Source: Rhizobium sp. NXC14
Lineage (GTDB): Bacteria; Pseudomonadota; Alphaproteobacteria; Rhizobiales; Rhizobiaceae
NCBI RefSeq assembly: GCF_002117485.1
Contig: NZ_CP021033.1
Span: 62,001 to 126,000 of the forward strand
Direction: 5' to 3'
DNA length: 64,000 nucleotides
Shown: one piece after another, positions 1 through 64,000 of the stretch
Position numbering within the stretch: position 1 is the first letter of the stretch
How the letters are laid out: each line of letters begins with the position of its first letter
Made by a program: the position numbers and the translations under genes
Notes under the pieces: model-generated
The model's database searches: none
Seen by the model: the letters and a program-made list of their open reading frames with translations, nothing else
What the model was told of the DNA's origin: nothing

Positions 1-102
1 TCGGCACGAACAAGGGCAGCAGCGGCACAAGGCTTGCCAACAATATGAAGGTCGCGCCGCCACACGCCGCGCCCATCTTCTCCAACCGGAACAAGGCCGA
101 TC
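1..102. other. leader upstream of the TRAP permease gene
   Basis: No convincing coding frame enters from the left edge. One frame stays open through the whole stretch, but its composition is that of a shadow of the next gene. In TRAP loci the periplasmic solute receptor (DctP) often precedes the small permease, so it probably lies just outside the window. A weak AAGG lies 5 bases before the next start codon. Confidence 0.3.
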
Positions 103-675
103 ATGTCGCAAGAAATTCATACGCCAATCACGGCCGAGGAAATCGGCCACGAATTCGAAGGGCACGCGCCGACCGCACATGTCGCAGACTATGCTGTCGA
201 GGACTGGATCACGTTGATCGTCTTCTGGCTGATGGCGGGCTGCGTCTTCCTGCAGTTCTTCACGCGTTATGTGCTGAATGACAGCTATGCCTGGACCGAG
301 GAAATCGCCATCAACTGCCTGATCGGCGTCGTCTTTCTCGGCGCGGTCATGTGCGTGCGCACCTCGCGGCATATTCAGGTGGATGTGTTCTATCACTATA
401 TGCCGGCAGGGCTGGCGCGCGTGCTCGCGACCTTCGTCGATATCGTCCGCATCGGTTTCTTCGCCTATGGCTGCTATTTGATGTGGCGTTACGTCGACAT
501 CGTCGCCGACGAGCAGATGGTCACCATCGACCTGCCGCGCAACATCGTCTTTTACTCCGTTCTCGTCGCCTTCGTGCTGATGCTGATCCGTGCGGTCATC
601 GTCTTCATCGCCAATATGCGCCGCGGCTACTCCGTCCTGGAGCGCCCGGAAGAATTCCAATCCGTCGAAGGATGA
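103..675 (+). CDS. dctQ: TRAP transporter small permease (DctQ family)
   Basis: Small membrane subunit of a tripartite ATP-independent periplasmic transporter, which imports carboxylates or sugar acids using the ion gradient. The 190-residue protein has a hydrophilic N-terminus of about 35 residues and four predicted membrane segments (roughly residues 38-60, 70-95, 110-130 and 150-172). It has the DctQ-like Trp-Thr-Glu-Glu stretch before the second membrane segment. The large permease starts 4 bases after its stop codon, so the two are surely co-translated. The dehydrogenase two genes on suggests that the substrate is a sugar acid or polyol. The family is clear; the substrate is inferred. 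Confidence 0.92.
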   Translation: MSQEIHTPITAEEIGHEFEGHAPTAHVADYAVEDWITLIVFWLMAGCVFLQFFTRYVLNDSYAWTEEIAINCLIGVVFLGAVMCVRTSRHIQVDVFYHYMPAGLARVLATFVDIVRIGFFAYGCYLMWRYVDIVADEQMVTIDLPRNIVFYSVLVAFVLMLIRAVIVFIANMRRGYSVLERPEEFQSVEG

Positions 676-679
676 CCCG

Positions 680-2086
680 ATGCTGCTGCTTCTTGGCTCG
701 TTTCTGCTGCTGATGCTGGTCGGCGTGCCCGTCGCCATCTCGATGGCCGTCGCCTCCGTGCTTTACATCGTCCTTTACGGCGTGGCGCCAGACATCATCG
801 TCGCCCAGCGCATGATCGCCGGCGTCGAGAGTTTTCCGCTGCTCGCCGTGCCCTTCTTCATCCTGGCCGGCAATCTGATGAATTCCGCCGGCGTTACCGG
901 CCGTATCTATTCCTTCGCGGTCGCTCTCGTCGGCTGGATGAAGGGCGGGCTGGCGCAAGTCAACATCATCGGCTCCGTCATCTTCTCCGGCATGTCCGGC
1001 ACCGCGCTTGCCGATGCGGCCGGCATCGGCACGATCGAAATCAAGGCGATGAAGGACCATGGCTATCCCGTCGAGGCCGCTGTCGGTGTCACGGCGGCCT
1101 CGGCGACACTCGGGCCGATCTTCCCACCGTCGCTGCCCTTCGTCATCTACGGCATGATGGCGAATGTCTCGATCGGCGCCCTCTTCATGGCCGGCATCCT
1201 GCCCGGCGTCGTCATGACGCTGCTGATGATGGTCACCGTCGCCGCCTTCGCCTACCGCAAGCGCTGGGGTTCGGACGCGCCGTTCAATGTGCGCGAGCTC
1301 CTGTCGGCCGGCGTGGAAATCGTCGTCGTCCTGATGGTGCCTGTGGCGATCTATCTGATGATGCGCGCCGGTCTCTCGATGAATGCCGCGGCCGGCATCG
1401 CCCTTCTCGTGCTCCTGGCGCTCGACTGGTATTTCGGCTTCTCCGCCGTCATGGCGCTGATGACGCCGGTCATCCTGATCGGCGGCATGACGATGGGCTG
1501 GTTCACGCCGACCGAGGCCGCTGTCGCCGCCGTGCTCTGGTCGTTGTTCCTCGGCCTCGTACGCTACCGCACGATGACGCTCTCGACGCTTGCCAAAGCC
1601 AGCTTCGATACGATCGAAACGACGGCGTCGGTGCTCTTCATCGTCACGGCCGCTTCGGTTTTCGCGTGGCTCTTGACGGTCAGCCAGGCCGCGCAGCTGC
1701 TTTCCGATGCGATCCTGTCGATCACCGACAATAAATGGGTTTTCCTGATCCTGGTGAACCTGCTGATGCTCTTCGTCGGCTGCTTCCTCGATACGATCGC
1801 CGCAATCACCATCCTCGTGCCGATCCTTCTGCCGATTGTCGCGAAGTTCGGCATCGATCCCGTTCAGTTCGGCCTGATCATGACGCTGAACCTGATGATC
1901 GGCTTGCTTCACCCGCCGCTCGGCATGGTGTTGTTCGTGCTGTCGCGCGTCGCGAAGCTTTCGGTCGAACGCACGACGATGGCGATCGTGCCCTGGCTGG
2001 TGCCGCTGTTCGTGGCGCTGATCCTGATCACCTTCATTCCCGCGGTATCCCTCTGGCTGCCGCAGCAGCTCGGACTGTTGAGATAG
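680..2086 (+). CDS. dctM: TRAP transporter large permease (DctM family)
   Basis: Large, substrate-translocating membrane subunit of the TRAP transporter, 468 residues with about 12 hydrophobic segments. Conserved-looking signatures are the GNLMNSAG stretch after the second segment, the SGMSGTALADAAGIG region, and the GPIFPPSLPFVIYG segment. The frame is open further upstream to 590, but the ATG at 680 is preferred: it begins directly with the hydrophobic first segment and sits 4 bases after the dctQ stop. It pairs with the upstream small permease. No receptor protein gene is visible in the window. Confidence 0.93.
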   Translation: MLLLLGSFLLLMLVGVPVAISMAVASVLYIVLYGVAPDIIVAQRMIAGVESFPLLAVPFFILAGNLMNSAGVTGRIYSFAVALVGWMKGGLAQVNIIGSVIFSGMSGTALADAAGIGTIEIKAMKDHGYPVEAAVGVTAASATLGPIFPPSLPFVIYGMMANVSIGALFMAGILPGVVMTLLMMVTVAAFAYRKRWGSDAPFNVRELLSAGVEIVVVLMVPVAIYLMMRAGLSMNAAAGIALLVLLALDWYFGFSAVMALMTPVILIGGMTMGWFTPTEAAVAAVLWSLFLGLVRYRTMTLSTLAKASFDTIETTASVLFIVTAASVFAWLLTVSQAAQLLSDAILSITDNKWVFLILVNLLMLFVGCFLDTIAAITILVPILLPIVAKFGIDPVQFGLIMTLNLMIGLLHPPLGMVLFVLSRVAKLSVERTTMAIVPWLVPLFVALILITFIPAVSLWLPQQLGLLR

Positions 2087-2095
2087 GAGAATAGG

Positions 2096-3130
2096 ATGCA
2101 GACGCGTCTGGCGCGGCTTTACCAGAAGGGCGATCTCAGGGTCGAAATGGACACGGTTCCAGCTCCCGGTCCAGGCGAGGTGCTTCTCAAGATGGCGGCC
2201 GCGGGCATCTGCGGCTCCGACCTGCATTATTATCAGGACGGCGGCTTCGGGCCGGTCAGGGTGCGCGAGCCGATCATCCCCGGCCACGAGGCCTCGGGGA
2301 GGGTGAACCAAGCGGGCGAGGGGGTCGATCTCAAAGCCGGCATACTGGTCGCAGTCAATCCAAGCCGGCCTTGCGGCCATTGCGAATACTGCGTGACGGG
2401 GCTGCCGATCCATTGCCTCGATATGCGCTTCATGGGCAGCGCGATGCGCCTGCCGCATGAGCAGGGCATGTTCCGGGAGTGGCTGGTGGTGCCGGCCCGG
2501 CAATGTTTCGAAATGGGAGCCGAGACGACGGCCGAGGAAGCGGCCTGCACCGAGCCGCTTGCCGTCTGCCTGCATGCCGCATCGCGCGCCGGCGAGATAT
2601 CAGGCAAACGCGCCCTCGTCACCGGCGCCGGCCCGATCGGCTGTCTGATGGTTGCCGCCGCGCGGCATCACGGTGCGGCCGAGATCGTCGTGACCGATCT
2701 CGCCGATGCGGCGCTGGAGCGGGCGAAAGCGATGGGCGCCAATCGCACGATCAATGTTTCCGGGGATGCGGCAGCGTTTGGCAAATTCGAGGCGGGCAAG
2801 GGCTATTTCGATCTCGTCTTCGAATGCTCGGCCGCCGCACCCGCGATCCGAAGCGCAATCGCCGCCATCCGGCCGCGCGGCACCCTCGTGCAGGTCGGCG
2901 TCACGGGCGAGATCCCGGTCCCGCTCAACGCCATTGTCAGCAAGGAGCTGCATATCCACGGCACGCAGAGGTTCCACGAGGAATTCGCCACAGCCGCGAG
3001 GCTGATCGCAAGCCGCAAGATCGATGTCCGGCCGATCATCAGCCACAGTCTACCCTTGGAAGAAGCCGCCGCCGCCTTCACCCTTGCCGGCGACCGTACG
3101 GCCGCCTGTAAGGTACAGCTTACGTTTTAG
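2096..3130 (+). CDS. idnD: zinc-dependent alcohol dehydrogenase, L-idonate 5-dehydrogenase-like
   Basis: Medium-chain NAD(P)-dependent dehydrogenase of 344 residues. Visible residues are the catalytic-zinc Cys39 (GICGSD) and His64-Glu65 (PGHE), the four structural-zinc cysteines at 93, 96, 99 and 107, and a Rossmann GAGPIG motif near residue 175. The sequence reads like L-idonate 5-dehydrogenase, which oxidises L-idonate to 5-ketogluconate, but sorbitol- or galactitol-type relatives cannot be excluded. The AGGAGAATAGG upstream is a good ribosome site and the gene follows dctM by 9 bases. This makes a transport-plus-first-oxidation operon. Family call is strong, exact substrate moderate. Confidence 0.85.
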   Translation: MQTRLARLYQKGDLRVEMDTVPAPGPGEVLLKMAAAGICGSDLHYYQDGGFGPVRVREPIIPGHEASGRVNQAGEGVDLKAGILVAVNPSRPCGHCEYCVTGLPIHCLDMRFMGSAMRLPHEQGMFREWLVVPARQCFEMGAETTAEEAACTEPLAVCLHAASRAGEISGKRALVTGAGPIGCLMVAAARHHGAAEIVVTDLADAALERAKAMGANRTINVSGDAAAFGKFEAGKGYFDLVFECSAAAPAIRSAIAAIRPRGTLVQVGVTGEIPVPLNAIVSKELHIHGTQRFHEEFATAARLIASRKIDVRPIISHSLPLEEAAAAFTLAGDRTAACKVQLTF

Positions 3131-3197
3131 CGGCTTAAAACTCGCCGTAGAGATTCCGTATAGGCGCTGGCTGGTCGCGCCCGGCCTGTGAACCGCC

Positions 3198-3611
3198 TTA
3201 CCAGCCATAGCTGAAGGTAGCGCCACTGCCGTTATCCCCATCTTGCACCACGTCGGTTTCAGTATTTCGCCCATACTGGAAAATGCCATAGGCATTGTTG
3301 TTGCCGTTCTGCCGCAACGTCGCGGAATGACCATTGCCCCGTTGCCTGACAAAGCCGAGGTTGCCGCGGCCAGCCTGAGCGATACCAGCCGCGTTACCCC
3401 GACCCAGTTGCTTGATGTCAGCGTCTTTCAAACCGCGATAGAGCGAATAGACGCGCAACCCGGTTGAAAAAAGTCCGGCATCCCGCGCATTGTCCGGTGC
3501 GAGGTTGAACGAGATCCTGCCGCCGGCATAGGCTGGCGCAGACAAGGCTACTTGGCCGAGGCTCCCGGCAAGAAGGGTGACGGCAAGGATCTTAAACAGG
3601 TTGCGGGTCAT
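3198..3611 (-). CDS. curlin-repeat exported protein
   Basis: Secreted amyloid-type protein of 137 residues. A signal peptide (MTRNLFKILAVTLLAG, ending near APAYA) is followed by a spacer and then Asn/Gln/Gly-rich repeats of the form GNxxxxxQxGxxN, the curlin pattern, from about residue 75 to the end. The ATG at 3611 is chosen over the longer frame (3656) because GGAG lies 6 bases before it and the signal peptide starts there. The non-repetitive middle (about residues 28-75) makes it look more like a CsgB/nucleator-type or accessory subunit than a plain CsgA. It is encoded on the same strand as, and downstream of, a CsgH-like gene and a second curlin protein. Confidence 0.75.
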   Translation of the reverse strand: MTRNLFKILAVTLLAGSLGQVALSAPAYAGGRISFNLAPDNARDAGLFSTGLRVYSLYRGLKDADIKQLGRGNAAGIAQAGRGNLGFVRQRGNGHSATLRQNGNNNAYGIFQYGRNTETDVVQDGDNGSGATFSYGW

Positions 3612-3726
3612 TCTGATCTCCATTTGCGGCTGCCTCAGCCGATGATCAACTTTCACATCTTGCAGCTGAACCCAGTCGGAATTGCCCGTTCAGTTGTCGT
3701 TCAGTCGCTTCGGCCCGGTAGAAGCA

Positions 3727-3752
3727 AAAGGACGCCGTAAACGGCGCCCTTT
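3727..3752 (-). terminator. terminator behind the CsgH-like gene
   Basis: On the minus strand an 11-bp stem (one G-U pair) with a 4-base loop is followed by a T-rich stretch (CCTTTTGC). It lies about 30 bases after the stop of the CsgH-like gene, so it should end that transcript before the downstream curlin-repeat gene. Confidence 0.65.
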
Positions 3753-3779
3753 AGGAAAACTGGAGAATTTGGAGGCCGA

Positions 3780-4178
3780 TTAGTTGCCGCCGATCTGCTT
3801 CACGCAGCTGAAACTCTCATCCCCGACGACGACGTCCAGCGTGGCTTTGTATTTGGCTCCTTTCGAGTCGAGCGAAACCGAACCAAGGATTGTCGCATGT
3901 CCCTCGACTGCATCAAAATCGCCACTCTGGTTGATCGTAGAGCTTCCGCCGTCTCCCACTTTTTTGACATGGAAGGTGTAAGTCCCGCCGACATGCTTGT
4001 CGGCGTGGACGAGCGCGTCCAGTCTCACCATACCTGCCCCCGGGGTTGCTTTGATTTCGCAAAGCTGCACCCGGTCAGATTGGTTGGCTTTCGTCATGGC
4101 GGAAACCGCGCCGACGGGAAGCAGGACCAGCGCGAGAATCGTCATCATGCGGTGCGGATGTTTGATGCTATTTGGCAT
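3780..4178 (-). CDS. csgH: CsgH-like curli assembly inhibitor
   Basis: Predicted periplasmic protein of 132 residues: a signal peptide (hydrophobic core MMTILALVLLPVGAVSA) followed by a compact beta-rich domain with two cysteines (in LCEIKA and SCVKQIG) positioned to form a disulfide between the first and last strands. Size and layout match the alphaproteobacterial CsgC-like chaperone CsgH, which keeps curlin subunits from forming amyloid in the periplasm. It lies between two curlin-repeat genes on the same strand, as expected for that role. Identification is by pattern and context rather than by alignment. Confidence 0.72.
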   Translation of the reverse strand: MPNSIKHPHRMMTILALVLLPVGAVSAMTKANQSDRVQLCEIKATPGAGMVRLDALVHADKHVGGTYTFHVKKVGDGGSSTINQSGDFDAVEGHATILGSVSLDSKGAKYKATLDVVVGDESFSCVKQIGGN

Positions 4179-4241
4179 GGTCGTTTCCCCTGATGGTCTG
4201 CTGTTGCGATCTTGACCTCTTTTACATCATCGTGCAGGCGC

Positions 4242-4679
4242 CTAAGGGCAGGCCTGGACGAAGGCCGCGACATTGCCGTTGCCGCCCTGGCTGACATTCG
4301 CGCTGCAGCCATGGCCGACCTGGACGCCGGCCGCGATGTTGCCATTACCGTCCTGGGTAAGAATGGTCGTGTGGCTGGAGCCGAATTGGCCAATGCCCGC
4401 TACGTTGCGGTTGCCGCGCTGATAGGTGGCGCCATAGTTGTCATTGCCTTCCTGACCGACAGCTGAAAGATTATGTCGCCCATATTGACGGCCGAGAATT
4501 CGGTTGTAGCCACCGTTCTGATAGGTTCTGATCCGGTTTCCGTATCCTTCCTGTGCCCCACCGGCAGAGTTCGACCAGCCATATTGTTCGATACGAACAT
4601 CATTGGCCATGGCGGGGGCTGCGGCGGCAATGCCGACGAGAGCGACGAGTGCAGTTGCAATGATAGACGTGCGGATCAT
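4242..4679 (-). CDS. major curlin-like amyloid subunit
   Basis: Exported protein of 145 residues: a signal peptide ending near APAMA, then curlin-type repeats through the rest. Units have the form QxGxxN or QYGxxN (QEGYGN, QNGGYN, QYGRHN, QEGNDN, QRGNRN, QFGSSH, QDGNGN, QGGNGN), about every 22 residues. It ends in a short tail with two cysteines (GCSANV and QACP), unusual for curlins. Two in-frame ATGs exist (4685 and 4679); AGGAG is 8 bases before the second and only 2 before the first, so 4679 is preferred. The CsgH-like gene follows 63 bases later. The outer-membrane secretion genes csgEFG are not in this window. Confidence 0.75.
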   Translation of the reverse strand: MIRTSIIATALVALVGIAAAAPAMANDVRIEQYGWSNSAGGAQEGYGNRIRTYQNGGYNRILGRQYGRHNLSAVGQEGNDNYGATYQRGNRNVAGIGQFGSSHTTILTQDGNGNIAAGVQVGHGCSANVSQGGNGNVAAFVQACP

Positions 4680-4861
4680 GAACATGTCTCCTCAGGCGGA
4701 TAAGACCGCGGTTGAACGTCTTTCTTCTAGACGCTCTCTTCGGAACGGAAGCTGAAGACACCATTCAGTCGGGGTTCATTCGCGGAGATCAGCGCCCCTC
4801 CGCGGCCAGATCACCCTATTCTGCCTACTCGAGAGTTCAGGCGAGGGATAGGTGGGCCCGC

Positions 4862-5755
4862 TCACGCGACACCAGCCAAATGCTGCCGCTCAGACGATTG
4901 CTGTGCTTGCTCCCTCGCAAGGTCGCTCAGCATCTGTCGGGCTACGGCTGGCAAAACATGATGTGGAAGGTGGCCGACGCCCTCGATCACCCTGATCGTC
5001 GGCCTCGGATGCTTCTGCCGAACGCCATCGATGTGCCAGGCCGGCTGAACTATGCGATCCTCCGAACCGAACAGGACGTGTAATGGAAGATTGCCGGGCA
5101 GCGTCGGCTGAAGTTCCATGTCTTTGTTGAAGGCTCGCAGCTCGTTAGCCATTGTTTCAATTGCGCCCGGATTAACCATATGAGCGGCGGGCAATATCGA
5201 CAGCTGGGGAGGCAAAGGGTTTGGAAAGGACGACGATCGCAGACCACGCTCGAGAAAAAACGCTGCCCATCGGCTGATTACGTGCTGGCGGATCAAGGAT
5301 CCCACCACCGGGGCGACGGATGCCCGGAGGATGGGCAGCGGTTTCGGTGGGACGGGCCTGCAGCACGGCGAAATCAGAAGCAATCCGTTCACCAGCTCCG
5401 GCCGGCGCGCGGCCAAATGAAGTGCCGGCGCGCTGCCGATGGAGTGGGCTACAATCGAGACGCAATGCAGGTCCATTGCATCGATCAGACGCTCAAGCCA
5501 AAAGGATTGGCCTATTGGTCCTCGTTCAGCGAGAGGAAGAGGGCTGCTGAAACCATAGCCCGGGCGATCCGGGGCTACCATTCGGAACGGGCTCTGAGCA
5601 AACGGAAGCAGAACCTCTTCAGCCAGGCTCCCACAGCCATGGAGGACAACGATCGGCCTGGCGTTCAAGTCGCCGCTCTCCAGAACATGCACCTGGTGCT
5701 TGTCAATCTGGTGAACCGTTCCGATCCGGGGGCGAAATACCTGCTGCTTCAACAT
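4862..5755 (-). CDS. alpha/beta hydrolase
   Basis: Alpha/beta-hydrolase-fold enzyme of 297 residues. Visible are the oxyanion-side HGCG motif, the nucleophile elbow AHSIGS, an acidic residue in the FGSEDRIV segment, and the catalytic-type His in GVGHLPHH. The frame is open upstream to 5947, but that extension has no recognisable features and the ATG at 5755 opens directly into the domain; no good ribosome site separates the two. The substrate cannot be told. It stands alone on the minus strand between the curli genes and a plus-strand membrane protein gene. Confidence 0.78.
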   Translation of the reverse strand: MLKQQVFRPRIGTVHQIDKHQVHVLESGDLNARPIVVLHGCGSLAEEVLLPFAQSPFRMVAPDRPGYGFSSPLPLAERGPIGQSFWLERLIDAMDLHCVSIVAHSIGSAPALHLAARRPELVNGLLLISPCCRPVPPKPLPILRASVAPVVGSLIRQHVISRWAAFFLERGLRSSSFPNPLPPQLSILPAAHMVNPGAIETMANELRAFNKDMELQPTLPGNLPLHVLFGSEDRIVQPAWHIDGVRQKHPRPTIRVIEGVGHLPHHVLPAVARQMLSDLAREQAQQSSERQHLAGVA

Positions 5756-6051
5756 GATCCAACAAACGCCCGCGGTTGGTTCTCGGTTCCGCGACACTTG
5801 TGGCTTAGTTCGACCAACCTGTTCTAGGCGGAGCGTGCCTGCGGCAAGCCGTTGTAACAAGTTCCCACTGACACTGCCATCAGGGTTAACCTGCTCGCCC
5901 CCGCAATGTTGTTCTAGTGTCGCCTGGCTTCCCGGCAATATTTCCATTCTGATATCGATGACAGGGCTGGCGCTCCAAAGATCCTCTGATGCGCTCTTTC
6001 TCAGAAACTTGAAAACGTGCTAAGTTTCGTCGGCTACAGAGGGGAAAACCA

Positions 6052-6456
6052 ATGCCACGCATCGCAAATCTTTACTTCAAGACCGCCATCATTTTTCTCA
6101 TCGCCGGTATCTCGGTCGGCCTTCACATGTCGATTTCAGGTAACCACGCACCGACCGGGGCCCATGCCCACGCCAATCTGCTCGGCTGGGTCACCATGGC
6201 GCTCTTCGGCGTTTACCACGCGCTCAATCCACACAAGGCCGAGAAGCGCCTGGCAATGATCCAGTACGTCGTCTATACCTTCGGTGTCGCGGTGCTGATC
6301 CCGTCCCTCTATCTGCTGCTTTCCGGAAACATGGCAATGGAACCGATTGTCGCCATTTCCTCGCTCATCGCCTTCGCCGGCGTGCTGATGTTCGCCGTCA
6401 TCATCTTCTCGGGCAGCGAGGCTTCGAGTCGGGCCGGCGTCTCCCGGGCGAGCTGA
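6052..6456 (+). CDS. small membrane protein related to haem-copper oxidase subunit I
   Basis: Predicted inner-membrane protein of 134 residues with four hydrophobic segments (about 8-27, 45-62, 72-90 and 97-120). The GAHAHANLLGW stretch at the start of the second segment and the conserved His in VYHALNPH resemble the haem-ligand regions of cbb3/NorB-type oxidase subunit I, so it may bind haem. It is far too short to be a complete oxidase. Good ribosome site (GAGGGG, 7 bases upstream). Single gene, function unknown. Confidence 0.7.
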   Translation: MPRIANLYFKTAIIFLIAGISVGLHMSISGNHAPTGAHAHANLLGWVTMALFGVYHALNPHKAEKRLAMIQYVVYTFGVAVLIPSLYLLLSGNMAMEPIVAISSLIAFAGVLMFAVIIFSGSEASSRAGVSRAS

Positions 6457-6815
6457 TCCAATCGGGAAAGAGCGACGATCTCGGTTGCCAAGTTGCATGT
6501 TCGAATTTTCTTTGCATCTCCTGCTTTTGCACTGAGAATTATCGGGAGTTTCTGGCCTGGCTTGGCAACCGTTGATCGACACTGTCAAATGCGGATCGCG
6601 CCAGGTTGCGAAGGCTTGGACTAAGCCGATCGCTGTCACATCGGCTCCGCGCGGGCGGAGACCTCCTAGAATGCACTGAGGCCCGTTCAGCAATCCGATC
6701 GCCAGGACATGAACGCGTTCGTGCCGCCGGCAGGCGGCGATTCGTTCGATCGGAAGTGAGCGCAGCTCGTTCGGATCGGTAAGCTCCTCGCAAGCCTGGC
6801 TGTCTCAGTGCTTTT

Positions 6816-7045
6816 TCAAACCTTGTAAAGCTCATCGAAGTAGGCGCAGATCGGCCCGATGCGGCGGTGCAGATCAAGAAGATAGGTTATTGCAGCGGCG
6901 TCGACAGGGTCATGAATTTGTGCATGGCCTGATTGACACTGTCGGCGGCGAGCGTCTTCACGTCCTCGTCAATCAGCCCCGGCGACGCTTTTGGCGCCGG
7001 GCTCATCTTGCCGTCCGCCGCCTGCTTCAGGAATACAGATGGCCT
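6816..7045 (-). pseudogene. decayed gene fragment
   Basis: Two open minus-strand stretches in different frames look like parts of one former protein. One ends at a stop at 6887 with the residues GLIDEDVKTLAADSVNQAM. The other ends at 6816 and contains ITYLLDLHRRIGPICAYF. A single frame change near 6900 would join them. Both have protein-like composition and neither has a good start. I do not recognise the family. The rest of the 6457-7090 gap shows nothing convincing. Confidence 0.35.
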
Positions 7046-7090
7046 CACGACGGGAGCACGTCAGGCCCGGGCCCCATTATTTCACGCGAC

Positions 7091-7120
7091 GCAATAAACT
7101 CGCAATTATTCTCGCAATTG
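7091..7120 (+). promoter_or_regulatory. GCAAT-23-GCAAT motif, site 1
   Basis: GCAAT boxes start at 7091 and 7114, exactly 23 bp apart, with a third copy between them at 7102. The same 30-bp arrangement recurs at 10061, 11193 and 14488. It lies 88 bp before the start of the alpha/beta hydrolase gene and is a candidate operator of the LysR regulator encoded at 9143-10042. Confidence 0.65.
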
Positions 7121-7207
7121 TGGACGTGAGGAGATGACGGCAATATTACCCCTGTCAGACGAACACAAGTTAGCTGAAGTTTTCAATAACGAAATCGCAG
7201 GACGAAG

Positions 7208-8188
7208 ATGACCCAACCTCACCATTCCATGACCCGCCGAGACGCGCTGTTGTCAATAGGCGCCGCCGCAGCAGCCATGGCAATTTCACCCTCTCTCAGT
7301 TTCGCAGCCAATGCGGCTCCCATCATAAACCCAATCGAAGGATCCAAGAACATGCCATATGTAACCACCAGAGACGGCGTCGAAATCTTCTACAAGGATT
7401 GGGGCTCTAAGGATGCCCAGCCGATCATGTTCCACCATGGATGGCCGCTGTCGTCCGACGACTGGGATGCGCAGATGCTGTTTTTCCTGTCGAAAGGTTT
7501 TCGCGTCGTCGCCCATGACCGGCGTGGCCATGGCCGATCCGCCCAGGTGGCCGACGGTCACGATATGGACCATTACGCAGCCGATGCCTTTGCCGTCGTC
7601 GAGGCGCTCGACCTGAAGAATGTCGTCCATATCGGTCATTCCACCGGTGGCGGCGAGGTCGCCCGTTATGTGGCCAAGCACGGCCAACCTGCCGGCCGCG
7701 TCGCCAAGGCGGTTCTCGTTTCGGCCGTGCCGCCGCTCATGCTCAAGACAGAGGCCAATCCCGAAGGCCTGCCGATGGAAGTGTTCGACGGTTTCCGCTC
7801 GGCACTTGCCGCCAACCGCGCGCAGTTCTTTCGCGACGTTCCGACCGGGCCGTTCTACGGCTTCAACCGGGAAGGCGCCAAGGTGCAGGAAGGCGTGATC
7901 CAGAACTGGTGGCGTCAGGGCATGATGGGCGGCGCCAAGGCCCATTACGATGGCATCAGGGCCTTCTCCGAAACCGACCAGACGGAGGACCTGAAGGCAA
8001 TCACCGTTCCGACGCTCGTCTTGCATGGGGAAGACGACCAAATCGTTCCGATTGCGGACTCGGCGCTGAAGTCGATGAAGCTTCTGAAGAAAGGTTCGCT
8101 GAAGACCTACCCGGGGTTTTCGCATGGCATGCTGACCGTGAATGCCGACGTGCTGAACGCCGACCTGCTGGCCTTCGTCCAGGCCTGA
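7208..8188 (+). CDS. Tat-exported alpha/beta hydrolase (chloroperoxidase-like)
   Basis: Hydrolase of 326 residues resembling cofactor-free haloperoxidases/arylesterases. It begins with a twin-arginine type signal (MTRRDALLSIG, hydrophobic core to about residue 38), and the mature enzyme starts near residue 49. Visible elements: HHGWPLSSDDW, GHSTGGG with the nucleophile Ser145, the acid in HGEDDQIVP (about residue 271) and His in GFSHGML (about 304). It is preceded by regulatory site 1 shared with the dioxygenase and DoxX operons, so it probably takes part in the same response. An internal ATG at 7352 would give a cytosolic form starting MPYVTTRDG; the longer start is supported by the intact signal peptide. 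Confidence 0.85.
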   Translation: MTQPHHSMTRRDALLSIGAAAAAMAISPSLSFAANAAPIINPIEGSKNMPYVTTRDGVEIFYKDWGSKDAQPIMFHHGWPLSSDDWDAQMLFFLSKGFRVVAHDRRGHGRSAQVADGHDMDHYAADAFAVVEALDLKNVVHIGHSTGGGEVARYVAKHGQPAGRVAKAVLVSAVPPLMLKTEANPEGLPMEVFDGFRSALAANRAQFFRDVPTGPFYGFNREGAKVQEGVIQNWWRQGMMGGAKAHYDGIRAFSETDQTEDLKAITVPTLVLHGEDDQIVPIADSALKSMKLLKKGSLKTYPGFSHGMLTVNADVLNADLLAFVQA

Positions 8189-8196
8189 TCGGTCCT

Positions 8197-8230
8197 GGCG
8201 ACGGGGGCGGCCTCCCACGCACCCGTCGCC
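8197..8230 (+). terminator. hairpin behind the hydrolase gene
   Basis: A perfect 9-bp stem (GGCGACGGG with CCCGTCGCC) around a 16-base loop begins 8 bases after the hydrolase stop codon. There is no T-run, so it is a weak or factor-assisted terminator at best. Confidence 0.45.
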
Positions 8231-8364
8231 TCACAAAGATCCACAGGCGCTCGGCGCGCTACCCTCTTCGATAGAAACAGTCCCCGTTAAATGATCAGGC
8301 GACCCCCAAGAACTGCCGGATGCGATGGTCCTTCGGCGTTTATCTCGTTGAAATAATTGCCGCC

Positions 8365-9093
8365 ATGCGAAAAACAACCACCGCCAAGACACCGGTACCT
8401 GTTGCCATGCAACTGACCCCGGACCTCGTAGCCAAAACCTTCAAGCCCGTCGAGGACGAGGGCCCAGAGCCTAACTGGACTCCAATCTCGGGTCAGCGAC
8501 TCGATGAACTCGTCAGCAGAGTAGAGCGGGAGGCTGGTGACGAGGAGATATGGGTGTTCGCTTATGGGTCTTTGATGTGGAACCCGGGCTTCGAAGTAGC
8601 GACAAGTGAAGAAGCCATTGCGTACGGGTGGCATCGTGCGTTCTCGTTGAGGATAGAACGGCTAAGGGCTACCTCCGATGCGCCGGGTCTGATGCTGGCG
8701 CTTCGGCCGGGAGGGAGTTGCTCTGGCCTCGTGCTGAAGCTCCCCTGCGCCACGAAAAGGCAGGATCTGCGTACGCTTCTGGCGCGCGAAATCCGATATG
8801 CCGAGGTGTGCGACATGGTGCGATGGGTTTCGGTCGAGACACCGACGGGTAGACGCCGCGCACTCACATTTTGGGCGAGCACGAAGCGATCACGGCTCAC
8901 GGAGAAGATACCGCTCGACGACGCCGCAGTGTTGATCGCTCAGGCATGCGGACCGGCGGGATCCTGCGCGGAATACCTGCATCGGACGGTCTTGGATCTG
9001 GCTGACCGGAACATCTTCGATCGAAACCTGTGGCAGCTACAGAAAATCGTCGCCGCAAGACTAAGGGCGCTTTCACAGGACGGCTCGATCTGA
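8365..9093 (+). CDS. gamma-glutamylcyclotransferase, ChaC-like
   Basis: ChaC-type protein (about 242 residues) expected to cleave the gamma-glutamyl group of glutathione, releasing 5-oxoproline and Cys-Gly. The diagnostic FAYGSLMWNPGF motif of the family (phosphate/substrate loop) is at about residue 60, followed by the WHRAFS stretch. One difference from the typical family is a serine/cysteine-rich GGSCSGLVLKL where a GxCxGVxY-type segment is usual. Start is uncertain: ATGs at 8320, 8365 and 8407 share the frame and none has a clear ribosome site. Glutathione turnover would suit the electrophile-detoxification genes around it. Confidence 0.78.
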   Translation: MRKTTTAKTPVPVAMQLTPDLVAKTFKPVEDEGPEPNWTPISGQRLDELVSRVEREAGDEEIWVFAYGSLMWNPGFEVATSEEAIAYGWHRAFSLRIERLRATSDAPGLMLALRPGGSCSGLVLKLPCATKRQDLRTLLAREIRYAEVCDMVRWVSVETPTGRRRALTFWASTKRSRLTEKIPLDDAAVLIAQACGPAGSCAEYLHRTVLDLADRNIFDRNLWQLQKIVAARLRALSQDGSI

Positions 9094-9142
9094 GGAAGGT
9101 GTAAGTCTCCTGAGGATCCGTGATGATGCGCGGCGGTGTACG

Positions 9143-10042
9143 TCAATCCAGCATGACCATCTGCGCCGCGACTTGCTCTTCGAAGAATTTCGAGAATGAA
9201 GCGATGCGGGGTGGAAGGGCCTGGTACGGCGGGTAAAACAGCGTCAGCCACAGGTCAGGCGGCGCCCACCCCTTGAAGACGTGGACGAGACGACCGCTCC
9301 TGATGTGATCGGCGATGTTGAATCCTGGGAGCAGTGCGACACCTGCACCGTCGGCGGCCATGTCCGCCAGTACCTCGCCACTGTTGGCGCTGAAGGCCCG
9401 ACCTGCCGAGATCGTGATGCTTGAGCCGCCGTCGGACAATAGCCAGTTCTCGCGCCGGCTTTCGCCACTATAGGCGAGGCAGTCGTCTGGCTTTAGTTCG
9501 TTGGGATGTTGCATATCGGCGAAACGGCTCCCCGGGGCCGCGACCAGGATGCGCGGCACTACCCTGATTTTTCTCCAGATCGTGTACTTGTCCGAAGGCT
9601 GTGATGAGATACGGATCGCCAGATCGTAATCGTCATCGACGATATTCACCAAACCGTCGGACAAGGAAATCTCAAAGCTCATCTTCGGATAGCGTTCCTT
9701 GAAACCTGACAGGATCGGCGGCAGCACGGTCTTGCCGAACCACGTCGGCGCGCTGATCCGCAGCCGCCCTTCGTCGGCCTTGTGTGCATTCATAACTTCG
9801 CGGCGCGCTTCTTCCAGCGTCTTCACCGCTGGCTGGATCTGCGCGGCGAAGATTGCGCCGTCAGTCGTCAGCGAGACTTGCCTTGTCGTGCGCACGAAAA
9901 GCTGCACGCCAAGTTCCGCCTCGAGTGCTGCAATCGCGCGTGTGACGGCTGCCGGCGTCATGTCCAACTCGCGGGCGACCTGGGCGAAATTTCGTTTTTC
10001 AGCAGCGAGCAGAAAGGTTCTGAGGGCTTTGTAATCGTTCAT
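9143..10042 (-). CDS. LysR-family transcriptional regulator
   Basis: Regulator of 299 residues with an N-terminal winged helix-turn-helix (FLLAAEKRNFAQVARELDM, then TRAIAALEAELGVQLFVRTT) and a C-terminal effector-binding domain. It is transcribed divergently from the ring-cleaving dioxygenase gene across 113 bp that contain motif site 2. The same motif stands before three other promoters nearby, so this protein is the best candidate for the regulator of the whole 7.1-16.6 kb cluster. The inducer is not evident; the target genes suggest a quinone or other aromatic electrophile. Confidence 0.9.
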   Translation of the reverse strand: MNDYKALRTFLLAAEKRNFAQVARELDMTPAAVTRAIAALEAELGVQLFVRTTRQVSLTTDGAIFAAQIQPAVKTLEEARREVMNAHKADEGRLRISAPTWFGKTVLPPILSGFKERYPKMSFEISLSDGLVNIVDDDYDLAIRISSQPSDKYTIWRKIRVVPRILVAAPGSRFADMQHPNELKPDDCLAYSGESRRENWLLSDGGSSITISAGRAFSANSGEVLADMAADGAGVALLPGFNIADHIRSGRLVHVFKGWAPPDLWLTLFYPPYQALPPRIASFSKFFEEQVAAQMVMLD

Positions 10043-10060
10043 GTCATTGTTTCAGGATTT

Positions 10061-10090
10061 GCAATTCACTCGAGAGGAATATTGCAATAC
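10061..10090 (+). promoter_or_regulatory. GCAAT-23-GCAAT motif, site 2 (divergent promoter)
   Basis: GCAAT boxes start at 10061 and 10084. Part of the site also forms an imperfect palindrome (GCAATTC with GAATATTGC). Its place between the LysR gene and its divergent target is typical of LysR autoregulatory sites. Confidence 0.7.
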
Positions 10091-10155
10091 CCGATGGCGA
10101 TCAACAGGCGTAGTTTTCAGATGAACAATTTCAATGCCCACTGAAAGGCATCTCC

Positions 10156-11088
10156 ATGATTAAGGACATCAAGGGATTACACCACGTGACTTCGATGGCA
10201 TCGGACGCGCGGCAGAACAATCGCTTCTTCACCGATACGCTTGGTCTGCGCCGCGTGAAGCAGACGGTCAACTTCGATGACCCCAGCGTCTATCACCTCT
10301 ACTACGGTGACGAGACAGGGGCGGCCGGGACAGTGATGACCTATTTTCCATTCCCGAACATGATGCTCGGCCGTCCCGGCGTCGGCGAAGTGGGCGAAAC
10401 ACAGTTCTCCGTGCCGAAGGGCTCGCTGAAATTCTGGCTGGACCGCTTCATCGCTCAAGGTGTGGACGGACTGGAATCTGACACCGTCTTCGGTGCCAAC
10501 CGACTTCGCTTCATGGGGCCGGACGGCGACGGCCTTGCGCTGATCGAGTCCTCCGGTGACACGCGGGCGCCGTGGGTTGCAGATGGAATCCCCGACGACG
10601 CGGCCATTCGCGGTTTCGCTGGCGCTCGTTTCAGCCTTCATGACACCGCTGCGACCGAAGAGCTGCTCGGGTTCATGGGCTACCAGCGCGCTGACAAAGA
10701 GGGCGACGTGACCCGATTCATTATCCCCGACGGCAATGGAGCGGACACGATCGATCTGGCAGCGTTGCCGAAGACGCCTTTTGCGCGCCAGGGCGCAGGT
10801 TCGGTGCACCACATCGCGTTCGCCGTCGAAAACCGCGAGAAGCAGCTCGAGGTGCGCAAGGCGCTGATGGACACCGGCTACCAGGTCACCCCCGTCATCG
10901 ACCGCGATTATTTCTGGGCCATCTACTTCCGCACGCCTGGCGGGGTGCTGTTCGAGGTCGCGACGAACGAGCCTGGCTTCAACCGGGACGAGGATACGGC
11001 GCATCTTGGGGAGGCTCTCAAGCTCCCAAGCCGATACGAGAACTATCGCACCGAGATTCAGGCCAACCTCGTGCCATTGTCGGCGTGA
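10156..11088 (+). CDS. ring-cleaving dioxygenase (MhqO/MhqA-like glyoxalase fold)
   Basis: Vicinal-oxygen-chelate protein of 310 residues made of two glyoxalase-type modules (about 1-130 and 150-300). Probable metal ligands are the His pair in KGLHHVTSMA near the start, the His in GSVHHIAFAV at about residue 220, and Glu in GGVLFEVATN near residue 272. Relatives in Bacillus (MhqA/MhqO) are induced by quinones and azo compounds and are thought to open hydroquinone rings. Transcribed divergently from LysR with shared motif site 2. Ribosome site AAAGG, 7 bases upstream. Confidence 0.85.
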   Translation: MIKDIKGLHHVTSMASDARQNNRFFTDTLGLRRVKQTVNFDDPSVYHLYYGDETGAAGTVMTYFPFPNMMLGRPGVGEVGETQFSVPKGSLKFWLDRFIAQGVDGLESDTVFGANRLRFMGPDGDGLALIESSGDTRAPWVADGIPDDAAIRGFAGARFSLHDTAATEELLGFMGYQRADKEGDVTRFIIPDGNGADTIDLAALPKTPFARQGAGSVHHIAFAVENREKQLEVRKALMDTGYQVTPVIDRDYFWAIYFRTPGGVLFEVATNEPGFNRDEDTAHLGEALKLPSRYENYRTEIQANLVPLSA

Positions 11089-11118
11089 GCAGCAATCTCC
11101 CGTCAAAGCCACGATAAG

Positions 11119-11147
11119 AGCGCCGCGTCCGAAAGGGCCGCGGCGCT
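11119..11147 (+). terminator. terminator behind the dioxygenase gene
   Basis: A 9-bp GC-rich stem (AGCGCCGCG with CGCGGCGCT), 11-base loop, then TTCCATTT, 30 bases after the stop codon. Confidence 0.6.
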
Positions 11148-11192
11148 TTCCATTTCGGCCGCGCTTGCGGTCTAACGATTGTTGCAGATACC

Positions 11193-11222
11193 GCAATTCA
11201 ATGGAAAGTCTTATTGCAATTC
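11193..11222 (+). promoter_or_regulatory. GCAAT-23-GCAAT motif, site 3
   Basis: GCAAT boxes start at 11193 and 11216. As in site 2, the first box extends to GCAATTC and the second is ATTGCAAT. The site precedes the isochorismatase-family gene (start 11405) by about 180 bp. Confidence 0.65.
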
Positions 11223-11404
11223 CGTGGACATCAGCCGTGCGATAAGTTTGTTTTCAGCAGCCAAGACAACGAGTGAGCGGCTCCGAGACGGGTCCAGGAA
11301 CACTTCAAGGTTCGCCGAACCAGGTCGCACCCGCGTCCGATCAATTGCTGCTGCCCATTATAACACCGCAACAGGCGGTCCAAACAACCGAAGAGGAAGT
11401 GACC

Positions 11405-12094
11405 ATGTCCAAGCTCGAAGTCCTGACCCCGGAAAACAGCCAGCTCATCTTTATTGACCAGCAGCCGCAGATGGCATTCGGGGTCCAATCGATCGATCGT
11501 CAGACGCTGAAGAACAATGTCGTCGGCCTCGCCAAGGCTGCCAAGATCTTCAACATCCCGACCACGATCACGACAGTCGAGACGCAATCCTTCTCGGGCA
11601 ACACGTATCCGGAACTCCTCGCCGTGTTCCCCGAGAACGATATCCTTGAGCGCACCTCGATGAACTCGTGGGATGACCAGAACGTTCGTGACGCTCTGGC
11701 GAAGAACGCCGCCAACGGCCGCAAGAAGATCGTCGTCTCCGGTCTGTGGACCGAGGTTTGCAACACGACGTTCGCGCTCTCGGCCCTCCATGATGTCCCG
11801 GAATACGAGATCTACATGGTCGCGGATGCTTCCGGCGGCACGTCCGCGGACGCACACAAATATGCGATGGATCGCATGGTGCAGGCAGGCGTGATTCCGG
11901 TCACCTGGCAGCAGGTCCTGCTCGAGTGGCAGCGCGACTGGGCTCGCAAGGAGACCTACGATGCGGTCACAGCCCTCGTAAAGGAGCATTCGGGCGCGTA
12001 CGGAATGGGCATCGACTACGCCTACACAATGGTTCACGGCGCAGAAGAACGCGTCAAGCACGGCAAGCGCATCGGTCCGAATCCCGCAAAGTAA
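11405..12094 (+). CDS. isochorismatase-fold cysteine hydrolase (YcaC-like)
   Basis: Cysteine hydrolase of 229 residues. The expected catalytic set is visible: Asp in IFIDQQPQMAF (residue 18), a Lys in GRKKIVVSG (about 109), and the nucleophile Cys in GLWTEVCNTTFALSAL (about 118). YcaC-type members are of uncertain substrate; relatives hydrolyse amides or N-carbamoyl compounds. The frame is open from 11273, but the ATG at 11405 is chosen: GAGGAAGTG lies 4-12 bases before it and the protein starts like its family there. It is followed by a strong hairpin and then the XapX gene. Confidence 0.85.
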   Translation: MSKLEVLTPENSQLIFIDQQPQMAFGVQSIDRQTLKNNVVGLAKAAKIFNIPTTITTVETQSFSGNTYPELLAVFPENDILERTSMNSWDDQNVRDALAKNAANGRKKIVVSGLWTEVCNTTFALSALHDVPEYEIYMVADASGGTSADAHKYAMDRMVQAGVIPVTWQQVLLEWQRDWARKETYDAVTALVKEHSGAYGMGIDYAYTMVHGAEERVKHGKRIGPNPAK

Positions 12095-12105
12095 CAGTCT
12101 GATCA

Positions 12106-12134
12106 GACCGTTCCGATCATCCATCGGAGCGGTC
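12106..12134 (+). terminator. strong hairpin between hydrolase and XapX genes
   Basis: A 12-bp stem with one G-U pair (left arm 12106-12117, right arm 12123-12134), 5-base loop, followed by CTTTCCTT. It ends the transcript or makes downstream expression partial, since no separate promoter motif is visible before the XapX gene. Confidence 0.7.
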
Positions 12135-12158
12135 CTTTCCTTAATTGGAGAACATCTC

Positions 12159-12446
12159 ATGAAAATCTATTTAATGTCGCTTGGTGCTGGCCTGCTCGTC
12201 GGGACCGTCTACAGCCTTCTCAACGTCCGATCACCAGCACCGCCTGTCATTGCCCTGGTCGGCCTTCTCGGAATCCTTGTCGGCGAACAAATTATTCCGT
12301 TCGCGAAGACGCTTTGGAGAAACGAGCCGGCGGCGATCTCATGGATTCATCAGATCAAGCCGCACATCTTCGGTCACCTGCCGAAGGGCGGCGACCGCAT
12401 CAACATTGCTCATAAGGCAAAGGCGACTGTAGAGGAGCGGGGCTGA
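12159..12446 (+). CDS. XapX-domain membrane protein (DUF1427)
   Basis: Small protein of 95 residues with two hydrophobic helices at about 3-20 and 30-48, carrying the GxxVGxxYxxxNVRSPAPP signature of XapX-domain proteins. These are widespread and often encoded next to transport or amidohydrolase genes; their function is unknown. TTGGAG lies 8 bases before the ATG. The stop codon overlaps the start of the amidohydrolase gene (ATGA), showing translational coupling. Confidence 0.82.
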   Translation: MKIYLMSLGAGLLVGTVYSLLNVRSPAPPVIALVGLLGILVGEQIIPFAKTLWRNEPAAISWIHQIKPHIFGHLPKGGDRINIAHKAKATVEERG

Positions 12447-14428
12447 TGACCACGCGTCGATCCTTTCTCGGAGGTGCATCGAGTTTGGCCTTCTCGAACC
12501 TCTTCTCACCAGCGAAAGCTGCCGATGCCAGACAGACCGGAGTAGACACTATGCATCCCGACCTGATCCTCCACAATGGCCGCGTGACCACCCTTGACCG
12601 GACCAATCCGAATGCTACGGCAATCGCCATTAAGGATGGGCTGTTCCTCGAAGTCGGATCCGATAGTGAGATCATGGCGCGCGCTGGTTCCAGCACTAAG
12701 ATCATCGACCTCAAGGGCAAGCGCGTTCTCCCCGGCCTCATCGACAACCATACCCATGTCGTTCGCGGTGGCCTGAACTACAACATGGAACTGCGCTGGG
12801 ACGGCGTGCGCTCGCTCGCCGATGCGATGGACATGCTGAAGCGCCAGGTGGCGATCACGCCCGCGCCGCAGTGGGTTCGCGTCGTCGGCGGGTTCACCGA
12901 ACATCAGTTCGCCGAAAAGCGGCTGCCCACTCTCGACGAGATCAACGCTGTCGCGCCTGACACACCCGTGTTCCTTCTGCACCTCTATGATCGTGCGCTG
13001 CTCAACGGTGCGGCTCTTCGCGCTGTCGGCTACAGCCGTGACACCCCGAACCCGTCCGGAGGCGAGATCACCCGCGATGCCAACGGCAATCCGACCGGTA
13101 TGCTGCTGGCCAAGCCGAATGCAGGCATTCTCTATTCGACGCTTGCCAAGGGGCCCAAGCTTCCGTTGGACTATCAGGTCAACTCTACCCGCCACTTCAT
13201 GCGCGAGTTGAACCGACTGGGCGTGACAGGCGTGATCGACGCGGGTGGTGGTTTCCAGAACTATCCTGACGACTATGAGGTCATCCAGAAGCTGTCCGAC
13301 GAGAACCAGATGACGGTTCGGCTGGCCTACAACCTTTTCACGCAGAAGCCGAAGCAGGAGAAGGAAGACTTCCTAAACTGGACGTCCTCGGTCAAATACA
13401 AGCAGGGCAACGATTACTTCCGCCACAACGGCGCCGGCGAAATGCTGGTGTTCTCCGCCGCCGACTTCGAGGACTTCCGGCAGCCGCGCCCGGAAATGGC
13501 GCCGGAAATGGAGGGCGAGCTGGAAGAGGTCGTGCGGGTTCTGGCCGAAAACCGCTGGCCGTGGCGTCTGCACGCCACATATGACGAGACGATCTCCCGT
13601 GCCCTTGACGTGTTCGAGAAGGTCGACAAAGACATTCCGCTCGAGGGACTAAACTGGTTCTTCGACCATGCCGAAACCATCTCGGATCGCTCGATCGACC
13701 GTATCGCCGCGCTCGGCGGTGGTATCGCCACACAACATCGTATGGCATATCAGGGCGAATACTTCGTTGAGCGCTATGGGCACGGCGTGGCGGAAGCGAC
13801 CCCGCCGATCAGGAAGATGCTCGACAAGGGCGTCAACGTCTCGGCCGGCACCGATGCCACCCGCGTCGCCTCCTATAATCCGTGGGTCTCGCTGTCGTGG
13901 ATGGTGACTGGCAAGACGCTCGGCGGCATGCAGCTCTATCCGCGGGCCAATTGCCTCGACCGCGAGACGGCGCTCAGGATGTGGACCGAAAAGGTCACAT
14001 GGTTCTCCAACGAGGAAGGCAAGAAGGGCCGCATCGAGAAAGGGCAGTTCGCCGATCTCGTGGTGCCGGACAAGGACTTCTTCTCCTGCGCCGAAGACGA
14101 GATCTCCTTCATCGTCTCGGAGTTGACCATGGTCGGCGGCAAGATCGTCTACGGCGCGGGTGACTTCAAGACGCTTGACGAGAACGACATTCCGCCCGCG
14201 ATGCCCGACTGGTCGCCTGTCCGCAAGTTCGGCGGATACGCGGCCTGGGGTGAACCGGAAGGCGCGGGCGCTCGTTCGCTGCGCCGCACCGCTATCTCTA
14301 CATGCGGATGCGCCAACGATTGCAGCGTTCACGGCCACGACCATGGCGGAGCCTGGACATCCAAGCTCCCGATAGCCGACCTCAAGGGCTTCTTCGGCGC
14401 TCTCGGCTGCTCCTGCTGGGCAGTCTGA
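12446..14428 (+). CDS. Tat-exported metal-dependent amidohydrolase (YtcJ-like)
   Basis: Amidohydrolase-superfamily enzyme of 660 residues. A twin-arginine signal (TTRRSFLGGASSLAF) is followed by the beta-sandwich segment (residues 38-95), the metal-binding DNHTHVVRGG (His102 and His104), a long TIM barrel with WFFDHAETISD and SAGTDATR near the end, and the C-terminal return to the sandwich (FADLVVPDKDFF). This matches YtcJ-like hydrolases acting on amides or carbamates. Odd feature: the last 45 residues hold five cysteines and two histidines (TCGCANDCSVHGHDHGG and GCSCWAV), a likely extra metal-binding tail. Substrate unknown. Confidence 0.82.
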   Translation: MTTRRSFLGGASSLAFSNLFSPAKAADARQTGVDTMHPDLILHNGRVTTLDRTNPNATAIAIKDGLFLEVGSDSEIMARAGSSTKIIDLKGKRVLPGLIDNHTHVVRGGLNYNMELRWDGVRSLADAMDMLKRQVAITPAPQWVRVVGGFTEHQFAEKRLPTLDEINAVAPDTPVFLLHLYDRALLNGAALRAVGYSRDTPNPSGGEITRDANGNPTGMLLAKPNAGILYSTLAKGPKLPLDYQVNSTRHFMRELNRLGVTGVIDAGGGFQNYPDDYEVIQKLSDENQMTVRLAYNLFTQKPKQEKEDFLNWTSSVKYKQGNDYFRHNGAGEMLVFSAADFEDFRQPRPEMAPEMEGELEEVVRVLAENRWPWRLHATYDETISRALDVFEKVDKDIPLEGLNWFFDHAETISDRSIDRIAALGGGIATQHRMAYQGEYFVERYGHGVAEATPPIRKMLDKGVNVSAGTDATRVASYNPWVSLSWMVTGKTLGGMQLYPRANCLDRETALRMWTEKVTWFSNEEGKKGRIEKGQFADLVVPDKDFFSCAEDEISFIVSELTMVGGKIVYGAGDFKTLDENDIPPAMPDWSPVRKFGGYAAWGEPEGAGARSLRRTAISTCGCANDCSVHGHDHGGAWTSKLPIADLKGFFGALGCSCWAV

Positions 14429-14438
14429 CGAACATTCA

Positions 14439-14463
14439 GCTCGGGTGGCCAACTGCCGCCCGA
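14439..14463 (+). terminator. hairpin behind the amidohydrolase gene
   Basis: A 10-bp stem with one G-U pair (CTCGGGTGGC with GCCGCCCGAG) and a 5-base loop begins 10 bases after the stop codon. The T-run (TGTTTTTGC) comes only about 17 bases later. Confidence 0.5.
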
Positions 14464-14487
14464 GAGCCGCCCATAATTGCTGTTTTT

Positions 14488-14517
14488 GCAATTAAATCGA
14501 AACTATTGCTGCAATTG
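14488..14517 (+). promoter_or_regulatory. GCAAT-23-GCAAT motif, site 4
   Basis: GCAAT boxes start at 14488 and 14511, the same 23-bp spacing as sites 1-3. It stands 73 bp before the DoxX-MFS operon. Confidence 0.65.
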
Positions 14518-14589
14518 TTGGCAAGGCGGTAGCCAGCCAATATCGCTCCATCGAACACAGCCGCTCGCGGCGGACATACAGGAGCCGAC

Positions 14590-15033
14590 ATGACCTACCA
14601 ATCTCAATCATCCAATCCAATCCGGAGCCGCGTGGCAGGCGTCGTCGAATCGCCTGTGGTGCGAACGGCGTCGCTGCTGGCTCTTTGCGCAGCCTACATC
14701 CAGGGTCCGCTCACCAAGATGTTCGACTTCAACGGTGCACTGGCTGAGATGGATCATTTCGCTCTGCATCCCGCCGCGTTCTTCGCGATCGCCGTGATCG
14801 TATTCGAGCTGACGGCCTCCGCCATGGTGATCTCGGGTTTCCTGCGCTGGGCGGGCGGGCTTGCGCTTTCAGGCTTCACCCTACTTGCAACCTTCATCGC
14901 CCTTCGCTTCTGGGAGATGGCGCCTGGGATGGACCGCATGATGGCCACCAATGCCTTCTTCGAGCACCTCGGCCTCGCAGGCGCATTCGTCTTCGTTACA
15001 GCATTCGACCTCACCAAGGGAGCAGGCAAATGA
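14590..15033 (+). CDS. DoxX-family membrane protein
   Basis: Membrane protein of 147 residues with four predicted helices (about 22-38, 55-75, 80-100 and 115-137). The GPLTKMFDFNGALAEM loop after the first helix and the glycine-rich third helix are typical of the DoxX/SURF4-like family. DoxX proteins are commonly co-encoded with quinone- or thiol-stress genes. AGGAG lies 5 bases before the ATG. Its stop overlaps the MFS start (ATGA at 15030), so the two are coupled, and both lie behind motif site 4. Confidence 0.82.
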   Translation: MTYQSQSSNPIRSRVAGVVESPVVRTASLLALCAAYIQGPLTKMFDFNGALAEMDHFALHPAAFFAIAVIVFELTASAMVISGFLRWAGGLALSGFTLLATFIALRFWEMAPGMDRMMATNAFFEHLGLAGAFVFVTAFDLTKGAGK

Positions 15034-16628
15034 GCGCCGCAAAATCATCCGGGGGAACCTTCGCGCCCCTCGCACAGCCCGTGTTCGCCGTCCTGTGGAT
15101 CGCCACCGTTATTGGTAACACCGGAAGCTTCATGCGCGATGTCGCAAGCTCCTGGCTGATGACGGATCTGTCCGCATCGCCGGCTGCGGTCGCCATGGTC
15201 CAGGCTGCCGGAACCCTGCCGATCTTCCTGCTTGCCATCCCCGCAGGCGTTCTGACCGACATCCTCGATCGCCGCAAGTTCCTGATCGCCATCCAGGTGC
15301 TACTCGCCTCTGTCAGCATGGCGCTGATGGTTCTCTCTCAGACGAGTATGCTTTCCGTCAGCGCGCTGATCGGTCTCACATTCCTCGGCGGGATCGGTGC
15401 TGCGCTGATGGGACCCACCTGGCAGGCGATAGTGCCGGAACTCGTGAAACGCGAGGACGTGAAGAGCGCGGTGGCGCTGAACTCGCTCGGCATCAACATC
15501 GCCCGCTCCATCGGGCCTGCCGCGGGTGGCCTGCTTCTCGCAGCCTTCGGAGCCGGGATCACCTATGGCGCGGACGTGGCCAGCTATATCGTCGTGATCG
15601 CAGCTCTTGTCTGGTGGCCGCGGGCAACGAACTCCAACGATGCGCTTCAGGAGAACTTCTTTGGTGCGTTCCGAGCCGGCCTCCGTTACACCCGCGCGAG
15701 CGAGCCGCTGCACGTCGTGCTTATGCGGGCGGCGATCTTCTTTGCCTTCGCCAGCGCAGTCTGGGCTCTTCTTCCGCTCGTTGCCCGCCAACTGCTCGGT
15801 GGTGATGCGAGCTTCTACGGCATCCTGCTTGGTGCGGTCGGTGCTGGTGCGATCGGCGGTGCCTTGGTGATGCCGAAGCTGCGTGCACGCTTGAGCTCGG
15901 ACGGCCTGCTCCTCGGCTCAGCGCTTGTCACAGCAGCCGTCATGGGTCTGCTTGCTCTCGCTCCACCGAAGTGGGTTGCGATCGTCGTCCTTCTTTTCCT
16001 CGGGGGAGCGTGGATCACGGCGCTGACGACGCTCAACGGCACCGCCCAGGCTGTGCTCCCGAACTGGGTGCGTGGTCGTGGTCTTGCTGTCTATCTGACC
16101 GTCTTCAATGGTGCGATGACTGCCGGAAGCCTCGGCTGGGGTGCTGTCGGCGAAGCCGTAGGCATCCAGTCGACCCTGCTCATCGGAGCTGGCGGCTTGC
16201 TCATCGCCGGGTTCATCATGCACCGACTGAAGCTTCCCTCGGGGGATGCCGACCTGGTGCCGTCCAACCACTGGCCGGAGCCGCTTGTTGCCGAACCGAT
16301 CGCTCATGACCGCGGCCCGGTTCTGATCCTGATCGAATACAAGGTCGAGAAGCAGCACCGCACAGCCTTCCTGCACGCAATCGATCATCTTTCCAGGGAG
16401 CGGCGCCGCGATGGTGCCTACGGATGGGGCATCACCGAGGATTCCGCCGATCCCGAGAAGATCGTTGAGTGGTTCATGGTGGAATCCTGGGCTGAACATC
16501 TTCGCCAGCACAAGCGGGTCTCGAACGCCGACGCCGATCTGCAAGGGAAGGTTTTGGCTTACCATGTCGGTGCCGAAAAACCTGTCGTCCGGCACTTCTT
16601 GGCAATCAATCGGCCCGCGGCGGCATGA
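15030..16628 (+). CDS. MFS exporter (EntS-like, MFS_3) with C-terminal soluble domain
   Basis: Major facilitator of 532 residues. The first 400 or so residues form about 11-12 membrane helices with the family motif DILDRRKFLIA in the 2-3 loop and LNSLGINIARSIGPAAGG in helix 5. The last 110 residues (from RGPVLILIEYKVEK) form a soluble domain resembling the antibiotic-biosynthesis-monooxygenase/dimeric ferredoxin-like fold, a tail present in many MFS_3 exporters. It probably exports a small hydrophobic or aromatic compound. Translation is coupled to doxX by a 4-base overlap. Confidence 0.85.
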   Translation: MSAAKSSGGTFAPLAQPVFAVLWIATVIGNTGSFMRDVASSWLMTDLSASPAAVAMVQAAGTLPIFLLAIPAGVLTDILDRRKFLIAIQVLLASVSMALMVLSQTSMLSVSALIGLTFLGGIGAALMGPTWQAIVPELVKREDVKSAVALNSLGINIARSIGPAAGGLLLAAFGAGITYGADVASYIVVIAALVWWPRATNSNDALQENFFGAFRAGLRYTRASEPLHVVLMRAAIFFAFASAVWALLPLVARQLLGGDASFYGILLGAVGAGAIGGALVMPKLRARLSSDGLLLGSALVTAAVMGLLALAPPKWVAIVVLLFLGGAWITALTTLNGTAQAVLPNWVRGRGLAVYLTVFNGAMTAGSLGWGAVGEAVGIQSTLLIGAGGLLIAGFIMHRLKLPSGDADLVPSNHWPEPLVAEPIAHDRGPVLILIEYKVEKQHRTAFLHAIDHLSRERRRDGAYGWGITEDSADPEKIVEWFMVESWAEHLRQHKRVSNADADLQGKVLAYHVGAEKPVVRHFLAINRPAAA

Positions 16629-16726
16629 CACAGAAGTAAGGAAGTGGCAGCTAGGGCTGCCGCTTCCGATCCATTAGCTAATTAGGTAACTCGAGAGATC
16701 ATTTGCCGATGCGAACGCCGCCAATC

Positions 16727-17353
16727 CTACCGCAGCAGGCCGTCGCTTCCGAACTCGTCCCAGCCGCTCAACCCGATGGCAGCATCTTCAGCTTTCGGAT
16801 CAGCTTGATTGACTTTCTCTTTTTTCCTCAGCGAACGCGTCAGCTTCGCCTGATAAGCGGCGCGGCTGCGGTTTTCTGCCTTCGTCCTCGCGTCTTCTTC
16901 ACGCCATTCGTCCACAGCCCCGCGGTCGAGCAGGTCTTCGACAATCCGCGGGTTGAATACGTGGAAGGTGATGCGCCGCGCTCGACCCTGAAGCCGGACG
17001 GTTCTCGTTCCAGCGCTTGGAAGACGCCCGTCCTCCAACCAACGCTTCCTTTCAGAGGCCGTTATCCCCAGGATGTCCTCAATCTCGCGAGGAATGATCG
17101 GAAGGTTGGCGATATCCTGTAGTGCTTCGGTTACAATCGACGAGGTCGCGCGAAACGCTGTCTTCGAAGACTCCGCCATGACTAGGGTGAGCGCGCCCGA
17201 CTGCATATTCAGCGACTTTCTGACCGCGGGAGGCAGGCGAGACCGGACTTCTTGCAGGATTCCCTTCACCCTGACAGCCGAGCCGAGCGTCGCCTCCACG
17301 CGGAGTGACCACTCCCTGATCAGCTCGGGATCATCGCTGTTATTTTTCGCCAT
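16727..17353 (-). CDS. hypothetical protein with helix-turn-helix-like segment
   Basis: Not recognised as a named family. About 208 residues, charged, no membrane segments. A stretch around residues 95-120 (REIEDILGITASERKRWLE) reads like a helix-turn-helix or MerR-type recognition region, suggesting DNA binding. The C-terminal third is Arg/Lys/Glu-rich (probable long helix or coiled coil). ATG codons at 17365 and 17353 are possible starts and neither has a clear ribosome site; the frame runs open to 17500. Convergent with the MFS gene; no operon partner. Confidence 0.6.
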   Translation of the reverse strand: MAKNNSDDPELIREWSLRVEATLGSAVRVKGILQEVRSRLPPAVRKSLNMQSGALTLVMAESSKTAFRATSSIVTEALQDIANLPIIPREIEDILGITASERKRWLEDGRLPSAGTRTVRLQGRARRITFHVFNPRIVEDLLDRGAVDEWREEDARTKAENRSRAAYQAKLTRSLRKKEKVNQADPKAEDAAIGLSGWDEFGSDGLLR

Positions 17354-17545
17354 CGTGTTGGGCATACCGGAGCAGATGGGGTCGCAAGCGGCGAGCGTCA
17401 ACCGGCTGCCTGTCCGATGCCGTCGTTGGCGCTTCGCACATTCGGGCGATTTTGCTTGATCCACCAAGGCCCATGCGTCCGTTCTGTTAGCCAGGGCCAC
17501 CCATCCTGCCGTGAGGGATCACCCACTTAAAAGCGGCAGGGCCGC

Positions 17546-17775
17546 TCAAGTCCTTCCCCCCGCGGCCAGCGATTTGATCTGCTTGACTTGGTACGACAGA
17601 TGGGCGGCGGTGAGAATATCAGCCGCTCGAGAATGCACAATCGGCTTGCTTCGGCATAGGCCTGAGATTGGCTCGGCCGGGATGTGCGACACAGACTGGC
17701 GGACGTCGCCACTCGGCAGCTGGGCAAAGCGGCCAAGCTTGATACCGTATTTTGGGGTAGACCATCTATTTGAAA
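17546..17775 (-). other. open frame of about 76 codons, possible gene remnant
   Basis: The gap between the hypothetical gene and the second LysR gene holds a minus-strand reading frame with no start codon in place. It has protein-like composition (it contains KYGIKLGRFAQLPSGDVRQS and ends SLAAGGRT). It may be the tail of a broken gene. No family recognised; nothing else is seen in 17366-17792. Confidence 0.25.
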
Positions 17776-17792
17776 CTTACCTTTCGAGAATT

Positions 17793-18716
17793 TCAGATGA
17801 TCTGTTCCGGCGGACGATCTTTGCCGACGTTTTCCGCAAGGAAATCTATGAAAGCGCGAATGCGCGCCGCGAGGTGCTCGTACCCGGCGAATACTGCGTG
17901 GATCAATTCGATGTCTTCAGGATTGTATTCTTCCAGCACGGGGATGAGTAACCCAGAGTCGATCTCTGGCTCAACATGAAATTGGCCGATCCGAGCCAAA
18001 CCAACGCCGGCAAGGCACAGCCTGCGTATGGCCATTCCGCTGTTGACCGCGCTGTTGCCGGATACGGGCAACCGATACATCTCGGTCGATCCCGGCGCTC
18101 GAAAGGGCCACTCGTTGAGCGTTCGGCGGAAATTGAAAGTCAGGCAATTGTGGCCAGCGAGATCGGCCGGTGTCTTTGGTATGCCATGGGCATCCAGATA
18201 GGCCTGAGATGCAACAATGACGCGCCGGCTTTCAAGGAGTTTTCGGGCTTTCAGTGACGAATCTTCCATGGGGCCGGAGCGGATCGCAATGTCGGTCCGC
18301 TCTTCGATCAAGCCAATGACGCCGTCCGAAAGTGATATGTCGAGTTGCACTTCGGGATAGAGTTTGAGGAACTTCGGGACGAGCGGGAGGAGATAGCGTT
18401 CACCAAAGCCAACGGAGGCATTGACCCTGAGAATCCCTCGCGGCGCGACTTTTCTGCCAGACGCGATGATCCGTTCAGTCTCCGCAATGTCGCCCAGGAT
18501 TCGCCGGGCTCTCTCCAGATAAATTTCGCCTTCCGGCGTGAGCGTCATCGTGCGGGTTGAGCGGACGAGCAGTCGCGTTCCTAGCCGGTCCTCAATCCTG
18601 GTGACAAGCTTGCTCACCGCCGAGGGCGAAAGTTTCAGGCGCCGTCCGGCCGCCGAAAAACTCTGCAATTCCGCCGCATTTACAAATACTTCCATTTCAC
18701 CAGTGCGATTATCCAT
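17793..18716 (-). CDS. LysR-family transcriptional regulator
   Basis: Regulator of 307 residues: N-terminal winged helix (FVNAAELQSFSAAGRRLKLS, then SKLVTRIEDRLGTRLLVRST) and a substrate-binding-like effector domain, closest in style to the CrgA/AaeR subgroup that controls efflux of aromatic compounds. It is divergent from the MFS efflux gene, with a perfect 7-3-7 palindrome in the spacer, so it probably controls that gene and itself. Confidence 0.9.
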   Translation of the reverse strand: MDNRTGEMEVFVNAAELQSFSAAGRRLKLSPSAVSKLVTRIEDRLGTRLLVRSTRTMTLTPEGEIYLERARRILGDIAETERIIASGRKVAPRGILRVNASVGFGERYLLPLVPKFLKLYPEVQLDISLSDGVIGLIEERTDIAIRSGPMEDSSLKARKLLESRRVIVASQAYLDAHGIPKTPADLAGHNCLTFNFRRTLNEWPFRAPGSTEMYRLPVSGNSAVNSGMAIRRLCLAGVGLARIGQFHVEPEIDSGLLIPVLEEYNPEDIELIHAVFAGYEHLAARIRAFIDFLAENVGKDRPPEQII

Positions 18717-18726
18717 CGTGTTGTCC

Positions 18727-18743
18727 TGTGAATTCGATTCACA
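18727..18743 (+). promoter_or_regulatory. palindrome in the LysR-MFS spacer
   Basis: Perfect inverted repeat TGTGAAT-TCG-ATTCACA located 10 bases before the LysR start codon and about 130 bp before the MFS start. A likely binding site of the adjacent LysR protein. Confidence 0.55.
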
Positions 18744-18870
18744 TCTTTTTCTTCAATAATGCCAATTATCACAAAAGTCCCGTGCAATCATATTGCGGTC
18801 AACAACTTCGTCTGACAGCGCTGCTGTCTTTGCAGCCGCCACCTCAACGGCGAGCGGAAAGGAATTTATA

Positions 18871-20052
18871 ATGCCTTTAGCAATCTTCGCCTTGACGATC
18901 GCGGCCTATGCGATCGGTACCACAGAATTCGTGATTGTCGGTCTTTTGCCGACCGTTGCCACAGACCTCAGCATTACCCTGCCGCTTGCCGGGCTTATCG
19001 TCAGCGTCTATGCGCTTGGCGTCACCTTTGGCGCGCCGATCCTGACGGCGCTCACTGCCAAAATCGAAAGAAAGCCGTTGCTGCTCGGCCTGATGGCCTT
19101 GTTCATCGTTGGCAATACAATCGCGGCGTCGTCGCCAGGCTACGATCTGCTGCTTGTGGCCCGGGTGATCGCCGCCTTCGCCCATGGCGTGTTCTTCTCG
19201 GTCGGCTCGACCATTGCCGCTGATCTCGTGCCGGAGAACCGCCGCGCTTCGGCGATTGCCATGATGTTCATGGGCCTGACAGTTGCCATCGTCACGAGCG
19301 TGCCACTCGGCACCTATATTGGCCAGATCCTCGGTTGGCGCGCGACTTTCTGGGCCGTTGCCGCACTCGGCGTCATCGCCTTCCTCGCCATTGCCGCCCT
19401 GTTGCCGAACACGCTCAAGAAGGCGCCGCCGGCAAGCCTGCTCGATCAGCTTCGCGTTCTTGGCTCTGGTCGTCTGCTCATCGTCTTCGCAATGACAGCG
19501 CTTGGCTACGGCGGCACCTTCGTCGCCTTCACCTTCCTGGCGCCAATCCTCCAGGAAATCACCGGCTTCTCCGAGGAGAGCGTCAGCCTTATTCTGGTTC
19601 TCTATGGCATCGCAATCGCAATCGGCAACATTGCCGGCGGCAGGATCGCCAACCTTAACCCGGTCAAGGCATTGATCGGTCTGTTCATCTTGCAGGCCAT
19701 TGTACTTGTCATCTTGACCTTTACCGCGGCCTCGCCGGTTCTGGCGATCGTCACCCTTGCTGCGCTCGGGTTCCTTCAGTTCGGCAACGTGCCGGGCCTC
19801 CAGCTCTATGTCGTCAAACTGGCCAAGGAACATCGTCCGGGTGCCGTGGACGTCGCATCGGCTCTCAATATTGCCGCCTTCAACCTAGGCATCGCGATGG
19901 GCGCATGGCTGGGCGGTCTGGTGGTTGGATCGCCGCTTGGCCTCGGTGCGACCCCTTGGGTTGGTGCCATCCTGGTTGTCATCGCTCTGTTGCTGACCGT
20001 GTTGAGCGGCGCTCTCGACCGTCGCGCGGTTCCGGCCCTGAAGACAGCCTAA
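18871..20052 (+). CDS. MFS efflux transporter (AraJ-like, DHA1 family)
   Basis: Drug:H+ antiporter-1 type transporter of 393 residues with 12 membrane helices. Helix 1 carries the AraJ/YdhP-style IGTTEFVIVGLLP motif, and helix 5 contains a GTYIGQILGWRATF stretch matching motif C. The ATG at 18871 (preceded by GGAAAGGAATTTATA) is preferred to the upstream 18793, which adds a poorly coded leader. Divergent from LysR across the palindrome at 18727. Substrate unknown. Confidence 0.88.
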   Translation: MPLAIFALTIAAYAIGTTEFVIVGLLPTVATDLSITLPLAGLIVSVYALGVTFGAPILTALTAKIERKPLLLGLMALFIVGNTIAASSPGYDLLLVARVIAAFAHGVFFSVGSTIAADLVPENRRASAIAMMFMGLTVAIVTSVPLGTYIGQILGWRATFWAVAALGVIAFLAIAALLPNTLKKAPPASLLDQLRVLGSGRLLIVFAMTALGYGGTFVAFTFLAPILQEITGFSEESVSLILVLYGIAIAIGNIAGGRIANLNPVKALIGLFILQAIVLVILTFTAASPVLAIVTLAALGFLQFGNVPGLQLYVVKLAKEHRPGAVDVASALNIAAFNLGIAMGAWLGGLVVGSPLGLGATPWVGAILVVIALLLTVLSGALDRRAVPALKTA

Positions 20053-20055
20053 CAC

Positions 20056-20086
20056 AGCGACCCGGCGCGTTCGGCGCCGGGTCGCT
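20056..20086 (+). terminator. terminator hairpin behind the MFS gene
   Basis: A perfect 13-bp GC-rich stem (20056-20068 with 20074-20086) and a 5-base loop, 3 bases after the stop. It has no T-run. Confidence 0.6.
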
Positions 20087-20115
20087 CCCATCGGATCTCA
20101 CCCAGGAGAATTCCC

Positions 20116-20166
20116 ATGTCTACGTTGAAAGCCCGCCAGTTTTCCGCGCTTTCGGAGGAGGCCTGA
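20116..20166 (+). other. 16-codon ORF with a good ribosome site, likely truncated gene start
   Basis: ATG preceded by AGGAG at 7 bases, reading MSTLKARQFSALSEEA before a TGA. It follows the MFS terminator by 29 bases. It could be the surviving 5' end of a lost gene or a leader peptide. The rest of the 20167-20453 gap shows no coding signal. Confidence 0.3.
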
Positions 20167-20453
20167 CGCCCGGGGGGCGAAATTTCGTTTCTCGGCTGCT
20201 GGCGATCAACGGGCGTGGTTTTGAGACGATCGCTGCCTTCATTGAGGACCAGATTGTTTCTCCGACTGGTTACCGAAGCAGAATCCAAGAGATCTGCCGA
20301 AAACACGACCGCTGATGGCCGATGAACTAGTTGGCGGCTTTGGACGAAATTGCAGATACCGCACGGAAACAAAACGGCAGCTATGTGGTTACTGATCAGA
20401 CGCGCAGGAGCGTTTCCCTTGCGAGGAAAAGTAGCCGTAACGGGAGCAAGACG

Positions 20454-20654
20454 ATGGACACAGCAACACATTGGGCGCTTCTCCTTGGCATATTGACGTT
20501 GGCGAGCTGGTTGGCCGGAGGCTTCGCGGCTGTGCTTGGAAACGTGGAGCTTGGCCATCACGGGCAGAAGACAGCCGAATATCTGACCTTCGGTTTGAGC
20601 GTCACCGGCTTCATCTCCGCCATCGCGATGGTATTGATCCTGGTGATCCGATGA
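20454..20654 (+). CDS. small two-helix membrane protein
   Basis: Protein of 66 residues with hydrophobic helices at about 7-26 and 46-65, joined by a short polar loop (NVELGHHGQKTAEYL). The ATG at 20454, after GGGAG at 9 bases, starts directly before the first helix; the longer frame from 20331 begins with TTG and looks non-coding. No recognised family. Free-standing; function unknown. Confidence 0.5.
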   Translation: MDTATHWALLLGILTLASWLAGGFAAVLGNVELGHHGQKTAEYLTFGLSVTGFISAIAMVLILVIR

Positions 20655-20764
20655 CCTCGATCACCCGACTGGCCATAGGGCCGGCCTTCCCGCGACCGTC
20701 AATTATGTGGCTGCGGGCTGAATGATCGTTCGGGGGAAGGAGCTCTGATAGATCTGCCTATCCG

Positions 20765-22060
20765 CTACCCCTGACGTCGCGCGGCGGTCTGCCCGGCGGC
20801 AGCAGGCGGACGACGAAAGATCGAGACCTGGTTGCGTCCGGCCTCCTTGGCGCGGTAAAGAGCCATGTCGGCCTCGTGCTGGAGATAGGCCAACGAAACA
20901 TCCGTATCGAGTGCCGATTTGAACGCCACCCCGACGCTCAGCGTCACCGAGGGGCCAACGCTGGAGGCCGGGTTCGGCAGGGCGGCCGCTTCCACGCTTT
21001 CGCGTACTCGCCTGGCGACCGCGACGGCCTCTTCTTCATCGACATCAGGAAGCACGATGAGAAACTCCTCGCCGCCATGTCGAGAGACAAGATCGCGATC
21101 TGCGCGCACGCAGCTCTGGATGATGCCGGCAACCTTGACGAGGCAGCGATCGCCTTCGCCATGGCCGAGCTTATCGTTCAGCCCCTTGAAATGATCAATA
21201 TCGCACATCAGCATGGCGACGCCAGTTTCGCGGCCATTGCGCCAGAGGCCCTCGAGCGTTTCCATCATCCAACGGCGATTGGCGATCCCGGTGAGCGGGT
21301 CGGTTCGGGCCAGCCGCTCCAATCGGGCGTTCGCGTCGGCCAGCTCCGCGACACGGCGTTGATCCCTGCAGTCTAGAAGAAATGTCTTCTGCGCCAGGAT
21401 ATTCATCGTTCGCCTGGCGACCACCGTAGCGATGATCCCACAGGAAAAGAACAGGGTCGCGGCGACGACACTGCCCGCTTCCAAGAGCGGGTTGTACCAT
21501 TGGAGGATGAAGTAGAGACAAAGGGCATAACAGGCAATTGCAATCGTCCAGGCCAGCGGTACGCTGAAGATGGTGATTGCGCTCGTCGCGACGAACAACA
21601 TGATGCTCAAATGCCGCTCGTAAAATTCGCCGCCGGCAAAAACGCCGACGAGCCCGACCGAGAGGAGAATAAGGAACATTCCCACAAGCAGTGACGCCCG
21701 CTGAACGGCCGCCGGCCGCGGCTTGTTCCAGACGACCGCGGTCAAGATTGCCGCCGGCGGCAAAAGGCAGGCGGGGGCAATCATCGACAGAACGATCTGC
21801 CCGGGAAGCAGGAGTGCGTTCAGCGCCAGCGTCAGAACATCGACGAATGCGACCCAGATCATCCAGGAGCGGATGACCTTCGCGGTCTGCCGCCACAGCC
21901 TTTCGTCAAAACGGCGGCGCAGCTCGCCCGTCAGGCGGATATCGCGGGTTCGGCCCGATAAAAGACGTTCGACCTCATCCGCCATTACGCCAGACAGCGG
22001 CCGTGGCGGAACAGAGCCCGCTGGAGAGGTTTCAGAGGAAGTGCTTTTGGCATCACTCAT
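20765..22060 (-). CDS. membrane-bound diguanylate cyclase (GGDEF)
   Basis: Makes cyclic di-GMP from two GTP. The 431-residue protein has about six membrane helices (residues 45-210) with no recognisable sensory motif, a short linker, and a C-terminal GGDEF domain. The DPLTGIANRRW opening and the active-site signature SRHGGEEF (GGEEF variant, active in many homologues) are intact. The inhibitory I-site, RxxD five residues before GGEEF, reads ADRD, so product inhibition is probably lost. The ATG at 22060 is preferred to 22096. Divergent from the histidine kinase gene. Confidence 0.9.
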   Translation of the reverse strand: MSDAKSTSSETSPAGSVPPRPLSGVMADEVERLLSGRTRDIRLTGELRRRFDERLWRQTAKVIRSWMIWVAFVDVLTLALNALLLPGQIVLSMIAPACLLPPAAILTAVVWNKPRPAAVQRASLLVGMFLILLSVGLVGVFAGGEFYERHLSIMLFVATSAITIFSVPLAWTIAIACYALCLYFILQWYNPLLEAGSVVAATLFFSCGIIATVVARRTMNILAQKTFLLDCRDQRRVAELADANARLERLARTDPLTGIANRRWMMETLEGLWRNGRETGVAMLMCDIDHFKGLNDKLGHGEGDRCLVKVAGIIQSCVRADRDLVSRHGGEEFLIVLPDVDEEEAVAVARRVRESVEAAALPNPASSVGPSVTLSVGVAFKSALDTDVSLAYLQHEADMALYRAKEAGRNQVSIFRRPPAAAGQTAARRQG

Positions 22061-22212
22061 CTTTGATTTAACTAGCCGCGATGCAAAGCCCGGCAAGGCT
22101 TACGTACCCGCATCGGGATTCGTATGTTGATACTTTGTAAACAAGATTGCGCGCGCGGTCTGGGCCGGATCGTCTCGCTCATGCTACCAACCCTTTTCCG
22201 AAAGGGGACAGG

Positions 22213-23907
22213 ATGAGGCTCAAACTGGTTGCAGTTGCGGTTGCGGCGCTGGCGCCGGTGGTTGCGATGCTCGTCTACAACGAAGTCGCGCTCCGCCACC
22301 AGCGCAACGAGGAAGTGCGCGCCTCCGCGGCGCAGGCGGCGAGGCAAGCCTCGTCGGAAGTCGAACGGATCATCGAGGGTCTGCACGCCCTTCTCGTCGC
22401 CGTATCTGCCATGCCTTCCGTCCGGCACCTCGACGTCCAGGCTTGCAACGATGCACTGAAGTCGGTTGTCGAAAGCATCCCCAACATCCGCACCATCTTC
22501 GTCGCCGGTCTCGATGGGCGGCCGATCTGCGGAAGCATGGCTTTTCCCCCGGGCGTGGTGTTTTCCGACCGCGATTACTTCCGGCAGACTCTGGAGACCA
22601 AAGACTTCGTCGTCGGCACCTATACGCAGAGCCGCCTTTCCGATCGCCCGGTGTTGCCGCTCGCGATGCCGCTGATGGAAGGCGATACCATCAAGGCGAT
22701 GATCATCAGCGGAATTCGGCTGGACTGGCTGCAGAACCGCATCACCGAGCGCGGTGTTGCTCCCGGCAATGCGGTGACGCTCGCCGACGCCAAAGGGACT
22801 ATCATTGCGCACGTTCCCTCTCCCGAACAGTTCGTCGGTACGGTTATGCCCGAGGAATACCAGCGGCTGATCCACGCCGAACAGCCTGATGTCATCGAGA
22901 TGACCGGCCAGGACGGAACAGCGCATATCCTCGGCTATCGCCCGATAGCCTTGCCTTCCAACCCACTCTATGTCAGCGCCGGCTTCTCGAAAGCGGAAGC
23001 CTTCGCGCCGATCGACCGGGCGACGCTGATGAATACGCTCGCCATCATCGGCGGTGCGCTTTTCGCCTTCCTCGCCGCGATTTTTATCGGCAACCGCTTC
23101 ATCCTGATACCGATCTCCAGGATCGCGGATGTGATGGAAAGTTGGCGCAGCGGTCAGACGACGGCGCGGACCGGCATGAAGGGACCGGGCGAGCTGGGGC
23201 AGGTCGGCGCAACCTTCGATCGGCTGCTCGACGAACTCGAAGAGCGCAGGCGCCAAAATCAGCAGGCGGAGGAGGAACGCAGCCTGCTCGTCCGCGAGCT
23301 GGCGCATCGCGTCAAGAATGGCTTCACGCTCGTGCAGGCGATTGCCAGACAAACCTTCTCGCGGTCCGATCCGGAGAGATACAGTTCCTTCGCCGAGCGG
23401 CTCGCAGCCCTCGCCGGCACCTATGACCTCATCCTGTCGCGGGAGGGGTCGGCTTCGCCCATTCGGGATATCCTCTCCGCAGCCCTGCGGGCGCATGTCG
23501 CCTCGCAAGCCGAGCGCATTCATCTCGAAGGACCGGACGTCGTTCTTCCCGCAGACACCGCCCTGCCGCTCTCGCTCGTGATTCATGAGCTGGCGACCAA
23601 TGCAACCAAGTATGGAAGCCTCGGCAGCGAAAATGGAACAGTCACCATCGAATGGAAACATGAGGATGGACGCGTCCAGCTTCTGTGGACGGAAGCCGGC
23701 GGCCCGCCGGTCTCGACGCCGACGAAAAAGGGCTTCGGCTCGGTGCTCATAGAACGTGCCTTCCCTTCGAAGGCGCAGGCGCGATCCCGGGTGGACTACC
23801 GGACCGAAGGCCTCATCTTCGAAGTAATATTTTCGATTGGGGAACCGGTTGCCAAAGGCGAAGTTGACCCTCCAAGCCGGGACGAAAAGCATACGAGCCA
23901 GACATGA
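22213..23907 (+). CDS. HWE/HisKA_2-type sensor histidine kinase
   Basis: Membrane sensor kinase of 564 residues. Layout: helix at 3-20; an extracytoplasmic Cache-like domain (about 25-275) with the typical PSVRHLDVQ and DRDYFRQT stretches; helix at 277-300; HAMP (300-355); then a dimerisation/phosphoacceptor region with ELAHRVKNGFTLVQAI (His365); and an HWE-type ATPase with HELATNATKYGSLG. GGGG lies 7-10 bases before the chosen ATG; the longer frame from 22147 lacks a signal. Overlaps the receiver gene by 4 bases (ATGA), so the two form a two-component pair. Confidence 0.9.
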   Translation: MRLKLVAVAVAALAPVVAMLVYNEVALRHQRNEEVRASAAQAARQASSEVERIIEGLHALLVAVSAMPSVRHLDVQACNDALKSVVESIPNIRTIFVAGLDGRPICGSMAFPPGVVFSDRDYFRQTLETKDFVVGTYTQSRLSDRPVLPLAMPLMEGDTIKAMIISGIRLDWLQNRITERGVAPGNAVTLADAKGTIIAHVPSPEQFVGTVMPEEYQRLIHAEQPDVIEMTGQDGTAHILGYRPIALPSNPLYVSAGFSKAEAFAPIDRATLMNTLAIIGGALFAFLAAIFIGNRFILIPISRIADVMESWRSGQTTARTGMKGPGELGQVGATFDRLLDELEERRRQNQQAEEERSLLVRELAHRVKNGFTLVQAIARQTFSRSDPERYSSFAERLAALAGTYDLILSREGSASPIRDILSAALRAHVASQAERIHLEGPDVVLPADTALPLSLVIHELATNATKYGSLGSENGTVTIEWKHEDGRVQLLWTEAGGPPVSTPTKKGFGSVLIERAFPSKAQARSRVDYRTEGLIFEVIFSIGEPVAKGEVDPPSRDEKHTSQT

Positions 23908-24260
23908 AAACCAAGGTAGTCGTGGTCGAGGACGAAGCTCTGCTGCTGATGATGGCGGTCGCCATCGTCGAGGAGGCAGGCTTTGAGGCGCTCGAGGCAC
24001 GCAATGCCGACGAGGCGCTGATGCTTTTCGAAAGAGTGCCCGGCATCCGGATCCTGTTTACGGATATCGACATGCCGGGCAGCATGGATGGCTTGATGCT
24101 GGCAAAGGCTGTCCGCGACCGCTGGCCGCCGGTGGAAATTATCCTCGCCTCCGGCATGAAGCAGCCGGACCCGAATGACCTGCCTGAGCGCGGCCTCTTC
24201 TTCTCCAAGCCTTACGACATCCGCAAGCTCACCGATGCGCTCGTCAGAATGGCCGCCTAA
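23904..24260 (+). CDS. single-domain response regulator
   Basis: Stand-alone receiver of 118 residues with no output domain. Acidic pocket Asp10/Glu11, phospho-acceptor Asp54 (LFTDIDMPG), and Lys102 (FFSKPYD) are all present; the usual Thr/Ser is Ser83 (LASGMK). Probably phosphorylated by the kinase encoded just upstream (4-base overlap) and acts as a phosphate relay or sink, as is common for HWE kinases in rhizobia. Confidence 0.92.
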   Translation: MKTKVVVVEDEALLLMMAVAIVEEAGFEALEARNADEALMLFERVPGIRILFTDIDMPGSMDGLMLAKAVRDRWPPVEIILASGMKQPDPNDLPERGLFFSKPYDIRKLTDALVRMAA

Positions 24261-24363
24261 AGCATGGTCTTCAAAAACGTCGCCTAGGCGTCTTTGGAAG
24301 CTGAGCCATGCATCCTCTTGGAATCTTGTGCGTTTCCCTAATCCAACAGCAAAGGAGACGATC

Positions 24364-24549
24364 ATGTCGAAACGTGAACTGGTAGATACGGGCACCGACA
24401 AGCGCTACGTCCGCCGCGACAATCGCGGTCGCTTCAAGGAATCCGACGATGTCGGCCGCTCGCTGTCGGCAGACAAGCGGCGGCGGGCAAAGAATGACAC
24501 CAAGCCGGGGGAAGGCGACCGAGGCGACCATCACGCCAAAAAGCACTGA
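24364..24549 (+). CDS. small basic conserved protein
   Basis: 61-residue, highly charged protein (MSKRELVDTGTDKRYVRRD at the start, KRRRAKNDTKPGEG near the end), without membrane segments. It resembles a short protein found widely in Rhizobiales and Sphingomonadales with the same VDTGTDKRYVRRD and FKESDDVGRSLSADKR core. Function unknown; the charge suggests nucleic-acid association. AGGAGACGATC gives a good ribosome site 5 bases before the ATG. Confidence 0.7.
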   Translation: MSKRELVDTGTDKRYVRRDNRGRFKESDDVGRSLSADKRRRAKNDTKPGEGDRGDHHAKKH

Positions 24550-24591
24550 AGGTGCTGCGGCGGGAAAACCTCTTGATGTCAGGAGGAGGCC

Positions 24592-25110
24592 TCACTTCTT
24601 CGCCGGCGAGGGACGCTGTAGATCGATGCGGCTCGTCACGACCGACTGGCCCGAGGCCGGATCTCGGTCAACCGTTTGCAGTCGCAACCTGTCTTGCCCG
24701 ACTTTCTCAATCATCAGCGTGGCGTCTCGATCGCCATTGACGATCCGCGCCCAGGTCACACGCAGGTTCAGTGCTTCACCGTTTCTGCTGCCGGCAAGCT
24801 TGGACGGCTGCCCCGATGGACCAATGTAATTGCCGGTGTAACGCTGCCCGGCTGCCTTCACACTCGCCGAGAAACTTCGGGTGAAAACCGCCAAGCCGCG
24901 GCATTTTCCGTTCATCGAGACGGCGGATGCGCTGGCATCTGATCTGAGGGTACACGAAACATTGAAATTGGTGCCGCCTATCTTGGTGAGCACCATTCCA
25001 CCCCCGCTCCAGTCACCTGCCAAGGATTGCAAAAACCCTGCTTCGGACGCCTTTACGTTCGACGGCAAGCAGGAGAGCGAGAGCAAAGTCGCGATCAGGA
25101 CGGCACGCAT
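24592..25110 (-). CDS. exported protein of unknown function
   Basis: 172 residues with an N-terminal signal (MRAVLIATLLSLSCLP, cleavage near KASEA). The mature part is a single beta-rich domain containing GDWSGGGMVL and two cysteines (SCTLR, GKCRGL) likely to form a disulfide. It looks like a periplasmic lipocalin-like protein of a type common in rhizobia; no function known. GGGGGA lies 5 bases before the start. Alone between convergent and same-strand neighbours. Confidence 0.65.
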   Translation of the reverse strand: MRAVLIATLLSLSCLPSNVKASEAGFLQSLAGDWSGGGMVLTKIGGTNFNVSCTLRSDASASAVSMNGKCRGLAVFTRSFSASVKAAGQRYTGNYIGPSGQPSKLAGSRNGEALNLRVTWARIVNGDRDATLMIEKVGQDRLRLQTVDRDPASGQSVVTSRIDLQRPSPAKK

Positions 25111-25217
25111 GATATCCCCCAGGCTAGCGTGCCCTTACAACTGGCGAACGCGGCAGATTGTTCCCGGCGCCGAGGCGCTGGCGCCATCGTGGCGGCATCG
25201 GGGAGTCGCCTCCTTAT

Positions 25218-25766
25218 TCAATCTGGGACGGCTCGCTGAGATACGACTTCGATCTTGCGGAGATTGAAGAAATAGCGACGGGGATCATTATCGACGCACA
25301 TCATACCGGCCACTTCGTGATCTCCCATCCTGCGGAAATAGTCGGCGATAGGCTGCCTGTCGTAGACCATCGCAGCAGTGCTGACGTTGTCGAACGTCCG
25401 AAGCTTCAACGAGGCGGTCGTGCCCGGCGCCCGGAGTGCCTTCTGCAGATAGGAGAACCAGTTCCGGGCGATCCGAGTGCGGCCGAACGGCGCCGCCTTG
25501 ATCGCCAGGCTGATTGGGATAATTCCGGGTTCGATCGCCACCAGCCGATCCGACCGCCACTGAAAGAGGAGGGCGTCCGCGCGCATGTCGGCGTGGAACC
25601 GCTTGCCGAACCAGCCGAGGTTCTCGAGAACGCCGTCGAGCGGGTGATCCGATGGTATGCCCGCACCTCGCCACAGGCCGAGCATCTCGCTCGGCTGGAC
25701 CGGCGCCAGCGAAGAGAACCAGGCCGTCATTTCGTTCTGTCGCTTAGCGCTTTTCAGCGGCATCAT
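25218..25766 (-). CDS. GXWXG/DUF4334 protein
   Basis: 182 residues. The first half contains the GXWXG-type segment (MLGLWRGAGIPSDHPLDGVL, then ENLGWFGKRF); the second half matches DUF4334 (MVYDRQPIADYFRRM and a DNDPRRYFFNL end). The two domains normally occur together in small proteins of unknown function. The ATG at 25766 overlaps the stop of the phosphoesterase gene (ATGA), so the long frame to 25937 is discarded. Translationally coupled to the phosphoesterase. Confidence 0.75.
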   Translation of the reverse strand: MMPLKSAKRQNEMTAWFSSLAPVQPSEMLGLWRGAGIPSDHPLDGVLENLGWFGKRFHADMRADALLFQWRSDRLVAIEPGIIPISLAIKAAPFGRTRIARNWFSYLQKALRAPGTTASLKLRTFDNVSTAAMVYDRQPIADYFRRMGDHEVAGMMCVDNDPRRYFFNLRKIEVVSQRAVPD

Positions 25767-26260
25767 GACCCCGGCTTCGTTGACAACAGGGCTTGCAGCG
25801 ACACCGGCCTGAGGCCCTGCGCATCGACGCCGACATCGTACTGGCGGGGCAGGGGCTTGAGGCGGCCGTGGGAATGTCCGTGCAGATTGATCGACTTCTT
25901 CCCCATCTTCTTCCAGGTGCGGAAGGGGTAATGGCACAGGATCAGCAGATGATCGTCCAGCGTCATCTCACTGTAGTGCTGAACGCTTGCCCATCCCGTC
26001 GCCTCTGTCGTCGCCGGGGGATCATTATTCCCGATGATGAGGTGCTTCCGCCCGTTCAGCATCGAAAGGAGCTGGTCGCAGTCCCCACCGCGGAACGACA
26101 TGAAGTCGCCGAGATGCCAGATATCGTCCTGCGGGCCAATGATTTCGTTCCAGTTCTGGATCAGGGTCACGTCATGGGACGTCATGTCGGGAAAGGGGCG
26201 TCGGTCGATGCGAAGGACGCGGGGATCTGCAAAATGGGTATCGCCGGTAAAATAGATCAT
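25763..26260 (-). CDS. calcineurin-like metallophosphoesterase
   Basis: 165-residue phosphoesterase with all metal-binding motifs in order: GDTHFADP (Asp/His), WHLGDFMSF (GD), IIGNNDPP (GNND), LCHYPFRTW (His) and LHGHSHGRL (GHSH). It belongs to the short single-domain class often annotated as phosphohydrolase/ligase-associated; substrate unknown. No strong ribosome site, but the frame begins exactly at the first strand (MIYFTGDTHF). First gene of a coupled pair with the DUF4334 protein. Confidence 0.85.
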   Translation of the reverse strand: MIYFTGDTHFADPRVLRIDRRPFPDMTSHDVTLIQNWNEIIGPQDDIWHLGDFMSFRGGDCDQLLSMLNGRKHLIIGNNDPPATTEATGWASVQHYSEMTLDDHLLILCHYPFRTWKKMGKKSINLHGHSHGRLKPLPRQYDVGVDAQGLRPVSLQALLSTKPGS

Positions 26261-26307
26261 CTGACAGAGATGGCGCAGCCCGCCTGCTTGGGAAGCCGCC
26301 GTTTTTG

Positions 26308-27129
26308 CTAATGGCCAGGTGTGGGGATCGAATGTTTCACGTCGTCAAGGGAGGGGCTGTGCACGATGCGATAGCGCGCTTCGACGAGGTTATAGATCCC
26401 GAAGGCCGCCAGTCCGATCGCCACGGCGATATAGAGGATGGCGCCGAAAGGAAGCCGTCTCACCCATTCGAGCGCGTCCGCCATGCTGCCTGCCTGCTCA
26501 GGGTCAACACGAAAACCTGCATAGGCGAAAAAGATTCCGGTGATCACAAAGACGATGCCGCGGGCGACGAGGCCGTAGACGCAGACCGAGGTCACCACGC
26601 CGCTGGCGTCGGCGAGCCTGAGATAGCGCTCGAATTTCCTGGTGATGCCCTTAGCCGCCGTCACGACCCCGCCGATGATGAAGCCGAGACCAACGGCCAT
26701 GGCAAGATAGGCGCCGAACGGCTGCGACATGATCCACTGGGCCAATCCCTTCTCACCCGAGCCTTCGCTTCCGCCGCCGCTGAAGAGTGCGTGCCCCAGC
26801 GCGTATCCGGCAAGCCCGAGATAGACAACGGCGCTGCCGAAGAAAACCGCGCGGATGGCGATGGCCTTGGTGTCGCGGCCATGGCCGTCGCTGTCGGCGA
26901 GCGACTGCGCCAGTCGCCAAGCGACGAAACCCAGAAGTCCGACGCCGATGAGCCCGACCCAGACGCGGCCGAAGGGCTGTTCGAGAAGCGTCGAAAGTGC
27001 CGATTTCGTTTCCGGCTTCCCCCCGGCAACGCCGGAGAAGAGAGCGAGGCCCGCCACGAGGAGGAACACGATACCGCGCGCCACATAGCCGCTCTTGGCA
27101 AGCAGGTCGAAACGGAATCCTTTGGGCAT
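26308..27129 (-). CDS. DUF1206 membrane protein
   Basis: 273 residues with six membrane helices arranged as three two-helix repeats, each introduced by a similar motif (KSGYVARGIVFLLVAG, IRAVFFGSAVVYLGLAG, YGLVARGIVFVITG), the signature of DUF1206 proteins. Function unknown; related genes are often stress-induced. GGAG lies 6 bases before the ATG. Confidence 0.85.
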   Translation of the reverse strand: MPKGFRFDLLAKSGYVARGIVFLLVAGLALFSGVAGGKPETKSALSTLLEQPFGRVWVGLIGVGLLGFVAWRLAQSLADSDGHGRDTKAIAIRAVFFGSAVVYLGLAGYALGHALFSGGGSEGSGEKGLAQWIMSQPFGAYLAMAVGLGFIIGGVVTAAKGITRKFERYLRLADASGVVTSVCVYGLVARGIVFVITGIFFAYAGFRVDPEQAGSMADALEWVRRLPFGAILYIAVAIGLAAFGIYNLVEARYRIVHSPSLDDVKHSIPTPGH

Positions 27130-27226
27130 GATATTCTCCGCGCGTCTGTGTGGCTGTCAGCTCTAACGCGCCACCGCGCGGAAAGTTGTCCTCGAGGAAA
27201 GACCATGATCATTGAGGGAGTTGCCT

Positions 27227-27700
27227 ATGCCGGTCCGTAGCGCCGGGCTTCTCATCTACCGCCTTTGCGAGAGGAAGCTGGAGGTCCTGCTCGTTCATCC
27301 CGGCGGTCCCTTCTGGGCAAAGAAGGACGAGGGCGCCTGGTCGATCCCGAAAGGATTGATCGAGGCCGGCGAAGACGAACTGTCGGCAGCAATCCGGGAG
27401 GCGCAGGAGGAGCTCGGCATCGAAATCAAGGGAAGCTTCGTCCCGCTCGGAGAATATCGCCAGCCTGGCGGAAAGGTGGTGGTCGTCTGGTCGGTGGAGG
27501 CGGACGTCACGCTTGATGTCGAGAAGGTACGGAGTTCGGAGTTTCAGATCGAATGGCCGCCGCGATCGGGTCGGATCCAAAGTTTTCCCGAGGTCGACCG
27601 CGCTGGGTGGTTTGCGATCGCAGAGGCTGAGATCAAGATTCTCAAGGGCCAGGCCGCAATGCTTGCCGATCTCGTAAAACAGCTCGGTCGAGACCAGTGA
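27227..27700 (+). CDS. NUDIX hydrolase
   Basis: 157-residue hydrolase of a nucleoside diphosphate linked to another group. The Nudix box is complete, from GLIEAGEDELSAAI to REAQEELGI, giving the Gx5Ex7REUxEExGU pattern. The SIPKGLIE and VRSAGLLIYR stretches are typical of the family that also includes predicted dinucleotide or 8-oxo-nucleotide hydrolases. The ATG at 27227 follows GAGGGAG; the upstream TTG at 27212 is not needed. Divergent from DUF1206. Confidence 0.86.
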   Translation: MPVRSAGLLIYRLCERKLEVLLVHPGGPFWAKKDEGAWSIPKGLIEAGEDELSAAIREAQEELGIEIKGSFVPLGEYRQPGGKVVVVWSVEADVTLDVEKVRSSEFQIEWPPRSGRIQSFPEVDRAGWFAIAEAEIKILKGQAAMLADLVKQLGRDQ

Positions 27701-27732
27701 ACGCGCTCAATCCTCTGAAGCACGCGAGGCCT

Positions 27733-28737
27733 TTAACCTCGATCGACTCCGGTGATCTCCGGAGTGAAAGCAATTACTTTTTCGCATATCCGGTTTTCGT
27801 CACCGCTGTTCGCGGCTAGCAGAAGCGCGGCGGCGGCTTCGCCCATCTGGCGCCGCGGCGAGATCGAGGTCGCAATCCTGACGGGGAGGGCACTGGCAAC
27901 ATCCAATCCGTTGAAGCCGGCGATCAGGATTTCGGCAGGGCTGGAAATGCCGAGTTCCAGGCATGCGAAGACGCCGCCCGTTGCCATGTCATCGTTGGAA
28001 TAATAGATGCAATCGAGATCCCGGGTCGCGGCAAGCATGGACATCGACAGCCGCTTGCCGTGCGCCACTGAGGAATAGGCGGCGTTGAACCGCTCATCTA
28101 CGAAGGAAAGGCCGCTCTCGCGCAGCACTTTCTCGAAGCCGGCCTTCCGCTTGCCTGCGCGCAGATCTCTGTCGATCGCGCTGCCGATATAACCGAACCG
28201 CCGGCGGCCGGCCGCCAAAAGCGCTTTTGCCATCTCTTCCCCAGCCTTGCCGTGTGAGAGGCCAACGTTGAAATCGATCGGTGTGCCGTCGAGGTCCATC
28301 AGCTGGATGACGGGAATGGCTGCATTCTGCAGCATTTTGACCGTTTCCGCCGGCTGATCGAGGCCCGTCACGATGATGGCGGCGGGCCGCCAGGAGAGCA
28401 TGTCGCGGATGATCTCCCGTTCCTTCGCCATGTCATAGTCGGAGATGCCGAACACCGCCTGCATGCCGGATCCCCGCAGCCCAGCGGAAATGCCCGCCAG
28501 CATTTCGGGAAAGACGATGTTGGACATGCTGGGAACGACGACGGCAACGAGGTTGGTGCGCTGCGACGACAGTGAGAGCGCCAGCCGGTTGCCGACATAG
28601 TTTAGCCGCTCGGCCTGCTGAAGCACCTTTTCGCGGGTCTCCTTGGAGACGTCGGCGGCGCCGCGAAGAGCGCGCGATGCCGTCATCTTGCTGACGCCTG
28701 CCGCAGCGGCAACCTCTTCCAGTGTGGATTTACGCAT
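27733..28737 (-). CDS. LacI-family transcriptional regulator
   Basis: 334 residues: an N-terminal LacI helix-turn-helix (TLEEVAAAAGVSKMTASRAL) with hinge helix (NYVGNRLALSLSS) and a periplasmic-binding-protein-like sugar domain, closest in style to GntR/gluconate-type repressors. Divergent from the D-erythronate dehydrogenase/ABC operon, with a perfect 14-bp palindrome with central CG about 120 bp before its start. It probably represses that operon and itself until a sugar acid or polyol ligand binds. Confidence 0.9.
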   Translation of the reverse strand: MRKSTLEEVAAAAGVSKMTASRALRGAADVSKETREKVLQQAERLNYVGNRLALSLSSQRTNLVAVVVPSMSNIVFPEMLAGISAGLRGSGMQAVFGISDYDMAKEREIIRDMLSWRPAAIIVTGLDQPAETVKMLQNAAIPVIQLMDLDGTPIDFNVGLSHGKAGEEMAKALLAAGRRRFGYIGSAIDRDLRAGKRKAGFEKVLRESGLSFVDERFNAAYSSVAHGKRLSMSMLAATRDLDCIYYSNDDMATGGVFACLELGISSPAEILIAGFNGLDVASALPVRIATSISPRRQMGEAAAALLLAANSGDENRICEKVIAFTPEITGVDRG

Positions 28738-28855
28738 CGCACCGACCCCATCGTCGAACTGCCTCGCCAGCGGGCAACGTCAGACTCATAGGCTCTTTTC
28801 CAAAAAAGGAAAACACTCGCTACTTGACATGCACGGTAAAAATAGGCGTTGTTAC

Positions 28856-28869
28856 CGATACCGGTATCG
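28856..28869 (+). promoter_or_regulatory. LacI-type operator palindrome
   Basis: Perfect 14-bp palindrome CGATACCGGTATCG with the central CG of LacI-family operators; a partial repeat, CGATACC, follows at 28868 and again at 28989. A TTGACA-like -35 box at 28824-28829 lies just upstream, so binding would cover the plus-strand promoter. Confidence 0.65.
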
Positions 28870-28899
28870 ATACCAGCCATCGGAAACGGGAGAGAAGCC

Positions 28900-29025
28900 G
28901 TGCGGGAGACAAGGAAAGCCATGGTCGTCGAATGGGAGTCGATGGGCGGACAGCCAGCACTTCGGAGGGTCCGGCATCTGATTAACGTTCGATACCGATC
29001 ATCTGCGGATCAGGAAAGGTGACTT
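28900..29025 (+). other. possible 41-residue ORF between operator and denD
   Basis: A GTG start 5 bases after GGGAGAG opens a 41-residue frame (VRETRKAMVVEWESMGG and on) directly behind the operator. It is Arg-rich and unlike any family I know. It may be a leader or chance. The remaining 160 bases before the next gene show nothing else. Confidence 0.25.
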
Positions 29026-29183
29026 GACCCGCAGGTTGCAAACCTATCTGAATTCGATCAGGCATATGCCGATCGGGCCGGTTCCAGATCGCCTCGCGAG
29101 CCGGCCGGGGAGTGACCACAAGACAATACGAAGAGTAGCCTGATCTTGACCGAAGAGACCGGCCGACGGGAGGAAGAGCCGAT

Positions 29184-30170
29184 ATGCATGTGATGATCCT
29201 GGGCGCAGCCGGCATGGTCGGCCGCAAGCTGGTCGAGAAGATCGGGCGCGAGCCGCTCGCTTTCGGCCGGCCCGTCACCCGCCTGACGCTGGTGGACGCG
29301 TTTCAGCCGCCGGTGCCGGCATCGCTTCGGCCCGTCTCGACGGAACTGACGGTTGACCTTGCCTCTGCCGGTGCGGCCGACAGGCTGATTGAAAGCCGTC
29401 CGGATCTGATTTTTCACCTGGCCGCCATCGTGTCGGGTGAGGCCGAGGCAGATTTCGACAAGGGTTATGCCGTCAACCTTGACGGCACGCGCGCCCTGTT
29501 TGATGCGATCCGTCAGCTCGGCCTCAAGAGCGATTATGTACCGCGCGTCGTCTTTGCCTCCTCGATCGCCGTCTTCGGCACACCGTTCCCTGAGGTCATT
29601 CCGGACGAATTCTTCACAACGCCGCTGACGAGCTACGGCACCCAAAAGGCGATCGCCGAACTGCTGCTTGCCGATTATTCCCGCCGCGGCATCTTCGACG
29701 GCATCGGCATCCGGTTGCCGACCATCTGCGTGCGCCCCGGCGCACCCAACAAGGCGGCCTCCGGTTTCTTCTCCAACATTCTGCGCGAGCCGCTGGTCGG
29801 CAAGGAAGCCATATTGCCGGTCAGCGACAGCGTGCGGCACTGGTTTGCCAGTCCGCGCGCGGCCGTCGGCTTTTTTGTCCATGCCGCGACGATCGATACC
29901 GAAAAGATCGGCGCGCGGCGCAACCTCACCATGCCGGGCCTTTCCGCGCTGGTCTCCGAAGAGATCGACGCTCTGCGCCGGGTGGCCGGCGACAAGGCGG
30001 TCGCCCTCATCAAACGCGTGCCCGACCCCGTGATTGAACGCATCGTCGCCGGTTGGCCGACTCAGTTCGATGCGACCAGAGCCTCTTCGCTCGGCTACAC
30101 GGCGGAAACGAGCTTCGACGAAATTCTGCAGGTGCATATCGAGGATGAACTCGGCGGGAGTGTTGCGTGA
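29184..30170 (+). CDS. denD: D-erythronate dehydrogenase-like NAD-dependent epimerase/dehydrogenase
   Basis: Extended short-chain dehydrogenase of 328 residues, very like D-erythronate dehydrogenase, which oxidises D-erythronate at C2 in tetronate catabolism. Features: Rossmann GAAGMVG at 7-13, Asp38 in LTLVDAF, catalytic Ser126/127, Tyr151 and Lys155 (SYGTQKA), and the [19 protein letters not shown] segment typical of DenD. GGGAGG lies 11 bases upstream. Overlaps the SDR start by 4 bases. The usual kinase/aldolase/isomerase genes (otnK, otnC, otnI) are not in this window. Confidence 0.82.
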
Positions 30171-30940
30171 GCATATCGGCGGGAGGAGAAGCAAGGATCG
30201 CGCTTGTCACCGGCGGCGGCACCGGTGTCGGGCGTGCCATATCAAGGGGACTCGGCGCTGCCGGCTACAGGGTCGTGATTTCAGGGCGACGGGCCGATGT
30301 GCTTGAGAAGGCGGCGAGCGATCTTGGCAGCGAAACGGGGGCCGAGTTTTTCGCGGTTCCTGCCGATGTCGGCGATCCCGCTTCGGTGCGGGCTCTGTTC
30401 GACGCGATCTCGGAGAGATACGGACGGCTCGACCTCCTGGTCAACAATGCCGGGGTCACTGTGCCGGGAGTGCCGCTCGAGGAGGTTTCCTTCGAGCAGT
30501 GGAGCACCATCGTCGCCGCCAATCTCACCGGTGCCTTCCTCTGCACCCAGCAGGCCTTCCGACTGATGAAGAGCCAGACCCCGCGCGGCGGCCGCATCAT
30601 CAACAACGGCTCGGTCTCGGCCACAACGCCCCGCCCAAATTCCGCGCCTTACACCGCGACGAAGCACGCCATTACGGGCCTGACCAAATCCACCGCGCTT
30701 GACGGGCGCGAATTCGACATCGCCTGCGGCCAGATCGATATCGGCAATGCCGCCAGCGACATGACGACGAGAATTGCGGCCGGCGTACTGCAGGCCAACG
30801 GCAGCATTGCCGCGGAGGCGACGATCGACCCGGCCCATATTGCCGACGCGGTCGTCTACATGGCCGGCCTGCCGCTCAGCGCCAACGTGCTGACCATGAC
30901 TGTCATGGCGACAAAAATGCCCTTTGTCGGGCGAGGGTGA
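30167..30940 (+). CDS. SDR-family oxidoreductase
   Basis: Classical short-chain dehydrogenase of 257 residues: TGGGTGVG cofactor loop, NNAG motif, Ser in NGSVSATTP, and YTATK (Tyr/Lys). The GTG start overlaps the denD stop (GTGA). It has an unusual C-terminal half ([13 protein letters not shown]). Position in the operon suggests an oxidation step in the same sugar-acid pathway; exact substrate unknown. Confidence 0.85.
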
Positions 30941-31011
30941 GAAGGCCTGCAGCTGCGGCCGAAGCGACCTATATGCAGTTATGCAGTGCTCATGATCTGG
31001 GAGGAGGGAGT

Positions 31012-32079
<1,068 letters not shown>

Positions 32080-32270
32080 CGCCATCCGGCGGGATAAGGG
32101 GAGAGGAGGAGTCTTCCGTTCCGCCGGAGCGCAAGCATTCGAGGGGTGAGCCCCACGGGAGCGCAAACCTCCCAGGGGAGCTTACGCCCCCGGGATGCCA
32201 GGCCGCCGTTCACCAAGCGGGAGGTGAATGCCGGAGAATTGCTCCCGCTGTTTCATTGAGGAGGAATCTC

Positions 32271-33575
32271 ATGACGATCAAGAGACGTGAATTTCTTGCT
32301 GCATCGGCAGCCGTTGCCGGTGTCGCCGGCCTTGGCATCAAGCCGTCCTTTGCGCAGGCCGAACCGACCTACACGCCGGAAAGCGGCGCCAGCCTGCGGC
32401 TGCTGCGCTGGACGCCTTTCGTGAAGGGCGATGAGGATGCCTGGCTCGCCAATACCAAGAAGTTCACCGAGGCGACAGGCGTGGAAGTGCGCATCGACAA
32501 GGAGAGCTGGGAGGACATCCGTCCGAAGGCAGCGGTCGCGGCCAATGTCGGCTCCGGTCCGGATCTCATCATGTGCTGGTTCGACGACGCGCACCAATAT
32601 CCCGACAAGCTGGTCGATCTCACCGAACTCGGCAACTATCTCGGCAACAAATACGAGGGCTGGTATGACGGCCTGAAGGGTTACGCCACCCGCGACGACA
32701 AGTTCATCGCCATGCCGCTGACAACAATCGGCAATGCCGTCGTCTATCGCGACAGCCATGTGAAGGCGGCCGGCTTCAACGAATTCCCGAACGATACCGC
32801 AGGCTTCCTCGAGCTTTGCAAGGCGATGAAGGCAAAGGGCACGCCCGCTGGCTTCCCGCACGGCAAGGCGGTCGGCGACGGCAACAACTACGCCCATTGG
32901 CTGCTCTGGAGCCATGGCGGCAAGATGGTCGACGAAAGCGGCACGGTGACGATCAACAGCCCGGAAACGCTCGCCTCTATCAACTACGCCAAGGAGCTCT
33001 ACGCGACCTTCATTCCGGGCACGGAAAGCTGGCTGGATGTCAACAACAACCGTGCCTTCCTCGCCGGCCAGGTATCGCTGATCGCCAACGGCGTCTCGGT
33101 CTATTACACGGCCAAGAACGACCCGAAACTCGCCGAGATCGCCAAGGACATCCGCACGACGAACTTCCCGATCGGGCCGGTTGGCAAGAGCGTCGAGCTT
33201 TTCCAGACGAGCTCGCTGCTGCTCTTCAAGCACAGCAAATATCCGGAAGCGGCCAAGGCCTACATCAAGTTCATGATGGAAGCCGATCAGATGAATGCCT
33301 GGATCCAGGGCTCCAGCGCCTATTGCTGCCAGCCCCTCAAGGCCTTCGCCAATAATCCGGTCTGGACTGCCGATCCGGTTCACGCGCCCTATGCGCGCGC
33401 CTCGGAAAAGCTGCGCCCGAACGGTTATGCCGGGCCGCTCGGCTACGCCTCGGCGGCGACCATGGCCGACTACGTGCTGGTCGACATGTATGCCGCCGCC
33501 GTCACCGGCCAGAAGTCGCCCGAGGACGCGATGAAGGAAGCCGAACGCCGGGCAAACCGCTACTACCGCGTCTGA
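32271..33575 (+). CDS. sugar ABC transporter substrate-binding protein (Tat-exported)
   Basis: Family-1 extracellular solute-binding protein of 434 residues. The N-terminus is a twin-arginine signal (KRREFLAASAAVAG, cleavage near SFAQA). The mature protein shows the LRLLRWTPF opening and the NKYEGWYDGLKGYA stretch. GAGGAGG lies 7 bases before the ATG. It defines substrate specificity, which cannot be read here; the neighbouring enzymes suggest a tetronate or related acid. Confidence 0.9.
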   Translation: MTIKRREFLAASAAVAGVAGLGIKPSFAQAEPTYTPESGASLRLLRWTPFVKGDEDAWLANTKKFTEATGVEVRIDKESWEDIRPKAAVAANVGSGPDLIMCWFDDAHQYPDKLVDLTELGNYLGNKYEGWYDGLKGYATRDDKFIAMPLTTIGNAVVYRDSHVKAAGFNEFPNDTAGFLELCKAMKAKGTPAGFPHGKAVGDGNNYAHWLLWSHGGKMVDESGTVTINSPETLASINYAKELYATFIPGTESWLDVNNNRAFLAGQVSLIANGVSVYYTAKNDPKLAEIAKDIRTTNFPIGPVGKSVELFQTSSLLLFKHSKYPEAAKAYIKFMMEADQMNAWIQGSSAYCCQPLKAFANNPVWTADPVHAPYARASEKLRPNGYAGPLGYASAATMADYVLVDMYAAAVTGQKSPEDAMKEAERRANRYYRV

Positions 33576-33759
33576 ACCGGACCCGGGACCTGCGGCATGC
33601 CTGATGTCCGGCATGCCGCGAGCCTCTGAAGCGCGTCACATCAGATTTGATCCATGCGCCGCGCTTCAGTTCCTTGTTTTTATGCATGTCGTTGTCCCGG
33701 AACCGCTGCACACTTCCGGGCGAGATGCATCAGGACTGAATGCAATCTGGAGACAAGCA

Positions 33760-34686
33760 ATGTCGACCTTGGACTCAGGGGATAAGCGCGGCCCCTCGCT
33801 GATGCAGAACAACAACGTGCTCGGCTTCCTCTTCATGCTGCCGGCCGCCGTGTTCCTCGTCTGCTTTCTCACTTATCCCTTGGGGCTCGGCGTCTGGCTT
33901 GGTTTTACCGACACGCGGATCGGCCGGGAAGGCATTTTCATCGGCCTGGAGAACTATGAATTCCTGGCCGATGACGCGGTTTTCTGGCTGTCAGTCTTCA
34001 ACACCATCCTTTACACGGTCATCGCCTCGGCTCTGAAATTCGCTCTCGGCCTCTGGCTGGCGCTGCTCCTGAACCAGCACCTTCCGTTCAAATCCTTCTT
34101 CCGGGCGATCGTGCTCCTGCCCTGGGTGGTGCCGACGGTGCTTTCGGCGCTGGCCTTCTGGTGGATCTACGATTCCCAATTCTCGATCATATCGTGGTCG
34201 CTGATGAAGCTCGGGCTGATCAGCGCGCCCATCAACTTCCTCGGCGATCCCACGAATGCCCGCATCTCGGTCATCGTCGCCAATGTCTGGCGCGGCATTC
34301 CCTTCGTAGCTATTTCGCTGCTCGCCGGCCTGCAGACGATTCCGGCCTCGCTGCAGGAGGCCGCCTCGCTAGACGGCGCGACGAGCTGGCAGCGCTTCCG
34401 CTATGTGACGCTGCCGATGCTGACGCCGATCATCGCCGTCGTCATGACCTTTTCGGTGCTCTTCACCTTCACGGATTTCCAGCTGATCTACGTGCTAACC
34501 AAGGGCGGGCCTGTCAACGCCACGCATCTGATGGCCACACTCTCCTTCCAGCGCGGCATTCCGGGCGGGCAGCTCGGCGAGGGTGCTGCCATCGCCGTCG
34601 CCATGATACCCTTCCTGCTCGGCGCCATCATGTTCAGTTTCTTCGGTCTGCAACGCCGCAAATGGCAGCAGGGCGGACAAGATTAA
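33760..34686 (+). CDS. sugar ABC transporter permease (MalF/UgpA type)
   Basis: 308-residue inner-membrane permease with six helices. The EAA loop (LQEAASLDGATSWQRFRYV), which contacts the ATPase, lies near residue 210. GGAG lies 9 bases before the ATG at 33760; the upstream frame to 33604 is poorly coded. Partner of the MalG-type permease 10 bases downstream. A 184-bp spacer without features separates it from the binding-protein gene. Confidence 0.9.
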   Translation: MSTLDSGDKRGPSLMQNNNVLGFLFMLPAAVFLVCFLTYPLGLGVWLGFTDTRIGREGIFIGLENYEFLADDAVFWLSVFNTILYTVIASALKFALGLWLALLLNQHLPFKSFFRAIVLLPWVVPTVLSALAFWWIYDSQFSIISWSLMKLGLISAPINFLGDPTNARISVIVANVWRGIPFVAISLLAGLQTIPASLQEAASLDGATSWQRFRYVTLPMLTPIIAVVMTFSVLFTFTDFQLIYVLTKGGPVNATHLMATLSFQRGIPGGQLGEGAAIAVAMIPFLLGAIMFSFFGLQRRKWQQGGQD

Positions 34687-34696
34687 GGAGCGAACC

Positions 34697-35596
34697 ATGT
34701 CGACCAATCTCAAAACGGCCGATGAGGTCCTGACCGACAATGCCGAGGGCATGAGCTATCTTAACCGCCTGCCGCGGCGCGTGGTGATGCTCTACCTGCC
34801 GATGGCCGTCTTCGTCTTCGTGCTGCTCTTTCCCTTCTACTGGATGGCGATCACCGCGGTGAAGCCGAACGAGCAGCTGACGGATTACAACAACTACAGC
34901 CCCTTCTGGGTGGTCGGCCCGACGCTTGACCACATCAAATACCTGTTCCTCGAGACATCTTATCCCGGCTGGCTGTGGAACACGATGCTGGTGGCTGTGG
35001 GGTCGACGGCGCTGTCGCTGGTGGCCTCGGTGTTCGGCGCCTACGCGATCGAGCGCGTGCGCTTCACCGGCTCCAGGCAGATCGGCCTCGTCATCTTTCT
35101 CGCCTATCTCATTCCGCCGTCAATCCTTTTCATCCCACTCGCATTCATCGTCTTCAAGCTCGGGATCTATGATTCGCGCCTGGCGCTGATCTTCACCTAT
35201 CCGACCTTCCTCATCCCCTTCTGCACCTGGCTGCTGATGGGTTATTTCCGTTCGATCCCGTTCGAACTGGAGGAGAGCGCGCTGGTGGACGGCGCCAACC
35301 GCTGGCAGATCCTCGTCAAGATCATCCTGCCGCTTGCGGTGCCGGGCCTGATCTCGGCCGGCATCTTCGCCTTCACGCTGTCCTGGAACGAATTCATCTA
35401 CGCGCTGACATTCATCCAGTCCTCGGAGAACAAGACCATTCCGGTGGGCGTCCTGACCGAGCTGGTGCGCGGCGACGTCTTCGAATGGGGATCGCTGATG
35501 GCAGGCGCCCTGTTCGGCTCACTGCCAGTCGTCATCCTCTATTCGTTCTTCGTCGACTACTACGTGTCCTCGATGACGGGTGCGGTGAAGGAGTAG
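34697..35596 (+). CDS. sugar ABC transporter permease (MalG/UgpE type)
   Basis: 299-residue permease with six helices. The EAA loop reads LEESALVDGANRWQILVKI around residue 198, with the usual Gly-x10-Pro ending. Preceded by AAGGAGCG (7 bases). Last gene of the importer cluster; a hairpin follows. Together with the ATPase and binding protein it makes a complete carbohydrate ABC importer. Confidence 0.9.
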   Translation: MSTNLKTADEVLTDNAEGMSYLNRLPRRVVMLYLPMAVFVFVLLFPFYWMAITAVKPNEQLTDYNNYSPFWVVGPTLDHIKYLFLETSYPGWLWNTMLVAVGSTALSLVASVFGAYAIERVRFTGSRQIGLVIFLAYLIPPSILFIPLAFIVFKLGIYDSRLALIFTYPTFLIPFCTWLLMGYFRSIPFELEESALVDGANRWQILVKIILPLAVPGLISAGIFAFTLSWNEFIYALTFIQSSENKTIPVGVLTELVRGDVFEWGSLMAGALFGSLPVVILYSFFVDYYVSSMTGAVKE

Positions 35597-35605
35597 CAAC
35601 GATCG

Positions 35606-35648
35606 TTTCGGCGGCGGGTGGTGAGGATTTCATCCCCGCCGGCCGAAA
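35606..35648. terminator. bidirectional hairpin between convergent operons
   Basis: Arms TTTCGGC/GCCGAAA extended by GGCGGG/CCCGCC with one bulge and a loop of about 15 bases. It lies between the converging permease and cupin genes, so it may end both transcripts. Confidence 0.45.
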
Positions 35649-35672
35649 AGATGCCGATCGGCTCGTCAACCG

Positions 35673-36161
35673 CTACCGGACGAACTGCCTCACGAAATCG
35701 GCGCCGAGGCCGACCTTCTGATAATGGGCGGCGCACATGTCGATCTTGGTGAAGACATCCTCGAAGCCGGTGTGATCGCCGTTTTCATCGACATAATACA
35801 TGCAGCCGGAAATGTTGAAGAAGGTGATCATCTCCTCGACGTCGTCGGGCACGGTCAGGGTATGGGTTTCGCCGGGCGGCTCGAAGACATAGGCTCCTTC
35901 GGTGGCCATCCAATCGTGTTCGAGGTAGCGCCAGCGGCCCTTGATGACATAGCCGTGAACGGGTGCCGGATGGCGATGGCGGCTGAGGATACCGGCGCGG
36001 CGCACCCGCAGGAGATTGCACCATGCGCCCTGCAGCGTGTTCAGCATCAGCGGGCGGAACCAGACATCGGGGGCCTGGGGAACCCAGAGCCGTTCATCTT
36101 CGGGAACCGCCGCGACGACGATCTCGGGCGGCGACATAGGGTGGACAGATTGGTAGGCCAC
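35673..36161 (-). CDS. cupin protein, 2,4'-dihydroxyacetophenone dioxygenase-like
   Basis: 162-residue single cupin. The metal site is visible as SRHRHPAPVHGYVIKGRW (three histidines) and PGETHTL (fourth His) about 40 residues on. It matches the ChrR-like cupin group annotated as 2,4'-dihydroxyacetophenone dioxygenase, though many members have other or unknown substrates. GTG start at 36161, with GGAGAGAGG 5-13 bases before. It is 15 bases behind the SDR gene and so co-transcribed. Confidence 0.8.
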   Translation of the reverse strand: MAYQSVHPMSPPEIVVAAVPEDERLWVPQAPDVWFRPLMLNTLQGAWCNLLRVRRAGILSRHRHPAPVHGYVIKGRWRYLEHDWMATEGAYVFEPPGETHTLTVPDDVEEMITFFNISGCMYYVDENGDHTGFEDVFTKIDMCAAHYQKVGLGADFVRQFVR

Positions 36162-36176
36162 GGAACCTCTCTCCTT

Positions 36177-36881
36177 TCAAGCTGCGGCATAACCGCCGTC
36201 GACCGGCAGGATAACGCCGGTCATGAAGCCGGCCGCTTCCGAGCACAGGAAGACGATCGGGCCGGCGACGTCTTCCGGTTTGCCCCAGCGGCGCATCGGC
36301 GTGCGCTGCAGGATAGGCTCTGCTCGGCTCGGGTCTTCGTAGAGGGGACGGGTCAGCTCGGTGGCGATCCAGCCGGGGGCCACCGCGTTGACCCTGATAC
36401 TGTCAGCCGCCCAGGCAACGGCCAGAGATTTGGTGAGCTGCGCCACGCCGCCCTTGCTGGCGGTGTAGGCCGGCACGGCCGGTCCGCCGAAGAATGACAG
36501 CATGGAAGCGGTATTGACGATAGCGCCGCCCTTTCGAGCCAGCAGCGGCCTTGCTGCGACACAAACCCGCATCGTGCCCGAGAGATTGACGTCGATGACC
36601 TCCGAGAAGGTGGCGGGATCGAACTCCGCGCCGCCGCGCCGAATGAGCCCGGCGCAATTGACGACTGCATCGAGCCTGTCGAATGAACCGACCAGCCTCT
36701 CCACGGAGGCCTGGTCGCGCACGTCGAGCACGACGCCGGCAAGACACTCTCTCTTCGGCATGGCGGCGATTTCGGCGGCATCGATCCCCGTCGCCGTCAC
36801 ACGATAACCTGCGTCACGAAGCGCCAGGGCGGCGGAAAGCCCGATACCGCGGCCGCCACCTGTCACCAGTGCATGTTTCAT
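36177..36881 (-). CDS. SDR-family oxidoreductase
   Basis: 234-residue classical short-chain dehydrogenase: TGGGRGIG cofactor loop, NCAG motif (usual NNAG changed), Ser in NTASMLSF, YTASK (Tyr/Lys), and the C-terminal PVDGGYAA typical of FabG-like/gluconate-type dehydrogenases. First gene of a two-gene minus-strand operon with the cupin. Probably NAD(P)-dependent oxidation of a sugar or polyol. Confidence 0.86.
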   Translation of the reverse strand: MKHALVTGGGRGIGLSAALALRDAGYRVTATGIDAAEIAAMPKRECLAGVVLDVRDQASVERLVGSFDRLDAVVNCAGLIRRGGAEFDPATFSEVIDVNLSGTMRVCVAARPLLARKGGAIVNTASMLSFFGGPAVPAYTASKGGVAQLTKSLAVAWAADSIRVNAVAPGWIATELTRPLYEDPSRAEPILQRTPMRRWGKPEDVAGPIVFLCSEAAGFMTGVILPVDGGYAAA

Positions 36882-37313
36882 ACGCCAACCTCTTCGCTCA
36901 GGAATGCCAGACCGTCGCCTCTCGGTTATAGGCGCTGCGGCCTCGAACGAAGCGCACTATCGACCCTGTCGCTGTGACCTGTCGTATCGACCGTCTGCAC
37001 CTTCGCCTGGAATGCGGATGCGTTCGCTCGCGGACGCGACGAATGCGCCATGCAAGCCCATCTTCAGTCCGAAGAGTGGTCTGCCAAGCTTCGGCTAAAA
37101 ATTCACGTTAGCATTCGTCTCGTCAAGGGCCGGTCAGGCGGTCGCATTCTCCAGAGTAGCGAAGATGACGTTACAAAGCGAGTGATCGAATGGGCGATCG
37201 CGCGAGTACGCTCGAGCGGAACGCATCTTGCCGTCGAAGGCTCTCTTCGAACCATCCGCGCCCGCTTAACATCATAAGACGCAGAAAGCCGACATCAAGA
37301 GCGAGGCAGGATA
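36882..37313. other. gap without recognisable genes
   Basis: Short frames on both strands, none with convincing composition. A 75-codon plus-strand ORF at 37050-37277 starts at an ATG without a ribosome site and resembles nothing known; it may be decayed sequence. GC is slightly lower than in the flanking genes. Confidence 0.3.
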
Positions 37314-37331
37314 CGCTGACAATGTCCCCGA
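37314..37331 (+). repeat. 18-bp direct repeat, copy 1 (left of parDE)
   Basis: CGCTGACAATGTCCCCGA, identical to 38195-38212. The two copies bracket the parDE module at a distance of 881 bp. Confidence 0.75.
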
Positions 37332-37401
37332 TGCTCCGGTATTGCGTAATTGGATAGCACCGCCACCAGACTGAGAGTTGCCTAGGTGCATGTAGGCCTT
37401 G

Positions 37402-37743
37402 TCACGCCAGCATACGTGCGAGCATATGTCTAATATGGTCCTGCGCCCCGTGGAAAACTGCGGCAATAATGATCCTGCGACTATTCTCTACGGGTAAGAA
37501 CCAGACCGCCGCCTTGTCCCGCCGAAGAAACCGGATCCCAGGGTAAATGTCGGGGCGCAATGTCCCGATATAAGGCGTATCGACGAGACGGTCGATTTCG
37601 ACACGCAATTTACGAATTCGTTCAGCGGTACGCTCCAAAGCCTCGTCAGGCGAGTCTCCGAGTTCGACATAGGAGTCGAAGAGATGATCGAAAATCAACT
37701 CAAAATCGCGCGCGACATCCTCGGAATATTCAAGGGTCCACAC
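37402..37743 (-). CDS. parE: ParE/RelE-family toxin
   Basis: 113-residue toxin of the ParE/RelE fold, with the typical opening WTLEYSEDVARDFELIFDHL, the RKLRVEIDRLVDTPYIG middle, and the strand pair around IRFLRRDKAAVWFLPV. ParE toxins inhibit DNA gyrase, RelE types cleave ribosome-bound mRNA; the sequence is nearer ParE. The start overlaps the antitoxin gene by 14 bases, the usual antitoxin-toxin order. Confidence 0.88.
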   Translation of the reverse strand: MWTLEYSEDVARDFELIFDHLFDSYVELGDSPDEALERTAERIRKLRVEIDRLVDTPYIGTLRPDIYPGIRFLRRDKAAVWFLPVENSRRIIIAAVFHGAQDHIRHMLARMLA

Positions 37744-38005
37744 GAACAGCCCGCCGCTTCCGGTCGATCATTGTCTCGACGCGGCTTTCCATTTCCGTCG
37801 TGGAAGTCATCGGGCCATTCAAACGCCGCTGGAACAACTCGCGAAGGGCTGCCGTTTCGGCGGTCTCGCTTTCCGTCTTTTGGCGGAGAAGCTCCAGGCC
37901 CTGCTGAAGAACGGAACTCATGCTGGAATACCGGCCGCTCTCCACCAGCGACCGGGCAAACGCGTCCTGCTGGTCGGTCAGCGAGATCGACGATTTGACA
38001 CTCAT
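37730..38005 (-). CDS. parD: ParD-family antitoxin
   Basis: 91-residue antitoxin: N-terminal ribbon-helix-helix DNA-binding domain (SSISLTDQQDAFARSLVESG, then RYSSMSSVLQQGLELL) and a charged C-terminal tail that would wrap the toxin. First gene of the pair. A 7-1-7 palindrome lies 26 bases upstream, the likely autoregulatory operator. GGAG lies 8 bases before the ATG. Confidence 0.9.
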   Translation of the reverse strand: MSVKSSISLTDQQDAFARSLVESGRYSSMSSVLQQGLELLRQKTESETAETAALRELFQRRLNGPMTSTTEMESRVETMIDRKRRAVRVDP

Positions 38006-38030
38006 CCGTTTATCTCCATCGAGCCCAGTT

Positions 38031-38045
38031 TGCTACTCAGTAGCA
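38031..38045 (-). promoter_or_regulatory. palindromic operator of parDE
   Basis: Perfect inverted repeat TGCTACT-C-AGTAGCA just upstream of parD, a typical position and size for ribbon-helix-helix antitoxin binding. Confidence 0.6.
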
Positions 38046-38194
38046 CATTTATTGATCTACCGAAAGCCTTCGTCTATCGTGATGAAGGCAGGCTGCGCTA
38101 TTGGTGTTTGCTACTAACCGCACGTTTCCAGAGAAACGAGTTCATCTGCTTTACGACCAGTGGCACATGGCCATTGTGGCCAAGTGATCCGGCG

Positions 38195-38212
38195 CGCTGA
38201 CAATGTCCCCGA
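38195..38212 (+). repeat. 18-bp direct repeat, copy 2 (right of parDE)
   Basis: Exact copy of 37314-37331 in the same orientation. The flanking bases differ on both sides, so the identity is limited to these 18 bases. Confidence 0.75.
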
Positions 38213-38330
38213 GCCCCTTGTATCTCTTTGATTTTGCTCACTTGGTTTGTGGCTTTCGCACCTAAAACACGGTTCTCGCACTTATATCGATGACCCTCAT
38301 TTTGAATCTAAGTGACAACATGGCAAAGAA

Positions 38331-38354
38331 AAACCCGCCGGCGAGGGCGGGTTT
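38331..38354 (-). terminator. strong terminator of the minus-strand PIN/HTH genes
   Basis: Perfect 9-bp stem (AAACCCGCC with GGCGGGTTT), 6-base loop; on the minus strand it runs into TTTTTCTTT. It lies 22 bases after the stop at 38377 and supports that frame as genuinely transcribed. Confidence 0.85.
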
Positions 38355-38376
38355 GATTAGGGCTTATGCCTGGTTC

Positions 38377-38589
38377 TTAAGGATCGAGTTCGTGCCGATA
38401 GAAGAACAGCGACCGACCGCACGAGCTTCTAATAGCCGGATGGACACCAGCTTTTCCAAACTTGCGTACCACGTCCGCCGGTAGCTTGCCCGTCTTTTTG
38501 GCGATCGCAGAGACAGCGACATAGCGCCGGTCGAACTCATCGACCGCTTCCTTTGTAGTCAGGATGGCCGTGCCGAAGGCTGTTCTCAT
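38377..38589 (-). CDS. small protein with helix-turn-helix-like character
   Basis: 70 residues, not assigned to a family. The second half (AKKTGKLPADVVRKFGKAG, then the ending LFFYRHELDP) resembles small excisionase/MerR-like DNA-binding domains whose last strand reads FxRxDLD. The ATG at 38589 follows GGGTGGGGG and overlaps the end of the PIN gene by 53 bases. The strong terminator right behind it supports expression. It could be a regulator or partner of the PIN protein, or the remnant of a larger gene (the frame is open to 38703). Confidence 0.5.
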   Translation of the reverse strand: MRTAFGTAILTTKEAVDEFDRRYVAVSAIAKKTGKLPADVVRKFGKAGVHPAIRSSCGRSLFFYRHELDP

Positions 38590-39115
38590 ACCCCCACCCT
38601 GGGGGCGGATCGATATCCCAATTGTCGCGGGCAGGATCATAAAGGCCGGGCAACGGGAAGAAGCAGTGGATGTGAAGGAAGTCCCTCGTGTTCCGGGTTG
38701 CAACTGGAATGCCGTGGACGATCGAGATTGCGGCGATCATCGCATCCGCGCCAAGCCTGATCTTGTTGTTTTTGATCTCCTCACCGTGCCTGTTGATGCG
38801 AGGCGGGGTCTCGAAGATGTGTCGAAGTGGTGGACAGGCTGCCATCCGACCAAGTAGCCGGCTTCCGGCGATGCCAAGATCGAGGACCTCGAGGTTTTGT
38901 TCGAGAAGCTCCTCGAACCATTCAAGCACATATCCGGCCTTGGTGGGATTGTGCCGCTCGGCGAGCCTTATTCCGTATTCGGTTTCATAGATGACGATGG
39001 AGGGAATGGCGACTGCGCCTCGCGGAAGGCTCCCAAACCAGTCTAATAGCCAATCAGGTGGTTCCGGAAGGTGAGCGTCACCTATGATGTTCGTATCAAC
39101 AATGATCTTTGTCAT
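38537..39115 (-). CDS. PIN-domain protein (VapC-like toxin)
   Basis: 192-residue PIN-domain nuclease, larger than typical VapC toxins (about 130). Acidic residues expected of the active site are present: KIIVDTNIIGD (Asp7), the Glu of VIYETEYGIRL, LGADAMIAAISIVHG and VATRNTRDF. Members cleave RNA, often initiator tRNA. No ordinary antitoxin gene precedes it on the same strand; the nearest candidate is a Phd-like gene on the opposite strand 95 bases upstream. The extra C-terminal 40 residues are Pro/Gly-rich. Confidence 0.8.
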   Translation of the reverse strand: MTKIIVDTNIIGDAHLPEPPDWLLDWFGSLPRGAVAIPSIVIYETEYGIRLAERHNPTKAGYVLEWFEELLEQNLEVLDLGIAGSRLLGRMAACPPLRHIFETPPRINRHGEEIKNNKIRLGADAMIAAISIVHGIPVATRNTRDFLHIHCFFPLPGLYDPARDNWDIDPPPGWGYENSLRHGHPDYKGSGR

Positions 39116-39210
39116 CAGGGCGCCATCGAAAAACTATCGAACCGATCTTTAGCTTTGCTAGGGCGTCGGCATTTGTTAAACGTTTAAGAAACTGAGTCCT
39201 TGGAGTATTC

Positions 39211-39399
39211 ATGGTATCTCGAAGCGTCTGGACCGCCGAGGAAGCCAAAGGTAATTTTGTGCGGTTGCTTGAGCAGGCACGCAACGATGGCCCGCAGGAG
39301 ATTCGCGATACCACGGGGATCTACGAACTCCAGGTGAAGCAGGACTTATCCAAAGGCGACGCGGCCAATTTCCTAGCCGCGAGGCGCCCTAAGGGCTAA
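39211..39399 (+). CDS. short Phd/YefM-like antitoxin
   Basis: 62 residues with the Phd/YefM beginning (WTAEEAKGNFVRLLEQA followed by GPQEIRDTTGIYELQV), but the C-terminal toxin-binding part is reduced to a short basic tail, so it may be a truncated antitoxin. GGAG lies 6 bases before the ATG. It is divergent from the PIN gene rather than in the usual tandem order; whether they form a pair is not clear. Confidence 0.55.
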   Translation: MVSRSVWTAEEAKGNFVRLLEQARNDGPQEIRDTTGIYELQVKQDLSKGDAANFLAARRPKG

Positions 39400-40332
39400 A
39401 TTTCGGGGCCTGCCGCAAAGGATTCGTTAACCGTCATTGCAGAATTACAGGCGTCGGAGCGAAGCGTTCCTGCTTTGCACGCCTAGGTCAGGCTGACGTT
39501 ATGCGTTAGGTAGCGCTGCCAAGAACCGCAGACGCCTGGCGGTAGGCCATGCAGGTCGTCTGAATCTACCAAATGCAGTCATCATCCATGCGCGAGAGGC
39601 TGCCGGCTCTATCGTGATGTTCGGGCGCTGCGTATGATGAAGAAGAGGGCGCCTACGAGCTCGAATCGGATCGCCCTGGGTTCGCCGGCGTTTGTTGCGA
39701 TGATGGACGACGACAGCGGCGCGCGCGGTTTGTCGCTACGCCATTCTATCCGCCGCGCGGGAGTGGCTGTTTCGACGGCTTCGGAAGCGGCGAGTTAGAC
39801 CTGTGAAAGGCTCTACTCATGCAAGCAATTAAGAAAAATTTCACTTGCAATTGCATTTTCGACTTGTAATCTCACCGCTGCTGTCGTGGCTCTCTGGATA
39901 CAACTTACGATCAGCCAGCTTGGGGTAGGGGAAGACGTGAATGCTGCTGCAACAGGAGCATGAGAGCAACTGCATCTCTGTAGGAAAATGGGCGCAGATT
40001 GGGGGCGGGGAAGGCCGCTATCCGTTTGGGTCAGACGGCAGGACCAATGAACCCATGCTGAGTTGCGCCAATCGTGCGGGCTCAGTCTCTCTCCTTTGGT
40101 GACCCATCCGTTGGGCGTGACCAGTCTCAATCGCAGTTCCTAGACGATTGCTGTATCGGTATCCTTGTGTGGCGCTAGTCGTCTCGCAATCGAGATGATG
40201 CCAATTAAGCTGCGAGATGTGTCAGGTCATGCGCCTATGAGCGCCAGCAGTTCTCCCAAGAATGACGGCATCCCTGTAACCGGATTGTCGTCGACGCATA
40301 CCCCCGTGCAAGATTAACAATACGGAAGCAAG
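39400..40332. other. 933-bp gap without convincing genes
   Basis: Base composition is mixed and no frame looks coding. A minus-strand ORF at 39813-40130 has shadow-like composition. No inverted repeats or transposase fragments were recognised. The promoter of the RTX operon should lie near the right end; no clear -35/-10 pair stood out. Confidence 0.4.
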
Positions 40333-40845
40333 ATGTCATCTGAGCCTAGGTCGCTGCACAAGGAGTGGGGGCTGTTGCCCCTCGCTTTGAGTGGAGTTGC
40401 GACGATATCTGTAATTGTCCTCGCAATTTACTATTCGAACCAAGTTGGTACCCCGCTAATCTACAAAGGCGGCAAGTACATACAATGCGATGATCGGTCA
40501 GTCGCAGCAATAATAAATGCTATAGTATCCGTGTATAAATACCCTGGCTTTGCGCTGGTAGCTATTTCGTTTATTTCTCTTATTTTTTGCTATGTTTATG
40601 ATAGAGGCATGATTGTATTTATACTTATTTGCTTCGTAATTTTTAACTATCCATTTTTTGGTTCAATCTTGGACGAATCCAATCTCATCTTGAGCGAATC
40701 TTCAATTGAGACGCTGTGCGAGCGGGGGAATTACGCGTCTGTTGTGATGCAACTTCCGATATTGTTTTTGTCATCTTATGTGATCACAGGAAATATTGTT
40801 TTGATAGCCAAGCGGTGGCTTAGAGGGAGAACGAATAATGGCTGA
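40333..40845 (+). CDS. four-helix membrane protein heading the RTX operon
   Basis: 170 residues with four hydrophobic segments (about 15-34, 70-89, 92-112 and 137-160) and short loops; two loop cysteines (YIQCDDRS and ETLCERG) may pair outside the membrane. No family recognised. GC and codon use are clearly lower than in the surrounding genes, a sign of recent acquisition. It overlaps the start of the giant RTX gene by 8 bases, so the two are co-translated. A small membrane protein stitched to a secreted giant could be an immunity or assembly factor; this is inference. Confidence 0.7.
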   Translation: MSSEPRSLHKEWGLLPLALSGVATISVIVLAIYYSNQVGTPLIYKGGKYIQCDDRSVAAIINAIVSVYKYPGFALVAISFISLIFCYVYDRGMIVFILICFVIFNYPFFGSILDESNLILSESSIETLCERGNYASVVMQLPILFLSSYVITGNIVLIAKRWLRGRTNNG

Positions 40846-43800
40846 GACGAGAACTTGGGATCAGTTGGCTGACGTCTTTGATTATTTGGGAGCCGTCGCG
40901 GCGGGCGCCGCCCAGTACTTTCCGCAATATCCGGCACTGAAATACGTAGGGCCAATGCTTATAGACGGTCTCGGCCAGATAGCCGGCGCGGCGACGCCCG
41001 ACGACCCGACTGCGGGTCTGCCGGAACAACTGCGCGACTCGGCTGCCAAGTTCTTAGGCGGCGTTGTCGGAGCGGCGCTAGCGCCAGCAATAGCCGACAT
41101 GGCGGGACTCGCTCTGTTTTTCGGTGGCGGAATAACAGCGGGGCCTTTGCTTTCGGCGATACTGCTGGCGGGCGCTACATACATTGCCGGCAAATATATG
41201 GGTGAAGCATTCGCAGGTATCGGCGATCTGCTTTTCGACCCAGATTCGCCGCTGGTGAACCTGCTTCGGGATCCACTTGTTCTCGATCTTGATGGCGACG
41301 GCATTGAGCTGACGGCATTGGCCGGCTCGGCCACGCACTTCGATTATGGGCAGGATGGTTTCGCCGAGCGTACGGGGTGGGTTTCCGCCGATGATGGCAT
41401 TCTTGTTCGTGACGTTAACAGAAATGGGACGGTAGATGGCGCTGGCGAGCTTTTCGGATCCCCCACTCAGGATGGTTTCGCCGTCCTGGAAACGATGGAT
41501 TCGAACGGTGACGGCCGTATCGACATTGCAGACGCCGGGTTCCAGGATTTGTATGTTTGGCAAGACTCCAACCAAAATGGCCAAGCGGACGCAGGCGAGC
41601 TAAAGCACCTTTCCGATTTGGGTATCAATTCAGTTTCGGTAATCCGGCAAGCGGTGGGATCGACAAACCAAGGTAATGTTGTTGGCTATGAGGGGACGTT
41701 CACGCAGGCCGACGGCACCACCGGGGCCTCCCAGACAATCTACTTTCAGACAGACGACCGCGACACTGTCGGGGACAATACTCCAGATTTTGTTGCACCC
41801 CAGGACGTAAAGCAACTTCCTCAGTTGCCAGGATCGGGACAGTTGAATTCGATAGCATGGGTCGCGACAAACGACCCAGAATTCAAATCCGATTGGCTTG
41901 CATTGACCGATGCTGCCGCGGGCCTTTCGTTCGATGATCTGAAAAGTCAGTTCCAACAGCTTCTGCTTCGGTGGGCAGGTGTGGACGATATCGATTCGAC
42001 GTCGCGCGGCCAGTTTGTCGACGCCCGTCACCTTGTATTTATCGAAAAATTCTTTGGTTCCGAATATCAAGAAATCCGAAGTGGAAATCAGACAACTACA
42101 TCGCCGAGCACCGAGCAATTCGGAGATCGTATCGAATCGAGTTTCGACAGTATTACAGATCTTCTATTGTCGAATTTCCTCGCCCAAACAGACATGAGCA
42201 AATTCATTCGAACGGGCGACATCAATGCACTCGTTTCCAGCCCTTACTTCGCGTTAGGTGTGCTAACCTTGAATGGCAGCGAGGACGCGCCAGACCTCAA
42301 GGAGCTCGTCGAACAGGCTTCCACGCTCTTGCTGGGCGCGCGACTTGGCGAGATGGGCGCCACCGCCGAGTTACTTGTCAAAGGCTTTTTGGGGTTGGAT
42401 GGGATGGCGGCCTCAGCCTTTGACGGTGATCGAGTGGCCTACCTGGCCGCTCTCCGGCCACAACTTGATCTTGTGGCCGACTCAACTCTGTCAGCGATCG
42501 TCACATCCATCGCCGATGGCAGCGTGCTTGAAGGAAGCGTCGAAGCTAATGCCCTAATCGGCTCGTCGGAAGATAATGTCTTTATTGCTGGAAAAGGAAA
42601 CGACGTCACGGTTGGGGGTGCGGGCAGCGATCTATACATCTATAGCGCCGGCGACGGCTCGGACTATATTCGCGACTCCTCGGCCTCTCTTGTAGAAAAC
42701 GATCGCCTCTTCCTGACCGATCAACGGAGTTCGGACCTGACGTTCGAACGGACGGGTAACAGTCTCCGAATTGGATTTGTCGGCAAGAGCGAGACGATAA
42801 TCTCGGAGGACTTCTTCCTCGAATGGGGCAAAGAAAACCGGGGCGTCGACAGCATCATACTTGGCGATGGCGCGATCCTCAGCCGAGAGGACATTCGAGC
42901 TCGGACGACTACGACCAGCGCCGGCTCCTCGCAGATAAACGACAGCGCGCTTGACGACATCATCCATGGGACGAGCAACCATGAAGAAATCCGCATCAGT
43001 GGAGGCAACGACACCATCCTCTATTCGGAGGGAGATGGTTTCGACATTATAACGGACACGTCGGGGAATGCCGCGGAAAAGGATGTTCTGAATCTCGGCC
43101 AGCTTAAACCCTCGGACATTGAACTTTCGCGCGTAGACGATGCTCTCTTCGTAAAGATCTTGGCGAGCGGCGAGTACATCACCGACCGCTACTTCTTCCG
43201 CAACGAGACGACCATCTCCACAACGGGTGGCTGGGGAATTGATCAAATCCGATTTGCTGACGGCGTTATCTGGAATAGAGATGCGATCAAAGCGAGTTCA
43301 GTTGTTCGCGGCGACGACGCGGCAAATGCGCTGGCAGCCTATTCGACGAGCGATCGATACCAAGGCGGCAAGGGCAACGACTCCATTTCCGGTGGAGCGG
43401 GATCGGACACCTATATCTGGCGCAAAGGTGACGGGAGCGACACGATCATCGACAACAGCTCTGACAGTGTTGGATTCGACAAGCTCGTCCTGAGCGACGT
43501 CGGTCCCGGCGACATCGAGCTGTCCCGCGCGGGCACGAGCTTGAAAATCACGATCCTGTCTACTCGGGAAGTGATAGAGATAACTGACCAGTTCTCCGGC
43601 ATCGATAACATCGTCGATGGCTGGAACAGCACCAAGCTTGGTATAGAAGCTATTGAATTCGGCAACGGCGCCCAATGGTCGCGCGACACGATCATGAAGG
43701 GCATCGTCAATGTGGGTTTGGATACGGAGATTTTCTTCGCCCAGGATCCGCTGAGCGGGGGCGTCATTGTTTCATACTTCGAGGATGAACTCGGCCACCG

Positions 43801-46800
43801 CGGCGATGTGATCGACATCTCTTCGCCCTATTTCAACGGAATGAAATATTCAGGCATCCACGACATAAAATACGGCAGCGAGTCGGACGATTCGATTGGC
43901 GGAGCCAACGTCAACCCCGTAGACTCTACTGTAGCCTCTACAGAAGGCGCCAACTACTTCGACGGCCGCGGCGGAAACGACGTCTTGACCGGTGGGGCCG
44001 GGCACGACGCCCTTATCGGGGGCGATGGTGCCGATACCTTGTATGGCGACACGGCAGGCTTCGAAAGTTCGCTTGATGGAAATGACCAGCTAGACGGCGG
44101 CAAAGGTAATGACGCCCTTTATGGGGCCGGTGGCAATGATTATCTCTCCGGCGGCGACGGCATCGATCAGTTATATGGCGGCACGGGCGACGACTATCTT
44201 TTCGATAGTTCCTCGAGTGGCGGTGAGGCTGGTGTACCCGACGACTACTTCGACGGCGGCAAGGGCGACGACACGATCGTTTCCGCTCAAACTTTCAGCG
44301 CGGCTAACGGTGGCGCTTCCAACGGCAATGACATATTCGTCTATCGCCGCGGCGACGGAAACGACGTGATCTTCGAAGGATCACACTCGATGACTGAGGT
44401 CGACAAGCTGCTGCTTCTGGATATTGGTGCGCAGGATGTGGAACTCACACAGCGAGGCATTGACCTTGTGCTGACTATAGGGTCCACACATCAAACGATA
44501 ACCGAAGCCGGTTTCTTCTGGAATTATGGTTCTGCAAGCCAGGGGATGGAACAGATCATCTTCGATGATGGGGAGATCTGGAACCGTGAATATGTGCGCC
44601 AGCACTTGGTCTTCCGTGGAAGCGATGCGCGTGAGACGATCCAAAACAACGACGGGTATGGCAACACGTTCATTTCCCAGAAGGGCGATGACATCATCAT
44701 CTCGGCGTCTATCCGTGGGGGCGCGAATGGCGGTGCCGCTAACGGTAACGACAAGTTCATCTACAGCCGCGGCGACGGTAACGATCTCTTCTTCGACGGC
44801 TCGCATTCTCAGAGCGAAACCGACACCCTCGTCCTGACCGACATCCGTTCGAGCGAGGTTATCGCATTTAGAAGCGGCATCGATTTCGTCTTGAAGGACC
44901 TGGTGACAGGCCAACTGCTCATCAACGAGGGCTTCTTTTGGAATTGGGATTCCGCAGGTCAAGGCATCGACGTCGTTCAATTTGCCGACGGCGTTTCCTG
45001 GAACCGGACCCAGATGCGGGACAATGCCTGGTATCGCGGCAGCGTCACCAATGACCTCCTGCAGACTGCAGAGAAAATTGACAATATCTTCTTCGGAGAT
45101 TTGGGCGACGACATCATCGTATCGGCCGCTGTTCGAGGCGGAGCAAATGGGGGAGGGGCGACGGGCAACGATCTCTTCATCTATAACCTCGGCGACGGCA
45201 ATGACCTGATCTTCGACGGTTCGTTCTCGCTGTCTGAAATTGATCGCCTGGAACTTCGTGGCATCAACGTTCACGACGTGATGCTCGGCCAGAGCGGTTC
45301 GGATCTCATCATCAAGATCACATCGAGCGGCCAGCAGATCGTCGACGAAGGGGCGTTTTGGAATCGCTCGACCGTCGGTCAGGGACTGGAAGAGATCAAA
45401 TTCGCAGACGGTACTATCTGGAACCGCGAGGACATCAGGTACTGGGCGCAGGAAGGATCGATCTTCTATGGCGGTACAAGCGCGAATGAAACGCTGATCG
45501 GCTCCTATTTCGATCAAAACCTGAGCGGCAACAGCGGAAACGACTTCATCGACGGCAAGGGAGGGTCGGATATCATTCACGGTGATGTCGGCAACGATAC
45601 CCTCGCTCTCAGCGTCGCAAACGTGGGAGAGGTCGATCAACTGGATGGGGGCGCCGGCACTGATACGGTCACCTTCGAGCAGTTCCAGAGTTCGGTCTAC
45701 GTCGACATGGTGGCGAACAACGGCGAAGCCCGCACAGGTGACACGACTTCTGCCTCCACAGCTACGGATCGGCTGATTGCGACCCTGGTCAACAACGAGA
45801 ATCTGAAAGGAACCGCGTTCTCCGACGTCCTGCTTGCAGACGCCGGCAATAACACATTGGAGGGCGGAGCTGGAGATGACGTGATGGACGGGCGCTCCGG
45901 TGACGATCAGCTCGATGGTGGTGTCGGCGCCGATACTTTGCGCGGCGGACTAGGGAACGACACGTACGTATATCGCGCTGGCGACGGCGCGGACGTTATC
46001 TTCGAGACCTTGAGCCAGGGCACTGCCGATACGTTGAAGTTGTCGGGCATTACACCGTCAGCGGTGAGCCTCGTCCGCGAAGGCAACGATCTCAAAATAC
46101 AGTTTTCTGGCTCTTCGGGTGATCAAATCACACTGGTCAATGGCGCGGCCACGCCGGTGGAATTCGACCAGTACGGCATCGAGAAGATTCAATTTGACGA
46201 CGGAACGATTTGGGACGCCGCCGTTCTTCGGCAGAAATCGGTTTACGCTGGAGCCACAGCCGGCAACGACACTTTGACCGGAACGACTGCTTCCGGGGAT
46301 TTTGGCGGCGGAAAGGGCGACGACGTTCTCAATGCCGGCGGCGGAAACGACAACTATATTTATCGTCGTGGCGATGGTTTCGATCGAATCACCGAGGATG
46401 CCAACAGTGGCGTGAGCGATCGCATAACGCTGGTAGACATCACCAAGGAAGAGGTCCTCCTGCATCGCGTCGCGAACGACCTCTATATCGAGATCAAGGA
46501 AAGTCACGCAGGTGCGGCGGACAGCGGCCTGATTTTGGTGAAGGGAACGCTCGGAAGCACATCGCAACAAGGAGTCGAGCAGATCTCGTTCGCCGACGGC
46601 ACAATCTGGTCGGCGACGCAGATCCTCGCCGCCATCTCCAATGCGGGGTGGCTGCCGCCCGCGACCATCACCGGCACGTCCGCAGATGATGTCCTAACGG
46701 GTACGACGAACAACGATATTTTCGATGCCGGTGGTGGTGACGACCGACTGGAAGGCAAAGAAGGCACTGACGTCTACATTTACCGAGCCGGTAGCGGAAG

Positions 46801-49138
46801 CGATATAATTACCGACTACCGCGGCTCCCGCGACAATAAATTGATGCTGGGACCTGGAATAGAAACGAGTGACGTCGTGTTCGCGCGCGTCGCTGGCGAC
46901 TCGAACGACATGAAACTCGCCTTCCGCTCAATGGCAGGGTCCGTGACCTTCGACAATCAGCTCTGGGGTGATGCCGGCGTCGAGTTCATTGAGTTTGCCG
47001 ACGGTACGGTCTGGGATGAGACGGAAATCTCACGACGGTATGTCGCCGATCAGCAGACGTCCGGCGACGACACCATCTGGGGCACGAACTTATCCGATGC
47101 TGCGAACGGTGGCGCCGGCAACGACACGCTGATGACCTATAGTGGGAATGACCGCCTGGCCGGCGGGGCAGGCAACGACCGTCTCGAAGGTGCCGAGGGC
47201 AGCGACGTCTACGTCTATAATTCCGGCGACGGCGATGACGTCATCTTTGACTACCGAGGCAGCCGTGACAATGTCCTGGAGTTCGGTGCCGGAATTGCTG
47301 CGACGGACGTAGTCTTCTCACGCGTCGCGAGTGACTCGAACGACATAAAGCTGGCATTCAGCACGATCTCAGGTTCCGTTGTTCTTGATGGGCAGCTCTG
47401 GGGCGATGCTGGCATCGAGTTCATTCGATTTGCGGACGGTACGGTCTGGAATGAAACAGAGATGTTGCGTCGATATGTTGCGGACCAGCAGACGTCGGGC
47501 AACGACATCATCTGGGGAACGAATCTCGCCGACTTGGCAACGGGTGGTGCGGGTAACGACACGATCGTCACTTACGGCGGCAACGACCGTCTGGTCGGCG
47601 GGACAGGTAACGACCGCCTGGAAGGCAGCGGTGGCACCGACGTCTACGTGTACAACGTTGGCGACGGTGACGACGCAATCTTTGATTACACCGGGAGCCG
47701 TGACAATGTCCTTGAGTTCGGCGCCGGAATATCCGCGGCTGACGTGGTGTTTTCACGTGTCGCGAGCGATGCGGCCGATATGATGCTGATGTTTCGATCG
47801 ATGGCTGGCTCCATCGTGCTTGATAATCAGCATTGGGGCGACGCCGGCGTCGAATTTATTCGGTTCGCCGACGGCACGGTCTGGGATGATGCCGAGATCG
47901 CTCGTCGATACGTCGCGGGTCAAACGACGGATGGTGATGACACCATTTGGGCAACGAATCTATCCGACAATGTAGTCGGCGGTGCCGGCAATGACACGAT
48001 TGCCGGCTACGATGGCAACGACCGTCTGGCCGGCGGGGCGGGCAACGACCGCTTGGACGGCGGTGGCGGCAACGACGTCTACGTGTACAACATCGGCGAT
48101 GGCGACGACGCCATCTTCGACTACCAAGGCAGCCGCAACAACGTTCTCGAATTCGGTGCCGGGATTTCGGCAGCGGACGTGGTGTTTTCACGTGTCGCAA
48201 GCGACGCGGCCGATATGAAGCTGACGTTTCAGTCGATGGCTGGCTCCATCGTGCTCGATAATCAGCATTGGGGCGACGCCGGTGTTGAGTTTATTCGATT
48301 CGCCGACGGCACCGTCTGGGACGATGCAGAGATCGCCCGTAGGTATGTCGCGGGTCAAACGACGGATGGTGATGACACCATTTGGGCAACCAACCTATCC
48401 GACAATGTATTAGGCGGCGCCGGCAATGACACGATTGCCGGCTATGATGGCAACGACCGTCTGGTCGGCGGGACGGGCAATGACCGCCTGGACGGCGGTG
48501 GCGGCAACGACGTCTACGTGTATAACGTTGGCGATGGCGACGACGCTATCTTCGACTACCAAAGCAGCCGCAACAACGGCCTCGAGTTTGGTGCCGGAAT
48601 TGCGGTAACGGACGTCGTCTTCTCACGCGTCACGAGCGATGTGAACGACATGAAGCTGTCTTTCCGCGGACTGACCGGCTCCATTGTTGTCGATAACCAG
48701 CTCTGGAGCGATGCCGGTGTCGATTTCGTTCGCTTTGCCGACGGCACCGTCTGGAACAAGACTCAGATCGCAGCACACTATGTGGCCGACCAGGAGACCG
48801 CCGGCGACGATATCATCTGGGGAAACTACGGCGCCGACACAATCCAGGGCGGGGCCGGCAACGATACTCTTCGGGGGGTGGGTGGAAATGACGTTTTCGT
48901 CTTTAAAGCAGGCTTCGGCAAGGATGCGGTGACAGATTTCTCTGCCGGTTCGGGCATTGGTGACATCCTTGATATCAGCAACGACCTCTTCGCGGACTTT
49001 GCGTCTGTGCTGGCCGCCGCCACCCAGGTGGGAGCGGATACAGTGATCACCCACGACGCCAACACGTCGATCACGCTGAAGAACGTCGCGCTGACCAGCC
49101 TGCATCAGGACGACTTCCGCTTCACGGCTGCAGCGTGA
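40838..49138 (+). CDS. giant RTX (hemolysin-type calcium-binding) secreted protein
   Basis: 2766 residues, no N-terminal signal. Residues 68-133 form a Gly/Ala-rich hydrophobic stretch (FLGGVVGAALAPAIADMAG, FFGGGITAGPLLSAILLAG). Next is the DPLVLDLDGDGIEL segment (145-158) of FrpC-like RTX proteins and EF-hand-like loops (DSNGDGRIDIAD, DSNQNGQADAGEL). From about 590 on, nonapeptide repeats of GGxGxD type alternate with hemolysin-related beta modules, including three modules of 140 residues (from 1157) and five of 145 (from about 1978). The end (TDFSAGSGIGDILDIS and LTSLHQDDFRF) matches type I secretion signals of rhizobial PrsDE substrates. Exported by the transporter encoded downstream; may be an adhesin, biofilm protein or bacteriocin. 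No enzyme domain recognised. Confidence 0.9.
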   Translation: MAETRTWDQLADVFDYLGAVAAGAAQYFPQYPALKYVGPMLIDGLGQIAGAATPDDPTAGLPEQLRDSAAKFLGGVVGAALAPAIADMAGLALFFGGGITAGPLLSAILLAGATYIAGKYMGEAFAGIGDLLFDPDSPLVNLLRDPLVLDLDGDGIELTALAGSATHFDYGQDGFAERTGWVSADDGILVRDVNRNGTVDGAGELFGSPTQDGFAVLETMDSNGDGRIDIADAGFQDLYVWQDSNQNGQADAGELKHLSDLGINSVSVIRQAVGSTNQGNVVGYEGTFTQADGTTGASQTIYFQTDDRDTVGDNTPDFVAPQDVKQLPQLPGSGQLNSIAWVATNDPEFKSDWLALTDAAAGLSFDDLKSQFQQLLLRWAGVDDIDSTSRGQFVDARHLVFIEKFFGSEYQEIRSGNQTTTSPSTEQFGDRIESSFDSITDLLLSNFLAQTDMSKFIRTGDINALVSSPYFALGVLTLNGSEDAPDLKELVEQASTLLLGARLGEMGATAELLVKGFLGLDGMAASAFDGDRVAYLAALRPQLDLVADSTLSAIVTSIADGSVLEGSVEANALIGSSEDNVFIAGKGNDVTVGGAGSDLYIYSAGDGSDYIRDSSASLVENDRLFLTDQRSSDLTFERTGNSLRIGFVGKSETIISEDFFLEWGKENRGVDSIILGDGAILSREDIRARTTTTSAGSSQINDSALDDIIHGTSNHEEIRISGGNDTILYSEGDGFDIITDTSGNAAEKDVLNLGQLKPSDIELSRVDDALFVKILASGEYITDRYFFRNETTISTTGGWGIDQIRFADGVIWNRDAIKASSVVRGDDAANALAAYSTSDRYQGGKGNDSISGGAGSDTYIWRKGDGSDTIIDNSSDSVGFDKLVLSDVGPGDIELSRAGTSLKITILSTREVIEITDQFSGIDNIVDGWNSTKLGIEAIEFGNGAQWSRDTIMKGIVNVGLDTEIFFAQDPLSGGVIVSYFEDELGHRGDVIDISSPYFNGMKYSGIHDIKYGSESDDSIGGANVNPVDSTVASTEGANYFDGRGGNDVLTGGAGHDALIGGDGADTLYGDTAGFESSLDGNDQLDGGKGNDALYGAGGNDYLSGGDGIDQLYGGTGDDYLFDSSSSGGEAGVPDDYFDGGKGDDTIVSAQTFSAANGGASNGNDIFVYRRGDGNDVIFEGSHSMTEVDKLLLLDIGAQDVELTQRGIDLVLTIGSTHQTITEAGFFWNYGSASQGMEQIIFDDGEIWNREYVRQHLVFRGSDARETIQNNDGYGNTFISQKGDDIIISASIRGGANGGAANGNDKFIYSRGDGNDLFFDGSHSQSETDTLVLTDIRSSEVIAFRSGIDFVLKDLVTGQLLINEGFFWNWDSAGQGIDVVQFADGVSWNRTQMRDNAWYRGSVTNDLLQTAEKIDNIFFGDLGDDIIVSAAVRGGANGGGATGNDLFIYNLGDGNDLIFDGSFSLSEIDRLELRGINVHDVMLGQSGSDLIIKITSSGQQIVDEGAFWNRSTVGQGLEEIKFADGTIWNREDIRYWAQEGSIFYGGTSANETLIGSYFDQNLSGNSGNDFIDGKGGSDIIHGDVGNDTLALSVANVGEVDQLDGGAGTDTVTFEQFQSSVYVDMVANNGEARTGDTTSASTATDRLIATLVNNENLKGTAFSDVLLADAGNNTLEGGAGDDVMDGRSGDDQLDGGVGADTLRGGLGNDTYVYRAGDGADVIFETLSQGTADTLKLSGITPSAVSLVREGNDLKIQFSGSSGDQITLVNGAATPVEFDQYGIEKIQFDDGTIWDAAVLRQKSVYAGATAGNDTLTGTTASGDFGGGKGDDVLNAGGGNDNYIYRRGDGFDRITEDANSGVSDRITLVDITKEEVLLHRVANDLYIEIKESHAGAADSGLILVKGTLGSTSQQGVEQISFADGTIWSATQILAAISNAGWLPPATITGTSADDVLTGTTNNDIFDAGGGDDRLEGKEGTDVYIYRAGSGSDIITDYRGSRDNKLMLGPGIETSDVVFARVAGDSNDMKLAFRSMAGSVTFDNQLWGDAGVEFIEFADGTVWDETEISRRYVADQQTSGDDTIWGTNLSDAANGGAGNDTLMTYSGNDRLAGGAGNDRLEGAEGSDVYVYNSGDGDDVIFDYRGSRDNVLEFGAGIAATDVVFSRVASDSNDIKLAFSTISGSVVLDGQLWGDAGIEFIRFADGTVWNETEMLRRYVADQQTSGNDIIWGTNLADLATGGAGNDTIVTYGGNDRLVGGTGNDRLEGSGGTDVYVYNVGDGDDAIFDYTGSRDNVLEFGAGISAADVVFSRVASDAADMMLMFRSMAGSIVLDNQHWGDAGVEFIRFADGTVWDDAEIARRYVAGQTTDGDDTIWATNLSDNVVGGAGNDTIAGYDGNDRLAGGAGNDRLDGGGGNDVYVYNIGDGDDAIFDYQGSRNNVLEFGAGISAADVVFSRVASDAADMKLTFQSMAGSIVLDNQHWGDAGVEFIRFADGTVWDDAEIARRYVAGQTTDGDDTIWATNLSDNVLGGAGNDTIAGYDGNDRLVGGTGNDRLDGGGGNDVYVYNVGDGDDAIFDYQSSRNNGLEFGAGIAVTDVVFSRVTSDVNDMKLSFRGLTGSIVVDNQLWSDAGVDFVRFADGTVWNKTQIAAHYVADQETAGDDIIWGNYGADTIQGGAGNDTLRGVGGNDVFVFKAGFGKDAVTDFSAGSGIGDILDISNDLFADFASVLAAATQVGADTVITHDANTSITLKNVALTSLHQDDFRFTAAA
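44306..45565 (+). repeat. three tandem 420-bp modules inside the RTX gene
   Basis: The anchor encoding NGG-(A/G)-x-x-GND recurs at 44306, 44726 and 45146, exactly 420 bp apart. Each module carries NGNDxFxYxxGDGND, a GSxSxxExDxLxL stretch and a FFWNxxSxxQGxExIxFxDG end. Boundaries are approximate. Confidence 0.8.
46769..48889 (+). repeat. five tandem 435-bp modules inside the RTX gene
   Basis: The codons for DVYVYN-type segments start at 46769, 47204 and, for the fifth unit, 48509. The codons for ADGTVW recur at 46997, 47432, 47867, 48302 and 48737, each exactly 435 bp apart. Units 3 and 4 are almost identical at the DNA level; the fifth is cut short by about 54 bp. This indicates recent duplication. 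Confidence 0.88.
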
Positions 49139-49154
49139 CGAAGAGGAAATCGTC

Positions 49155-50909
49155 TTGAACAACGCCGCAGAACAGCCGTCACAAGTGTTTCTTGTGGCGG
49201 TCCTGTCGTCGCTTCGTCGAGCCTTCCTGGGTGTCGGCGTGACGAGTTGTGTCATCAACATCCTCGCCCTGACCGGCTCATTTTTCATGCTTCAGGTCTA
49301 CGACAGGGTCATCCCCGGACGCAGCCTGCCGACATTGGTGGGACTCGGTATCATTGCCGCAACCCTGTTTGTCTTCCAGGGCGCTCTGGAACTGATCAGA
49401 TCGTTGCTCCTCGTCAGGGTGGGAACCTCGGTCGATGAACGTTTCGGTGACCGCGTCTATGGTTCGCTGGTCCTGTTGCCGTCGCGCATGCAGATGCCAG
49501 GCGATGGGCTGCAATGCGTGCGAGATCTCGATAGCGTACGTGGTTTTCTGTCAGGACCGGGGCCAACGGCTCTGTTCGACATGCCCTGGATGCCCTTCTA
49601 TCTCTTCCTTTGCTTTCTCTTCCACTTCTGGATCGGCGTGACCGCGCTTGCCGGGGCGCTGATGCTTATTGGGTTGACGATGCTCACCGAGGTCCGGTCT
49701 CGGCGGCCGGCGAAGGAAGCGGCCAAGCTCGCTGCCGAGCGCATCAATCTCGCCGAGGCGACGAAACGAAATTCAGAAGCCGTCCTTGCCATGGGTTTCG
49801 GCCATTTCATCGGCGAGCGATGGTCCGAGCTCAACCGGCGCTATCTGGCAAACCACGTTTCTGCCAGCACCGTCACGGGTGGGTTGGCGACCGCTTCGAA
49901 AATCCTGCGCATGATGCTGCAGTCCGGCGTCCTTGCTGTCGGCGCCTTTCTGGTGATCCGACAGGAGGCAACCGGCGGCATCATGATCGCAAGCTCCATC
50001 CTCGTGAGTCGTGCGCTCGCACCCGTCGAGCTTGCGATCGGACAGTGGAAAGGTTTCGTTGCAGCTCGGCAAAGCTGGGGACGGCTGACGAAGCTCATGA
50101 CGCTCATGTCCTCGGAGGAGCGTGAGGTCGCCCTGCCGGCCCCACGAGAAAGCCTCACCGTCGAGAACCTGCAGGTGGCAGCCCCCGGAGGCCGCAGCCC
50201 TATTGTCCGCGGCGTCTCCTTCAAGGTTTCGGCGGGCGAGGCCGTTGGCGTCATCGGCCCAAGCGCATCGGGAAAGTCGACGCTTGCCCGCGCCATCACG
50301 GGCCTTTGGTTGCCCCTGATCGGCGCTGTGAGGCTCGACCAGGCGTTACTGGCACAATGGGATCCGCGAGAGCTCGGCCGCCATCTCGGCTACCTGCCGC
50401 AGGATGTCTCGCTCTTCGACGGCTCGATTGCCCAAAACATTGCCCGCTTCGATCCAGAGGCCGGTTCCGAGGCGATTATCGCTGCAGCACGGGCAGCGGG
50501 AGTCTACGACATGATCGTGCAGTTCCCGGATGGATTCGACACAAAGATTGGGGAGCATGGATCGGCGCTTTCGGCTGGCCAGCGCCAGCGCATCGCTCTT
50601 GCTCGAGCGCTCTATGGTGATCCATTCCTGGTGGTGCTCGACGAGCCAAATTCCAACCTCGATGCAGACGGAGAGGCGGCTCTAACGAAAGCGATTTCCG
50701 GCGTCCGGGCGAGGGGAGGAATCGCGATTGTGATCGCACATCGGCCGAGCGCCCTGGTGGCGGTCGACAAAGTTCTGGTCATGGGCAACGGCCAGATGCA
50801 GGCGTTCGGTCCCAAGGACGAAGTGCTGAGCAAGACAACGTCAAGGCCCGCAAAGGCAACGCCTCAACCCGTCCGTCTGCTGATCGGTGGCGAGGAGACG
50901 GGATCGTGA
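49155..50909 (+). CDS. type I secretion ABC transporter (PrsD-like)
   Basis: 584-residue fused transporter: membrane domain with about six helices (residues 15-300) and C-terminal ATPase with Walker A GPSASGKST, signature LSAGQRQRIALARALYG and Walker B FLVVLDEPNSNLD. It powers export of unfolded protein across both membranes with an adaptor and an outer-membrane TolC. Start is TTG at 49155, 7 bases after GAGGA, 16 bases behind the RTX gene. It is followed by the adaptor gene with a 4-base overlap. The TolC partner is not in the window. Confidence 0.92.
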   Translation: MNNAAEQPSQVFLVAVLSSLRRAFLGVGVTSCVINILALTGSFFMLQVYDRVIPGRSLPTLVGLGIIAATLFVFQGALELIRSLLLVRVGTSVDERFGDRVYGSLVLLPSRMQMPGDGLQCVRDLDSVRGFLSGPGPTALFDMPWMPFYLFLCFLFHFWIGVTALAGALMLIGLTMLTEVRSRRPAKEAAKLAAERINLAEATKRNSEAVLAMGFGHFIGERWSELNRRYLANHVSASTVTGGLATASKILRMMLQSGVLAVGAFLVIRQEATGGIMIASSILVSRALAPVELAIGQWKGFVAARQSWGRLTKLMTLMSSEEREVALPAPRESLTVENLQVAAPGGRSPIVRGVSFKVSAGEAVGVIGPSASGKSTLARAITGLWLPLIGAVRLDQALLAQWDPRELGRHLGYLPQDVSLFDGSIAQNIARFDPEAGSEAIIAAARAAGVYDMIVQFPDGFDTKIGEHGSALSAGQRQRIALARALYGDPFLVVLDEPNSNLDADGEAALTKAISGVRARGGIAIVIAHRPSALVAVDKVLVMGNGQMQAFGPKDEVLSKTTSRPAKATPQPVRLLIGGEETGS

Positions 50910-52216
50910 GTGAGAGGCCAGCGATTTCGGCGGAACGCGCCATCCGCAATCTGACGGTGGCTGCCCTTGGCACCGTCCTGTTGCTCGGCGGCGTCATGGG
51001 AGGTCTTGCAGCGACCACTCACTTGTCAGGCGCCGTCATTGCAGCGGGAACGGTTGTCGTCGACAGCTACGTGAAACCGGTCCAGCACCAGAAAGGTGGG
51101 ACAGTCGGCCAGATCTTTGTCAAGAATGGCGATCGCGTAGAAGCCGGCCAAGTCCTTATTCATCTGGACGACACGCAAACGCGCGCGAATCTCGACATCG
51201 TCAGAAAGCGTCTCAACGAGCTTTTCGCCAGAACGGCAAGGCTTGAAGCGGAACGCGACGGGGCAGAAACGGTCGAGTTTTCAAAAGACTTTCTTGCTAA
51301 AGCCGACGATCCCGAAGTCAGCCGCTCCATTGAAGGCGAGAAGCGGCTCTTCGAGGACAGGAAGTCTTCGCGCATGAGCCGGAAGGCACAATTGCGCGAG
51401 AGGATTGAGCAGCTCAAACAGGAAACTGAAGGCTCGGTCGCGCAGCAAACCGGAAAGCGGCAAGAGATCGGCCTGATCGAGAAGGAGCTGGAGAGCCTTC
51501 AGCGATTGTTCGATCAGGGGCTTGTGCCGGCCAACCGGGTGTATGCGCTGCAGCGAGAATCCGCGAGCCTGACGGGTGAGCTCGGCAGTCTGCTTGCAAG
51601 CGAGGCACAGGCGAAGGGCAGGATCACCGAAACCGAGCTTCAGATCATCCAGATCGACGACGATCATCGCAGCGAGGTGTCCGACCAGCTTCGCCAGGCC
51701 GAGAGCGATATCGGCGAATTTTCCGAACGCCTCGTCGCAGCCGAGGATGACCTGCAGCGCATCGATATTCGCGCGCCCCAGGGGGGCGTCGTGCATCAAC
51801 TTGCCGTCCACGCGCCCGGCGCCGTCGTTGCTCCGGGAGAAGCGATCATGCAGATCGTTCCGGATCGCGATGCGCTCGTCGCGGAGGTGAAGCTGTCGCC
51901 AAGCGATATCGACCAAGTCAGCATTGGTCAGGCGGTGCATCTCAGATTTTCTGCCTTCAGCCAGAGGAATACGCCGGAACTGAATGGCGTCGTGACCGGG
52001 GTGGCGGCAGACCTGACGGCGGACCAGCGATCAGGGCTCAGCTACTATGTCGTTCGAGCCGAGGTGTCCGAGGGCGAGTGGCAGAGACTTGGGCAGGTGA
52101 CGCCTGTTCCCGGCATGCCAGTCGAAGCGTTCATACAGACGGGTGAACGGACTGCTCTGGCTTATCTGACGAAGCCCTTCATGGATCAGGTAGCGCGGGC
52201 CTTCAAGGAAGAATAG
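50906..52216 (+). CDS. HlyD-family type I secretion adaptor (PrsE-like)
   Basis: 436-residue membrane-fusion protein: one membrane helix (about 15-37), a barrel/lipoyl half (VKPVQHQKGGTVGQIFVKNGD), a long alpha-helical hairpin (about 90-260, Glu/Lys/Arg-rich coiled coil), the second lipoyl half (RIDIRAPQGGVVHQLAVHAPG) and a C-terminal beta-barrel. GTG start overlaps the transporter stop (GTGA). Links the ABC exporter to the outer-membrane channel. Confidence 0.92.
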   Translation: MSERPAISAERAIRNLTVAALGTVLLLGGVMGGLAATTHLSGAVIAAGTVVVDSYVKPVQHQKGGTVGQIFVKNGDRVEAGQVLIHLDDTQTRANLDIVRKRLNELFARTARLEAERDGAETVEFSKDFLAKADDPEVSRSIEGEKRLFEDRKSSRMSRKAQLRERIEQLKQETEGSVAQQTGKRQEIGLIEKELESLQRLFDQGLVPANRVYALQRESASLTGELGSLLASEAQAKGRITETELQIIQIDDDHRSEVSDQLRQAESDIGEFSERLVAAEDDLQRIDIRAPQGGVVHQLAVHAPGAVVAPGEAIMQIVPDRDALVAEVKLSPSDIDQVSIGQAVHLRFSAFSQRNTPELNGVVTGVAADLTADQRSGLSYYVVRAEVSEGEWQRLGQVTPVPGMPVEAFIQTGERTALAYLTKPFMDQVARAFKEE

Positions 52217-52219
52217 GGA

Positions 52220-53404
52220 ATGCAGCGCGTTGATCACAGACAGAGGGAAGAACGACTTCTTACCATCGCCGACGCGTTTGCCGGTTCAGCGTTTACTGGG
52301 ACAACGGATCCGGTTCAGATCGATGAACAAGATCTCAGTCGCGAGACAGATCAAGCGAAAAACCGTTCCCTTTTTCTGGATGAGCTGCGGGGAATAGCTG
52401 CGCTTTCGGTGGTTCTCTTGCATGCCAGCCATATTTTCGGCTTTGGTCTTAACTCCCACGCCTATCTGGCAGTCGACTTTTTCTTATGCCTGAGCGGTTT
52501 CGTCCTGGCAAGCGGGTATGACGAAAAGCTAAGGTCGGGTGTTCTGCAGAGCCGGACGTTTTTGCTGAAGCGGGTGATACGGCTTTATCCCATGATCGTC
52601 GTTGGCGTCGCCCTGGGCGTCATTGCCTCGCAAGTAGCTTTGACACCAAGCATAGCTCTTCTCGATGTCTCAATCCTTGCTGCTGGCGCGTTATTCCTAT
52701 TGCCCTTCGGACTTCTCGTCGGTCAGGAAGCATTCGCAATCAACAACCCGCTGTGGTCCCTCTGCTTTGAGATGGTCGCTAGTGTCGTTTACGGCTCGGT
52801 CGCTCGCCGGCGGGTTCATTTTTGGCACGAGGCGGCGGTTTTGGCGTCGATGGCGGCAGCGCTTTTCCAAGTTGTCATGATCGAAGATAGCATCGGGCCG
52901 GTCGGATTTGCGAACTGGCAAGCGTACTTCGAAGGATTTGTGAGGGTCGGCTTTTCGTTCCTTTGCGGCGTCTTGATCTTTCGCTGGGATATCCCTCATC
53001 GCGTCGGTGTGGTTCCACCTCAGATCCCGCTTTTCGTCCTGATTGCCGTTCTATTTTTCCCGTTTGCCATTCCAAGAGAAATCTACGATTCCATATGTAT
53101 CACTACCATAATTCCGATCGTGGTGACCCTGGCGGCTGCGGTACCGCATAATGTGGCGCGGCCATTCGCTGCATACCTCGGACAGTTGTCCTACCCCCTG
53201 TATATTGTCCATCTGCCGATCATTCAGCTCGGGAAGCAATTCCAGAACGCCAGCGGATTCATTCCCTGGCCGGCCACTGTGCTCTGTACCCTCCTGGCCG
53301 CTGTTGGCGTGGCGCATTTCTTGAGCACTCGCTTTGATTTACCCGTCCGCACTTACTTAAGCGCTCATTTTTTCAAGCCCCGACCCGGCTCCTGTAGCTT
53401 TTAG
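52220..53404 (+). CDS. OafA/YrhL-type membrane acyltransferase
   Basis: 394-residue acyltransferase-3 protein with about ten helices. The conserved opening DELRGIAALSVVLLHA, with its Arg and His, is at about residues 54-69, preceded by an unusual polar 50-residue N-terminus. Such enzymes O-acylate polysaccharides, lipids or other surface molecules. It begins 3 bases after the adaptor stop, so it belongs to the RTX operon. Its target could be surface glycan modified in step with secretion, or the secreted protein itself; neither is shown by the sequence. Confidence 0.82.
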   Translation: MQRVDHRQREERLLTIADAFAGSAFTGTTDPVQIDEQDLSRETDQAKNRSLFLDELRGIAALSVVLLHASHIFGFGLNSHAYLAVDFFLCLSGFVLASGYDEKLRSGVLQSRTFLLKRVIRLYPMIVVGVALGVIASQVALTPSIALLDVSILAAGALFLLPFGLLVGQEAFAINNPLWSLCFEMVASVVYGSVARRRVHFWHEAAVLASMAAALFQVVMIEDSIGPVGFANWQAYFEGFVRVGFSFLCGVLIFRWDIPHRVGVVPPQIPLFVLIAVLFFPFAIPREIYDSICITTIIPIVVTLAAAVPHNVARPFAAYLGQLSYPLYIVHLPIIQLGKQFQNASGFIPWPATVLCTLLAAVGVAHFLSTRFDLPVRTYLSAHFFKPRPGSCSF

Positions 53405-53787
53405 GGTCTGCGGCTGAACGATTTGTCTGCCGATATTGTCCGAAGTGCCACAAGACATATGAATGGCATAATTAAACTTCGCACCATTCTTTCCGTTGTG
53501 ACATATCCGTCCCGTGAACATCGCAGGTAGTCCTGAGCTGATCTCCGCCTCGGCCGTGTTGACAAAGTTATCTCAGGAGCTTGTTGTCCGCGACGACCGC
53601 GATATGCTCAAGGAATGATTACTTCTCCTTGTCCCGTGTATCTTTTCAGAAGCACAGGTTTCGCTCCAGCGGGCGACACAGTTCACCGTCCCTTGCCCGT
53701 GCGCCCGCGAAGGGTGGACGAAAGCGCTCCGATCTGGACGAGATTCCCGAACCGATCATAGAAACGCTGTTCTCGCATCGCCCGGAG

Positions 53788-54206
53788 CTAATCCTCGGCT
53801 CCCGACCATCCGTTTGCAGCCATCAGGTCGAACAAGGCGTCGCCGATGTTTGTTGCCAACTGCGGGAACTTCGGAGGCATTCGGAAGGCGCCGGCCAGTC
53901 CTTTTCGAAGTCCGACAATCAGGATGCGACTTCGGTCTTGGGCGATACCGTAATCTCTGGTGTTGATACGATGGATCTCGGATGAATATCCGGCCTTCGA
54001 AAGTATCCGCAGAGCGTGAGCGACATGGTCCGCATGCTTGCCGTGAAGGAGCCCCTCGACATTCTCGAAGATGAATGCCCTTGGCTGGGATTCCTTCACC
54101 GCCCTGACACCTTCTAGCAGCAAATCGCGTTCGTCATTCTTCCCCAGGCCATTGCCATCAGAAGAATAGGGCTGGCAGGGAATTCCTCCGACGAGTAAGC
54201 GGACGG
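53788..54206 (-). pseudogene. fragment of a C5-cytosine DNA methyltransferase
   Basis: An open frame without a start carries the catalytic motif region GGIPCQPYSSDGNGLGK, the ENVEGL motif and the RDYGIAQDRSRILIVGLR motif of C5 methyltransferases, in order. The N-terminal SAM-binding motif and everything after the beginning of the target-recognition part (stop after NGWSGAED) are missing. About 135 of an expected 350-400 codons remain. The upstream break is where an acetyltransferase remnant begins on the other strand. Confidence 0.75.
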
Positions 54207-54217
54207 CGAGAGCAGAC

Positions 54218-54550
54218 GTCGAATTCGTTCTCGAAAGCTACGTCGCCAATCCTGCGGGTATCCGGTGCTCTCTTGCGGAAGACGAGCAGTGCGGCCTTCT
54301 TGGGTTCCAGTCTCTCATCCGTGCGACCGAAGACAACCGCTACGGGACGCCTGTCGGGTGGGGCATCATAGGAACGCACGTGTCACCGGACGCCGCGCGG
54401 ACGGGCGTCGGCACTGCACTGTTCGCCGCCTCTCGCAGGGCTGCGATCGAGGCAGGGCTGACGAAGATCGAAGCGTTCAGGAAAGGACAACGCGATCGCT
54501 CAGTCGTACTACGAACGGATGGGTTTGAGACCTACCGGACGTCAGCGGAG
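54218..54550 (+). pseudogene. remnant of a GNAT acetyltransferase
   Basis: The frame from about 54218 reads like the middle of a GCN5-type acetyltransferase (FVLESYVANPAGIRCSL, GLLGFQSL, then THVSPDAARTGVGTALF, the acetyl-CoA loop). At about 54480-54486 a single extra base shifts the frame; the expected end (NAIAQSYYERMG) continues in the next frame. The 5' end is missing. Both decay signs point to a pseudogene. Confidence 0.7.
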
Positions 54551-54972
54551 AACTAGGGAGGCCAGGCTTCCTGCTCTGAGCCTCGAACGCCATCCTCCCG
54601 CAGAGCGACTACGCGGCGACATTCTTCTTGGGAGCTCAACTTACCAAAACTTCGGACAAGCTGCGAGAGCATCCCCCATTCGGCACCGACATCGAAAGTC
54701 CTCCTCAACGATGGCGAACTTTGTGGGTTCTCGTCCTGAAGATGAGGCGATGGATGATCCATTTTCTGGTTCGATCAATCCATTTTTAGGATCGCTTCTC
54801 CTCCACCCCATGCGAAACCCGCACCCGAACGTCCTTCTAAAACCTCCGAACCTCCTTGACAGAAGCGTACGAAATGTTACGAAAGTAATATTTCAAGTTG
54901 CATCGTAAATTATACTCGAATCGCAGATCGCGATTGATGGACTACTGAGGCATTTCGTCCAAGGGGGAGGAC

Positions 54973-55032
54973 ATGCGCCGCTTTTTCTCGCCTATACTCT
55001 TCTTATTTCTAACAAGTTGCCATCACGTCTAG
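54973..55032 (+). CDS. 19-residue lipoprotein-like peptide
   Basis: A very strong ribosome site (GGGGGAGG, 2 bases before the ATG) precedes MRRFFSPILFLFLTSCHHV and a TAG stop. It has a positively charged start, a hydrophobic core and a lipobox-like LTSC, so it could be a minimal lipopeptide, like entericidin-type products, or the surviving start of a lost lipoprotein gene. Its last 24 bases overlap the end of the exported-protein gene on the other strand. Confidence 0.4.
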   Translation: MRRFFSPILFLFLTSCHHV

Positions 55033-55410
55033 AATCACGCGCTTCCGTGGACCAGGCCGCGGATTAAATATCGGCCCGCTTTGTCCGCCCCCGTATTCAT
55101 CTTCACCCCGGCTGGCGATACTGCCCGCCAATGGCGTTTGGTTCTGCTCGGATTCTTCAAGCCACTGAACTGTAATTACCTCTGCCGCTAAGTTATATTC
55201 TGTAAAGCCATCGATAGAATTTTGAACGTCACTAGGGCCCCAGTTCGCCGAAGACGCACTTCTCGGATTTAGAGCTAAAATCCAATCGACCGTATTCTTG
55301 TAATTTACGGAGATGTCCACATTTGATCTATCTGCCTGACATAGATCAAAGTCGCCAACAACAATTTTCTCTTGCGCAGAAGCCGGGAGAGCAATGATGA
55401 CAATTGCCAA
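55009..55410 (-). CDS. exported protein of unknown function
   Basis: About 133 residues or a few more. A hydrophobic start ending in LPASAQ looks like a signal peptide; the mature part begins EKIVVGDFDLCQADRSNVD and is a soluble, possibly beta-rich domain without a recognised family, ending in a Cys. The start is uncertain: TTG at 55410 gives a very short signal; the in-frame ATT about 30 bases upstream, right behind GAGGAGGG, would give a better one. Lower GC than the surroundings. The upstream 55440-55560 stretch is AT-rich. Confidence 0.5.
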   Translation of the reverse strand: MAIVIIALPASAQEKIVVGDFDLCQADRSNVDISVNYKNTVDWILALNPRSASSANWGPSDVQNSIDGFTEYNLAAEVITVQWLEESEQNQTPLAGSIASRGEDEYGGGQSGPIFNPRPGPRKRVILDVMATC

Positions 55411-55958
55411 TAGCGGTGATGCATATAACGCATTCGCAATTCCCTCCTCATTTCTCCTTCTTACTACGGAATTAAACTACCGTATCTCGTTTATATTGTA
55501 AACGTGAATGTGTAAAGAACGCAGGTTGTGCGCATTTTTTTGCAGTCCTTTTATTCTTACGGAGGGAACTGGAAGCGAGCAGTTCTGCATTTGGAGCGCT
55601 CCCCCTCCTGATCAAGCGAAAAATTCGGAAGATGTCAGTCGCCTTCCGGCTCTCCATTAATTTCGACTAACACGAAGCCCATCCGAACGTTGCACGGCCG
55701 AGAACATCGGTATCGGGAGCAAGTCCAAGCCATCGATACAGGAGCTTTGGTCCTTTTCAGACGTGCAGATGGCCATCGCGGTGCCGCGTATCGTTCAAAA
55801 CCCGCTGCCTACTGGTGTATCTGAAAGCAACGCTAAATCCGGGCCATCGATTCAGGTGCTTTCAAGCCTTTTTGGAGGTGCAAAAGACGTTGTGGACGGG
55901 CGGGGCCACCAAGAGTGTTCCGCACCGACCGATACGGTCAGCTCTTTACAACTAACAT
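55411..55958. other. gap before the second sugar operon
   Basis: AT-rich at the left (probable promoter of the exported-protein gene), then about 400 bases with no coding signal. At the right end, the direct repeat TACAACT (55947 and 55969, 22 bp apart) lies before the first gene of the next operon. Confidence 0.35.
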
Positions 55959-55978
55959 GTCAGTCTGCTACAACTGAC
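55959..55978 (+). promoter_or_regulatory. inverted repeat before the aldolase/GntR operon
   Basis: GTCAGT-8-ACTGAC, 22 bp before the first start codon and embedded in the 22-bp-spaced TACAACT repeat. A candidate operator for the GntR regulator encoded downstream. Confidence 0.4.
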
Positions 55979-56000
55979 TCATTAGCTGGGAGGAACAAGG

Positions 56001-56883
56001 TTGACATCAAGATTCGGGCTCTCCGTCGCTCTCGCCACGCCGTTCGACAGTGATGGCAATATTGCGGTCGAGGCGATGATCGCGCAAGCGCGGCGCTGCC
56101 TTGCCGCCGGGTGCTCCAGCGTGACGCTGTTCGGGACGACAGGTGAGGGGTCTTCCATCGGGAATGGCGAACGGGAACGCATAGTGGCGGCCTTTCTCGA
56201 TGCCGGCATTGCGCCCGGCAACATCATCGTCGGCGTGCTCGTCGATGCCGCAGAGGATGCGGCGATGCAGGCCGGTCAGGCCCTGTCCAATGGCGCCCGC
56301 AACATCCTTCTTGCGCCGCCGTCCTATTTCAAGAACGTCAGCGACGACGGCGTCTTCCAGTGGTTTTCCGCCGTATTCTCCCTGCTGGGCGACACGGCGA
56401 GGGATATCATCGTCTATAATCTTCCCTCGGTCACCATGGTGCCGCTGAGCGTGTCGCTGATCGGTCGGCTGCGGACCGCCTTTCCCCATGTCGTCACAGG
56501 CGTCAAAGATTCCTCCGGCGACTGGCCCTACACCGACGCTTCTCAAAGCGCATCGTGATCTCATCATCCTGGTCGGCGACGAGCGGCACCTCGCAAGGGC
56601 CGTGCGGCTCGGCGGCCAGGGTGCCATATCGGGCATGGCGAATTTTGTGCCTCGCGAACTCAAGCCGATGGCCGAAGAGGGCAGGGACGATAACCGCGTC
56701 GCCGATTTCGTCGTCGAATTGCTGAAACATCCGGTCATTCCGGCCGTGAAGACGATGGTGGCGTGCACGACGTTGGAGGACATCTGGGTTGCGGTTCGTC
56801 CGCCGCTCCTCCCATTATCCGCCGAAGCGCAGGAACAGCTTGCGATTGCTTTTGACCGTCTTTTCCAATCGAAGGCGGCATAG
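56001..56883 (+). pseudogene. DHDPS-family aldolase, frameshifted
   Basis: The two frames together give a complete dihydrodipicolinate-synthase-type protein of about 294 residues: SVALATPFDSDGNI start, LFGTTGEGSS, the Tyr in IIVYNLPS, the Schiff-base Lys in TGVKDSSGDW, and in the second frame LIILVGDERHL and GAISGMANFVPREL. One extra base near 56538-56541 shifts the frame just after the catalytic lysine, giving a stop at 56558. The TTG start follows GGGAGGA. Members acting on sugar acids (e.g. KDG aldolases) lie in such operons. Real pseudogene or sequencing error cannot be told apart here. Confidence 0.82.
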
Positions 56884-56907
56884 TTAGCCATGTTTGCGGG
56901 GGAGGCG

Positions 56908-57567
56908 ATGGACGAAACGGAGGAGCAGCCGACGCTACGGGAAAAGGCCTATGCAAGTTTCACGCGCCACCTGCTTGCCCGTGACGTGCGTCCCGGCCAA
57001 TTCGTGTCGCAGCGCCGTCTCGTCGAGCTGACCGGGCTGACGCTTGGCGCCATCCGAGAGCTCATCCCGAGGCTTGAAGCGGAGGGGCTGATCAAGACCG
57101 TGCCGCAGCGGGGTTTGCAGATCGCTCACATTGATCTGAACCTTATCCGCGAGGCGTTCCAGCTGCGTGTATTCCTGGAGAAGGAAGCTGTGGCGCTCTT
57201 CACACAGACAGCGTCGGACGAAACGATCGCCGGGCTGTTGAAGCAGCATCGGGATATCGCCGACGCCATCCGAAACGGCAACGTGTCGCATGAGTTGGAA
57301 CTGCACGCACAGGCCGTCGATTGGGGCATGCATGATGCCTTTATCGACGCGCTTGGCAACACCATCATTTCGAACGCCTATCGCGTGAACTCGATCAAGA
57401 TGCGCCTGATCAGCCAGGACCGCTTTCGCATCGACGGCCATGTCGGACCCGTCATGGGCGAGCACCTGAAAGTGCTCGAGGCGATCGAACGACGATCCGC
57501 CGAAGACGCCGTCAACAGCCTTGTCGCACACATCAATCATGCAAGGGATCGTGCGCTCAGGATATAA
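56908..57567 (+). CDS. GntR-family (FCD) transcriptional regulator
   Basis: About 219 residues: N-terminal winged helix (SQRRLVELTGLTLGAIREL) and an all-helical FCD ligand-binding domain (AFQLRVFLEKEAVALF, with His residues in ELHAQAVDWGMHDAF and HLKVLEAIERR that could bind metal). The ATG at 56908 follows GGGGGAGG; an upstream ATG at 56890 is also possible. It is co-directional with and between the aldolase and ABC genes, so probably their repressor; the ligand would be a sugar acid. Confidence 0.88.
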   Translation: MDETEEQPTLREKAYASFTRHLLARDVRPGQFVSQRRLVELTGLTLGAIRELIPRLEAEGLIKTVPQRGLQIAHIDLNLIREAFQLRVFLEKEAVALFTQTASDETIAGLLKQHRDIADAIRNGNVSHELELHAQAVDWGMHDAFIDALGNTIISNAYRVNSIKMRLISQDRFRIDGHVGPVMGEHLKVLEAIERRSAEDAVNSLVAHINHARDRALRI

Positions 57568-57621
57568 TCGAGAATAAACCGCCGGGGGTGAGGAGATCAC
57601 CGGCAAAAGAGGAGGATAGAC

Positions 57622-58950
57622 ATGCCATCATTCTTCAACCCGACGCGGCGCGGATTTCTGGCGGGCACCGCCGCTCTTGGCGCCAGCAGCATGTTCGGCA
57701 TGCGGCCGGCAGCCGCTGCGGTCGACTGGAAGCGCTTCGCCGGCACAACGCTCGAAGCCAACCTGGTCAAGAGCCCGCGCAGCGAAATCCTGACCAAGTA
57801 CCTGTCCGAATTCGAGGAGCTCACCGGCATCAAGGTCAATGCCGAAGCAACGCCCGAACAGCAGCAGCGCCAGAAGACGACCATCGAGCTGAGCTCCAGA
57901 AAACCGAGCTTCGACGTTGTGCACCTGAGCTACCACGTCCAGAAACGGCAATTCGAGAAAGGCGGCTGGCTTGCCGATATCAGCGGCTTCCTCAAGGACG
58001 CTTCGCTGACCGACCCCTCCTTGGTGGAAAGCGATTTCGCCGAAGCAGGCCTTGCATTCGCCAAGGATGCCAACGGCATTCTGCGGTCGCTGCCTTTCTC
58101 GGTCGATTACTGGATCATCTACTGGAACAAGGCGCTGTTTGAGAAGAAGGGGCTCGCCTACCCCACCAACTTCGAGGAATTGGCAAGCGCCGCAGAGGCG
58201 CTCACCGATGCCTCCGCCAACACCTACGGCTTCGTCGCCCGCGGCCTGAAGAACGCCAATACGCCGGTCTGGACGACACTGCTGCTCGGCTATGGTTCGA
58301 GCCCGCTCGGCCCGGACGGCAAGCTGCGCACGACATCGCAGGAAGCGATCGATGCGGCCAAGCTTTACCAGAGACTGATGACCAAGACCGCGCCTCCCGG
58401 CGTCTCCGGCTTCAACTGGGCAGAGGCCCAGTCTGCCTTCCTTCAGGGAAAGATCGGCATGTGGCTTGATGGCGTCGGTTTTGCTCCGCCGATCGAGAAT
58501 CCGGAAAAGTCGCGCGTCGTTGGCCAGGTCGGTTACGGCATCATGCCGAAAGGACCGAAGGCGCAAGCCGCCGGAACCTTCGGCGACGGTCTCGGCGTCG
58601 TCGCGGCAAGCCAGAAGAAGGAAGCAGCCTATCTGTTCTGCCAGTGGGCGATTTCGCACGACATGGGTGCACGCCTGCTGCAGGCCGGCGCCGGCGTTCC
58701 GTTCCGCCAGTCCGTCCTTGCGGATGCGAAGGTCCGCGAAGGCGTCAAGATGCCCGGCTCATGGCTGGATGCCGTTGCCGGCTCCGGCAAGATTTCCCAG
58801 CTCGCCCTGCCGGTCATCATTCCTGTCACCGAGTTCCGTGACATCTATGGCGTCGGCCTCACCAACATGATCGGCGGCGCCGATCCGGAAACCGAACTGA
58901 AGAAGGCGACGGCCCAGTTCGAACCGGTCCTGGCGAAAAGCGAGGGATAA
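57622..58950 (+). CDS. sugar ABC transporter substrate-binding protein (Tat-type signal)
   Basis: Family-1 solute-binding protein of 442 residues. The N-terminus has a twin-arginine signal (NPTRRGFLAGTAALGASS, cleavage near AAAAV). The mature part shows the SVDYWIIYWNKALFEKKGL segment. GAGGAGG lies 8 bases before the ATG. Its stop overlaps the next start (TAATG). Substrate not readable; the aldolase and PfkB kinase suggest a hexonate-type sugar acid or a related sugar. Confidence 0.9.
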   Translation: MPSFFNPTRRGFLAGTAALGASSMFGMRPAAAAVDWKRFAGTTLEANLVKSPRSEILTKYLSEFEELTGIKVNAEATPEQQQRQKTTIELSSRKPSFDVVHLSYHVQKRQFEKGGWLADISGFLKDASLTDPSLVESDFAEAGLAFAKDANGILRSLPFSVDYWIIYWNKALFEKKGLAYPTNFEELASAAEALTDASANTYGFVARGLKNANTPVWTTLLLGYGSSPLGPDGKLRTTSQEAIDAAKLYQRLMTKTAPPGVSGFNWAEAQSAFLQGKIGMWLDGVGFAPPIENPEKSRVVGQVGYGIMPKGPKAQAAGTFGDGLGVVAASQKKEAAYLFCQWAISHDMGARLLQAGAGVPFRQSVLADAKVREGVKMPGSWLDAVAGSGKISQLALPVIIPVTEFRDIYGVGLTNMIGGADPETELKKATAQFEPVLAKSEG

Positions 58951-59888
58951 TGGCCTCTGCAGGCATCGAAACGGCCGCTATGGCCAAGGCGTCGAAAGGA
59001 GGGAGCAAACCGGACCGGTTTGCTCCCAACTACTGGCCCTTCGTCATCCCGGCGCTCATCGTCATCTCGGGCGTCATCGTCTTTCCATGGGTGTTCACGG
59101 TGTGGATGAGCGTCAACAGCTGGACGCTCGGCCAGTCGCAGGTCTTTGCGGGGCTGGACAATTATATCAGACTCGCCACCGACATGCGGTTCTGGGAGTC
59201 GCTGTGGCATACGGTGCTCTATACGGCGCTCTCCGTGCTGCTTCCCCTTTTTCTGGGGACGCTCGCCGCACTGATCTTCGATGCCAGGTTCCCGCTGCGC
59301 GGCCTCATTCGAGGCATATTCGTGATGCCGATGATGGCCACCCCCGTCGCCATCGCGCTGGTCTGGACGATGATGTTCCACCCGCAGCTCGGCGTGCTCA
59401 ATTATCTCCTCTCCTTCATCGGCATCGGCCCGCAGGAGTGGATCTACAATCAGGCGAGCGTCATTCCCTCGCTGGTCCTTGTCGAAAGCTGGCAGTGGAC
59501 GCCGCTCGTCATGCTGATCGTGCTCGGTGGCCTGGCGGCGGTTCCGCGCGAACCTTATGAGAGCGCCGAGATCGACGGCGCCAATGTCTGGCAAAAATTC
59601 CGCTATCTGACTCTGCCGATGATCGCGCCCTTCCTGATGATTGCGGTTATCATCCGCAGCATCGATGCCGTGAAGAGCTTCGACATCATCTATGCCATGA
59701 CCCAGGGCGGCCCCGGCACCGCCTCGGAAACGATCAACATCTATCTCTACAACACCGCCTTCGCCTATTACGACATCGGCTACGGCTCGGCCATGGCGGT
59801 CGTCTTCTTCATCCTCATCGTGCTGCTCTCCTTCGTCCTCATGATGATCCGGCAGCGCGTGAACTGGTCTGACGGGGAGGCACGCTGA
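58950..59888 (+). CDS. sugar ABC transporter permease (MalF type)
   Basis: 312-residue permease with six helices and a 25-residue polar N-terminal tail. The EAA loop reads YESAEIDGANVWQKFRYLT at about 206-224. The ATG overlaps the binding protein stop by one base, and the stop overlaps the next permease start (TGATG), so the three are translated together. Confidence 0.9.
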   Translation: MASAGIETAAMAKASKGGSKPDRFAPNYWPFVIPALIVISGVIVFPWVFTVWMSVNSWTLGQSQVFAGLDNYIRLATDMRFWESLWHTVLYTALSVLLPLFLGTLAALIFDARFPLRGLIRGIFVMPMMATPVAIALVWTMMFHPQLGVLNYLLSFIGIGPQEWIYNQASVIPSLVLVESWQWTPLVMLIVLGGLAAVPREPYESAEIDGANVWQKFRYLTLPMIAPFLMIAVIIRSIDAVKSFDIIYAMTQGGPGTASETINIYLYNTAFAYYDIGYGSAMAVVFFILIVLLSFVLMMIRQRVNWSDGEAR

Positions 59889-60703
59889 TGAAGCGCAAGA
59901 CGCTCGATCGCATCGGACTGCTGTTCGTTGCGCTGGTGATGATCTCGCCGGTCGTCCTGTTTTTCCTCTGGATGATCTCGCTGTCGCTGAAATATGAGAT
60001 CGACAACGGCGCCTATCCGCCGATCTTCATCCCGGAGCGTTTCGCCTGGTCGAACTATGTGAAGGTCTTCGAGGAGAATAATTTCTTCCTCTATCTCTGG
60101 AATTCGCTGCTGGTGACCGGCAGCGCCACGCTGCTGGCGCTCTTGATCGGCGTGCCGGCCGGCTATGGCATCGCGCGTCTGAAGGCGGAGAAATCGGCGA
60201 TGGTCATCATGATCGCGCGCATGACGCCGGGCCTGTCCTTCCTCATTCCGCTCTTCCTCTTGTTCCAGTGGCTGAACCTGCTCGGCACGCTGATGCCCCA
60301 GATCATCATCCATCTCGTCGTCACCGTGCCGATCGTGGTATGGATCATGATCGGCTATTTCGAGACGACGCCGATGGAGCTGGAGGAGGCTGCAAGCATC
60401 GACGGCGCGACACCCTGGCAGGTTTTCCGCCTGGTCGCCCTGCCGATCGCAAGGCCCGGCATCGTCGTCGCCTTCATCCTGTCGGTGATCTTTTCCTGGA
60501 ACAATTTCGTGTTCGGCATCGTGCTCGCCAGTCGCGAGACGCGCACGCTGCCGGTCGCCGTCTACAACATGCTGTCTTTCGAACAGGTCAGCTGGGGACC
60601 GCTCGCGGCCGCCGCATTGATCGTCACCTTGCCGGTCCTGATCTTGACGGTGTTTGCGCAACGGCAGATCGTGGCGGGCCTGACGGCGGGCGCCGTCAAG
60701 TGA
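59888..60703 (+). CDS. sugar ABC transporter permease (MalG type)
   Basis: 271-residue permease with six helices. The EAA loop is LEEAASIDGATPWQVFRLV (about 165-183). No ATPase gene follows: the next gene is a kinase. The importer therefore either borrows a shared ATPase of the MsmX/UgpC type, for example the one at 31012-32079, or uses one encoded outside the window. Confidence 0.9.
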   Translation: MKRKTLDRIGLLFVALVMISPVVLFFLWMISLSLKYEIDNGAYPPIFIPERFAWSNYVKVFEENNFFLYLWNSLLVTGSATLLALLIGVPAGYGIARLKAEKSAMVIMIARMTPGLSFLIPLFLLFQWLNLLGTLMPQIIIHLVVTVPIVVWIMIGYFETTPMELEEAASIDGATPWQVFRLVALPIARPGIVVAFILSVIFSWNNFVFGIVLASRETRTLPVAVYNMLSFEQVSWGPLAAAALIVTLPVLILTVFAQRQIVAGLTAGAVK

Positions 60704-60721
60704 GCAGGTGAGACAGAGATT

Positions 60722-61708
60722 TTGACGGCTTCTTCCGCCTTCGAGCCGCCTCCCGGTCCTGCGCGCCGCGTGCTCTGCGTCGGCGCGGCGGTGCTCGACA
60801 CCTTGTTCCGCGTGCGCTCGCTGCCCACCGGCCAGGGCAAGATCCTGCCCTATGAAATGCTGCAGATCGCCGAAGGCATGGCGTCGAGCGCGGCATTCGC
60901 CGTCGCCCGGCTTGGCGGCAATGCCAGCCTCTGGGGCGCGGTCGGCGACGATGCCACGGGCGAACGCATTATTACCGATCTCGCGGATAGCGGCATAGAC
61001 ACGAGCGGCATGACGGTTGTGCGGGGCGCCCGCTCGGCCGTCTCGACCATCCTCATCGATGATGAGGGTGAGCGCCTGATCGTGCCCTTCTACGATGCGC
61101 GGCTGCACGATACGGTCAAACCGGTCACCGAGCAGGATGTCTCCACCTTCGATGCGGTGCTCGTTGACGTGCGATGGCCGAAGCTTGCGCTGGCGACGCT
61201 ATTGGCGGCGAGGGGGGCGGCCAAGCCGGCCATTCTCGACGGTGACGTTGCGGGCGAGGGCGTCATCGAGATGCTGGCGCCGGCGGCGAGCCACATCGTC
61301 TTCTCGCAGCCGGCTGCCGAGCGGCTTGCCGGGACGACGGATCTTGTGGAAAGCGTCGGCCGGCTGAAGCGGAAATTCGAACATGCCTTCATCAGCGTCA
61401 CGGCTGGGGAAAACGGCTCTCTGTGGTTCGACGATGCAAGCGGCGACATCCGTCACCTCGCCGCGCCGAAAGTGAGGGCCATCGACACGCTTGCGGCCGG
61501 CGACATCTTCCACGGCGTTTTCGCGCTGGCGATCGCAGAAGGCATGCCGATCGGAGAGACGATGCGATTGTCGTCCATGGCGGCGGCGCTGAAATGCCAA
61601 GTGTTCGGCGGCCGCCTCGGCGCACCCACGCGACCCGAAGCGTGCGATGCTCTACGGGATTGGAACGTCCGCGTTTCCCAGAAGGCGAGCGATATCAAGT
61701 TCAGATGA
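60722..61708 (+). CDS. PfkB-family sugar kinase
   Basis: 328-residue ribokinase/PfkB-type kinase. N-terminal region with RVLCVGAAVLDTLF and the glycine-rich GMASSAAFAVARLGG; C-terminal ATP/active-site motif IDTLAAGDIFHGVFALAIAEG with the catalytic Asp in AAGD (about residue 261). Starts at a TTG at 60722, 18 bases behind the permease; no ATG in a suitable position. In this setting it could phosphorylate 2-keto-3-deoxygluconate or a hexose after import. Substrate is inference. Confidence 0.85.
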   Translation: MTASSAFEPPPGPARRVLCVGAAVLDTLFRVRSLPTGQGKILPYEMLQIAEGMASSAAFAVARLGGNASLWGAVGDDATGERIITDLADSGIDTSGMTVVRGARSAVSTILIDDEGERLIVPFYDARLHDTVKPVTEQDVSTFDAVLVDVRWPKLALATLLAARGAAKPAILDGDVAGEGVIEMLAPAASHIVFSQPAAERLAGTTDLVESVGRLKRKFEHAFISVTAGENGSLWFDDASGDIRHLAAPKVRAIDTLAAGDIFHGVFALAIAEGMPIGETMRLSSMAAALKCQVFGGRLGAPTRPEACDALRDWNVRVSQKASDIKFR

Positions 61709-61866
61709 GGCCGGATATCGTATCCTCGCCGACCGCGAGTTGCGCCTCCGCGGTACGAGGGCTGGGCCCTGCCAAATTTTGCTATGCCGTCGGTCTTGGT
61801 CGCATAGGGCGCCGCCGATCGTATGCGGCGGAGCAAAAGGGGAGATGCGTGGCTTCCTTGAGCATA

Positions 61867-62219
61867 ATGCGCGCGCCGGAACGCGTTATATGCGTCATCG
61901 CCACGTCTTCAGGGACGGCAGCGGCAAGACGACGAGTGCCGCGCGTCTTGCCCAGCATGTTGCCGTGGCGGTCACCGGCTTCTTGCCGTCAATCTCGATG
62001 CGCAGCGTCCCCTCCCACACGGCTTTCACGCGCAGGTCGAGGGCGACGTCAACACACCAATCCAATGCTGCGCAGCATCGAGATCTCCAATGCGGCGATG
62101 ACAAACCACGCACTTTATGAGGCCGAGCGAAGGCAGTTTACCCGCGCGACTATGACGGCGCGAGGGAGGCGATGAAGGCGGTTAATACGGAAATCGTCGC
62201 CCTCATTCACAAATCGTGA
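61867..62219 (+). pseudogene. remnant of a ParA/MinD-like ATPase
   Basis: Three frames each hold a piece of a ParA-type protein: PERVICVIATS at the start, then DGSGKTTSAARLAQHVAVA (Walker A) in the next frame, HRLLAVNLDAQRPLPH (second strand with its Asp) in another, and at the end YDGAREAMKAVNTEIVALI before a TGA. At least three frame changes are needed, and the protein is short (about 117 codons against 200-220). Clearly a decayed partition-type or plasmid-type gene. Confidence 0.6.
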
Positions 62220-62403
62220 GGCCGGAAACGTGCAGGAAGTTTACTGCAGTAAACAATGAGAACGAGCCCATAGCGACCAGAAACAGCATATCATCTATAA
62301 TGGAATTCGCGCTTGGTGCGGCCACCGCAGCATCGCTACCTTGGGTGCCAAAGCCGATGCCGACAAAGGCGATCGAAGGGCAGCTGGCGAGCGGGAGACG
62401 GTG

Positions 62404-62654
62404 ATGGATTTCGCCCATACGCTGATCGAAGATCCTTTCCTGCCAGAGGCCCGCTTCTGTAGGCCTGCCAGAGATTGGCGCCTGTGGACCATAGGGCGCG
62501 GTTGGGCGCGATCTGATGGCAGCGGCTACGTCGTGCGTTCCAAGCTCGAAGTGAGCCCCTTTGCCTAGGAATACAAGGCAAGGATCTGATCGACGATCGG
62601 CCGGCGTTCAGTGAAGAAAGCTTGCGGTTGGAGTTGACGCGAAAGGGTTTTTGA
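62404..62654 (+). pseudogene. broken small gene
   Basis: ATG frame MDFAHTLIEDPFLPEARFCR runs to a TAG at 62568. Directly behind it, in a different frame, GKDLIDDRPAFSEESLRLEL continues with the same composition to a TGA at 62654. The two look like one former protein of about 80-85 residues. No family recognised. It sits between the ParA remnant and the sugar transferase. Confidence 0.4.
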
Positions 62655-62666
62655 CGATACGGCGCT

Positions 62667-63284
62667 GTGACGTATGGGCGGAAATCCGCTGAAGAGGCAA
62701 TGGAAGAAGTACGGGGAATGGGCTTGAAACGCGCGGTGGATTTTTTCCTGGCTTTGGTGGCTTCGGTCATCCTGCTCGTTCCGATCCTTGTCGTCGCTCT
62801 CAGTGTCCGGCTGACGTCGCCAGGACCGATCCTCTACTGGTCAAAACGTATCGGGCGTTTCAATCAGATCTTCCTGATGCCGAAATTCCGCAGCATGCGC
62901 GTCGACACGCCGACAGTCGCGACACATCTGCTCGAAAATCCCGAGCGGTTTCTGACGCCCATCGGCTCGTTTCTGCGCAAGTCCAGTCTCGACGAACTGC
63001 CCCAGCTCTGGTGCATTCTGGCGGGCAAGATGAGTTTCGTCGGGCCGCGCCCGGCGCTCTACAATCAATATGATCTGATCGAATTGCGGACGGCGCACGG
63101 CGTCGACAAGCTCCTGCCGGGATTGACCGGATGGGCGCAGATAAACGGGCGTGACGAATTGCCGATTCCGGAGAAGGTGAAATTCGATGTCGAATATCTT
63201 GAGCGACGCTCCGTCGGTTTCGACATGCGCATCCTGTTTCTGACGGCCGAGAAGGTCGTTCGCCGGAAGGGAATAAAGCACTAG
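62667..63284 (+). CDS. undecaprenyl-phosphate sugar phosphotransferase
   Basis: About 205 residues of the small (PglC-like) bacterial sugar transferase type, which move a sugar-1-phosphate from UDP-sugar onto undecaprenyl phosphate to start polysaccharide synthesis. Membrane helix at about 22-45; catalytic-type features include PGPILYWSKRIGR, KFRSMRVD, LRKSSLDELPQLWCIL and MSFVGPRPAL. Start uncertain: GTG at 62667, ATG at 62700 or ATG at 62718. Followed 123 bases on by the CapD/PglF-like gene. Confidence 0.88.
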   Translation: MTYGRKSAEEAMEEVRGMGLKRAVDFFLALVASVILLVPILVVALSVRLTSPGPILYWSKRIGRFNQIFLMPKFRSMRVDTPTVATHLLENPERFLTPIGSFLRKSSLDELPQLWCILAGKMSFVGPRPALYNQYDLIELRTAHGVDKLLPGLTGWAQINGRDELPIPEKVKFDVEYLERRSVGFDMRILFLTAEKVVRRKGIKH

Positions 63285-63407
63285 CTTACCTACTTCTGAT
63301 AGATAAGCGGTGCGGAAGGCTTTGATTTCCGATTATTTCAGTTGCGCTCGTTGCAGAAAATGACAAGAAGGTGGTTGTCTGATTGATCCGCGAGACGCTG
63401 GGAAGCA

Positions 63408-64000
63408 ATGCCTGAAAATACCCCCACTGAGACGCCACGCTCGAGATGGTTCTTGGTGCCGATGCAGGCGCTCGTCGCCCCTCTGCTGGCCATGCCGCGT
63501 GCTGCCAAACGCGCTCTCGCCTTGCTGGTGGATTCCGGTCTTTGTGTCCTGACGATCTGGCTGGCCTATTGCTTTCGTCTGAACGAATGGACGGTGCTAA
63601 CTGGCGTGCAGTGGTTACCGGTGTTCGTTTCCTTGTGCATGGCGCTTCCCATCTTCATCGTCATGGGCATGTATCGGGCGATCTTCCGTTATGCCAACAT
63701 GGCCGCTTTCATTGCCGTTCTAAAAGCAATTGCGATTTACGGCGTCGCCTTCATGACGATGTTTACGGCGCTCAGCGTCCCGGGCGTTCCGAGAACCGTC
63801 GGCATTCTCCAGCCCTTCCTGCTGCTGATTGCGATCGGCCTGTCACGGTTGGGCATCCGCTATTGGCTCGGGGATACCTATCAGCGTATTCTTCACCAGA
63901 ATACGCTCGATAAGGTGCTGATCTATGGGGCGGGAAATGCCGGGAGGCAACTCGCCGGCGCTCTGACGAACAGCGCCGAACTCAATGTCGTCGGCTACCT
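63408..64000 (+). CDS. CapD/PglF-like nucleoside-diphosphate-sugar dehydratase (partial)
   Basis: The first 197 codons, cut by the window edge. Five hydrophobic stretches (about 35-58, 72-90, 96-115, 120-138 and 142-160) are followed by the start of a Rossmann domain (LIYGAGNAGRQLAGAL, NAD-binding GxGxxG). This is the layout of membrane-anchored UDP-GlcNAc 4,6-dehydratases (PglF, WbpM, CapD). The ATG at 63408 follows GGAAGC. Together with the sugar transferase it marks a surface-polysaccharide locus continuing beyond the window. Confidence 0.85.
   Translation, partial: MPENTPTETPRSRWFLVPMQALVAPLLAMPRAAKRALALLVDSGLCVLTIWLAYCFRLNEWTVLTGVQWLPVFVSLCMALPIFIVMGMYRAIFRYANMAAFIAVLKAIAIYGVAFMTMFTALSVPGVPRTVGILQPFLLLIAIGLSRLGIRYWLGDTYQRILHQNTLDKVLIYGAGNAGRQLAGALTNSAELNVVGY

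Follow-up and report, generated by a model that had tools for sequence, protein, structure and literature searches.

The 64-kb stretch of DNA analysed here (the window) carries the same short motif ahead of several neighbouring promoters, which raises the question of which protein reads it and to what end. A preliminary description had proposed a 30-bp two-box motif defining a LysR regulon. Indeed, when both strands of the window were scanned, GCAAT-N18-GCAAT was found four times, always on the plus strand and exactly where that description had placed it (7091, 10061, 11193 and 14488), and the five internal identities that it had listed (8A, 10T, 12G, 15A and 20T) hold in 4/4 sites. All four are intergenic, each ahead of one of the targets it had named: the hydrolase, the LysR/dioxygenase divergent pair, the isochorismatase run and the DoxX-MFS pair. 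The two GCAAT boxes are therefore real, but the core that they delimit measures 28 bp, the 30 bp including two flanking bases, and the layout is not merely a two-box one, as an upstream half had been missed.

This further conserved half precedes the first GCAAT by 7 bp at each window site (7076, ATTATTTC; 10046, ATTGTTTC; 11178, ATTGTTGC; 14473, ATAATTGC), and the element is thus about 45 bp long (Table 1). Alignment of the relatives' sites gives the operator ATTATTkC-N7-GCAATtmAaTcGaaA-N2-AwTrtTGCAATT, an inverted-repeat LysR box followed by a downstream box. The inverted repeat, ATTKC-N7-GCAAT, forms a T-N11-A box and is present in 4/4 window sites, with half-sites of the form TKC-N7-GCA. 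Among 181 distinct sites of related genomes, 179 keep T-N11-A and 133 have two perfect GCAAT boxes, so other parts of the element are more constant than the exact pair; the downstream box differs between DoxX-type and VOC-type sites. The mean majority-base fraction is 0.79-0.89 over the site, compared with 0.38-0.57 in the 20 bp upstream and 0.60-0.66 in the 60 bp downstream. The rhizobial nod box, the target of NodD, is also a long LysR-family operator, with the core ATC-N9-GAT, and the FNR/FixK box reads TTGAT-N4-ATCAA. The first was not found in the four sites extended by 10 bp on either side, nor the second at the four sites, and both identities were rejected on the absence of these cores.

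Table 1. Predicted operators, -10-like elements and genes of the locus (window coordinates; bit scores and E values of operators from the full 45-bp model on the own genome).
Feature	Positions	Strand	Description and evidence
Operator 1	7076..7120	+	ATTATTTC-N7-GCAAT ... GCAATTG; upstream of exported alpha/beta hydrolase; 35.2 bits, E 1.2e-7
-10-like CAATAT	7141..7146	+	20 nt after operator 1; position conserved in 36 hydrolase promoters
Alpha/beta hydrolase, esterase / non-heme chloroperoxidase type	7208..8188	+	PF00561; solved structures 1zoi E 1.1e-131, 1a88 E 4.5e-130
LysR1, LysR-type regulator, proposed cognate regulator	9143..10042	-	Pfam; co-occurrence with operator
Operator 2	10046..10090	+	LysR/VOC divergent intergenic region; 36.8 bits, E 3.7e-8
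-10-like TAGTTT	10111..10116	+	20 nt spacer after operator 2; cross-genome conservation
VOC-family ring-cleaving dioxygenase-like protein, MhqO-like	10156..11088	+	closest structure MhqO 3oaj, E 2.4e-70
Operator 3	11178..11222	+	upstream of isochorismatase-XapX-amidohydrolase; 40.8 bits, E 2.0e-9
-10-like TAAGTT	11243..11248	+	20 nt spacer after operator 3; cross-genome conservation
Isochorismatase-fold hydrolase, YcaC-like	11405..12094	+	PF00857; 1yac YcaC E 5.7e-27
XapX / DUF1427 small protein	12159..12446	+	PF07235, TIGR03510
Amidohydro_3 amidohydrolase	12446..14428	+	PF07969 443.6 bits
Operator 4	14473..14517	+	upstream of DoxX-MFS; 42.8 bits, E 4.7e-10
-10-like CAATAT	14538..14543	+	20 nt spacer after operator 4; cross-genome conservation
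DoxX-family protein	14590..15033	+	PF07681
MFS_3 transporter	15030..16628	+	PF05977 795.1 bits; overlaps DoxX end
Second LysR of window	17793-18716		

Could the four copies be a chance likeness of AT-rich promoter sequence? The bare GCAAT-N18-GCAAT pattern, taken alone, is not unique, since the own genome (G000, 6,686,318 bases) holds 17 matches, four in the window and 13 elsewhere. However, dinucleotide shuffles of the window gave a mean of 0.30 matches and a maximum of 3, with 0/100 reaching four or more. When the internal positions were added and up to three mismatches allowed, the own genome yielded the window four and one match at 3 mismatches; the full 45-bp model finds the four window sites at E 4.7e-10 to 1.2e-7 in the 6.69-Mb genome, and its sole other match has E=1.87. 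Random occurrence genome-wide, which the preliminary description had named as grounds for refutation, is thus not seen with this model. A PWM built without the window sites also finds exactly these four (42.7-60.4 bits). Over 80 named loci (the best 80 of 146; 1.44 Mb) a PWM scan gave 227 matches, whereas each of 20 column-permuted PWMs and the reversed PWM gave none. The shuffles and the permuted and reversed matrices rule out chance, to which we assign a negligible probability. Equally improbable is that a repeat of mobile or structural nature (MITE-like or REP-like) came by accident to lie before four genes. Four similar copies within 7.4 kb of one replicon might suggest one, but these are the only significant copies in the genome, orthologous promoters retain them even though the 20 bp upstream have diverged, and they follow the genes: in one locus (L044) the hydrolase gene stands after MFS and still has its site. 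Genome-wide counts, diverged flanks and gene-by-gene placement largely rule this reading out.

This placement is selective. In the 80 named loci, sites precede 68/68 VOC, 50/54 DoxX, 39/66 isochorismatase and 37/49 hydrolase matches, the last an undercount because five misses (L094, L096, L097, L122 and L131) have a site just upstream; they are seldom or never found upstream of amidohydrolase (0/62), XapX (0/62), MFS (1/51) or ChaC (1/36), and the ChaC gene of the window (8320-9093) has no operator site there either. This count left out matches below 55% identity and those whose start fell within 400 bases of the end of a locus, and some split gene matches were counted twice, the 68 VOC matches representing 67 loci. 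Of the 227 PWM matches, 35 had no assignment to a window-type gene; the downstream frames of the sites were inspected in 23 of the 80 named loci and in 11 genome loci. Where a locus had a single VOC and a single isochorismatase match, both on one strand (58 loci), the isochorismatase gene had a site of its own in 31/31 cases where the VOC gap was at least 271 bp and in 0/27 where it was at most 167 bp, so that sites are absent exactly where isochorismatase closely trails VOC, which also argues against a mobile repeat. LysR1 and VOC are divergent in 67/67 loci, with a gap of 111-134 bp; a divergent regulator gene sharing its predicted operator with a target, a trait of LysR-type regulons, is present here.

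LysR1 has an N-terminal HTH_1 domain (70.8 bits, cut-off 26.6) and a C-terminal LysR_substrate domain (119.2 bits, cut-off 28), and is by these domains a LysR-type transcriptional regulator. The search of related rhizobia that the preliminary description had suggested favours it as the cognate protein. Among 151 Rhizobiaceae genomes, a close LysR1 (82-100%) occurs in eight, all of which have operator sites (2-5 each), as against operator matches in 5/143 of the others. The 8/8 is true by construction, because the sites of model R1 came from the same eight genomes that were later scored, and the Fisher values (2.3e-10 and 4.9e-6) are only descriptive, related genomes not being independent; what gives the co-occurrence weight is the near-absence elsewhere, together with the sites outside the model and the named loci. 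These loci were chosen for having LysR1 and so are by themselves no proof of co-occurrence, and 5 of the 80, which equal contigs of model genomes in length, are probably identical to them. Two of the five exceptional genomes (G050 and G142) have their site beside a 45% LysR1 homologue, and the other three (G034, G132 and G150) show weak R1 matches and no LysR1 match. An amidohydrolase orthologue is found in 21/151 genomes; the 13 of these without a close LysR1 have no motif match, and five of the 13 (G045, G057, G071, G117 and G138) hold a 46-48% LysR1 homologue. Together, these distributions support the view that the motif tracks LysR1 and not a target gene alone.

The association appears to extend to more distant relatives. 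The region fetch covered 20/22 non-own LysR1 matches, G024 and G125 (42%) being excluded, and included 13 distant loci, 12 of which were aligned (L056, with no VOC match, was omitted). The dyad was present in the LysR-VOC intergenic regions of 12/12 of these (45-52% LysR identity) with at most 2 mismatches of 16, a level reached in 0/2400 mononucleotide shuffles. In this distant clade the element was seen at the VOC promoter only; at no more than one box mismatch, the isochorismatase and DoxX genes of L052, L053, L054 and L056 had no site. A class-wide LysR1 search at E<=1e-70 over 385 genomes matched only the own genome and therefore provided no intermediate clade; a Paracoccus plasmid carries an intermediate LysR1 (67%), and the region separating it from VOC contains a 43.3-bit site. 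Much closer is the 93% LysR1 orthologue encoded on pSymA of Sinorhizobium meliloti 1021 (NC_003037, 199108-200004).

The promoter geometry is also consistent with a LysR-type protein. In each of the four promoter classes a near-invariant dinucleotide follows the site at nucleotides 21-22, within the -10-like elements of Table 1, whose assignment rests on cross-genome conservation; a consensus scan of the plus strand from 7000 to 16700 detected no sigma-70-type promoter, and a terminator scan gave nothing useful either. The constant spacing therefore sets the box centre near -66, at 4/4 promoters provided that the predicted -10-like element is the promoter. In the cited part of a description of LysR promoters (PMC8407307), a T-N11-A recognition site often lies around -65 and an activation site at -35/-10, the whole covering 50-60 bp. 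The window operators appear to fit this layout, with T-N11-A near -65, a second box at -35, a length of about 50 bp and a divergent regulator; they differ from the generic case in that one specific 45-bp consensus is repeated, with almost invariant geometry, at four separate promoters.

The four sites are thus very probably LysR1 operators, and the regulon of about eight genes that had been proposed, probably autoregulated, finds support in silico in the four significant genome sites, the tracking of LysR1 and the VOC placement. We infer that one dimer of a LysR1 tetramer would occupy ATTKC-N7-GCAAT as its recognition site, while the other would touch the TGCAATT box further downstream, directly next to a -35-like element (about -39 to -34). 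Binding of a small co-inducer, most likely a quinone, a catechol or a related aromatic or electrophile, would shift the tetramer and activate four transcription units (VOC dioxygenase; isochorismatase-XapX-amidohydrolase; DoxX-MFS; exported alpha/beta hydrolase). The left end of operator 2 lies three bases from the predicted LysR1 start codon, at the autoregulatory position that the preliminary description had recognised, and binding there would therefore most likely repress lysR; this closeness to the box also makes the placement of the lysR1 5' end tentative. Through the shared operator, LysR1 most likely switches on a handful of enzymes and transporters in concert.

Alternatively, the sites may belong to some other regulator, either the second LysR of the window or an unlinked protein, LysR1 being a mere neighbour or target. 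A regulator of another class could use the same operator, and two loci (L042 and L043) have another LysR-type gene between VOC and isochorismatase. Nevertheless, the motif contains a LysR box of the T-N11-A kind, with a spacing like that of LysR promoters, and follows LysR1 across genomes, and the distant clade has this dyad in the same position; moreover, G029 and G017, whose genera also include LysR1 genomes, lack both LysR1 and motif matches. The second LysR, which is 29% identical to LysR1, is ruled out as shared regulator by G128, a genome that has five sites but gives no hit to this protein at E<=1e-110, and by its absence at >=60% identity from 80/80 fetched loci. Overall, we hold regulation by another protein to be unlikely. 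A different question, compatible with LysR1 operators, is what the regulon is for. A ring-cleaving-type VOC, an isochorismatase-fold hydrolase, an amidohydrolase and a transporter could make up a catabolic pathway for a specific aromatic or amide substrate, and we take this as a real possibility, though short of an even chance. It is less easily reconciled with the twin-arginine-like leaders (judged by eye) of the alpha/beta hydrolase and the amidohydrolase, with DoxX and MFS, which suggest stress or efflux functions, or with the further apparent targets found elsewhere (Ribonuc_L-PSP, DUF1275 and DUF1622), which are unlike a single pathway. A detoxification or quinone role for the LysR1 regulon, drawn from the enzyme families and in particular from the MhqO-like VOC, is plausible.

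Two known systems resemble this one in part. According to the cited part of PMC5031710, YhaJ of E. coli is a LysR-type protein encoded divergently from a target gene, with yqjF, yhaK, ygiD, yhhW and ybiJ as targets and hydroquinone and catechol among the inducers of yqjF. We located TCA-N7-TGA at yhaJ-yhaK and yqjF in the E. coli K-12 sequence; as with LysR1, a T-N11-A box is common to several promoters, among them the promoter of the DoxX-family gene yqjF. However, the alignment of LysR1 with YhaJ is limited to 61 residues of the DNA-binding domain (33%, E 1e-5), the half-sites are TCA/TGA instead of TKC/GCA, and the predicted LysR1 targets include MhqO-like VOC, isochorismatase, XapX and amidohydrolase. 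With only this HTH match significant and no TCA-N7-TGA box, LysR1 is not a YhaJ orthologue. The MhqR regulon of Bacillus subtilis and Staphylococcus aureus, as the cited part of PMC6798810 presents it, serves quinone defence (mhqNOP, mhqED, mhqA and azoR2) under a MarR-type repressor bound to a 9-9 bp palindrome at the start site. Ring-cleavage dioxygenases (MhqO being the closest solved VOC homologue) and an alpha/beta hydrolase (MhqD) are common to both, but LysR1 is LysR-type and its operator would lie upstream of the -35-like element, which sets the locus outside the MhqR regulon.

A literature search aimed at this regulon, outside the scope of which most subscription papers fell, surfaced no description, and it is apparently undescribed so far. 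We tentatively suggest that an often plasmid-borne LysR regulon of several Rhizobiaceae genera might be this family's equivalent of the quinone-defence regulons of MhqR and YhaJ, uniting uncharacterised families in one response to electrophiles or plant phenolics. The uncharacterised families concerned are XapX/DUF1427, DUF1275, DUF1622, a Ribonuc_L-PSP/RidA-like protein and an exported VOC-like protein. Because the proposed switch groups several such families, a single mutant together with one screen for inducers could be enough to suggest what they do. As a mechanism this is nothing unusual for a LysR regulator; what the locus offers is a defined 45-bp operator, and with it a set of regulator-target links open to testing, common to many Rhizobiaceae, including the laboratory strain Sinorhizobium meliloti 1021, where the proposed regulon lies on pSymA.

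The preliminary description had pointed to a 30-bp two-box motif, GCAAT-N18-GCAAT, before four promoters and had read it as the mark of a LysR detoxification regulon. The window holds exactly four such sites, at the positions given there (7091, 10061, 11193, 14488), all on the + strand and all inside the operators listed in the table, and the five internal positions said to be identical are so. Dinucleotide shuffles of the window gave a mean of 0.30 matches, and four were reached in 0 of 100. The bare pattern alone is insufficient to define a regulon, since the own genome (6.69 Mb) contains 17 matches, 4 of them within the window; when the internal positions were added, with up to 3 mismatches, this genome returned the window's four and one weak match. 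The preliminary description is right in substance but incomplete on the motif: the conserved block begins 15 bases ahead of the first GCAAT.

This block, ATTATTkC-N7-GCAATtmAaTcGaaA-N2-AwTrtTGCAATT, emerged from the aligned intergenic regions of relatives (17 kb fetched around 20 of the 22 homologues of the regulator LysR1 outside the own genome). In 23 sites from eight genomes it forms a gap-free alignment of 45 columns, 12 of them invariant. ATTKC-N7-GCAAT is an inverted repeat with T-N11-A inside, the form given for LysR boxes in PMC8407307 and PMC5031710, and the second GCAAT first noticed is the downstream box of the full element.

Features discussed, with their locations
Feature	Location	Strand	Remark
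Operator 1	window 7076-7120	+	alpha/beta hydrolase
Operator 2	window 10046-10090	+	VOC; LysR1 divergent
Operator 3	window 11178-11222	+	isochorismatase-XapX-amidohydrolase
Operator 4	window 14473-14517	+	DoxX-MFS
LysR1	window 9143-10042	-	proposed regulator
Second LysR	window 17793-18716
ChaC-like gene	window 8320-9093		PF04752; between hydrolase and LysR1
GATCAA	window 10099-10104		right of operator 2
Terminator-like hairpin	window 12106-12134		between isochorismatase and XapX
Place noted in G054 (L182)	G054:C12:55602-57581		genome has LysR1, VOC and isochorismatase with operator, amidohydrolase on another contig
Distant-clade palindrome	L053 8937-8964		LysR-side intergenic
Distant-clade palindrome	L055 8206-8233		LysR-side intergenic
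Distant-clade palindrome	L056 9851-9878		LysR-side intergenic

A matrix built from 19 non-window sites retrieved exactly the window's four (42.7-60.4 bits) and no other match at 3 bits or more in the 64 kb. The genome-wide search proposed in the preliminary description, carried out with the sequence-only motif model R1, likewise gave these four, with E values from 4.7e-10 to 1.2e-7 in the own genome; the sole other match has an E of 1.87. Over the 80 named loci (1,443,153 bases; the best 80 of 146) there were 227 matrix matches at 25 bits or more; the reversed matrix gave 0, as did every one of 20 matrices with permuted columns. T-N11-A is present in 179 of the 181 distinct sites of these loci and two exact GCAAT boxes in 133. 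The mean majority fraction is 0.79-0.89 in the site columns, against 0.38-0.57 over the 20 bp before them and 0.60-0.66 over the 60 bp after. The element is real and well conserved, a probable LysR operator family.

Putative targets were called in the same best 80 of 146 loci (from Rhizobium, Sinorhizobium/Ensifer, Agrobacterium, Neorhizobium, Shinella, Allorhizobium and others) where a site of at least 25 bits lay no more than 450 bp upstream of a gene match. Such a site precedes VOC in 68/68 matches, DoxX in 50/54, isochorismatase in 39/66 and alpha/beta hydrolase in 37/49; the counts are 1/51 for MFS, 1/36 for ChaC and 0/62 for both amidohydrolase and XapX. In 58 loci a single VOC and a single isochorismatase have the same orientation; the isochorismatase site is found in 31/31 of these where the gap is at least 271 bp and in 0/27 where it is at most 167 bp, as expected if the VOC promoter then serves isochorismatase too. 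VOC lies next to LysR1 and is divergent from it in 67/67 loci, with 111-134 bp between them. S. meliloti 1021 pSymA carries LysR1, VOC, isochorismatase-XapX-amidohydrolase, DoxX-MFS and three sites. On a Paracoccus plasmid whose LysR1 is 67% identical, a site of 43.3 bits separates LysR1 from VOC. The ChaC-like gene of the window has no operator of its own, and several relatives (e.g. L045-L048) showed no such gene in the neighbourhood of LysR1.

Operators also precede genes absent from the window cluster, so that the regulon is larger in other genomes: DUF1275 (L074, L082, L087, L104), Ribonuc_L-PSP, which we take to be RidA-like (L068, L069, L083, L137), DUF1622 (L068, L161) and an exported protein, VOC-like by eye and without a Pfam match (L124, L136). 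Pfam was run on one member per type, the others being grouped by eye.

Which regulator reads these sites? A search of the other 150 Rhizobiaceae genomes at E<=1e-70 gave close LysR1 orthologues (82-97%) in 7 and distant homologues (42-52%) in 15. The 8 genomes that carry a close LysR1 all contain 2-5 sites, which is uninformative by itself because R1 was derived from them. Three other findings are informative: further sites outside the model set in LysR1 genomes, the near-absence of matches elsewhere, and the amidohydrolase genomes. The further sites lie, e.g., on other contigs in front of an alpha/beta hydrolase (L168, L170). R1 matched 13 of the 151 genomes under strict filters, by which weak sites may have been missed, and just 5 of the 143 without a close LysR1: in G050 and G142 the match directly adjoins a 45% LysR1 homologue, and in G034, G132 and G150 the matches are weak. 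The amidohydrolase has orthologues in 21/151 genomes; the 13 without a close LysR1, five of which carry a 46-48% homologue, gave 0/13 R1 matches under the same strict filters. The window's second LysR, 29% identical to LysR1, was rejected as the shared regulator: G128 carries five sites and gave no match to it at E<=1e-110, and at 60% identity it is missing in 80/80 LysR1 loci (up to 9 kb each side). In G054 the amidohydrolase (85%) lies on another contig than the LysR1 locus, and that contig showed no R1 match.

Downstream of the last site column, nucleotides 21-22 are a near-invariant TA or CA in each of the four promoter classes. If this dinucleotide is taken as the start of the -10 hexamer, with the start site assumed about 7 nt after, -35-like hexamers (TTGTGG, TACCCG, TTCCGT, TTGTTG) stand 17 nt before the putative -10, and at all four window promoters the box would be centred on -66, the downstream box spanning -39 to -34. 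According to PMC8407307, the DNA bound by LysR regulators usually measures 50-60 bp, its T-N11-A recognition site often lying around -65 and its activation site at -35/-10. Because the predicted geometry fits this layout, LysR1 with a co-inducer would activate the four units; bound at operator 2, only three bases from the lysR1 start codon, it would repress its own gene. The ATCAA of GATCAA is kept in 6/7 close VOC intergenic regions and forms a conserved block in 65 sequences; read on the - strand (TTGATC), it may be the lysR1 -35, its -10 lying within the operator. The hairpin (12 pairs, 7 G-C, T-rich tail), inside the proposed operon, could lower XapX-amidohydrolase expression, or may be chance, a scan having found 6 such hairpins against 7.4 expected.

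The closest solved structures are MhqO (3oaj) for the VOC protein, YcaC for the isochorismatase, and esterases and non-heme chloroperoxidases for the alpha/beta hydrolase. The MhqR quinone-defence regulon, as presented in PMC6798810, includes MhqO-type dioxygenases and an alpha/beta hydrolase; both types are shared with the window, whereas the regulator class differs. In PMC5031710, yqjF is controlled by the LysR-type YhaJ, with hydroquinone and catechol as inducers; yqjF is annotated as DoxX-family, and the window likewise has a DoxX behind operator 4. By sequence comparison, LysR1 is not YhaJ. From these two parallels our best guess for the role of this apparently undescribed small LysR regulon is quinone/aromatic stress.

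The dyad of the box is kept beside VOC in 12/12 distant-clade loci examined, with at most 2 mismatches of 16 (shuffles, 0/2400). The isochorismatase and DoxX of this clade (L052, L053, L054, L056) had no site allowing at most 1 box mismatch, so that the wider regulon is a property of the close clade. The distant operator contains a nearly perfect palindrome in L053, L055 and L056 (in L053, GCAATAATATTG-A-CAATATTATTGC), and box symmetry thus differs between the clades.
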